This document shows, in pieces, positions 1 to 35,060 of a stretch of DNA of 35,060 bases. Made by a program: the position numbers and the translations under genes. The DNA comes from an uncultured Mycoplasmatota bacterium. GTDB taxonomy: Bacteria > Bacillota_I > Bacilli_A > RF39 > UBA660. Below the pieces are notes generated by a model, which worked only from the letters and a program-made list of their open reading frames with translations, did not search any database and was not told where the DNA came from. Position 1 is the stretch's first letter. Each line of letters begins with the position of its first letter. Location of the stretch: the NCBI GenBank assembly GCA_947642475.1, contig CANRSQ010000008.1:1-35060 (forward strand). Direction: 5' to 3'.

Positions 1-871
1 AACCTGTAACTTCCGATATTGTTTCAATATCAATGTTTTTCGCAAGCATATTTTTAGCTATTTCCAATTTTTCTTGTCTTGATCCTTGGCGGGTTCCTTC
101 CTCTTGGGCATTACTAATTTTCTCATATTCTACTAAAGCATCCAGCTTTTCTTTCTCCCATTCATGCAATACAAATTCATCCTTACTCATCCTAATCACA
201 TCTCCTATAAACTTATCCAATTCGTTTTCTTCTAAGATGCCATCTAATATATCATATAATTCTGTAAATGTTTCAGCAGTCAAAGCCGCTAACCACACTA
301 CTTCCTCGTCTCTGTTTCCATTATAATATAACTTTCTATATACTTCAAGATATTTTAAAACAATTACAAAGTTTTCATGATACACTTCCTTCTTCGTTAT
401 ATCATATGGAACTATTATGTTTTCTTTCCTTCCATAGTTTTTTCCTCTTGTATTTATATTTAATTGAAACAAATATATATCCTTTAACTTAGACACCTTT
501 TCCCCTTTTTCTAAAAGTGTTGAAAATAACTTTGTTTGTAATAAGAAATTTCTTAGTTTTACATTTTTAAACTGTTCAGTATTTATTTCTACTGATATAT
601 GCATATTATCATCCAGTATTGCATGCATATCTATCACCTTTTGATACTCCTTATGATTTTCCTTTAGTAATTCATTAGGTCCAAAAGTCATTTTTGTATC
701 TTCTGGTAATTTTTCTAAATGTAAAGATGACATTATTAATCTTTTTAAAGCATTTTTATTTGATAGAAATATCCCTTTAAAACAAGGATCAAAAACAATC
801 GGGATCAGCTTGCAGGTTTTATCTAATTCTACTAAATCTTCTCTAGCATACTTAGATTTTGTCTCAGTCAT
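1..871 (-). CDS. Rpn family recombination-promoting nuclease / PD-(D/E)XK transposase-like protein, 3' end cut by window edge
   Basis: The reading frame opens at ATG 871, after the RBS AGGAGA, and runs without a stop to the window edge (290 codons). It begins MTETKSKYARED. FDPCFKGIF near residue 28 matches the N-terminal block of the PDDEXK_2 / Rpn family. IDMHAILDD followed by ISVEIN supplies the Asp and the E-x-N/Q expected of the PD-(D/E)XK core. The C-terminal part is charged and Gln/Glu-rich, as in Rpn proteins. Known members are DNA endonucleases that promote recombination in a RecA-independent way; many are annotated as transposases without mobility evidence. It stands alone behind copy 1 of the repeated sigma-H-like element. 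No inverted repeats were seen on the visible side. Confidence 0.8.
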   Translation of the reverse strand, partial: MTETKSKYAREDLVELDKTCKLIPIVFDPCFKGIFLSNKNALKRLIMSSLHLEKLPEDTKMTFGPNELLKENHKEYQKVIDMHAILDDNMHISVEINTEQFKNVKLRNFLLQTKLFSTLLEKGEKVSKLKDIYLFQLNINTRGKNYGRKENIIVPYDITKKEVYHENFVIVLKYLEVYRKLYYNGNRDEEVVWLAALTAETFTELYDILDGILEENELDKFIGDVIRMSKDEFVLHEWEKEKLDALVEYEKISNAQEEGTRQGSRQEKLEIAKNMLAKNIDIETISEVTG

Positions 872-921
872 ATTATCGTCTCCTTTCAAACAACGACTGT
901 TTTAAGAAGGCATATTTTACC

Positions 922-999
922 CTCTCATATATATCCTACGATATTTGTACCCCCATTTCCTTTTTTTACAAGAAAAAAATTGCATTTTTTGTGCAATTT
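922..999 (-). promoter_or_regulatory. Sigma-H-like promoter element, copy 1 (most diverged), with terminator hairpin
   Basis: On the minus strand the order is: hairpin AAATTGCA/TGCAATTT (977-999) with a T tract, AGGAAAT (961-955), a 12-bp spacer, ATCGTAG (942-936), then an AT-rich stretch and GAGAGGG. ATG 871 lies 50 nt further on. The layout matches copies 2-4, but a short insertion separates CTTG from AGGAAAT, and the -10-like block ends in G instead of T. The hairpin probably also terminates the M16 peptidase operon ending at 1013. Confidence 0.55.
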
Positions 1000-1012
1000 C
1001 TTTAAAAATCAA

Positions 1013-2290
1013 TTAATCTTTTTTCTTAGTTACAATAATTCTAGTATTATTAGAAAAATCTAAAGAATCAATAAACTTTACACACTCTTCATAATTTAAA
1101 TTTTTATAAATATTATAATAATCATATAAAACTTTGCCATACATTCTAACCTGATAATCAATTACATTATTTACCGCACCCACACTATCAGCCATTGTAA
1201 TTATCTCTTTTAAAGCATTTTTATAAAACAAATCAAAATCTTCCTTGCTAAATTCCTTATCATTTAAATTATTATATATTCTTTCAAAAATATCACGAGT
1301 TTCTATTACCTCGGTACTAAAATCAATAAGTAAATAATCATCATAAAGATCTTTCCAAAAACCAACTGGACGCAAAATATTTTTATCCTCATAAATTTCC
1401 TTATTAAATTTAGAAATGCCACCAAATTTAATATTCAAATAAATTGAAACATAGGCAAGCGCCTTAGCCAAATCCATATCGCTATTTTTAAAACTAACTT
1501 TATAAGCATTTTCTATAATATTATTAGTAACATCCTTATAAATAACTTCCTCTTCTTTAAAAACTTCTAAAGGTTCATCATATTCCCTAATCTGAATATT
1601 CGGTCTATTAGAATAATCTAACTTATCATAGTATTCCTTTATAAACTTAATAGTCTCATCAGGTTTGACATTACCAGTAATCGTTAAAGATATATTTGAT
1701 GGATGATAAAAAGTATTGTAACAATCATATAAGACATTAGGCGTAATATCCTTAATACTATCAGTATAACCAGCTACTGGATAACGATAAGGTAAATTTT
1801 TAAAAGTATTAAACATTGTCGAATGATAAGCTGCTTCATAAGGATCATCAAACCCAGCCTTTATTTCCTGATCAATAATCCCCATTTCCTTTTCAACATT
1901 TTCATCAGTATAATATGGTTTTGTAACTAAATCTAGTAAAACCTTTAAATTATCAAAAAACTTACTAGGAGATTCAAAATAATAACTAGTAACATGATTA
2001 GAAGTATAAGCATTACTATTTGCTCCATTTAGCTGAAAAATACTCATAATATCACTACCATCTTCTTTCGCAAACATCTTATGTTCAAGAAAATGAGCAG
2101 TTCCAAGTGGTATTTCCGTAAATTCATCTTTTAAATGCGGTTTAAACGAAATAATTCCACTCCCATAATGAGTAGTTATTTTCGCTAAAGCATCATGCCT
2201 ATCCATTGGACAAACAAACACCTTAAGACCACAGTCCAAAGTTTCTTCATAAACATCCAAGTCAATAGTTTTATAAGTTTTCTTTTCCAT
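1013..2290 (-). CDS. ymfH: M16 family zinc metallopeptidase (YmfH-like, active-type)
   Basis: 425 aa, typical of the M16B (insulinase/processing peptidase) family. HFLEH near residue 87 is the inverted zinc motif HXXEH, and EKEMGIIDQEI about 70 residues later supplies the third ligand Glu. The middle and C-terminal parts show the usual M16 repeat (NISLTITGN). No signal peptide, so probably cytoplasmic. The start overlaps the preceding M16 gene by 20 nt, so the two are translated together and, as in related pairs, may form a heterodimer of one catalytic and one non-catalytic subunit. B. subtilis ymfF/ymfH have the same arrangement; the substrate is not established from sequence. Confidence 0.85.
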   Translation of the reverse strand: MEKKTYKTIDLDVYEETLDCGLKVFVCPMDRHDALAKITTHYGSGIISFKPHLKDEFTEIPLGTAHFLEHKMFAKEDGSDIMSIFQLNGANSNAYTSNHVTSYYFESPSKFFDNLKVLLDLVTKPYYTDENVEKEMGIIDQEIKAGFDDPYEAAYHSTMFNTFKNLPYRYPVAGYTDSIKDITPNVLYDCYNTFYHPSNISLTITGNVKPDETIKFIKEYYDKLDYSNRPNIQIREYDEPLEVFKEEEVIYKDVTNNIIENAYKVSFKNSDMDLAKALAYVSIYLNIKFGGISKFNKEIYEDKNILRPVGFWKDLYDDYLLIDFSTEVIETRDIFERIYNNLNDKEFSKEDFDLFYKNALKEIITMADSVGAVNNVIDYQVRMYGKVLYDYYNIYKNLNYEECVKFIDSLDFSNNTRIIVTKKKD

Positions 2291-3542
2291 TACCTTGACC
2301 TCCTTCCAATAAATATATAACTTCCATTTTTACCTTTTCAGCCACCCTCTTAACATCGTCTAAAGTAACCTTCTCCATATTCTTTCTTCTATCAGAAATA
2401 CTGTCAGTATCGTCAAACACCATACCCATAACATTATTTAAAATTGAAGATTGACTATCCTCTATCGAAACTAACGCATTGTAATAAACATCCTTTACTC
2501 TTTGTAATTCTTCTTCACTAATAAAGCTTTCCATATTTTTCATTTGTTCTTTAATCAAATCGATAGTTTTATCATAATTAGAAGCATCAATACCAGCAAA
2601 AATAAACGAAACACCAAAAGGTATTCTTCTAGTCGCATAAACATAATAACAAAGTGAATTTTCTTCCCTAACTACTCTATTTAATTTACTAGTCCAGCCA
2701 CCGCCTAAAATATTGTTATAAACTAAAGACACATACTTACGCTCAAAATCAGTTAAATCCTCATATCTAAGCCCAATAGCTAATTTACTTTGCTCTGTAT
2801 CCGAAGTTTCCGTAATAACCTTAAGTTCATTAGCATCCCTATTAATATAATGTTCTTTACGGCTCTTCTTAAAATCACCTTTAATCGCATTATCAATAAT
2901 ATCAGTAATTTTATCCTCATCAGTATTACCAACAACAAAAATATCTAAACTATTTTCCGTAAATAAAGTTTGATAATACTCATATAAATCTTTAGAGCTT
3001 AACTTTTCCGCAAATTTAATACAACCATCAATATCAAATTCACCATTAGGATAAATATCCATCTCCTCCCATACACGTTCCTTACAATAACGGTCTGGAT
3101 CATCCTTTATCCTTTTCATCCTTTCAATATAATCATGTTTCGCAAGTTCAAAAGACTTTTCTTCAAAAGCCCCATCTTTAACTAATGGATTATATATATG
3201 CGATAAAGCAAACTCAATACTTTCCCTATTCATACCCTTTTCCGTATATTTTTCATCTGCAAAAACAGTATCCAAATAAATTATTCTATCAAGACCCGTA
3301 GTTTCACTACCCATTCTAACAGATGGATTATATATGCTCATTCTTTTACGGCATAAATCATCTAAATCAGGATAATCATTAGTTCCATTTAGTAACACCT
3401 TAAAAAGAATTACCCCGTATACTTCATCTTCCTTAGTTCTTTCCTTACCAAAATTAAAAGAAACATGTATTGTTTTAAATTTGTTAGTTTTCACAAAATA
3501 TAAATTATAATTTCCCATTTCCTTTTTAGTATATTCCATCAA
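2271..3542 (-). CDS. ymfF: M16 family peptidase-like protein lacking the zinc motif (YmfF-like)
   Basis: 423 aa, similar in fold signature to the downstream M16 gene, but with no HXXEH in the N-terminal third, where the family has its catalytic site. LFTENSLDIFVVGN and the long YNNILGGGW stretch match the second M16 repeat (the GG-W substrate-binding region). It is therefore probably the non-catalytic partner of the 1013-2290 product. It follows deoD after a 31-nt gap carrying the RBS AGAGGTGAT and belongs to the yqeG-deoD-ymfF-ymfH operon. The start is either of two adjacent ATG codons. Confidence 0.8.
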   Translation of the reverse strand: MMEYTKKEMGNYNLYFVKTNKFKTIHVSFNFGKERTKEDEVYGVILFKVLLNGTNDYPDLDDLCRKRMSIYNPSVRMGSETTGLDRIIYLDTVFADEKYTEKGMNRESIEFALSHIYNPLVKDGAFEEKSFELAKHDYIERMKRIKDDPDRYCKERVWEEMDIYPNGEFDIDGCIKFAEKLSSKDLYEYYQTLFTENSLDIFVVGNTDEDKITDIIDNAIKGDFKKSRKEHYINRDANELKVITETSDTEQSKLAIGLRYEDLTDFERKYVSLVYNNILGGGWTSKLNRVVREENSLCYYVYATRRIPFGVSFIFAGIDASNYDKTIDLIKEQMKNMESFISEEELQRVKDVYYNALVSIEDSQSSILNNVMGMVFDDTDSISDRRKNMEKVTLDDVKRVAEKVKMEVIYLLEGGQGNGKENL

Positions 3543-3573
3543 ATCACCTCTTTATTATTATATCTTTTTTTAC

Positions 3574-4281
3574 CTATTTTATAGCATCTAAAGCAAGTTT
3601 AATCATTGTATCAAGCGACTTTTCCCTATCCTCAGTACTAACAACTGAAGAAGTATACTTAGAATCAACAATAGTCATCAAACAAGTAGCTTTTCTGTCA
3701 AACATTTTAGCCAAATAACACAAAGCAAAAGCCTCCATTTCCGTAGATAAAATACCCTCAGGTAAACTGCTTAAATAAGTCTCTAAATCAGTTATATAAG
3801 CATCAAAAACATCACTACTACAAGTCATTCCAACATGCAAATTAACATCATTTTCTTTAGCAACCTTAATTATTTTTTCATTAAGTTCCTCACTAGGTAA
3901 AACAAAATGACAATCTTCCTGATTAATATCTAAAGCAAAATTACTAGAACTATAAACCTTATTAGTTAAAACAACATCAAGCAACTTTAAAGAAGGATCA
4001 TTAGCGCCAGCAGAACCAATTCTAATAATTTCCTTAACATCATAAAATTTGAATAACTCATAAGCATAAATACCAATACTTGGAATTCCCATTCCAGAAC
4101 CCATAACCGTAATTTCAGTTCCCTCATAAGTTCCAGTATAAGCATACATTCCTCTTACCTTATTTACTAACTTAACATCAGTTAAAAACTTTTCTGCAAT
4201 ATATTTTGCACGCATTGGATCGCCAGGCATTAAAACCTTTGAAGCAATCTCACCTTTTTTAGCTTCATTATGCGGTGTCAT
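3574..4281 (-). CDS. deoD: Purine nucleoside phosphorylase, DeoD type
   Basis: 235 aa, full length for the hexameric DeoD class. It reversibly cleaves purine (deoxy)nucleosides with phosphate to give the base and (deoxy)ribose-1-phosphate in nucleoside salvage. Visible motifs are MPGDPMRAKYIAEKFL near the N-terminus (phosphate-binding Gly and Arg), RIGSAGA near residue 87, STEMEAFALCYLA (ribose-binding Met-Glu) and TIVDSKYT, which carries the catalytic Asp. The start ATG lies 1 nt beyond the stop of the HAD gene, so the two are translationally linked. No other deo or pup genes are adjacent. Confidence 0.95.
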   Translation of the reverse strand: MTPHNEAKKGEIASKVLMPGDPMRAKYIAEKFLTDVKLVNKVRGMYAYTGTYEGTEITVMGSGMGIPSIGIYAYELFKFYDVKEIIRIGSAGANDPSLKLLDVVLTNKVYSSSNFALDINQEDCHFVLPSEELNEKIIKVAKENDVNLHVGMTCSSDVFDAYITDLETYLSSLPEGILSTEMEAFALCYLAKMFDRKATCLMTIVDSKYTSSVVSTEDREKSLDTMIKLALDAIK

Positions 4282-4282
4282 A

Positions 4283-4876
4283 CTATCTTTCCTCCTTATT
4301 GTTATAATAACTATTTACCGTAAACTTTTTTCTTTTATTTAATTTCTTAGTCATAATATTTTGTAAAACTCTACTAGTTCCAGTTTTAAAATCATATTTA
4401 TCACCAACAGGATCTACTAAAACACTGTAAATTCCAAATTCATTCGCGCCCTTAATATCAGTAAGCATTTGATCTCCAATCATCGCTGTATTTTCTCTAT
4501 TACTATCTAAAGTAATAAGCGCTTTTTCAAAAGCTTCTTTTTTAGGTTTATCAGCTTTAAATAAATAGCCAGTTTCCAGCTTATAAGCCACTGGAATTAC
4601 CCTTTCTTTAGTATTATTAGATACAATCAAAATATTAAAACCTCTTTTATCAAGATCAGCAAATAAATTTTGAAGTTCTTTAGAAACATCCATTCCATTT
4701 ACAGGAAGTATTGTATTATCAATATCAAAAATCAAATTATATATACCTCTTTTATGAAGATAATCATAATCTATTTCAAAAACACTAGCTGCATACATAT
4801 CAGGAATAACAACATCCTCATCAATACCACGTATTACCTTAAAAAAAGATTTTATCATTTCAATATTTTTACTCAT
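4283..4876 (-). CDS. yqeG: YqeG family HAD-IIIA phosphatase
   Basis: The start at 4876 (MSKNIEMIK) follows the RBS AAAGGTGAT at good spacing, giving 197 aa. An in-frame ATG at 4909 lies upstream of the -10 and lacks an RBS. The HAD motif I FDIDNTI (Asp51, Asp53) lies near residue 50, motif II is ILIVSNN, Lys is in KADKPKKEAF, and the acidic motif is IGDQMLTDI. These complete the HAD phosphatase active site; the physiological substrate is unknown. In B. subtilis yqeG sits next to the ribosome-assembly GTPase gene yqeH, but here it leads an operon with deoD and two M16 peptidases. Confidence 0.9.
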   Translation of the reverse strand: MSKNIEMIKSFFKVIRGIDEDVVIPDMYAASVFEIDYDYLHKRGIYNLIFDIDNTILPVNGMDVSKELQNLFADLDKRGFNILIVSNNTKERVIPVAYKLETGYLFKADKPKKEAFEKALITLDSNRENTAMIGDQMLTDIKGANEFGIYSVLVDPVGDKYDFKTGTSRVLQNIMTKKLNKRKKFTVNSYYNNKEER

Positions 4877-4899
4877 AAAATCACCTTTTCTATAATTAA

Positions 4900-4908
4900 A
4901 GTATATCA
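4900..4908 (-). promoter_or_regulatory. Candidate extended -10 promoter of the yqeG operon
   Basis: The minus strand reads TGATATACT, an extended -10 (TG-A-TATACT), 24 nt upstream of the ATG at 4876. The -35 region is poor. The 5' UTR would be about 17 nt and would just include the RBS. Confidence 0.5.
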
Positions 4909-4961
4909 TATTTATGAATGATTACCTTAAAATAAAAATATTTTTTACATAATTTGGCAAA

Positions 4962-5810
4962 TTATTTTTCATCCAAATGTTTTGTCATAACATCACTAAA
5001 ATTGCGTCTTTCTATTTCTTTTAAACTTCTTTTCGGCGTAGGTAACTGTTCTGGCATAATCCCACCTTGCCCTTCAATAAAAGTTCTAATATCTTTTCCC
5101 ATATTATAATGTGTATTAATTGCCTTATTTTCTCCTTTAACATTATCCATTTTTAATTTTTGTTCAGTTTGCGTTATTCTAAACAAATTAGCGGCTAGTT
5201 CCACACTGCCCATATTATCTAAAATATCCTCCCTATACCTAAGTCCCTTCCTTCTAGCAATATCATTTGCTGTCTCACCATTATATAAACCTTTATAACC
5301 AGCATTATGAAACTTATCAAAGTTTCTAACCCCAGCATTTTTAGCCGTCCTATTTAATGAATAATTACCCTTTTTAGTTAAATTTCTTTGATAAAATCTT
5401 TTCTCATCTTCTGTTAGCAAGTCATATTCCATTTCACTAATCTCTTGTTTTCTAGTTTGAATAGCAAAATAAGTTTGACCTAACGCAATTACTTCTTTTT
5501 TAGGATTACCATTTTGAACGATTAAATAACACGCATATCTAGATAGTTTATAATCTACTATATGCTTAGGCTTTGCATTACTCGGCATTTCTACCGTTTT
5601 CCTGACCTCAGGAAAATGGTCTAAAGTATTGTTTTTACTATTGTTACAGGCAATCATTGCCTTTTTTATTACCTTATGAAAATTTTCCCATTTTGAGTAT
5701 TCTAATACAACCATTAATTCTCTCGCATACCAAAACTCACAACCATTCTCATCAATATTTTTAATAGTTTCAAAAACATTACAACCAACTTCTAATTCTT
5801 TTTCTTTCAT
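4962..5810 (-). CDS. dinD: DinD-like protein with N-terminal BRO-N domain
   Basis: 282 aa, close to E. coli DinD (about 274 aa). Residues 10-115 form a BRO-N domain (CEFWYARELMVVLEYSKWENF, later HIVDYKLSRYACYLIVQNG). The middle carries the conserved LSRYACYLI...ALGQTYFAIQTRKQE block and KGLYNGETANDIARRKGL. E. coli DinD is LexA-controlled and inhibits RecA filament activity; function here is inferred from family only. No LexA box is visible upstream. Instead copy 2 of the sigma-H-like element lies 47 nt before the ATG. It stands alone between the uvrA operon and the yqeG operon, an accessory-type insertion. Start supported by the RBS AGAAGGAGATG. Confidence 0.85.
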   Translation of the reverse strand: MKEKELEVGCNVFETIKNIDENGCEFWYARELMVVLEYSKWENFHKVIKKAMIACNNSKNNTLDHFPEVRKTVEMPSNAKPKHIVDYKLSRYACYLIVQNGNPKKEVIALGQTYFAIQTRKQEISEMEYDLLTEDEKRFYQRNLTKKGNYSLNRTAKNAGVRNFDKFHNAGYKGLYNGETANDIARRKGLRYREDILDNMGSVELAANLFRITQTEQKLKMDNVKGENKAINTHYNMGKDIRTFIEGQGGIMPEQLPTPKRSLKEIERRNFSDVMTKHLDEK

Positions 5811-5856
5811 CTTAACATCTCCTTCTCTAACATAATAAAAAAATAAAATAAATTGC

Positions 5857-5937
5857 CCCTCTATATGTAATATACGATTTTTCTATACCAAATTCCTGCA
5901 AGAAAACAAAAAAAATTGCATTTTTTCAGCAATTTTT
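5857..5937 (-). promoter_or_regulatory. Sigma-H-like promoter element, copy 2, with uvrA terminator hairpin
   Basis: Minus strand: hairpin AAAAATTGC/GCAATTTTT (5911-5937) plus a T tract, CTTGCAGGAATT with core AGGAATT at 5897-5891, a 12-bp spacer, ATCGTAT (5878-5872), then TACATATAGAGG. The dinD ATG is 47 nt downstream. The hairpin starts 10 nt after the uvrA stop and probably terminates that operon. Confidence 0.65.
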
Positions 5938-5946
5938 CTCTCTATA

Positions 5947-8760
5947 CTACTTCAAATAAGGTTTTAAAAACTGTCCAGTATAACTTTCCTTAACATCCAC
6001 TAACTCTTCAGGTGTTCCAGCAAACACAATAGTTCCGCCGTTATCTCCACCTTCAGGACCTAAATCAACAATATGATCTGCTACTTTAATAACATCTAAA
6101 TTATGTTCAATAACAAGCACAGTATCGCCATTATCCACAATTCTATTTAAAATAACAAGTAACTTTTTAATATCATCACTATGAAGACCAGTAGTAGGTT
6201 CGTCTAAAATAAATAAACTCTTACCCGTAGGTTTTTTCTGAAGCTCTTTAGCAAGTTTAACACGTGCCGCTTCTCCACCAGATAAAGTAGGTGCGCTTTG
6301 ACCTAACTTAATATAAGAAAGTCCAACATCCATTAAAACCTGTAATTTATTTTTAACCTTAGGAACATTTTCAAAAAATTCTAAAGCCTCTTCAACAGTC
6401 ATCTCTAAAACATCATAAATATTTTTCCCTTTATATTTAATTTGTAAAGTTTCCGTATTATAACGAGTTCCATGACAAACCTCACAAGGAACATAAACAT
6501 CAGGTAAAAAGTGCATCTCAATTTTCTTAACACCATCACCCCAGCAAGCCTCACAACGGCCGCCTTTAACATTAAATGAAAATCTTCCCTTATCATAACC
6601 ACGCATTTTAGCTTCTTTAGTATTTGTGAAAACATCACGAATATCATCAAATACACCAGTATAAGTTGCCGGATTACTTCTAGGCGTTCTACCAATTGGA
6701 GCTTGTGAAATATCCACTACCTTATCAATATTTTCTAAACCTTTAATAGATTTAAATTTACCTGGCTTAGTTTTAACTCTATATAAATTGTTAGCAACAG
6801 CTTTATATAAAATTTCATTAACTAAAGTACTCTTACCACTTCCACTTACCCCAGTTACGCAAATAAACTTGCCAAGTGGAAATTTAACATTCACATTTTT
6901 TAAATTATTTTCAGAGGCACCCTTAATTTCCAAATATTTTTTATTACCGGCTCTTCTCTTAGAAGGTACTTCAATTTTCTCTTCACCAGTTAAGTATTTA
7001 CCAGTTAAACTATTTGGATTTTTCATAACCTCTTCAGGCGTTCCTTCTGCCATAATACGCCCACCATGAACACCAGCTTTAGGACCAATATCAACTAAAT
7101 AATCAGCCGCTAACATCGTATCAGTATCATGTTCAACAACAATCAACGTATTACCTAAATCACGCATTTCCTTCAAAGAATCAATTAATCTTTGATTATC
7201 CCTTTGATGTAGTCCAATAGAAGGTTCATCTAAAACGTATAAAACGCCAGTTAATCTAGAACCAATCTGCGTAGCTAATCTAATACGCTGCGCTTCCCCA
7301 CCAGATAAAGTTCCCGCTTCACGTGATAAAGTTAAATATTCAAGACCAACATTAATCAAAAATTCCAGTCTAGATTTAATTTCTTTAATAATAAGTTCAG
7401 ATATTTCAGCCTCTTGTTTAGTAAGTTTGATTTTATCAAAGAAAATATTAATATCTTTAATACTTAATTCTGTAAGTTCATAAATATTTTTCTTACCAAC
7501 TAAAACCGCTAAAACACTATTATTAAGTCTAGCACCATGACAAGTAGGACATTCAAGCTCAGTCATGTAATTTTCAATCCACTCACGAATCCAAGTACTT
7601 TTAGTTTCCATATATCGGCGTTCTAAATTAGTAATAATACCTTCATAAACACCTTTACTAGTTCTTGTATTACCCGCCTTAGAAGTATAATTAAAAGTTA
7701 AAATATCATTAGTACCATATAAAACAATATCAAGTTCTTTTCTAGTAAGTTTACTGATAGGCTTATCCATATCAATACCATAATGTTCACAAGCAGTCTG
7801 TAAGTTCGTAAACATAATATTGTTGTCATCGCTATTATTAATAACTTTAATCGCACCTTCATTAATACTAAGTTCCTTATCAGGAATAACTAAATCCTCA
7901 TCAATTTTATACTTAATACCAAGACCCTTACAATCAGGGCAAGCACCATAAGGTGCATTAAAAGAAAACATTCTAGGTTCAAGTTCAGGTAAAGAAAAGT
8001 CACAAAGAGGACAAGCATAAGTTTCACTCATCAAAATCTTTTCCCCACCTATAACATCAATTAAAACTTTGCCTTTTCCAAGTCGGGCCGCCATTTCAAC
8101 TGCTTCATATAAACGACTTCTAACCTCATCTTTAATAACTAATCTATCAACAACAACTTCAATCGTATGTTTTTTATTTTTCTCTAAAACAATGTCTTCT
8201 GATAAATCATAATCTTCTTCATCAATAACTACTCTAACATAGCCGTCTTTGCGCAAATCATCAAGTAAATCTTTATGTGTACCTTTTTCTAAAGCAGCCA
8301 CTGGACCTAAAACCCTAATTTTCGTTCCCTCATCAAGCCTCAAAATATCATTAACCATCTCTTCAATACTTTGTGAAGAAATAGGAATATGATGATTAGG
8401 ACAATAAGGTACACCAATACGCGCATATAATAATCTTAAATAATCATATATTTCCGTAACTGTTCCAACTGTACTACGAGGGTTTTTATGTGTAGTTTTT
8501 TGATCAATACTAATAGATGGACTTAACCCCTCAATACTATCAACCAAAGGTTTTTCACTACCACCCAAAAACTGTCTAGCATAAGCACTTAAACTCTCAA
8601 CATATCTTCTTTGACCTTCGGCATATATCGTATCAAAAGCCAAACTACTTTTACCACTTCCACTAACACCAGTCATAACAATTAATTTATCCTTAGGTAA
8701 AGTAATATCTATATTCTTTAAATTATTTTCTCTCGCCCCTTTAACAATAATTTCATCCAT
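5947..8760 (-). CDS. uvrA: Excinuclease ABC subunit A
   Basis: 937 aa, full length. UvrA is the damage-recognition ATPase of nucleotide excision repair and loads UvrB on DNA. Two ABC ATPase halves are seen: Walker [10 protein letters not shown] at residues 31-39 and a second GVSGSGKST near 637, with signatures [12 protein letters not shown] near 483 and [12 protein letters not shown] near 823. Zinc sites are CPLC...CPDC (from about 250) and CEAC...CEVC (from about 737). uvrB, its usual operon partner, is not adjacent. The gene ahead is a 168-aa protein overlapping the uvrA start by 8 nt, and both lie behind an SOS-type promoter. Confidence 0.98.
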
Positions 8761-9259
8761 TATACATCCCTCTTTTCTTTACATAAACTTCTTTTTCCCC
8801 TTCTTGATGATAACTAATCACATCTAAAACATCATTATCATTCTTATAAGCATCCTTAAACAATTCTATTTCCATAGGAGAAAGATCATTCGTAATTAAA
8901 AATTTCCTAACTCGATCATAATCTAAGCCAAGCATTATATTAATAATTTCCTCACGGTTATACACCTCTAAAATTTCCATAGACTCACAAACATACATAT
9001 CATAATAACCATTATAATTATCATCAACTGAATATAAATGTCCAAATCCTCTAACCTTAGCCAAAACCAAATCAGCATCACTTTCAAAATAACGAAAACA
9101 ATCTTCAGGGTAGCTACACATATGAAAACCTTTTCCATTATTTCCCCATTGTATTTTTCCTTGAACACTGTATATTTTTAAAGTTTCAAACTTTTTACCA
9201 TATCTATTAATAAGGCCCTTATAAAATACCTTGTAAGCAATCACTTCTTTATTATCCAT
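8753..9259 (-). CDS. Small DUF7666-like protein in the SOS-regulated uvrA operon
   Basis: 168 aa, no signal or membrane segment. It begins [32 protein letters not shown] near residue 49 resembles the GFHxC...DCFxYY core of phage and bacterial DUF7666 proteins, whose function is not known to me. A Tyr/Asp-rich middle ([14 protein letters not shown]) and a helical C-terminus follow. It is the first gene after the LexA-box promoter and overlaps uvrA, so the two should be co-expressed after DNA damage. The RBS is weak (ATGGTGG). The family call rests on recognition of one motif, so confidence in the domain is moderate and in the gene high. Confidence 0.75.
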
Positions 9260-9282
9260 CTAACCACCATGTTTCATAAGCT

Positions 9283-9291
9283 ATTATACCA
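9283..9291 (-). promoter_or_regulatory. Second candidate promoter (extended -10) of the uvrA operon
   Basis: The minus strand reads TGGTATAAT, an extended -10 (TG-G-TATAAT), 24 nt before the first ATG. It lies downstream of the LexA-controlled promoter, so it could give basal, LexA-independent transcription. The -35 region is poor. Confidence 0.4.
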
Positions 9292-9323
9292 CACCTGTCA
9301 ATACCTTTTTAATATACAAACCC

Positions 9324-9353
9324 ATTATACTATCACGAACATGCGTTTGTCAA
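9324..9353 (-). promoter_or_regulatory. SOS promoter of the uvrA operon: consensus sigma-A promoter overlapped by a LexA/DinR box
   Basis: Minus strand: TTGACA (9353-9348), 18-bp spacer, TATAAT (9329-9324). The plus-strand sequence CGAACATGCGTTTG at 9336-9349 fits the Gram-positive LexA consensus CGAAC-RNRY-GTTYG with no mismatch and covers the -35 and most of the spacer. LexA binding here would block RNA polymerase directly. Confidence 0.9.
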
Positions 9354-9360
9354 TATAAAA

Positions 9361-9420
9361 CATAACTTTCCCATAAAGCAAACATAAAATAACCATAAAA
9401 TAAGCATACAATAAACATAG
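9361..9420. repeat. Five tandem 11-bp repeats (CATAAAATAAN) ahead of the YwaF-like gene
   Basis: Units starting at 9361, 9372, 9383, 9394 and 9405 each begin CATA and are 11 bp long. The two central ones are CATAAAATAAC and CATAAAATAAG. A sixth partial CATAG ends 3 nt before the RBS (AAGGTGG). The period is close to one helical turn, so A-tracts would be nearly in phase. Confidence 0.75.
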
Positions 9421-9431
9421 AAGGTGGTAAT

Positions 9432-10169
9432 ATGGCAATGTATTCCTTTAGACATTTATTTATCATTTTTACCTTTATCATTATACCAATTTTATGGGCC
9501 TTTAAACTAAAGAAAAATGATAAAATACTAAAAACAAGTTTAATAATTTTATTTGCCCTTGAAATATTTCGTGTAATCTATTTAATAACTACTAATAATT
9601 TTAGATTAAATAGTGACCTCTCATTTCAACTTTGTTTCACTTACTCTTTTATCGGAATAATTTATATCATAACCAAAAAAGAATTTATTCTAGATTATCT
9701 AGGACCATTCGGAATACTATTTAGCCTAGCCGCCATAACCCTAACCGATCCAAATCCATTTTTAAGTTTTACCGTATTAGATTGTTATATCTATCACTCA
9801 GTCTTACTATTTAATGGCGTCTATATTACCAAACATTATAAACCAAAATTTTCATATAAAGGCATTATCATTTTCTGGATTCAAATACTATTTGCCTATC
9901 TAGCCAATATCATTATAAAACATGGATCTAATTACGTATTTTTAAATACATTCTTAAGCCCATCACACAATTTAAATTATGAAGCTAATATCAAAGCCTT
10001 TAATATACCATTTATAAACGGTATTTCCGTAAATGATATTTTAATATCATTAATCCATAATATTGGATATTTCTATTATGATGCCTTATTAATTTTAATA
10101 GTAACTGTTTTCATCACAGTTTGGCTCCATATTTTCAGTAAACGCCCTCACCCAACATTGACAACTTAA
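9432..10169 (+). CDS. ywaF: YwaF/TMEM164-like integral membrane protein
   Basis: 245 aa with about seven hydrophobic segments spread over the whole length, starting with residues 7-24 (FRHLFIIFTFIIIPILWAF). The block LSFQLCFTYSFIGIIY, DYLGPFGILFSL, and a conserved His in the IYHSVLLFNG region match the TIGR02206/YwaF family related to eukaryotic TMEM164, which was reported as an acyltransferase; activity in bacteria is not established. The start is ATG 9432 after the RBS AAGGTGG. One of only two plus-strand genes in the window; the metallopeptidase-like gene follows 33 nt after its stop, suggesting a two-gene operon. Confidence 0.7.
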   Translation: MAMYSFRHLFIIFTFIIIPILWAFKLKKNDKILKTSLIILFALEIFRVIYLITTNNFRLNSDLSFQLCFTYSFIGIIYIITKKEFILDYLGPFGILFSLAAITLTDPNPFLSFTVLDCYIYHSVLLFNGVYITKHYKPKFSYKGIIIFWIQILFAYLANIIIKHGSNYVFLNTFLSPSHNLNYEANIKAFNIPFINGISVNDILISLIHNIGYFYYDALLILIVTVFITVWLHIFSKRPHPTLTT

Positions 10170-10202
10170 ACAAATCCATTATAATAATTAATGGTGAAAT
10201 TT

Positions 10203-11159
10203 ATGGATATACTAACAGTCTTTCAATGTCTTCCACTTTTAATCAGTGAAATATATATAGCGTATGATAGAATAAAAGAAAACGAATATGCTTATCTAAC
10301 AAAACAAACAAAGCTAAAGCAAATAGAAGAAACTAAATATTTTTATGAAATAAGTAACAAGATATTATTACAAATACTTACAGAATTAGAACTAACCAGT
10401 TCAAAATTAAAACTACCATATACCAATGATCAAATAGAAAAATTAATATATTCATTAAATAGAAACTATAATCTTACATATTTTATAACCAAACTAATCG
10501 ATTATATCGGTATAGAAAATTGTCATAGACTTTTATTAAATATAGATACGTTAACAATTAATTATGAAGAAGGAATTAAAAAATATATTCTAAATGAATT
10601 AGGATCTTATGATCCTATCGCCAACACCATCATCTTGCATCATAAAAATCCACATATTTTATCACATGAGTTTTTACACGCCGCATCTACTATACACGAT
10701 AGATATTATACTTATACCGGTTTTTCTGCCAGCAATGACTTCGAAAAATTTTTCTACGGATTTAATGAAGGATATACCGAAATATTAAATAAACGAATTT
10801 TTGATTCTAAATATATAGGCTATATTGCCAACTACACAATATGTCTAATGCTAGAAACCATGTTTGATGACAAAAAAGAATTAGAAACCGCCTATTTCAA
10901 TAATGATTTTAAGATATTTATTGATAAATTTTTAGAATATGGAAGTTTAGAAGAAATGATATCTATATTAAATACACTAGATGACTTCGCGACTACCCCA
11001 TTTACTAATAAAGAATTTTATAATGCCTTAAATACCGTATATGAAATAATAAAAAGAAATAACGAATTAGATAAAATAAAAACATGCGAAGAAATAATAA
11101 ATAAACACAAACAAAAAGAAAAATCATTAATAAAAAGACTAGCTAGAAAATCTAACTAG
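10203..11159 (+). CDS. Putative HEXXH zinc metallopeptidase, family not recognised
   Basis: 318 aa from ATG 10203, which has GGTGAA at correct spacing; an in-frame ATG at 10191 would add four residues. HILSHEFLHAAS near residue 155 is an HEXXH zinc motif, and about 35-40 residues later FNEGYTEILNKR supplies a plausible third ligand Glu, as in gluzincins. The N-terminal half is helical and charged, preceded by a mildly hydrophobic stretch (ILTVFQCLPLLISEIYIAY) that may or may not anchor it. The C-terminus is strongly basic. It is paired with the YwaF-like gene and converges on spoVAE with 6 nt between stops. No substrate can be inferred. Confidence 0.65.
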   Translation: MDILTVFQCLPLLISEIYIAYDRIKENEYAYLTKQTKLKQIEETKYFYEISNKILLQILTELELTSSKLKLPYTNDQIEKLIYSLNRNYNLTYFITKLIDYIGIENCHRLLLNIDTLTINYEEGIKKYILNELGSYDPIANTIILHHKNPHILSHEFLHAASTIHDRYYTYTGFSASNDFEKFFYGFNEGYTEILNKRIFDSKYIGYIANYTICLMLETMFDDKKELETAYFNNDFKIFIDKFLEYGSLEEMISILNTLDDFATTPFTNKEFYNALNTVYEIIKRNNELDKIKTCEEIINKHKQKEKSLIKRLARKSN

Positions 11160-11165
11160 TCATTT

Positions 11166-11516
11166 TTAATCTCTTGGTTTAAAAATCAAAGACATAAAGA
11201 AGGCACATATAATAGCTGCACATATACCCGCAGAAGTTAAATCAAAAGCACCAACAAATAATCCCATAAAGCCTAACTCATTATAACCCATAATAGCTCC
11301 GTGAGTAAGCATATGTCCAAAACTTGTAATCGGAACTAACGCTCCACCGCCAGCCCATAATACTAATTTATCATAAATATCAAAAACATCAAGAAAAGCT
11401 CCTACCACAACAAATATAACCGTAATATGTCCAGGCGTAAGCTTAGTCTTATCTAAAATAATTTGTCCAAGCATACATACAAATCCAGCAAATAAAAATG
11501 CATTAAAATATAACAT
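11166..11516 (-). CDS. spoVAE: Stage V sporulation protein AE (SpoVAEb type)
   Basis: 116 aa, about four membrane segments. GGGALVPITSFGHMLTHGAIMGY and the final AGICAAIICAFFMSLIF are characteristic of SpoVAEb. The SpoVA proteins form the inner-membrane channel that moves Ca-dipicolinic acid into the forming spore and releases it at germination. The start ATG overlaps the spoVAD stop by 1 nt. The gene ends 6 nt from the stop of a convergent gene with no clear terminator between them. Confidence 0.93.
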   Translation of the reverse strand: MLYFNAFLFAGFVCMLGQIILDKTKLTPGHITVIFVVVGAFLDVFDIYDKLVLWAGGGALVPITSFGHMLTHGAIMGYNELGFMGLFVGAFDLTSAGICAAIICAFFMSLIFKPRD

Positions 11517-12502
11517 TATATCGCCTCCAAACTAACAGCATGCGCAATTGCTGGAACAGTTAATTTTTGATTAGTAAGTGATTGACTCATTAAAGCCCCT
11601 GTTGCTACAAGTAAAACTCTTCTAAGTTTACCCTTTTTCATCTGATCTAAAATATATCCATAAGTAACCAAAGGTGCCGTTGCTGGACCACTCGCCCCCG
11701 CATATACAGGTTGCTTTTTCAAATTATAAAGCATAATTCCAGTATCATCATAATTTCTTAAAGTAATTCCATACTCTACCTGCATATATTCCTTAAGAAT
11801 CTCCTTACCATAAATACCTAAGTCACCTGTTAAAATTAAATCATAATATTCCGCACTTCGTCCAGTATCAGTTAAATGTTTATGAATAGTATGCGCAGCC
11901 GCTGGAGCCATAACCGCTCCCATATTAAATACATCATTAACCGTAGAATCAATAACCGTACCTAAAGTCGCACTTTCTACTTTAATATCACTTTTTTTAT
12001 TAGAAAGTAAAGCCACCGCACTACCAGTGGAAGTAAAAGTAGTAGTCTTAGGTTTTGGGCCCCCATATTCTACCGGATATCTAAACTGTTTTTCTGCCCC
12101 ATTATTATGTGAAGAAGTCGCACATAAAACTCTAGAAGCCTGTTTACTTTCAACCAAATTAGCGCCTACTGTTAAACCTAAAGTACTAGTCGCACACGCC
12201 GCATAAACCCCAATATAAGCAGCTGGCATATCAGCTCCCGCATAATTAGAAGCCGTCATTTGATTTAATAAATCACCTGAGACAAATACATCAATATCAA
12301 ATCTTGTCATACCAACCTTATTAAGCAAAATATCAGTCGCATCACTTATAGATTTACTTTCAGCCTGCTCCCATGTTTTGCACTCAAAATAAAAATCTTC
12401 ATAACTGTGATCAAAATATTTTGAAAGTGGTCCCTTACCCTCATAAGGTCCAGTTACGGTTGCTGTTTCATTCAAATAAACATTATTATATTTAAAAGTC
12501 AT
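11516..12502 (-). CDS. spoVAD: Stage V sporulation protein AD
   Basis: 328 aa, typical SpoVAD length, with a thiolase/KAS III-like fold (IGVYAACATSTLGLTVGANLV near residue 95 places Cys in the thiolase nucleophile region). SpoVAD is the soluble SpoVA subunit that binds dipicolinic acid on the outer face of the spore inner membrane. It lies between spoVAC and spoVAE, the minimal conserved SpoVA set, with 1-nt overlaps on both sides. spoVAA, spoVAB and spoVAF are not in this operon. Confidence 0.95.
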   Translation of the reverse strand: MTFKYNNVYLNETATVTGPYEGKGPLSKYFDHSYEDFYFECKTWEQAESKSISDATDILLNKVGMTRFDIDVFVSGDLLNQMTASNYAGADMPAAYIGVYAACATSTLGLTVGANLVESKQASRVLCATSSHNNGAEKQFRYPVEYGGPKPKTTTFTSTGSAVALLSNKKSDIKVESATLGTVIDSTVNDVFNMGAVMAPAAAHTIHKHLTDTGRSAEYYDLILTGDLGIYGKEILKEYMQVEYGITLRNYDDTGIMLYNLKKQPVYAGASGPATAPLVTYGYILDQMKKGKLRRVLLVATGALMSQSLTNQKLTVPAIAHAVSLEAI

Positions 12503-12942
12503 TAAATCACCCCCACTAAAAGTCTAATTAAACTAAACGTCCATGCACTAACAACCCCAAATATAATTACCGCTCCAGAAAGTTTAAGCATATTTGCCCC
12601 AATACCCGTAACTAAACCTTCCTTACGATATTCTAAAGCTGCACTCATAGTTGCATGCGCAAAACCAGTTATCGGAATAATAAGTCCGCATTTAGCAAAA
12701 TTAACCCATTTATCAAAAAATCCTAAACTAGTAAGTAAACAACTCATAAATATTAATGTAACTAACATACAAACAGTTGCTTCTTTAGTCGGAATAGTCA
12801 AATAATACGAATAAAAATCAATTAAGCCTTGTCCAATTATTCCCATAATTCCTCCAGTAATAAAAGCTATAACCGCATTATAAAATACATCTTCCTTTGG
12901 TGAATGTTTTGTAACTAAATTTTTATATTTTGTTTTTTCCAT
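12502..12942 (-). CDS. spoVAC: Stage V sporulation protein AC
   Basis: 146 aa from ATG 12942, preceded by AGGAGG. An upstream in-frame TTG at 12957 would place the RBS inside the gene. About four membrane segments; FITGGIMGIIGQGLIDFY, and PITGFAHATMSAALEYRKEG near the middle, are SpoVAC hallmarks. B. subtilis SpoVAC behaves as a mechanosensitive channel in Ca-DPA release. It is first in the spoVACDE operon and directly downstream of a sigma-G-type promoter. Confidence 0.95.
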   Translation of the reverse strand: MEKTKYKNLVTKHSPKEDVFYNAVIAFITGGIMGIIGQGLIDFYSYYLTIPTKEATVCMLVTLIFMSCLLTSLGFFDKWVNFAKCGLIIPITGFAHATMSAALEYRKEGLVTGIGANMLKLSGAVIIFGVVSAWTFSLIRLLVGVI

Positions 12943-12960
12943 AAACTTCCTCCTCAAATT

Positions 12961-12989
12961 TATTATGGAAAATTTTTTAATTTTTATAC
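12961..12989 (-). promoter_or_regulatory. Forespore sigma-G/sigma-F type promoter of spoVACDE
   Basis: Minus strand: GTATA (12989-12985), 17-bp spacer, CATAATA (12967-12961). This fits the B. subtilis sigma-G consensus (GHATR -35, CATNMTA -10 at 17-18 bp). The expected start lies about 10 nt upstream of the spoVAC RBS. spoVA is a classical sigma-G operon, so sequence and gene content agree. Confidence 0.75.
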
Positions 12990-13012
12990 AAAAAAACTAC
13001 GATTTCTCGTAG
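12990..13012 (-). terminator. Terminator of the 54-aa gene
   Basis: The minus strand reads CTACGAGAAATCGTAG followed by seven T, a 6-bp perfect stem with a four-base loop. The same hairpin occurs after sodA at 13808-13831. Confidence 0.85.
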
Positions 13013-13022
13013 TATCTTTCAT

Positions 13023-13187
13023 TTATTTTTCTTTTGTTGAATAAAGAGTTATCTTCTTCTTTCCTTCTAAAACTTCTTTAGACCACTTAATAGGAATTAT
13101 ATCTTTAAAAGTTTCTTCATTAGTAACAGTTGGCCTAGATTGTTGAAAAAATCCTTTAGGAAAACTTGGCCTTTTTTTCTTTGACAT
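13023..13187 (-). CDS. 54-aa basic hypothetical protein
   Basis: ATG 13187 has the RBS CGAGGTGA and a good sigma-A promoter, and the frame ends in TAA 10 nt before a strong terminator, so this is a complete monocistronic gene. The product starts MSKKKRPSFPKGFFQQSRP and is rich in Lys, with no hydrophobic segment or Cys. I do not recognise the family. It lies between the spoVA operon and the PemK/MazF-like gene. A DNA- or RNA-binding role would fit its charge but is only a guess. Confidence 0.75.
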   Translation of the reverse strand: MSKKKRPSFPKGFFQQSRPTVTNEETFKDIIPIKWSKEVLEGKKKITLYSTKEK

Positions 13188-13215
13188 TTTTGGTCACCTC
13201 GTTTTTCTTACTGAT

Positions 13216-13244
13216 ATTATATTAAAAATAACAGAAAAATTCAA
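13216..13244 (-). promoter_or_regulatory. Sigma-A promoter of the 54-aa gene
   Basis: Minus strand: TTGAAT (13244-13239), 17-bp spacer, TATAAT (13221-13216), 28 nt before the ATG. Confidence 0.8.
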
Positions 13245-13262
13245 GTTTAAATGCCTATTTTT

Positions 13263-13694
13263 TTAACTAGTAGTATTACTAGCTTTTATATTATTAATAT
13301 TATTTCTTAATTTACCCTGTTTATTTAAGGATACAATTAATTTTATTAACTCGTCAAGAAATTCTTCATTTAATTTTCCTAAGACATAATAATTTAGTTT
13401 ACTTTTATTAAAATAAACTAATTGATCAGCTTTTACATAACCACTATTATTATTTATTTTGATATCTGATATTATATCCATATTGCCAATTCCCAAATTT
13501 TCTCTAAACTTCAGTTTTTTAGTCTTATGTTTTAAATTCTTAAAACTAGACATCACATTTGTTACAAAATCATATTCTAATCCTTCAATAATTCCTGCAT
13601 TCTCGTTGACAACAATAAATGAATGCTTCCCTATAGGTTTGCCATCTTCGCCAATATATTTGTCAACCACTATGATATCACCAACTTTGCACAT
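13263..13694 (-). CDS. PemK/MazF-like toxin family protein, orphan
   Basis: 143 aa. The N-terminal block VGDIIVVDKYIGEDGKPIG, then KHSFIVVNE and GLEYDFVTNVMSSF, matches a Firmicutes group annotated as PemK/MazF-type toxins; the rest (YVKADQLVYFNKSKLNYYVLG) is also typical of that group. Classical MazF proteins are mRNA interferases, but this subgroup is divergent, so activity is uncertain. No antitoxin gene lies upstream or downstream, unlike mazEF. Copy 3 of the sigma-H-like element sits 44 nt before the start, and the RBS is AGGAGGTG. Confidence 0.65.
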   Translation of the reverse strand: MCKVGDIIVVDKYIGEDGKPIGKHSFIVVNENAGIIEGLEYDFVTNVMSSFKNLKHKTKKLKFRENLGIGNMDIISDIKINNNSGYVKADQLVYFNKSKLNYYVLGKLNEEFLDELIKLIVSLNKQGKLRNNINNIKASNTTS

Positions 13695-13737
13695 TTTAAC
13701 ACCTCCTTATCTGTTTAAAATTAAGCCCATTTTTATT

Positions 13738-13810
13738 CTTCATATATAATATACGTTTTTTTATAGAGGAATTCCTGCAAGAAACCCAAAAAAGTTGCAT
13801 TTTTCGCAAA
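13738..13810 (-). promoter_or_regulatory. Sigma-H-like promoter element, copy 3
   Basis: Minus strand: hairpin TTGC/GCAA (13795-13809) with a T tract, CTTGCAGGAATT with core AGGAATT at 13776-13770, 12-bp spacer, AACGTAT (13757-13751), then TATATATG. The ATG of the PemK/MazF-like gene is 44 nt downstream. The sodA terminator directly precedes it. Confidence 0.65.
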
Positions 13811-13831
13811 AAAAACTACGATTTCTCGTAG
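13808..13831 (-). terminator. sodA terminator
   Basis: Minus strand CTACGAGAAATCGTAG followed by eight T, starting just after the sodA stop. Same hairpin as at 12990-13012. Confidence 0.9.
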
Positions 13832-13832
13832 C

Positions 13833-14441
13833 CTAACCAACTATTTGTTCATATAATCTATTCGCATAATCAAAATTAGCCTTATTCCAAAAATTCTCTA
13901 TATAACTATTACGATCATTTTTATATTGTAAATAATAAGCATGTTCCCATAAATCAATAGTAAATAAAGGTATTAAATTATAAGAAAGTGGAGTTTCTTG
14001 ATTAATCATATTTACTATTGTTAAATCACCCCTATTATTACTTACTAAAAAAGTATAACCAGAACCAACTAAATGTTTAGCCCTATCAGTAAAATCTTTT
14101 CTAAAGTTTTCGAAATTACCATATTGAATATTTATCTTATTAAGTAAATTGCCTCTTGGATTACTTTTATTCTCACTCATACTATTCCAATATAAATTGT
14201 GATTAAGTACTCCGCCAGTATTATATAAAATATCACCTCTATCAGGAAGTGGAAACTCATCAATATGACTTGATATTTCATCTAAAGAAAATCTTCCATC
14301 ATAATTACTCTTAGCTAAAGCCTTATTCAAATTATCAACATATCCTTTATGATGTTTGTTATAATGAATATCTACAACTTCTTCATCAATATCCGGTTCA
14401 AGTCCATCATAAGGATATGGCAAACTCATTAATTCATACAT
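13833..14441 (-). CDS. sodA: Superoxide dismutase, Fe/Mn family
   Basis: 202 aa, full length. It converts superoxide to oxygen and hydrogen peroxide. Metal ligands are visible: His26 in VDIHYNKHHKGY, His near 80 in LNHNLYWNSM, and Asp and His in TIDLWEHAYYLQY near 163-167. The usual GSGWAWL reads GSGYTFL, a divergent form seen in some anaerobe and spore-associated homologues; metal choice cannot be told from this. Monocistronic, with hairpins before and after, RBS TGGAGGG. Proximity to sporulation genes might mean a spore-coat role, but that is inference. Confidence 0.93.
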   Translation of the reverse strand: MYELMSLPYPYDGLEPDIDEEVVDIHYNKHHKGYVDNLNKALAKSNYDGRFSLDEISSHIDEFPLPDRGDILYNTGGVLNHNLYWNSMSENKSNPRGNLLNKINIQYGNFENFRKDFTDRAKHLVGSGYTFLVSNNRGDLTIVNMINQETPLSYNLIPLFTIDLWEHAYYLQYKNDRNSYIENFWNKANFDYANRLYEQIVG

Positions 14442-14476
14442 ATAATCCCTCCAATAAATTATATTTATTACAAAAG

Positions 14477-14500
14477 AAAAAAGTATAAAAATTATACTTT
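14477..14500 (-). terminator. Terminator of the DUF285 surface protein gene
   Basis: Minus strand AAAGTATAATTTTTATACTT followed by a T-rich tract, an AT-rich 8-bp stem 44 nt after the stop at 14544. Confidence 0.75.
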
Positions 14501-14543
14501 AACATAAATATATTAATAATCTTTAAACATTTCCTATATCATT

Positions 14544-15569
14544 TTATCTACACTGTCCTATTGTTACATTTGATATGCCACTATTAGTAAACATCCCATT
14601 AGTTGTAGAATTTGTAGTTACCCAATTTGAACCCACATATACTTTTTCAAGGCTCGAAGTTTCTAAAAACATATAACTCATATTAGTTGCATTTTTTGTA
14701 TTAAAATTACATAAATTTAATGTTTTTATATTACTGCAAGATTGAAACATACCCTGCATATTAAGCATATTAACAGTATCAAAATTACTAATATCTAAAT
14801 TAACTAAATTAGTACAAAGATAAAACATGTGATACGCATCCACAACATTGCTTGTATTAAACGAAGACAAATCTAAGTTTATTAACTTATTCGCTCCGGC
14901 AAACATACTATGCATACTTGTAACATTAATTGTATTAAAATTTTTACCAAATATAATAGTAGTTAGTGAAGAATCAAGACTCCTATTTTGCTCACTTGAC
15001 CAAAAATTAAACATAGCAGTCATATTAGTTACATTGCCAACATCAAAACTACTTAAATCTAATTGAATTAAACTAGTACATAGCCGAAACATTTGCTCCA
15101 TATTAACTGCATTACTAGTATCAAAATTACCGTTAAATTCTATTGAAATAATGTTAGTAAAATTAAAGAAAAAATTACTACTATCTTCGTTAGCAACAAC
15201 ACCCCTAGTTGCACCTATAAATAAATCATATTTTCCTGCTCCAGTAGAACTTTCTGTAACATATGCCATAACCCCTCCATCTCTAGCCTCTGATACATCC
15301 CAACTATCAATTGCATTATCCGGAACTTTATTAGTGTCTAAGAAGGTAGCAGTTATAATATTTTCTCTATAAAAGTCTGTATGGAAATCTTCATCGCTTG
15401 AATCTGACCAACTTTTTATTACTCTACTTTTTTCCAATATATTTCCTTTTGCAGTTATGTTTAAATTAGTACTAAAAGCGGCATACCCTACTGCTAAAAT
15501 AAATAATAAGCTTAAACTTGTTATCATTATAAATTTCATTTGTTTATTTTTTCTTTTTCTTCTTCTCAT
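14544..15569 (-). CDS. BspA/DUF285-type leucine-rich repeat surface protein
   Basis: 341 aa. A very basic N-terminus (MRRRKRKNKQ) leads into one membrane segment ending GYAAFSTNLNITAKG. From about residue 155 to the end there are repeats of about 22-25 residues of the form LDLSSFNTSNVxxMxxMFxxCxxL (for example NLDISNFDTVNMLNMQGMF), the DUF285 / BspA-like leucine-rich repeat common in Mycoplasma and gut Firmicutes surface proteins. Such proteins face outward and bind host or cell partners; none can be named here. The N-terminal segment resembles TasA/camelysin-type SipW-dependent signals, where GGT(W/F)A(A/Y)F precedes a LD(L/I) strand. The 5' region shares an element with the 30035-31429 gene. 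Confidence 0.85.
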   Translation of the reverse strand: MRRRKRKNKQMKFIMITSLSLLFILAVGYAAFSTNLNITAKGNILEKSRVIKSWSDSSDEDFHTDFYRENIITATFLDTNKVPDNAIDSWDVSEARDGGVMAYVTESSTGAGKYDLFIGATRGVVANEDSSNFFFNFTNIISIEFNGNFDTSNAVNMEQMFRLCTSLIQLDLSSFDVGNVTNMTAMFNFWSSEQNRSLDSSLTTIIFGKNFNTINVTSMHSMFAGANKLINLDLSSFNTSNVVDAYHMFYLCTNLVNLDISNFDTVNMLNMQGMFQSCSNIKTLNLCNFNTKNATNMSYMFLETSSLEKVYVGSNWVTTNSTTNGMFTNSGISNVTIGQCR

Positions 15570-15578
15570 TCTATTTCA

Positions 15579-15616
15579 CCTTATACACTATATCAAAAAA
15601 AAGGTAATTTTATTGC
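15579..15616 (-). promoter_or_regulatory. Shared 5' element of surface-protein genes, short A-tract form
   Basis: The plus strand reads CCTTATACACTATATC (15579-15594), then eight A, GGTAATTTTATTGC. The same two flanking blocks occur at 31456-31506 upstream of the second surface gene, where 18 A lie between them. It is probably a promoter or leader; on the minus strand the T run would sit between candidate -35 and -10 regions, but the exact hexamers are uncertain. Confidence 0.45.
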
Positions 15617-15644
15617 GAGATAATTTTAAGTTAATTTATACAAT

Positions 15645-15666
15645 AAAAAGAAGCTATTTTAGCTCC
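15645..15666 (-). terminator. Terminator overlapping the prepilin stop codon
   Basis: Minus strand GGAGCTAAAATAGCTTC followed by five T; the stop TAG lies in the stem. It ends the putative spoIIA-like/prepilin operon. Confidence 0.75.
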
Positions 15667-16061
15667 TCACATTTATTAACAGAATATTCATAAACATATT
15701 TTGAACCGCTCCATGATATATTAACAGAGCCATTTAAAACTTCATATCTTTCAGTTTCCACATCACTATTTTTTTTATAATTCGGGTTTATAATATCATC
15801 ATTAGATAAAAGACCATCTTTTTTTAGCTGTTCAACATTAACACAAGTACTAGAACCAACACTTTGACTTGGAAGCTCTAAAGAATGATTAGACATATAA
15901 GTACGTGCCGTATCTTCAATCAATTTAATTTGATTATTATATGATTTTTCCTTAGAATTCCTAATAATAGAATTAACTGTTGGAACAGTTATTAAAGCAA
16001 TTATTCCTAAAACTAAAATTACCATAATTAATTCAATTAAAGTAAAACCTTTATTATTCAT
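15654..16061 (-). CDS. Type IV prepilin-like protein (N-terminal methylation motif)
   Basis: 135 aa from ATG 16061, which has AGGTGA at correct spacing; a GTG at 16070 would overlap that RBS. It begins MNNKGFTLIELIMVILVLG, a textbook prepilin peptidase site (cleavage after Gly, Glu5 of the mature form) followed by the hydrophobic alpha-1 helix. Two Cys (near residue 77 and close to the C-terminus, VNKCEELK) could form the usual pilin disulphide loop. Pilin assembly genes (ATPase, PilC, prepilin peptidase) are not in the window. It begins 26 nt after the sigF-like stop with no terminator visible, so it may be read from that operon. Confidence 0.85.
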   Translation of the reverse strand: MNNKGFTLIELIMVILVLGIIALITVPTVNSIIRNSKEKSYNNQIKLIEDTARTYMSNHSLELPSQSVGSSTCVNVEQLKKDGLLSNDDIINPNYKKNSDVETERYEVLNGSVNISWSGSKYVYEYSVNKCEELK

Positions 16062-16087
16062 ACACTTCACCTATTTTTAATTATAAT

Positions 16088-16750
16088 TTAATTATGTGTA
16101 AAAGTCAATTCACTTCGAAGTTTAGTAAGTACCTTCTTCTCTCTTCTAGAAACATCAACTTGACTAAGTCCAATCGTTCTAGCGACCTCACTTTGTGTCA
16201 TATCTTCATAATATCTATTAATCATAATAGATCTTTCAGGTTCTCCTAAATTTTCAAGTTCAGTTTTCAAAAATATCAAATCATTAATATCCACATCAGG
16301 TCTACTTATAATTTCATGAAGCATCATATTAGTATCACCAACATTGCTATCAATACTTTTTAAACTAACCTTACTATTTAAAGCCTCCACCACATAATAT
16401 TCAGGAATTTCTAAATAATCGCTTAATTCTAAAACACTAGGTTCATGCATAAGCTTTTGTGACAATAAAGCTCTAGCTTTTTCTATTTTATTACTTAAAC
16501 TATTAATATCTCTACTAATTTTTATACTTTTATCTTCTCTCACAACTTTCTTCATTTCTCCTAAAATATAAGAATAAGCATAAGATGTAAATTTTACACC
16601 CTTAGACTCATCATACCTGTTATAAGCCTCAATCATGCCCTTGCACCCAGCTTGATATAAATCATCTTTATCCTGATAATAAGGAAAATAACTAGAAAGT
16701 TTGTAAATCAAATTTTCATTTTCTATAATTATTGCTGCAATATCTTCCAT
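16088..16750 (-). CDS. sigF: Forespore-type RNA polymerase sigma factor (SigF/SigG family)
   Basis: 220 aa. Region 2 is DDLYQAGCKGMIEAYNRYD...VKFTSYAYSYILGEMKKVVRED, aligned with the EDLFQIGC...KFSTYAVPMIIGEI block of SigF/SigG. IKISRDINSLSNKIEKA matches the VSRSLRD(I/E) segment, and region 4 helix-turn-helix is MTQSEVARTIGLSQVDVSRREKKV. B. subtilis SigF drives the first forespore transcription programme and is held by SpoIIAB. Here a SpoIIAA-like gene lies 8 nt upstream, which favours SigF, but spoIIAB is absent. SigG is the alternative identity. Strong RBS ATAGGAGG. Confidence 0.85.
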   Translation of the reverse strand: MEDIAAIIIENENLIYKLSSYFPYYQDKDDLYQAGCKGMIEAYNRYDESKGVKFTSYAYSYILGEMKKVVREDKSIKISRDINSLSNKIEKARALLSQKLMHEPSVLELSDYLEIPEYYVVEALNSKVSLKSIDSNVGDTNMMLHEIISRPDVDINDLIFLKTELENLGEPERSIMINRYYEDMTQSEVARTIGLSQVDVSRREKKVLTKLRSELTFTHN

Positions 16751-16758
16751 ATCTCCTC

Positions 16759-17115
16759 CTATGAATTTATCAAATTTACCGCAGCTAGTTCATCAGAAAC
16801 AAAATTAAATTTAGAAAAAACATCTTTTAATTTATCTGACATTTCTTTATTATCACCTAGACAAATTAAACTTTGACCTTTATTTTTCATACATAAATTA
16901 AAACTGCTAATTAATGCATATTTACCAAAGTCATCAATATCATCAAGTTCATTAATATTAAAAACAATATTTTTAATACCAACCTTCTTCTGAAACTTAA
17001 TAACTTCCGTTTCTAATTTGTCTATATTATTTTTATTTAGTTTTCCCTTTAGTCTTACAAATAAGACACCTCTTATTGGTCTTATATCTATTTCCAGCAT
17101 ATCATCACCCATCAT
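16759..17115 (-). CDS. spoIIAA: SpoIIAA-like STAS-domain anti-sigma factor antagonist with Asp at the phospho-serine site
   Basis: 118 aa from 17115; ATG 17100 with the RBS GGGTGAT is equally likely and gives 113 aa. The sequence aligns end to end with B. subtilis SpoIIAA: VLFVRLKGKLNKNNIDKLE (VLCIRLTGELDHHTAETLK), IKNIVFNINELDDIDDFG (IRHIVLNLEDLSFMDSSG), then KNKGQSLICLG. SpoIIAA normally frees SigF by binding unphosphorylated to SpoIIAB and is switched off by phosphorylation of Ser58 in MDSSG. Here this position reads IDDFG, so the serine is Asp and the next Ser is Phe. It lies between the 397-aa membrane protein (4-nt ATGA overlap) and the sigma gene. Confidence 0.8.
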   Translation of the reverse strand: MMGDDMLEIDIRPIRGVLFVRLKGKLNKNNIDKLETEVIKFQKKVGIKNIVFNINELDDIDDFGKYALISSFNLCMKNKGQSLICLGDNKEMSDKLKDVFSKFNFVSDELAAVNLINS

Positions 17116-18305
17116 ACTTTAACACATTCCTTTTTCTTTTTATACAGTTTCGACAAAACTAGAATTAATATGACCAAGATAATAAATATCAAAATAAACG
17201 GATAAATAACCTTAAACATATTTACCTCTTTTAAATCCTCTATTTTATTAATATTAACTGGATAATATATTGCCTTTTCCGGTATTTGATAAACACTATC
17301 TGTTTTATCTAATACTTCCTTTTGAACAAAATTATTATTCAAATTATCAGTGGCAACTGTATTCACAGGATCATCTACCACACTCTCAATCGCTTTTGGT
17401 TCATCAAATATAATAGTTCTCGTTCTAAAAGCATAAAAATCTTTAAACATCGATTCATCTCTATAAATATAATCTTCAAAAGGTTCACTCAAATAATCAT
17501 CCGAATAAATCTTAATTAAATTATAATTATGATACATAATATCCTTATATTTATATAAAGTAACATCGTCTATATGCCTGCAAGCCCTACCAATCGGTGA
17601 TAATTCTTCTGAATAGTAATCCTCATAACTACTTGCATATCCAGGTAAATCAAGCGGTTTCCAATAAACACTAGTATTTGCTGATCTATTATAAGAATAA
17701 TAAGTATATTTTTCATCATCATAACCCGTAGTAATGCCAATAGAAGTTAAATTTCCACCTGCCTCTATAACATTAAAAGAAACCGTTATATATCTAATAT
17801 CAATTTTATCAGCAAACCTTAACAGAATTGAGCCCTCTTGTTCAATTTTAAAATCACTAGTCGCTTTAGTAAATTCGGTATCGTAATCAATAGGTTCTCC
17901 CTTATATAAAACTTCAAAATCATCTAAAACCGCAAAGCCCATTGAAATATGAAACAAAATAAAATTAATATCCTTTATTTTACTATAATGATGCCCCAAA
18001 ACAGTTTCAATAACACGCCCCTCTTTAATCTCAGGCTTGTCCAAACTAACATTCGAATATTCTGTATAAATGTAATCATCCTTATCAAAATAAGGATAAT
18101 CCAGTGAGTCGTTCTCACCATAACCCCCTAATTCTTTTTCGTATTTGTAATATTTATATCTTCTTTCAACTTTAACATCCGTTAAGTCATCACCTTGAAC
18201 ATATTTATCAGTATACTCACTAAAATCAGAATAATCTGAATACTCCAAAGCATAAACATTACTCATACCAAATAACATCACAAATAAAACTAATAATTTT
18301 TTCAT
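17112..18305 (-). CDS. Secreted/membrane-anchored protein of unknown function heading the spoIIA-like operon
   Basis: 397 aa. Residues 1-19 (MKKLLVLFVMLFGMSNVYA) form a signal peptide with an AXA-like cleavage site. About 335 extracytoplasmic residues follow, Tyr- and Asp/Glu-rich (YSDYSDFSEYTDKYVQ; TYYSYNRSANTSVYWKPLD). The C-terminus has one membrane segment (FKVIYPFILIFIILVILILVL) and a short basic tail (YKKKKE). I recognise no domain. It overlaps the STAS gene by 4 nt (ATGA), so the unit 397 aa-STAS-sigma is transcribed and partly translated together. Topology (outside domain, one anchor) suits a surface or intermembrane sensor, but this is inference from layout only. RBS AAAGGAG. Confidence 0.75.
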   Translation of the reverse strand: MKKLLVLFVMLFGMSNVYALEYSDYSDFSEYTDKYVQGDDLTDVKVERRYKYYKYEKELGGYGENDSLDYPYFDKDDYIYTEYSNVSLDKPEIKEGRVIETVLGHHYSKIKDINFILFHISMGFAVLDDFEVLYKGEPIDYDTEFTKATSDFKIEQEGSILLRFADKIDIRYITVSFNVIEAGGNLTSIGITTGYDDEKYTYYSYNRSANTSVYWKPLDLPGYASSYEDYYSEELSPIGRACRHIDDVTLYKYKDIMYHNYNLIKIYSDDYLSEPFEDYIYRDESMFKDFYAFRTRTIIFDEPKAIESVVDDPVNTVATDNLNNNFVQKEVLDKTDSVYQIPEKAIYYPVNINKIEDLKEVNMFKVIYPFILIFIILVILILVLSKLYKKKKECVKV

Positions 18306-18319
18306 ATTTTTCTCCTTTC

Positions 18320-18348
18320 TTGCATAATATATTTAAATATGATAAAAT
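18320..18348 (+). promoter_or_regulatory. Sigma-A promoter of the antisense (antitoxin) RNA
   Basis: Plus strand: TTGCAT (18320-18325), 17-bp spacer, TAAAAT (18343-18348). Predicted start near 18355. No plus-strand gene follows, only a short structured region ending in a terminator. Confidence 0.75.
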
Positions 18349-18354
18349 AAACTT

Positions 18355-18416
18355 AGTGAGGCGGCCACTAGGCCCAAACCTCCGATTTGGTTTCCTAGCT
18401 TAAGCTAGGTTTTTTT
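18355..18416 (+). ncRNA. Candidate antisense antitoxin RNA of a type I toxin-antitoxin locus
   Basis: About 62 nt between a sigma-A promoter and an intrinsic terminator, complementary to the 3' untranslated region of the toxin transcript. Predicted folds are TAGTG/CACTA, then CCAAA-CCTCCGA-TTTGG, then the terminator stem CCTAGC(T)/(A)GCTAGG. The middle loop exposes CCTCC, complementary to the GGAGG of both Shine-Dalgarno sequences of the toxin message. AACCTCCG and AGCTAGGTTT also occur in the toxin 5' leader (18525-18546 minus), so the two RNAs share direct repeats in the manner of the Fst/par locus of plasmid pAD1. Confidence 0.6.
18392..18416 (+). terminator. Intrinsic terminator of the antisense RNA
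   Basis: Plus strand CCTAGCTTAAGCTAGG followed by seven T, a fully palindromic stem. The same arm can pair with the toxin 5' leader (AGCTAGGTTT). Confidence 0.9.
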
Positions 18417-18506
18417 GCCTACTGCTTTTTGGGAGTATCTCTTAGTAAAACTAAAAGAATCACAAGTATTATCAAATACTCCATGTTTTCCTCCTACAGT
18501 ATTCAT
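18405..18506 (-). CDS. 33-aa leader ORF overlapping the toxin gene in another frame
   Basis: ATG 18506 sits behind a near-perfect RBS (AAAGGAGGTGATATTT) and opens a 33-codon frame (MNTVGGKHGVFDNT...) that covers the toxin start and coding region. The SD can be hidden in a hairpin, ACCTCC(8-nt loop)GGAGGT. Its start is 48 nt from the sigma-H-like element, the same spacing as the other three copies. It may couple translation to the toxin ORF rather than make a functional peptide. Confidence 0.4.
   Translation of the reverse strand: MNTVGGKHGVFDNTCDSFSFTKRYSQKAVGKKT
18419..18484 (-). CDS. Type I toxin-like 21-aa hydrophobic peptide
   Basis: The ATG at 18484 has a strong RBS (GTAGGAGGAAAAC) and the peptide starts MEYLIILVILLVLL and ends RDTPKKQ: one membrane-spanning helix with a charged tail, the typical plan of Fst, TxpA and holin-like type I toxins. 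These insert in the cell's own membrane and depolarise it or disturb the envelope when over-produced. I do not recognise a precise family. The 3' region is covered by a convergent antisense RNA, and transcription would come from copy 4 of the sigma-H-like element. The 5' leader can pair with the 3' untranslated region (AACCTCCG with CGGAGGTT; AGCTAGGTTT with AAACCTAGCT), as in known toxin messages held inactive by fold-back. Confidence 0.65.
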   Translation of the reverse strand: MEYLIILVILLVLLRDTPKKQ

Positions 18507-18553
18507 AAATATCACCTCCTTTCATCCGGAGGTTGAAACCTAGCTTTTTTACC

Positions 18554-18628
18554 GTCTCATATATAATATACGGTAAAAGTACCTCGAATTCCTGCAAGAA
18601 AACGAAAAAAATTGCGATTTTGCAAAAC
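18554..18628 (-). promoter_or_regulatory. Sigma-H-like promoter element, copy 4
   Basis: Minus strand: hairpin TTGC/GCAA (18612-18625) with a T tract, CTTGCAGGAATT with core AGGAATT at 18593-18587, 12-bp spacer, ACCGTAT (18574-18568), then ATTATATATGAGAC. The leader ORF starts 48 nt downstream and the toxin ORF 70 nt downstream. Confidence 0.65.
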
Positions 18629-18663
18629 TTCTTTTTTTGCACAAAAAAACTCGCAAATTTAAC

Positions 18664-18691
18664 AAATCTGCACCATAAATCATGCAGATTT
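18664..18691. terminator. Hairpin between rpoC and copy 4, possible second terminator
   Basis: AAATCTGCA and TGCAGATTT form a 9-bp stem around a 10-nt loop. Flanking T runs are weak on both strands, so its role as a terminator is uncertain. Confidence 0.4.
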
Positions 18692-18706
18692 TCCATTTTT
18701 GCATAT

Positions 18707-18736
18707 AAAAAAACTAATGGAATTAATCCATTAGTT
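18707..18736 (-). terminator. rpoBC terminator
   Basis: Minus strand ACTAATGGATTAATTCCATTAGT followed by seven T. The rpoC stop codon TAA lies in the loop region. Confidence 0.9.
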
Positions 18737-21700
18737 CTTGTTCAAGAGCTTCCAAAGGCTCTTCTTTTAATAATTCATTTTCTAAAGAATATTCACTTTC
18801 GCGATATTGTTTAGCGCCTGTACCAGCAGGGATTAACTTACCAATGATAACATTTTCTTTTAATCCGTTTAAGTGATCAACTTTTCCATGAACAGCTGCA
18901 TCAGTTAAGATACGAGTAGTTTCTTGGAATGAAGCTGCTGATAAGAATGAATCAGTTTCAAGAGAAGCTTTAGTAATACCAAGTAATACTGGTTTACCTG
19001 TAGCCGGACGTTTACCTTCAAGGATAAGTTTCTTATTCTCATCAGTAAAGTGGTTAATATCAACCATCGTACCAGGTAAGAATAATGAATCACCTGAAAG
19101 AACAATTTTAATCTTAGAAATCATACGTTTAGCAATAACTTCGATATGTTTATCACTAACCTCAACACCTTGAGAACGATAAACTTTTTGAATTTCATCT
19201 AAGATATATTCTTGAACAGTTATAGGATCAGTAACCACTAATAATTCTTTAGGGTTAATCGCACCTTTAGTTAATTTTTCTCCAGCTTTAACTTCTTGTC
19301 CTGCTTCAACAATAACATCTACACCATAGTTAGTAGAATGTTCTCTTGTTTCAACATCATTTTTAACTTTAATTTTATAATGTCCACCTTCATCAATGAT
19401 TTCAGTAACAACACCATTGATTTCAGAGATAGTCGCTTTACCTTTAGGATTACGAGCTTCAAAGATTTCTTGTACACGAGGTAAACCTTGTGTGATATCT
19501 TCTCCACCGGCAACTCCACCAGTATTAAAGTTCTTCATTGTAAGTTGTGTACCAGGTTCTCCGATTGATTGAGCAGCCATGATACCAACAGCTTCACCGA
19601 TTTCAACTTCAAAACCAGTAGCTAAGTTACGACCATAACATTTTTTACAAACACCATGTTCAGTTCTACAAGTTAGAACACTTCTGATTGGAACTTTAGT
19701 AATTCCTGCTTTAACAATTTTTTCAGCAATTGCCTCAGTAATATAAGTATCTTTGTCATATAATACTTCTTTAGTTTCTGGATGAACAATTTTCTTAGCA
19801 GTATATCTACCAGTAATACGTTCTTCTAAAGATTCAATTAAAGTACCATCAGTATTTAAAATTTCAGTTGCCATAATTCCACTATCAGTTCCGCAGTCAT
19901 CTTCTCTTACGATAACATCTTGAACAACATCAACTAGACGTCTTGTTAAATATCCAGCATCAGCTGTTTTAAGAGCCGTATCAACCGCACCCTTACGAGT
20001 TCCGTGAGTAGATGTAAAGAATTCAGATACTGTCACACCTTCACTAAATGAAGATAAGATAGGAATTTCTACATAATCACCTGTAGGCTTATTCATGATA
20101 CCACGCATACCTGCAAGTTGTCCGTATTCCTTAATAGATCCACGAGCTTTAGAATCAATCATCATACTAATTGATGAATCAGGATGATCCTTAAGCCATT
20201 TTTCTAAATCATCATATACGTCATCTTTAGCCTTAAACCAAGTCTCAATAACACGGTCATATCTTTCTTGATCAGTAATAAGACCACGTTTAAATTGTTT
20301 ATTAATTGCATCAACTTTTTCTTGAGCTTTAGTAACAACTTCCTCTTTAATACTACTTTCTTCAACGTCAGCAATAGAGAAACTGATACCAGATAAAGTT
20401 GAATATTTAAATCCTAAGTCTTTAATCGCATCAAGCATCACTGAAGTTTCAGTAGTTTGATAACGTTTATAAATTTCAGAAATTAATGAACTAAGCGCAC
20501 CTTTATTAAGCGCCTTAGTAACAGGCATAGCCTTAATTTCTTCAGGAATATTTTTACCTTTATCAATGAAATATTTAGCAGGTGTAATATTTTTAATATT
20601 CTCATCACTACCATCATTTACATATTGGAAAGTATCAGGGAATACATCATTAAATATTAATTTACCAGGTGTAGTTACTAAATATTTATCCATATATTTA
20701 TCAGGGAAAATCTTATGAGTAAATGATTTTACTGGTAAAGCAATATGTGTATGTAATGTGATTTCGCCTCTTTGATAAGCCATAATCGCATCATTACTGT
20801 TTTTAAATACTCTGCCCTCACCATCTAATCCAGCTTTTTCCATAGTTAAATAGTAGTTTCCAAGTACCATATCTTGTGAAGGAGTGGTAATTGGTTCACC
20901 ATTTTTAGGTGATAAGATATTATTCGCACCTAACATTAAAATTCTAGCTTCAGCTTGTGCAGCTTCACTAATTGGAACGTGTACAGCCATTTGGTCTCCA
21001 TCGAAGTCCGCATTAAATGCCGTACAAACAAGTGGATGAAGTCTAATAGCTTTACCTTCAATTAATTTAGGTTCAAACGCTTGAATACCAAGTCTATGTA
21101 AGGTTGGTGCACGGTTAAGTAGAACTGGATGTTCTTTAATTTTTTCCTCAACAATGTCCCATACTCTTTCATCTTGATTTTCAATCATTCTTTTAGCCGC
21201 TTTAATATTAGAAGCAATTTCTTTAGTTACTAAACCATTAATTACATGTGGTTTAAATAATTCTAAAGCCATTTCCTTTGGAATACCACACTCATACATT
21301 TTAAGTGATGGTCCAACAACGATAACTGAACGAGCTGAATAGTCAACACGTTTACCTAGTAAGTTTTGACGGAAACGTCCTTGTTTACCTTTAAGCATAC
21401 TAGAAAGTGATTTTAAAGGTCTATTACCAGGTCCAGTTATATTTTTACCACGACGACCATTATCAAATAACGCATCAACTGCTTCTTGAAGCATACGTTT
21501 TTCATTTTGAATAATGATTGAAGGCGCACCTAAATCAATTAATTTTTTAAGACGGTTATTACGGTTAATAACACGACGATATAAATCATTTAAGTCACTT
21601 GTCGCAAATCTACCACCATCTAATTGAATCATAGGTCTAAGTTCAGGTGGAATAACTGGAAGGGCATCCAAAATCATCCACTCTGGTTTATTACCTGATT

Positions 21701-22358
21701 CTAAGAATGCATCTAAAACATCTAAACGTTTAATTAATCTTACACGCTTTTGACTAGATGTATCTTTAATTTCATCTATTTCAGCTTTAATAGCGTCAAC
21801 TTCAGCTTGTAAGTCAACTTCTTTTAAAAGTTCCTTAATAGCTTCAGCACCCATACCTACTCTAAATGAATTTCCATATTTTTCTAAATAAGAACGGTAT
21901 TCTCTATCACTTATAGTTTGTTTTTTCTCTAGTGGGGTGTCACCTGGATCTAAAACAACATAAGAAACAAAGTATAATACTTCTTCAAGTTCTCTTGGAG
22001 ACATATCTAAAATTAATCCCATTCTAGAAGGTACTCCTTTAAAGAACCAAATGTGAGACACTGGAGTAGCAAGTTCAATGTGTCCCATACGTTCACGACG
22101 TACTTTAGCTTTAGTAACTTCTACTCCACATCTATCACAAATAATATTTTTATATCTTAATCTTTTGTACTTTCCACAAGCACATTCAAAATCTTTAGTT
22201 GGACCAAAAATTTTCTCACAGAATAGTCCATCACGTTCTGGTTTTAAAGTACGGTAATTCATAGTTTCTGCTTTTTTAACTTCACCATAAGACCAAGAAC
22301 GGATTTTTTCAGGTGAGGCAATGGCAATTCTTAATCCTTCAAAACTATTTGCATCCAT
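18723..22358 (-). CDS. rpoC: DNA-directed RNA polymerase subunit beta'
   Basis: 1211 aa, the normal Bacilli length. The N-terminal zinc site is Cys59, Cys61, Cys74 and Cys77 ([20 protein letters not shown]). The catalytic Mg site is [12 protein letters not shown] near residue 450. The second zinc site and bridge region are present ([17 protein letters not shown], then [17 protein letters not shown] for the trigger loop). The start ATG overlaps the rpoB stop by 1 nt (TAATG). Ends in a strong terminator overlapping its stop. No insertion or intein is seen. Confidence 0.99.
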
Positions 22359-25300
22359 TACTTATCCTCCCCTTCCAAAATTTCTTCTAATTCTTCCTCT
22401 GATTCTAAAGCATCTTCAAAATCTTCAGCCTCATCAGATTCAAAATCCTCTTCAGCTAATTCTTCTTCTATTTCTTCATTTTCAAGTTCATTAGATAATT
22501 CTGTATCTAAATTTTCACTTTCGTTTTTAGCTCTCAAAATTTCACTTTCTAAATCAGATTCAACAACATAACTATCTTTTTCAGCTTCCTCTAAATCTTT
22601 AAGTTCAACAAATTCACCTTTATCATTCAAAACTGTAATGTCAAGTCCAAGGGCTTGGAACTCTTTAATAACAACTCTAAAGCTTTCCGGAACTCCTGAT
22701 TTAGGTAATTCTTCACCTTTAACTAAAGCTTCATAAACTTTAACACGACCAGTAACATCGTCTGATTTAATAGTCATCATTTCTTGAAGAATATTAGCCG
22801 CACCATAAGCATATAATGCCCAAACTTCCATTTCTCCGAAACGTTGTCCACCAAATTGAGCTTTACCTCCTAAAGGTTGTTGTGTAACTAATGAATATGG
22901 ACCAGTTGAACGAGCATGTAACTTATCATCAACCATGTGGTCAAGTTTAATCATGTACATAACACCAACAGCGATTTTATTATCAAATGGTTCACCAGTA
23001 CGACCATCGTATAAAGTCATTTTACCATCTGTAGGTAAATTAGCTTCTTCTAAAGCTTCAATAATTTCACTTCTCTTAGCTCCATCAAATACTGGAGTAG
23101 CTACATGAATATTAAGTTCCTTAGCAGCCATACCTAAATGTAACTCTAGGATTTGTCCAATGTTCATACGAGATGGAACTCCAAGTGGGTTAAGTAAAAC
23201 ATCAACAGTTCTACCATCTTCCATGTATGGCATATCTTCTTCAGGTAAAACTAAAGATATAACACCTTTATTTCCGTGACGACCTGCCATTTTATCTCCG
23301 ACAGAGATTTTTCTCTTTTGAGCAATATACACACGAATCTTCTTACTTACACCAGCTGGAAGTTCATCACCATTTTCTTTAGTAAGAATTTGTACATCAT
23401 GAACAATTCCGCCGCCACCGTGTTGAACTCTTAATGAAGTATCTCTAACTTCACGAGTTTTTTCACCAAAGATAGCGTGTAATAATTTTTCTTCTGAAGT
23501 AAGTTCAGCCATACCTTTAGGTGTAACTTTACCTACTAATATATCATCATCTTTAACTTCAGTACCAATACGGATAATACCATTTTCATCTAAGTTCTTA
23601 CGAGCTTCTTCTGAAACATTTGGAATATCTCTTGTAAATTCTTCAGTACCAAGTTTAGTATCACGACATTCGATTTCATAGTCTTTAATGTGGATTGATG
23701 TATAAGCATCATCTTTAACTAATCTTTCGTTTAGTACAACAGCATCTTCATAGTTATATCCATCATAGTTTACAAATGCAACTGTAACGTTTTTACCTAA
23801 TGCCATTTCACCTTGGTCAGTACTTGGGCCATCACCAATTACCATACCTCTAGTAACTTTATCACCTTTAGCCACAATTGGTTTTTGATGATAACAAGTA
23901 CCCGCATTACTCTTTTCAAAACCATCTAAGTAATAAGTGTCAGTACCTTTAGCATTTTTAACGATAATTTTCTTAGCATCAACATAATCTACTACTCCAT
24001 CAGCTTTAGCAATAACTACAGCCCCAGAGTCTTTAGCAGCAGTTGCTTCAATTCCCGTACCCACTAAAGGAGCTTCAGCCTTTAATAATGGAATTGCTTG
24101 ACGTTGCATGTTCGCACCCATTAAAGCACGTTTACCATCGTCGTGTTCTAGGAATGGAATACCACTTGTAGTAATCGAAATTACTTGTTGTGGAGAAACA
24201 TCCATATAATCGATTTTTTCTTTTGGGACCATCATAGTATCAGTTTGATATCTGACAGTTTCCCTTTCATTTACAATTTCACCTTTATCATCAACTTTAA
24301 TAGTTGCAGGTGCGATATAGTATTCTTCCTCTTCATCAGCAGTCATATAAACAATTTCATCAGTTAATTTACTATCTACAACTTTACGATATGGAGTCAT
24401 AATAAATCCATATTCATCAACTTTCGCATAACTTGCAAGTGAAGTAATAAGTCCGATATTAGGTCCTTCTGGAGATTCAACTGGACATAATCTACCATAG
24501 TGTGATGGGTTAACGTCACGAACTTCCATTCCGGCTCTATCACGAGATAATCCCCCAGGTCCTAAAGAAGACAATCTTCTCTTGTTTGTAAGTTCAGCGA
24601 TTGGGTTAATTTGATCCATGAATTGAGATAATTGTGATGAACCAAAGAATTCTTTAATTGCTGCCGTTAAAGGTCTAATATTAATTAAACTCTTCGGAGT
24701 AACTTCGCTAATATCTTGAGTACTCATACGGTCTCTTACCATTCTTTCGATACGACCAATACCTACTCTAAATTGATTTTGTAAAAGTTCTCCAACTTGG
24801 CGAACACGTCTGTTTGATAAGTGGTCAATTTCATCAAAGTTTCCGATACCTTCAAGTAAATTTAAATAATAAGATACTGAAGCATAAATATCAGAAATTG
24901 TTAAACGTTTAATATCAGTACTTTGGTCATTACCAATGATACTAACGATTTTATCTGGATTCTTTTTAGAATAAACTTTAATTACTTGAACTTCATTGTA
25001 AGTATCTAAATCATTATTGATTAATACTTCTTTCTTACCATATCCTTCAGCAAAAATAGGTTTTAATTCATCAAGTAATTCCTTAGTAACAATGTCGCCT
25101 TCTTTAGCAATCATTTTATTACCAACTTTGATATTTTCAGCAAGTTTGCATCCTAAAAGTCTGTCAGTAACATTTAATTTTTTATTAAATTTATATCTAC
25201 CAACTTTTTCTAAATTATAACGGAATGCATCAAAGAATCTAGTGATTAATTGGTTTTTCGCACTTTCTAAAGTTGAAGGTTCACCTGGACGTAATTTAGA

Positions 25301-26014
25301 ATGAATATCAATTAAAGCCTCATCAGTATTTTTATTTGTATCTTTTTCAATAGTTTTAATAATATATTCATCTTCACCAAATAAATCAATAATATCTGCA
25401 TCGCTTGAAAGTCCAACAGCCCTTAAAAGAGTTGTAATAGGTACTTTTCTAGTACGGTCAATACGTACATAAATAACATCACGAGCATCTGTTTCATATT
25501 CTAACCAAGTTCCTCTTGATGGGATAAGTTGTCCACCAACAGTAACCTTACCATTTTTCTTATCGACTTCTTTACCAAAGTAAACAGAAGGAGATCTAAC
25601 TAATTGTGATACGATAACCCTTTCAGCACCATTTACAATAAATGATCCACTTTCGGTCATAATTGGCATATCACCTAAATAGATTTCTTGTTCCTTAACT
25701 TCTCCAGTTTCCACGTTAAAAAGACGTGCTTCTACTTTAAGTGGAGCCGCATAAGTCGCATCTCTTTCTTTACATTGTTTGATAGAATATCTTGGCTCGT
25801 CAAAAGAGTATTCTCCGAATTCCAAAGACAAATTACCAGTAAAACTCTCTACTGGAAAAATATCTTCAAAAACTTCTTTAATACCTTCCTCTAAGAACCA
25901 ATTGTATGATTCCTTTTGAATATCTAATAGCCCTTTTAATTCAATCGCGTTTTTAGTTTTTCCATAACTTCTTCTCTCACGTTTGTCGTTAATTTTTTGT
26001 ATTGTATAAGCCAA
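22358..26014 (-). CDS. rpoB: DNA-directed RNA polymerase subunit beta, with Asn at the rifampicin position 526 equivalent
   Basis: 1218 aa from a TTG start at 26014, which has the RBS AGGGGTG; the ATG at 26116 lies upstream of the promoter's transcribed region. The product begins (M)[18 protein letters not shown]. The rifampicin pocket reads [22 protein letters not shown] then LSSLGPGG; E. coli has N518 and H526 where this has Ile and Asn. Downstream motifs include [14 protein letters not shown] and GRHGNKGV. The last 65 or so residues are almost all Glu/Asp/Leu/Ser ([20 protein letters not shown]), an extended acidic tail. Co-transcribed with rpoC. Confidence 0.99.
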
Positions 26015-26087
26015 TCTTTCACCCCTATAAACTAGTTTTTTTGGTTTCTCGCATATACCGAAGCAAAGTATATGTCGCCAATGTATA

Positions 26088-26116
26088 ATTATAAAGCAAT
26101 AACAGCAAATTGTCAA
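26088..26116 (-). promoter_or_regulatory. Consensus sigma-A promoter of rpoBC
   Basis: Minus strand: TTGACA (26116-26111), 17-bp spacer, TATAAT (26093-26088). The -35 overlaps the 3' end of the rsmC-like gene. A hairpin with a CATATAC/GTATATG stem lies in the leader before the TTG start. Confidence 0.92.
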
Positions 26117-26697
26117 CGCTTTTTAGCTTTTATTATATAAAAACCTTTATTTTTTTTAATTACCTCTGTGTCATAAACTTCCGATAAATCTTTAACTAGA
26201 GATTTTGCTCCTTGATCCTTGTTTACTACAAGCCACAATTCACCATCAGATTTTAAATGATTATTTGCCCCAAATAAAATATCGTATAGTATTTTTTTAC
26301 CTACTCTAATTGGTGGATTAGTAATAATAAAATCATATTTTTTATCTACACTTTCGTAAACATCACTTTTAAATATATGTACATTAACTTTATTTATGTC
26401 AGCATTTTCTAAAGCTAGACCAATACTTCTCTCATTAACATCAACCATATCAACATTAGCTGAAGTATTATCAGCCACATATATTCCAATCGGACCATAG
26501 CCACATCCAAAATCTAAGACATCACCTTTTATTTCCTCTATTCGTAAATTTTCTAAAAGTGTTCTAGTGCCAAAATCTAAACCGCTTTTAGAAAATACCC
26601 CATTATCTACATTAAAAGAATAATCTTTATCATTTATTTTTGCTTTAATTAATCTCTTTTCACTTTTAACATAATCATTTGTAAAATAATGCGACAT
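26113..26697 (-). CDS. rsmC: RsmC-like class I SAM-dependent methyltransferase (YbxB)
   Basis: 194 aa. [17 protein letters not shown] near residue 65 is the SAM-binding glycine motif; [18 protein letters not shown] contains the acidic residue for the ribose; [22 protein letters not shown] is the NPPY-like catalytic motif of base N-methyltransferases. The family modifies a guanine of 16S rRNA (E. coli RsmC, m2G1207); YbxB has the same place between rplL and rpoB in B. subtilis. It follows rplL after a hairpin. Confidence 0.9.
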
Positions 26698-26723
26698 TTA
26701 TTTCTCCTTTTAATAAATGGTTA

Positions 26724-26753
26724 AAGCCCGCACTTATTTCTAAATGCAGGCTT
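26724..26753 (-). terminator. Hairpin after rplL, probable partial terminator
   Basis: Minus strand AAGCCTGCATTTAGAAATAAGTGCGGGCTT, a 9-bp stem with one mismatch, then a short T run. It could lower read-through from the L10-L7/L12 unit. Confidence 0.55.
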
Positions 26754-26770
26754 AAATCCTTTTAAATTAA

Positions 26771-27139
26771 TTATTTTAATTCGATAGTAGCGCCAGCTTC
26801 TTCGAATTTAGCTTTAATTTCATTAGCTTCATCAGCACTAACGTTTTCTTTAACGTTACCACCGTTATCAGCGATTTCTTTAGCTTCTTTTAATCCTAAA
26901 CCAGTGTATTCACGAACTAATTTAATTACTGGGATTTTATTTCCACCAGCGTTAGCTAAAACAACTGTAACAGTACTTGGTCCAGCAGCTTCTTCTGCAG
27001 CAGCAGGTGCAGCAGCAACAGCAACAGCGCTTGGATCAACACCAAATTCCTCCTTCATAGCGTCTACTAATTCTTTAACTTCAAGAATGTTCATTTCTTT
27101 TAATCCATTAATAAATTCTTCTTTTGTAAATTTTGCCAT
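26771..27139 (-). CDS. rplL: 50S ribosomal protein L7/L12
   Basis: 122 aa, full length. The N-terminal dimerisation helix ([20 protein letters not shown]), an Ala-rich hinge ([11 protein letters not shown]) and the C-terminal factor-binding domain ([20 protein letters not shown]) are all present. It forms the ribosome stalk that recruits translation GTPases, held by L10, whose gene is 31 nt upstream. Confidence 0.98.
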
Positions 27140-27170
27140 TTTCTTTCTCCTCCTTAAATTATTTTCAAAA

Positions 27171-27665
27171 TTATTTTTCTTCTAATTGTTTTGCGTATAA
27201 ATCTAAACTAATAGATAAATCTCTTACTGTACCCATTAAACCACCAGCAAGCATTGTAAGTAATCCTTCTCTTGATGGAATAGCAGATAATTCTTTCAAT
27301 TTTGCTTCATCAGCAATCTCGCCTTCAACGATACCAACTTTTAAAACTAAAGCAGGATGTTTTTTCGCGAAATCACTAAGGGCTTTAATTGGAGCAACTG
27401 CGTCGCTACCAAAAGCCATAGCTTTTGGACCTTCTAAGTGTTCATCTAAATCAATATCTAAAGTACTTAAAGCTCTTTTAACTAAAGTATTTTTATAGAT
27501 TTTAAAATCTGATTCACTTTCTCTTAGAAGTCTTCTTAATGCATTAGTTTCCATAGCAGTTAATCCTTGGTATTCTAATAATACTACTGAATTAGCTTCT
27601 TTGGTCTTTTCACTAATTTCATTAATTATTTCTTGTTTTTTGTCTAAGATTTTTTGATTAGCCAA
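27171..27665 (-). CDS. rplJ: 50S ribosomal protein L10
   Basis: 164 aa from a TTG start at 27665 placed 9 nt after AGGAGGT; a GTG at 27674 is part of that RBS. The product starts (M)[37 protein letters not shown] and [11 protein letters not shown] match the rRNA-binding half; the C-terminal helix that carries L7/L12 dimers ends [15 protein letters not shown]10 with L7/L12 binds its own leader, visible upstream. Confidence 0.97.
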
Positions 27666-27801
27666 CTTCCGCACCTCCTTATATTTTTTACCGTAAAAAA
27701 AGCCCCATCATAGACAGGGCGAAAAGACTTAAATAAATAAGTATCCTCGGTAGGAAATTAAGCAATTAAGCACCTACTGTCTACGGTATTACTTCGAAAA
27801 C
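27666..27801 (-). ncRNA. L10 (rplJL) leader RNA with attenuator
   Basis: The transcribed leader (predicted start near 27801) contains ACCGTAGACAGTAGGTG and, further on, TTTCCTACCGAGG, which pair as in the L10-leader family. It ends in a terminator-like hairpin, GCCCTGTCTATGATGGGGC followed by seven T (27695-27720), before the RBS. The early CTGTCTACGGT/GTAGACAG segments can compete with the terminator arm, giving L10-dependent attenuation. Confidence 0.85.
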
Positions 27802-27807
27802 AAACTA

Positions 27808-27836
27808 ATTATATCACAATGACTATTAAAAGTCAA
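27808..27836 (-). promoter_or_regulatory. Sigma-A promoter of rplJL
   Basis: Minus strand: TTGACT (27836-27831), 17-bp spacer, TATAAT (27813-27808). The -35 lies over the last codons of rplA. Confidence 0.9.
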
Positions 27837-28521
27837 AGCTATTTGTATCAATTTTTACGCCTGGACCCATAGTTGATGAAACTGAAATGTTTTTAATATA
27901 AGTTCCTTTAACAACTGATGGTTTGCTTTTAGCGATTAATGATACAAAGGCTTGTAAGTTATCTAATAAATCTTCATCACTAAATGAAGTTTTACCGATA
28001 GCTACATGAACGTTTCCGTAAGAATCTGTACGGTATTCAACACGTCCTTTTTTAACTTCTTCAACAGCTTTTTTAGTATCAACTGTAACTGTACCAGTTT
28101 TAGGGTTAGGCATTAAACCTTTAGGACCTAAGATACGTCCAATTTTACCCAAAGCAGGCATCATGTCTGGAGTTGCAATCATAACATCAAAATCGAACCA
28201 GTTTTCTTTTTGAATTTTTTCAAGCATATCAGTATCTCCAACGTAATCTGCGCCAGCTTCCTTAGCAGCTTTAGCAGCATCACCTTTAGCAATAACTAAT
28301 ACTTTTTTAGTTTTACCAGTTCCTTTTGGAAGTACAACTGCTCCTCTTAATTGTTGATCAGCTTTTTTTGTATCTAAGTTTAAACGCATAGCAAGTTCAA
28401 CTGATGCGTCAAAGTTACATACAGAAGTTTCTTTAACTAACTTAACTGCTTCTTCTTTAGTATATAATTTATTTTTTTCTACCTTTTTAGCAGCTTCAGT
28501 ATATTTTTTACCTTTTTTCAT
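27826..28521 (-). CDS. rplA: 50S ribosomal protein L1
   Basis: 231 aa, full length. [38 protein letters not shown] and the C-terminal [13 protein letters not shown] are L1 signatures. L1 builds the mobile L1 stalk of the 50S subunit and represses its own operon by binding a leader that mimics its rRNA site. It follows rplK after a 90-nt structured gap. Confidence 0.98.
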
Positions 28522-28536
28522 TATTTTTTACCTCCT

Positions 28537-28582
28537 TATGTGGTTATAGTGGAATCGAATGCGAATTTTTTCCTCCCACATA
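28537..28582 (-). promoter_or_regulatory. Stem-loop before rplA, candidate L1-binding site
   Basis: TATGTGG and CCACATA (minus strand) close a 46-nt stem-loop that starts GTGGGAGG and ends just before the rplA RBS. The GTGGGAG...CCAC plan recurs in the rplK leader. Assignment to L1 is inference from position and shape. Confidence 0.35.
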
Positions 28583-28611
28583 GGCATTAACCTATGTTAA
28601 TTATTTTGTTA

Positions 28612-29031
28612 TTATTTTTCTACTTTAATACCCATGTTTAAAGCTGTTCCTTCAACTATTTTCATAGCATCTTCTACAGTATAACAGTTTAAATCAGGTA
28701 ATTTCGTTTCAGCAATTTCTTTTAACTGAGCTTCAGTAATAGTTCCAACGATTTCGTTTTTACCTTTTACTGAACCTTTATTTATTTTACAAGCTTTCTT
28801 AAGTAAAAATGCAGCTGGTGGAGTTTTAATTACAAAGTCGAAACTTCTATCGTCATAAATGTTAATTTCAACTGGTAAAATATCTCCCATTTTATCTCTA
28901 GTTGCATCATTATATTTTGTACAAAATTCTTGTAAATTAATTCCTGCTGGTCCTAAAACAGTACCTACTGGTGGTGCTGGTGTAGCCTTACCTGCAGGGA
29001 TTTGTAACTTAATTTTCTTTACTATTTCCAC
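28612..29031 (-). CDS. rplK: 50S ribosomal protein L11
   Basis: 139 aa from a GTG start at 29031 following AGGAGGTG; another GTG at 29040 belongs to the RBS. The product starts (M)[20 protein letters not shown], then [16 protein letters not shown], and the C-terminal domain has [18 protein letters not shown]11 binds the GTPase-associated centre of 23S rRNA and takes part in factor-dependent steps and the stringent response. Confidence 0.97.
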
Positions 29032-29063
29032 GAAAAACACCTCCTATAATATTTTTCCGCGTT

Positions 29064-29092
29064 GTGGTTTTAATGCATCCTTTAGCTCCCAC
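29064..29092 (-). promoter_or_regulatory. rplK-rplA leader stem-loop, candidate L1 autoregulation site
   Basis: The minus strand forms a stem closed by GTGG/CCAC with the internal segment GAGCTAAAGGATGC, located between promoter and rplK RBS. Similar GTGGGAG...GATG...CCAC leaders bind L1 in other bacteria; the match here is by eye. Confidence 0.45.
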
Positions 29093-29125
29093 TTAATCTA
29101 TATTTAAATAAAATATAGCCATTTA

Positions 29126-29154
29126 ATAATATCACAAATTAGTTTTTTTGTAAA
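29126..29154 (-). promoter_or_regulatory. Sigma-A promoter of rplKA
   Basis: Minus strand: TTTACA (29154-29149), 17-bp spacer, TATTAT (29131-29126), adjoining the nusG stop. Confidence 0.75.
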
Positions 29155-29679
29155 CTATGCTTTTGTTATTTGTGATAATTCTAACTCAACTATTGTCTCT
29201 TGACCGAATAAATCAAGAGCAACTTCTAATTTAGCATTCTCTAAATCAACAGATTTAATAGTACCCATCATATTAGCAAATGGTCCGCTAGTAACCTCAA
29301 CTTTTTCACCTGGAGCAAGTTCATTAGCAATGTCTAATCTACTCATTCCCATAGATCCTAAAATATGATCTACTTCTGATGAAGTTAATGGAAATGGTTT
29401 AGCACCCTTACCAGATGATCCAATAAATCCTGTAACCCCTGGAGTATTACGAACAATAAACCAAGCTTCATCAGTCATTACCATCTCTACTAGTATATAA
29501 CCTGGAAACATTTTTTTGACTTTTTCTTTACCTTTTTCATCAATTTCTTTTTGTTCAGGAACTACAACTCTTAAGATATAGTCTTCCATCCCCATTGAAT
29601 TAGCACGCATTTCTAATTTTTCTTTTACCTTATTCTCGTGCCCAGAATAAGTATTAACTACATACCATTCTTTTTGCAT
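29155..29679 (-). CDS. nusG: Transcription termination/antitermination protein NusG
   Basis: 174 aa from ATG 29679 (MQKEWYVVNTYSGHENKVKE); the longer frame up to 29763 runs inside secE and is not used. The NGN domain carries FPGYILVEMVMTDEAWFIVRNTPGVTGFIG, and the KOW domain starts PGEKVEVTSGPFANMMGTIKS. NusG binds RNA polymerase and controls pausing, processivity and coupling. The ATG overlaps the secE stop (TAATG). Confidence 0.98.
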   Translation of the reverse strand: MQKEWYVVNTYSGHENKVKEKLEMRANSMGMEDYILRVVVPEQKEIDEKGKEKVKKMFPGYILVEMVMTDEAWFIVRNTPGVTGFIGSSGKGAKPFPLTSSEVDHILGSMGMSRLDIANELAPGEKVEVTSGPFANMMGTIKSVDLENAKLEVALDLFGQETIVELELSQITKA

Positions 29680-29867
29680 TATTTTAACCCCTCCGCAAGT
29701 GAGCGAGCCCCAGCGATTATAAAGTCTGAAGCAACAAAGAAAGCTGCAAAGAATATAATACAAACTAATACAGCGATAGAATATTTAACCATATCTTTTT
29801 TCTTTGGCCATCTAACTCTTTCCATTTCTTTTTTGACACCTGCAAAAAACTTCTTAATTTTTTCCAT
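29679..29867 (-). CDS. secE: Preprotein translocase subunit SecE
   Basis: 62 aa, the single-membrane-segment form normal in Firmicutes. FFAGVKKEMERVRWPKKKDM is the conserved amphipathic segment and the transmembrane helix covers about residues 29-50. SecE stabilises SecY in the Sec channel. rpmG, which precedes secE in B. subtilis, is absent here. Confidence 0.96.
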   Translation of the reverse strand: MEKIKKFFAGVKKEMERVRWPKKKDMVKYSIAVLVCIIFFAAFFVASDFIIAGARSLAEGLK

Positions 29868-29932
29868 ATTTTCACCTACTTTAACTTATGTGTTTTTCCA
29901 AATAAAAAACACCTTTTTTCGTGTCTAGATAA

Positions 29933-29961
29933 ATCTTAACATCTATCATCGAAAAAGTCAA
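29933..29961 (-). promoter_or_regulatory. Sigma-A promoter of secE-nusG
   Basis: Minus strand: TTGACT (29961-29956), 17-bp spacer, TAAGAT (29938-29933) with an extended TG. The leader holds a stem GTGTTTTT/AAAAACAC (about 29889-29912). Confidence 0.85.
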
Positions 29962-30034
29962 GTGTTTCCAATATTTTGTGTAATTTAGTTTTCCTCACTC
30001 GGGAATTTGCGCAATTTGTTCATCCTTTAGTTTT

Positions 30035-31429
30035 TTATGAAACAATTGTATATGGATTTATAGCTGTTCCTTCTCCATCTAAGCTAATATCCGGTATTAG
30101 ATAAAGTACTGGCTGAATCACATCTGAATACGCTGCACCATTACCAGAAAGATAACCAGCTGAGTTCATAATCCAAACACTACCACCTGTCATTGGTGAC
30201 ATAGTCCACGAATCTACGCCACTATACATATAATTAGTCTTTTTACATGTTTCTACGTTATTTTGAAGCAATGCCTTAGTTCCACATTTTTCCATGTTTG
30301 AATTTGCTCTTACGTAATCACTTACATTTACTAATCCTATATTTCCTCTCCACTTATATGCCTTTTCTTGAGCTACATCAGTTTCTAATGTTTGTCCACT
30401 TGTAGTTCCTAACAAACCAACATTCCACAAATGATTATCTATTTGGGATTTAACCTCATCATCTAATGTTCCGTAATATGTTCTATTTAGATAGGAATTA
30501 ATATCTGATTCAGATTTAGGCAAGTCATAAACTTCTCCATTTATTTGTATTGGCATTGTTGTTACATTTTCTAAGTTATTATTTAACATTGTTGTACTGC
30601 TTCCCCATACATTACAGCCAAATGTTTTACTAGTACAATAAGATGCGCTTGCAGTTGCTGCTCTTCTACCATTAGAATCCCAAACTTGCTTTACAGTCGC
30701 GTGTCTCTTAATTTTTAATGTTCCATCTGATTCCACAGAGATTATTCTCCATCTTTCATTATTAAAGGTTATATAGTTATCTGGATTAGAACCTCTATAA
30801 ATATAACGTCCGGCTTCTGTTGTATCTTCATATAAGCCATCGCCGGTTGTTACTATGTTTTCTGTTAATTGTTCCGAAGCTGTTGGTCCTTCTGGTACGG
30901 CTATTCCTTCATTATTAATATTTGATTGACTATATTCTAAGGTTACGGTTAAGGTTGATGACATATTATTCGGATCTACTGATACTCCGTCTAAGTATTC
31001 TACTTTTAACGTTAATACCGCACTTTCTCCAACTTTTAGTTTTGTGCCTTCTGTTAATCCTGATGTTGTAAATTTAATTGCAGGATTATTTGAGTCTGTT
31101 AGATTTATTTTATCTAGCTTGGCATCTATTGTTCCATTATTTGTTACTGTTATATCATATTCTATTGAATCTTTTGGTTCTTCTAAATTTACTTCCATAC
31201 TAGCTGTTAAGGCTTCAAATGTTGGTTCTTTGGCATTTGTAGCTCCCCCAACAATATTTTTACTTACTACATTGGTTATTCTTACATCCCAATTTGAACT
31301 TATTCCAGATGTTCCTTTAATATTTAGTACACTATTAAAGACTGCATAGCCTACTGTCATTAGAAGTATTACTCCTAATAGTGATCCTATTATTATATTA
31401 TTTTTCTTTTTCTGATTATAGCTTCGCAT
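30035..31429 (-). CDS. Membrane-anchored surface protein with GYAVF-type N-terminal segment
   Basis: 464 aa. A basic start (MRSYNQKKKNN) is followed by one membrane segment, IIIGSLLGVILLMTVGYAVF, and NSVLNIKGTSG, the same plan as the 14544-15569 protein. Residues 45-165 look like an Ig-like beta-sandwich (IEYDITVTNNGTIDAKLDKI; LTVTLEYSQSN). The C-terminal half from about 205 (GRYIYRGSNPDNYITFNNER onward) ends SWTMSPMTGG...QPVLYLIPDISL, a DUF6273-like layout found in pilin-like surface proteins of gut Firmicutes. Several Cys may form disulphides. It interrupts the sigH-secE order of B. subtilis, so it is an insertion in a core locus. Confidence 0.75.
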   Translation of the reverse strand: MRSYNQKKKNNIIIGSLLGVILLMTVGYAVFNSVLNIKGTSGISSNWDVRITNVVSKNIVGGATNAKEPTFEALTASMEVNLEEPKDSIEYDITVTNNGTIDAKLDKINLTDSNNPAIKFTTSGLTEGTKLKVGESAVLTLKVEYLDGVSVDPNNMSSTLTVTLEYSQSNINNEGIAVPEGPTASEQLTENIVTTGDGLYEDTTEAGRYIYRGSNPDNYITFNNERWRIISVESDGTLKIKRHATVKQVWDSNGRRAATASASYCTSKTFGCNVWGSSTTMLNNNLENVTTMPIQINGEVYDLPKSESDINSYLNRTYYGTLDDEVKSQIDNHLWNVGLLGTTSGQTLETDVAQEKAYKWRGNIGLVNVSDYVRANSNMEKCGTKALLQNNVETCKKTNYMYSGVDSWTMSPMTGGSVWIMNSAGYLSGNGAAYSDVIQPVLYLIPDISLDGEGTAINPYTIVS

Positions 31430-31455
31430 GTATTTTTTTCACTTCCTCTTTTCTA

Positions 31456-31506
31456 CCATATACATCTTATCAAAAAAAAAAAAAAAAAACAAGGTAATAT
31501 TTTTGC
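31456..31506 (-). promoter_or_regulatory. Shared 5' element of surface-protein genes with an 18-A homopolymer
   Basis: The plus strand reads CCATATACATCTTATC (31456-31471), then 18 A (31472-31489), C, and AAGGTAATATTTTTGC. The flanking blocks match 12 of 16 and 14 of 16 positions at 15579-15616. On the minus strand the T run lies between ATTACCTTG and GATAAGATG (TAAGAT is a possible -10). Confidence 0.55.
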
Positions 31507-31520
31507 TAGATATACCCTAC

Positions 31521-31543
31521 AAAAAAAGAACTATAAAAGTTCT
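31521..31543 (-). terminator. Terminator of the rbgA-sigH operon
   Basis: Minus strand AGAACTTTTATAGTTCT followed by seven T, adjoining the stop of the 66-aa gene. Confidence 0.85.
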
Positions 31544-31742
31544 AGTGATTATATAAAGATTTAACAAATACATGTTCATTTGATTCTTCAAAATCTTCTT
31601 CAACATCTGACTCTAATAACTTATTCATTTCAGTTTCATAGTCATCTAATTCTAATTCATCCACAAATTCAAATCTTGTGCATTCCTCAATTATTCTCAT
31701 AAATTCTTTTTCTTCTTCTGTTAAATTCCCTACAAATTCCAT
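31542..31742 (-). CDS. 66-aa acidic hypothetical protein downstream of sigH
   Basis: 66 aa, about a third Asp/Glu (LTEEEKEFMRIIEECTRFEF, ELELDDYETEMN), with no membrane segment. RBS AGGAGGG, 17 nt after the sigH stop and just before a terminator, so it is the last gene of that operon. The family is not recognised. The charge would suit an anti-sigma or DNA-mimic role, and the gene sits where sigma regulators often lie, but this is speculation. Confidence 0.7.
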   Translation of the reverse strand: MEFVGNLTEEEKEFMRIIEECTRFEFVDELELDDYETEMNKLLESDVEEDFEESNEHVFVKSLYNH

Positions 31743-31759
31743 ATAAATACCCTCCTGTT

Positions 31760-32383
31760 TTAACTATTTTTATTATTTTCTACATAATCCTTAACTTTAC
31801 TTCTCATTCTTTGAATCGCATTATCTACTCTTTTAGGATCATCTACTCCTAAAACTTCAGCAATTTCTCTATATGTAAATCCACTTTTTCTTAAATCAAA
31901 AACTTGTTCCTCAAAGGGTGTCATTTCCTGTTTTAAATTATCGACCAAAATATTTACATTTTCAAAATCAAGTAAAACCGTTTCTGGATCACTGCTTTTA
32001 TCATAAACAAATCTTTCAATACTGTCAAGAGTATCTTCATTATAAGTAGCCTCTATCGATATCGAATTATTAAGAACACTGTGTTTTTTTCTATTCGCAT
32101 TTACCACAGATGTAATAACGCTATGTTCAATACATGCCCTCGCATAAGTAAAAAACATAGTATCCTTATGCTCATTATAAGTACTTATAGCCTTACTAAA
32201 ACCAATCATACCCTCTTGAACTAAATCATTAAAATCCATACCACTATTTTTATTTTCATCATATACTCTTTTAGAAATATTTCGAATAAGTGGCATATAC
32301 TTACCAAATAAAACATCAGTTATTTCTTCGTTTTCTGCAACTTTACTAACTAATTCATAATCATTTAACTTTCTATAATCCAT
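31760..32383 (-). CDS. sigH: RNA polymerase sigma factor SigH (Spo0H)
   Basis: 207 aa, similar in length to B. subtilis SigH (218). Region 2 reads MDFNDLVQEGMIGFSKAISTYNEHKDTMFFTYA (DLIQEGMIGLYKSIRDF in B. subtilis); ACIEHSVITSVVNANRKKH aligns with CITRQIITAIKTATRQKH; region 4 has YREIAEVLGVDDPKRVDNAI then QRMRSKV. SigH drives transition-state, early sporulation and competence genes. Gene order rlmB-sigH is conserved; yacP is missing between them, and the start overlaps the rlmB stop (TAATG). Four sigma-H-like promoters lie elsewhere in the window. Confidence 0.93.
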   Translation of the reverse strand: MDYRKLNDYELVSKVAENEEITDVLFGKYMPLIRNISKRVYDENKNSGMDFNDLVQEGMIGFSKAISTYNEHKDTMFFTYARACIEHSVITSVVNANRKKHSVLNNSISIEATYNEDTLDSIERFVYDKSSDPETVLLDFENVNILVDNLKQEMTPFEEQVFDLRKSGFTYREIAEVLGVDDPKRVDNAIQRMRSKVKDYVENNKNS

Positions 32384-33063
32384 TATCTAACCGCCTCATA
32401 TATAACTAAAGCTGCAGCCACAGAAGCATTTAAACTATTAACCGTTCCCTTCATCGGAATAGAAGCAATAAAATCACAATTTTCCTCAACAAGTCTACTA
32501 AGACCTTTACCCTCACTACCAATTACAATAACAATTTTCCCACTATAATCAATCTTCTTATAATCAGTGCCATCCATATCAGTACCAATTACCCAGTAAC
32601 CTTTATCCTTAAGTTCCCTTAAAGTATTAACTAAATTACTAACCATCGCAATATTAACATTTTCTATTGTTCCAACACTTACCTTAGTAACAGTCGCATT
32701 TACTCTAACAGATCTATCCTTAGGAATAATTATACTTTTAATTCCTGCCGCTTCACATGTACGAATAATTGCTCCCAAATTATGAGGATCCTCCAAATGA
32801 TCAAGCATTACAATAATATCTTCTTTCATAATATCATCTAAAGAAGCATACTCATAATCCGTAACATCTAAAATAATTCCTTGATGATTAGCGTCTTCCA
32901 TTTTATCAAGTTCATGTTTTTCCAAATAATTAATTCTAATATTTTGTTTATGAAGTTCATTTAATATTTCTTTATCATTAAACTTTTTATAAACAAAAGC
33001 TTTCTTAACTTTGCCTTTTTCTAATAAAGCCTCTCTAGCAACATTTTTACCATAAATATACAT
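32383..33063 (-). CDS. rlmB: 23S rRNA 2'-O-methyltransferase RlmB-like (TrmH/SPOUT family)
   Basis: 226 aa. An N-terminal L30e-like substrate-binding part (YIYGKNVAREALLEKGKVKK) precedes the SPOUT knot domain: LDHLEDPHNLGAIIRTCEAA (motif 1 with catalytic Arg), IVIVIGSEGKGLSRL (motif 2) and IPMKGTVNSLNASVAAAL (motif 3, SLN). The family methylates ribose in 23S rRNA (G2251 in E. coli). It starts right after the mrnC stop. Confidence 0.95.
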   Translation of the reverse strand: MYIYGKNVAREALLEKGKVKKAFVYKKFNDKEILNELHKQNIRINYLEKHELDKMEDANHQGIILDVTDYEYASLDDIMKEDIIVMLDHLEDPHNLGAIIRTCEAAGIKSIIIPKDRSVRVNATVTKVSVGTIENVNIAMVSNLVNTLRELKDKGYWVIGTDMDGTDYKKIDYSGKIVIVIGSEGKGLSRLVEENCDFIASIPMKGTVNSLNASVAAALVIYEAVR

Positions 33064-33432
33064 TTAATCACCCACTATATAATCCATAATTTCATTTATT
33101 CTAGAAACATTTCCACTAATTTCTAAATAACCAATTAAAGCCTCTAAACCAGTTGATCTTTTATAAGTTACAATATCAGTACTCTTACTACTGTGACTTT
33201 TATGATTACGAGCTCTTTTAATAATCGTGATTTCTTCTTCAGTTAAAAAATTATCATTAAACATCTTCTCTAAAAAATCACTTTGAGCTTTCGCACTAAC
33301 ATATTTAACAGCTTCTTTCTGTAAATCATTAACTTTGCATATGCCTTTATTAATTAAATACTTTCTAATATAAAGTTCATAAACCGCATCGCCTAAATAA
33401 GCCAGTACTAAAGAATTATCCACCATATTCAT
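33064..33432 (-). CDS. mrnC: Mini-ribonuclease III
   Basis: About 122 aa from ATG 33432 (MNMVDNSL); a TTG at 33444 or ATG 33426 are alternatives. LAYLGDAVYELYIRKYL is the RNase III catalytic signature, with the second acidic cluster in the C-terminal half; the dsRNA-binding domain is absent, as normal in this family. It matures the ends of 23S rRNA in B. subtilis. The start lies inside the end of rbgA, so the two are coupled. Confidence 0.93.
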   Translation of the reverse strand: MNMVDNSLVLAYLGDAVYELYIRKYLINKGICKVNDLQKEAVKYVSAKAQSDFLEKMFNDNFLTEEEITIIKRARNHKSHSSKSTDIVTYKRSTGLEALIGYLEISGNVSRINEIMDYIVGD

Positions 33433-34285
33433 CAAGCCTATCAAAAGTTATACCTTTAATATAACCGTTTTTAACATCACTCATAATTAGCCCCATAACT
33501 TTATCATAATCAATTTCTCCGCCCTTAATTAAACAACCTCTTTTTTTACCAATTTCATCTAAATCTTCTAATACATCATCATTAATATAATCTAATCCAT
33601 ATCTTTCTTTTAAAACCTCAGGATAATATTTTTCCAAAGTTCTCAAAATATATTCCACCACATCAAACAAAGGTAAAATTTCTTCACGGATAGCCGTAAA
33701 AGTTGCTAAATTAAAAGCATTTTCTTCTTCTAGTTTAGGCCATAAAATACCAGGAGAGTCTAAAAGTTCAATATTATCATTAACCCTAATCCAATTTAAA
33801 TTCTTAGTAACCCCAGGCTTATTCCCAATATTAACAACCTTTTTACCGGCAAGTCTATTAATTAAAGTACTCTTTCCAACATTAGGAATACCAACAACTA
33901 ATACCCTAGCCTTTCTTTTCATCATTCCCTTGTCAGAACGTCTTTGATTATATTCCTCCAAAACCTCTTCAGTCAAAGAGATTAAAGGTTTAATATTAAC
34001 ATTCCCCTCCAAATTCATAGGAAGTACATAATAACCTTTTTCTTTATAATAATTAATCCACTTTTCAGTTTCTTTTTTATCACACAAATCCATTTTACTA
34101 AAAATCAAAATTTTAGGTTTATTTTTAGTATATTCCTCTATATCAATTATCTTTGAAGAAAGAGGCATTCTAGCATCAATAACCTCATAAACAATATCAA
34201 TTAAGTTAATTTGTTCCCTAATTAATCTTTTAGTTTTAGCCATATGCCCTGGATACCAATTTATATTTACTTTATTATTTTCCAT
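33416..34285 (-). CDS. rbgA: Ribosome biogenesis GTPase RbgA (YlqF)
   Basis: 289 aa from ATG 34285 (MENNKVNINWYPGHMAKTKR) with the RBS AAAGGAAGTGAG; a longer frame to 34327 lacks an RBS. The GTPase motifs are circularly permuted, as expected: G4 IFSKMD near residue 60, G1 GIPNVGKST near 130 and G3 DSPG near 178. RbgA acts in late 50S assembly. In B. subtilis ylqF lies elsewhere, next to rnhB, so its place before mrnC is different. First major gene of the sigH operon. Confidence 0.96.
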   Translation of the reverse strand: MENNKVNINWYPGHMAKTKRLIREQINLIDIVYEVIDARMPLSSKIIDIEEYTKNKPKILIFSKMDLCDKKETEKWINYYKEKGYYVLPMNLEGNVNIKPLISLTEEVLEEYNQRRSDKGMMKRKARVLVVGIPNVGKSTLINRLAGKKVVNIGNKPGVTKNLNWIRVNDNIELLDSPGILWPKLEEENAFNLATFTAIREEILPLFDVVEYILRTLEKYYPEVLKERYGLDYINDDVLEDLDEIGKKRGCLIKGGEIDYDKVMGLIMSDVKNGYIKGITFDRLDEYGG

Positions 34286-34301
34286 TAGTCTCACTTCCTT
34301 T

Positions 34302-34367
34302 TTATCTGTGTTTGGCAATATTATCATTTATAATTCTTCTATTTTTTTCGTCTAAAAAATTCATCAT
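34302..34367 (-). CDS. Possible 21-aa ORF just upstream of rbgA
   Basis: ATG 34367 opens 21 codons (MMNFLDEKNRRIIND...) ending 16 nt before the rbgA start. RBS weak (GGGAAATT). It could be a leader peptide or chance; the gap between rbgA and the next gene contains nothing else I can name. Confidence 0.2.
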   Translation of the reverse strand: MMNFLDEKNRRIINDNIAKHR

Positions 34368-34419
34368 AACTAATTTCCCATTTACTATTCAAATGTAATT
34401 AATATTAAATGTAAAATCA

Positions 34420-35060
34420 TTACATTTCTTCATTAACTTTACTTTCTATTTTTTGTTGTTCAAAGATATATTGATAATTGAGTGCGTTGTTTTTAGAGAT
34501 AGCAGATTTTTTTGTTTCCTTTTCATATAAATCTCTAGCACCTTTGGCAACCCCTCCACCTCTTTTAGCAACTTTTAAATTTTCTTTCAATCCTTTAGGA
34601 TGTTCTTCTCTTGCAATATCTCGCGTTGCAATCTCCCCTATGTTTGTAAGAGCAACTTCAATATCCGTCATATTATCCCTCAAAGATTCTTTTCTAAGTC
34701 CTTTCAACTTCTTGTATTCACTAGCCTTCATTCCAGACCAACCTTTGTAGATTTCATTTGTAAGTAAAGCATATTCCATTGGTTTGTTTATGCAGCCATC
34801 TTTCCAAATATCTGTAAGTTTAAATCTATCTACAATTCCAGCAAGTCTTGCCTTAATCCATTCATCAGAATATCCTTTACCACGATAATAATTTACTGCT
34901 CGATTTATTGCAATTTCAGGATCAAACACTTCATCAATTCTTTCGCTTCCAAGATTTGCAAGCCATATTTTAAATGGTTCTGCTTTTGGACTAGGGACTG
35001 ATTCGATAAGTCTTAAAATTCCTTTTGTATCAAGTACATCCTGATTATAATATTTACCGT
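34420..35060 (-). CDS. BRO-N/prophage antirepressor-like protein, N-terminus cut by window edge
   Basis: The frame is open from the right edge and ends at 34420 (213 codons visible). The first residues (GKYYNQDVLDTKGILRLIES, then VPSPKAEPFKIWLANLG and ERIDE) are the end of a BRO-N domain; the rest (YYRGKGYSDEWIKARLAGI, ILTNEI-like LLTNEIYKGWSGM, KKLKGLRKESLRDNMTDIE, AKRGGGVAKGARDLYEKET) matches the C-terminal part of phage-antirepressor-type BRO proteins common in gut Firmicutes. These are usually phage or mobile-element regulators, but no other phage gene is near. A GTG at 34929 is internal, not the start. Second BRO-N protein in the window after the DinD-like one. Confidence 0.8.
   Translation of the reverse strand, partial: GKYYNQDVLDTKGILRLIESVPSPKAEPFKIWLANLGSERIDEVFDPEIAINRAVNYYRGKGYSDEWIKARLAGIVDRFKLTDIWKDGCINKPMEYALLTNEIYKGWSGMKASEYKKLKGLRKESLRDNMTDIEVALTNIGEIATRDIAREEHPKGLKENLKVAKRGGGVAKGARDLYEKETKKSAISKNNALNYQYIFEQQKIESKVNEEM

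Follow-up and report, generated by a model that had tools for sequence, protein, structure and literature searches.

The analysed window is a stretch of 35,060 nucleotides on contig CANRSQ010000008.1 of an uncultured Mycoplasmatota bacterium of the RF39 lineage. It carries two genes for putative surface proteins, and upstream of each is a copy of the same promoter-like element. The features of the two loci are as follows.

30035-31429, minus strand: gene for a 464-aa surface protein with a basic N-terminus, a helix at residues 4-31 that includes VGYAVF, an Ig-like beta-sandwich at 49-168 and a C-terminal DUF6273-like domain
31440-31449, minus strand: predicted ribosome-binding site AGAGGAAGTG, assigned from the sequence
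31464-31469, minus strand: predicted -10 hexamer TAAGAT (TATAGT or TATGAT in paralogues)
31470-31486, minus strand: spacer of T15 plus GA, 17 bp
31472-31489, minus strand: homopolymer tract T18 (A18 on the plus strand), read directly
31487-31492, minus strand: predicted -35 hexamer TTGTTT, formed by the TTG of a conserved CCTTG and the first three T of the tract
31493-31512, minus strand: conserved upstream block TATCTAGCAAAAATATTACC, in which ATCT, A.AA and ATTACC hardly vary among 30 copies
31521-31543, minus strand: hairpin-like AGAACT-TTTAT-AGTTCT followed by a T run, read from the sequence
14544-15569, minus strand: gene for a 341-aa surface protein with a leader as in the 464-aa protein and DUF285/PARCEL repeats (E 1.9e-42; TIGR02167 E 2.2e-31)
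15587-15622, minus strand: second copy of the element, with T8, the G of CCTTG lost and the -10 TATAGT at 15587-15592

On the coding (minus) strand the first locus reads in full TATCTAGCAAAAATATTACC-TTG-T18-GATAAGATGTATATGGTAG, then AGAGGAAGTG, and then the ATG of the 464-aa protein. Its core, TTACC-TTG-T18-GATAAGATGTATA, spans about 31459-31497. A sequence-only reading of this DNA had placed a run of 18 A at 31472-31489 and one of 8 A before the other surface gene (within 15579-15616), and both runs are confirmed by direct reading, the second at 15595-15602. The longest other A/T run in the window has 8 bases. The T18 homopolymer is located between recognisable -35 and -10 hexamers (TTGTTT / T15GA / TAAGAT), and with n = 18 it leaves exactly 17 bp between them when the element is read as a sigma-A promoter. 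For this count, the -35 was taken as the TTG of CCTTG plus the next three T, and the -10 as TAWRRT. The hexamer TTGTTT agrees with the consensus at just three of six positions, and its TTG is kept in 27 of 30 copies of the T-tract class. The upstream block is possibly an UP element or a regulator site. A universal operator dyad GGTA...TACC was rejected, as the arm is present in only 14 of the 30 copies.

The hairpin-like sequence farther upstream is, from its sequence, likely to terminate the preceding gene. It falls under the G+C threshold of a terminator scan of the sequence, which did not list it. Sigma-factor genes lie shortly upstream of both surface genes, one SigH-like (31760-32383) and the other SigF/G-like (16088-16750), and both are sporulation-type factors in a genome of about 1.1 Mb. 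A prepilin-like protein (N_methyl, E 2.6e-7) is encoded at 15654-16070, between the SigF/G-like gene and the DUF285 surface gene.

At the second locus the coding strand reads TTACC-T8-GATATAGTGTATA, or in a longer view TATCTCGCAATAAAATTACC-T8-GATATAGTGTATAAGGTG. The same blocks had been said to flank both runs at spacings that differ by about 13 nt. The distance from TTACC to GATA is indeed 21 versus 8 nt and the blocks are found at both loci, but the G of CCTTG is also missing from the T8 copy, and thus the two loci differ by more than tract length. This copy is predicted from its sequence to be inactive or locked. A decayed, probably locked copy is a better reading of the 8-A locus than the other state of a switch. 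TTGATA-N17-TAGAAT was discarded as a promoter for this gene, since its -10 would fall beyond the ribosome-binding site and share bases with the start codon.

The sequence-only reading also held that the gene after A18 encodes a surface protein. It encodes a membrane protein of a family defined by its leader, and the leader helix and the domains behind it point to surface exposure. The predicted model comprises the helix (4-31), the beta-sandwich (49-168) and a mixed C-terminal domain, with a mean pLDDT of 78.5 and low values for the helix itself. A structure search with this model gave weak, partial PDB matches only and no convincing relative. In the family leader, a basic N-terminus is followed by a hydrophobic helix that ends in VGYAAF-x3-LNI-x2-(K)G, and the VGYA-A/V-F leader carries no cysteine lipobox. 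Behind it are either Ig-like regions and DUF6273-like domains or DUF285/PARCEL repeats. A leader search identified 25 loci in this genome and 3-55 per genome in 40 genomes of the genus. Among the 25, 16 have a homopolymer promoter, seven have none and two start at a contig end. Conversely, a leader-family gene follows all 15 element copies for which downstream DNA is assembled.

The element has the consensus TATCT-N4-AWAAWATTACCTTG-T(n)-GA-TAWRRT-GTATA and occurs in 19 tract-bearing copies in the fragmented genome (1.10 Mb, 73 contigs). A genome search with 15 A gave 64 overlapping matches that merge into 15 runs of 16-21 bases. Each of the 15 A/T runs of at least 15 bases in the genome belongs to the T(n) element, versus 0.7 runs expected genome-wide from a first-order Markov model built on the window, so that the A18 run lies well outside what chance would give. 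Four short or interrupted copies complete the 19, namely T8 (C8, 15.6 kb), T9 (C17), T7-GTGC-T7 (C26) and T6-C-T12 (C52). A stringent search with the downstream-side motif T7-GATAWDRT-TATA yielded 17 genome matches, and the reversed control had none. Across 30 copies taken from the genome and its relatives, the upstream block (ATCT-N4-A-W-AA-W-ATTACC) is almost constant. Copies with T8 or T9 (two in this genome, and single ones in G049 and G040) resemble tracts that have contracted and become frozen, and no length between 10 and 15 was seen among the element copies. The difference between 18 and 8 bases amounts to one helical turn.

The tract length might be an assembly artefact, or long homopolymers might simply be neutral in the intergenic DNA of an AT-rich genome, and a fragmented draft with many copies at contig ends would fit such an explanation. 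However, we regard it as most improbable, because all long runs fall within one conserved element before one gene family, because the T(n) element recurs in the separate assemblies G040 and G050, and because the poly-G tracts of AT-rich genomes described below sit exactly before TATAAT.

The long tracts of the genome (n = 16-21) correspond to spacers of 15-20 bp, with assembled lengths that are possibly wrong by a base or more at any one locus. Tract length is unequal in 21 of 25 within-genome promoter pairs whose 45 flanking bases show two differences or fewer; these pairs share members and hence are non-independent. T17/T21 and G12/G17 are examples in which the flanks are identical. Tract length varies faster than the flanks in this comparison between paralogues, and the scatter is the closest available stand-in for polymorphism in a population. 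Interrupted tracts hold the total length at 18 (C26; C32 of G050) or 19 (C52), as expected if the promoter requires a certain spacer length rather than a run of T. Such tracts should be far more stable than pure ones.

When truncated copies are counted too, a contig end lies within 150 bp of 12 of the 25 copies of the element, versus 0.5 expected, and the overlap of about 54 bases between contigs C31 and C34 ends precisely at the tract. These breaks could reflect branching at mixed tract lengths or, equally, repeats or poor sequencing of homopolymers. At one locus of G050 (C12:5873-6410), runs of T22, A12, A31 and T30 are crowded within about 130 bp before a leader-family gene. This low-complexity promoter region represents either runaway expansion or an assembly artefact.

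The block and T run might instead be an intrinsic terminator of the preceding gene, with the T run as the U tract, and in 14 of 30 copies a GGTA arm could pair with the ATTACC that precedes the run. However, hairpin prediction gave no structure or weak ones (0 to -4.2 kcal/mol), and in four of six copies, that of the window among them, the fold was no better than in shuffled sequences. In addition, several copies have their own terminator-like hairpin directly upstream, the position of the element is tied to the start of the downstream gene, and a U tract is missing from the poly-G version. The weakness or absence of the hairpins led us to reject the terminator reading, which retains very little probability.

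Poly-G versions of the promoter are present in this genome and its relatives. A leader-family gene on contig C5 is preceded by TTGCCT-TTTA-G17-TATAAT, and two further G-tract promoters are found at contig ends. Within the genus, G9-TATAAT occurs at 88 sites in 11 of 44 genomes, this one included, and across the order at 344 sites (the sum of the tabulated counts) in 52 of 385 genomes and 20 genera, with no reversed matches in either set. The largest number, 74 sites, was found in G403, a genome of about 1.3 Mb from another genus of the family. A TTG hexamer or near match, with CTTG/TTG marking the -35, is recognisable in 73 of 74 distinct poly-G promoters, with spacers of 13-24 bp. TTGACA is matched at five or six of six positions in 61 of the 73, versus about 8% of shuffled flanks. 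The spacers are mostly 16-22 bp long with a mode of 19, and because they cluster at 18-20, above the optimum, many of these promoters would be weak or OFF. Most G-tract promoters within the genus precede leader-family genes. At the ten loci examined outside the genus the products are mixed, with secreted or membrane proteins in the majority, and chance may account for a few of these loci (one, L305, has no -35).

These poly-G promoters also bear on a structural explanation, in which the T tract is a fixed promoter part, such as a bent A-tract, an UP-like element or a sigma-specific spacer run, and does not switch. Some ECF-sigma promoters have spacer runs, and the two sigma-factor genes just upstream of the surface genes, the conserved, AT-rich upstream block and the clustering of T tracts at 16-21 are all consistent with a structural role. 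However, relatives and, at one locus, this genome use the structurally opposite poly-G in the same gene family, with sigma-A-like TTGACA/TATAAT hexamers. Moreover, paralogues with near-identical flanks have tracts of unequal length, and uninterrupted runs of 16-21 bases are more than a structural role requires. Thus, we consider this explanation improbable, although somewhat less so than an artefact or a terminator.

Two chemically different homopolymers occupy one promoter position in one gene family, and this is the strongest argument that what matters is the trait they share, unstable length. Slipped-strand phase variation is the best explanation for these two unrelated spacer homopolymers. 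The earlier proposal that a homopolymer between -35 and -10 acts as an ON/OFF switch for a surface gene is supported by the number of copies and their placement before one surface-protein family. It is further backed by the 17-bp spacer at n = 18, the length scatter among paralogues, the constant total of interrupted tracts and the poly-G version. It is therefore highly probable, in our judgement, that a sigma-A-type promoter has the tract as its spacer, and that slippage-driven changes in its length switch the surface gene stochastically, as at about 20 loci in all.

The T18 tract would form the spacer of the promoter of the surface-protein gene, and DNA polymerase slippage would add or remove T residues (or G residues in the sister promoters), thereby shifting the distance between -35 and -10 about the 17-bp optimum. 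Each gene would then flip stochastically between stronger and weaker or OFF expression. The gain or loss of a base should thus randomly raise or lower the level of each surface protein, much as happens in mycoplasmas and Neisseria. With about 20 loci, each with its own tract, a population would be expected to show many combinations of surface proteins, and the benefit might be bet-hedging against immunity or phage or among niches. Slippage within a lineage, its effect on transcription and its benefit are what we infer from these patterns. With n = 18 and a spacer of 17, the copy with the long tract in the window is predicted from its sequence to be ON or near ON.

MutS lowers slippage rates, and this genome encodes a MutS_I domain, as do 42 of the 44 genomes from its genus, such that missing mismatch repair was ruled out as the cause of the tracts and switching would be slower than in mycoplasmas that have no mismatch repair. 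RF39 genomes have been published as having MutS (PMC7301438). One genome, G013 (92% complete), has 29 G-tract promoters and no MutS_I domain was found in it, and thus it is possibly a mutator background.

The evidence supports a multi-locus promoter-spacer contingency system for surface proteins that comes in two flavours, T or G, and its mechanistic type is already known from the vlp genes of Mycoplasma hyorhinis and porA of Neisseria meningitidis. Like vlp, it involves a multigene surface-protein family with a homopolymer in the promoter region of each gene. Insertions and deletions in the vlp tracts set ON/OFF transcription, whereas here switching is predicted. The vlp genes belong to a Mycoplasma and encode lipoproteins whose repeats vary in size, whereas the proteins described here have an N-terminal VGYAAF leader helix, belong to a different, uncultured lineage that keeps MutS, and are preceded by T or G tracts at up to tens of loci per genome. 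In N. meningitidis, promoter homopolymer length reportedly sets the expression of porA and opc, for porA explicitly through -10/-35 spacing (refs 24 and 32 in PMC5084427). These are single loci in a Gram-negative pathogen, whereas here many loci of one family share the layout.

In the Mycoplasma mycoides cluster, some PARCEL (DUF285) surface proteins have homopolymeric or dinucleotide tracts in the 5' flank (PMC2996958). The protein encoded at 14544-15569 has the PARCEL repeat and the same kind of 5' element, but with a tract of only T8 and without the G of the -35. N. meningitidis nadA, which combines a promoter-region repeat tract with regulator binding sites and acts through the spacing of NadR operators (PMC2791445), offers a model for the conserved upstream block as a candidate regulator site. 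In Bifidobacterium breve, a gut commensal, slippage in the G-tracts of pilus genes switches surface structures and has been measured by deep sequencing (PMC9187656). That switch is an intragenic frameshift, whereas the one proposed here changes promoter spacing.

Literature searches, both for RF39 with phase variation and broader, found no report of phase variation for this lineage. If the interpretation is correct, this would be, as far as we found, the first such system described in an uncultured small-genome Bacilli lineage, and it would extend mycoplasma-like combinatorial surface switching to relatives that retain mismatch repair. Tract length alone would then predict which surface genes are ON in a sample, for which existing metagenome reads would suffice as a test. 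Tract switching may also account for the draft-genome breaks at these loci.

Homopolymer promoters do not extend to the whole family. About a third of the leader-family genes in this genome and most of those in several congeners have no tract, and in G006, G007, G021 and G042 the family members read had ordinary-looking promoters instead. The absence of tracts before these genes in the four sampled congeners implies that the switch has been gained or lost on short time scales. Several upstream regions among these loci (L162-L201) carry repeated motifs and apparent divergently oriented genes, which suggests that they are under repressor control instead of slippage.

A broader and decidedly tentative proposal is that a large contingency system operates across an order of uncultured Bacilli with small genomes, with tens of envelope genes per ~1-Mb genome (up to the 74 G-tract promoters of G403) behind interchangeable T- or G-tract cassettes. 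The upstream block of the T class might then bind a regulator and provide a common signal that gates the genes set by slippage, and block copies joined to unrelated shared sequence might hint at cassette shuffling or targeting by mobile DNA.

Two such copies of the upstream block (L307 and L309, at C6:1-75 and C32:10422-10495 of G000) have no TTG-T(n) after them. Both continue into an identical sequence of ~56 nt, TAGAACTGACTCGAAGAAAATCTACACG...TATATG, that reaches the contig end and was not found in other loci or in viral contigs. This shared sequence is possibly the end of a mobile element or a rearranged cassette.
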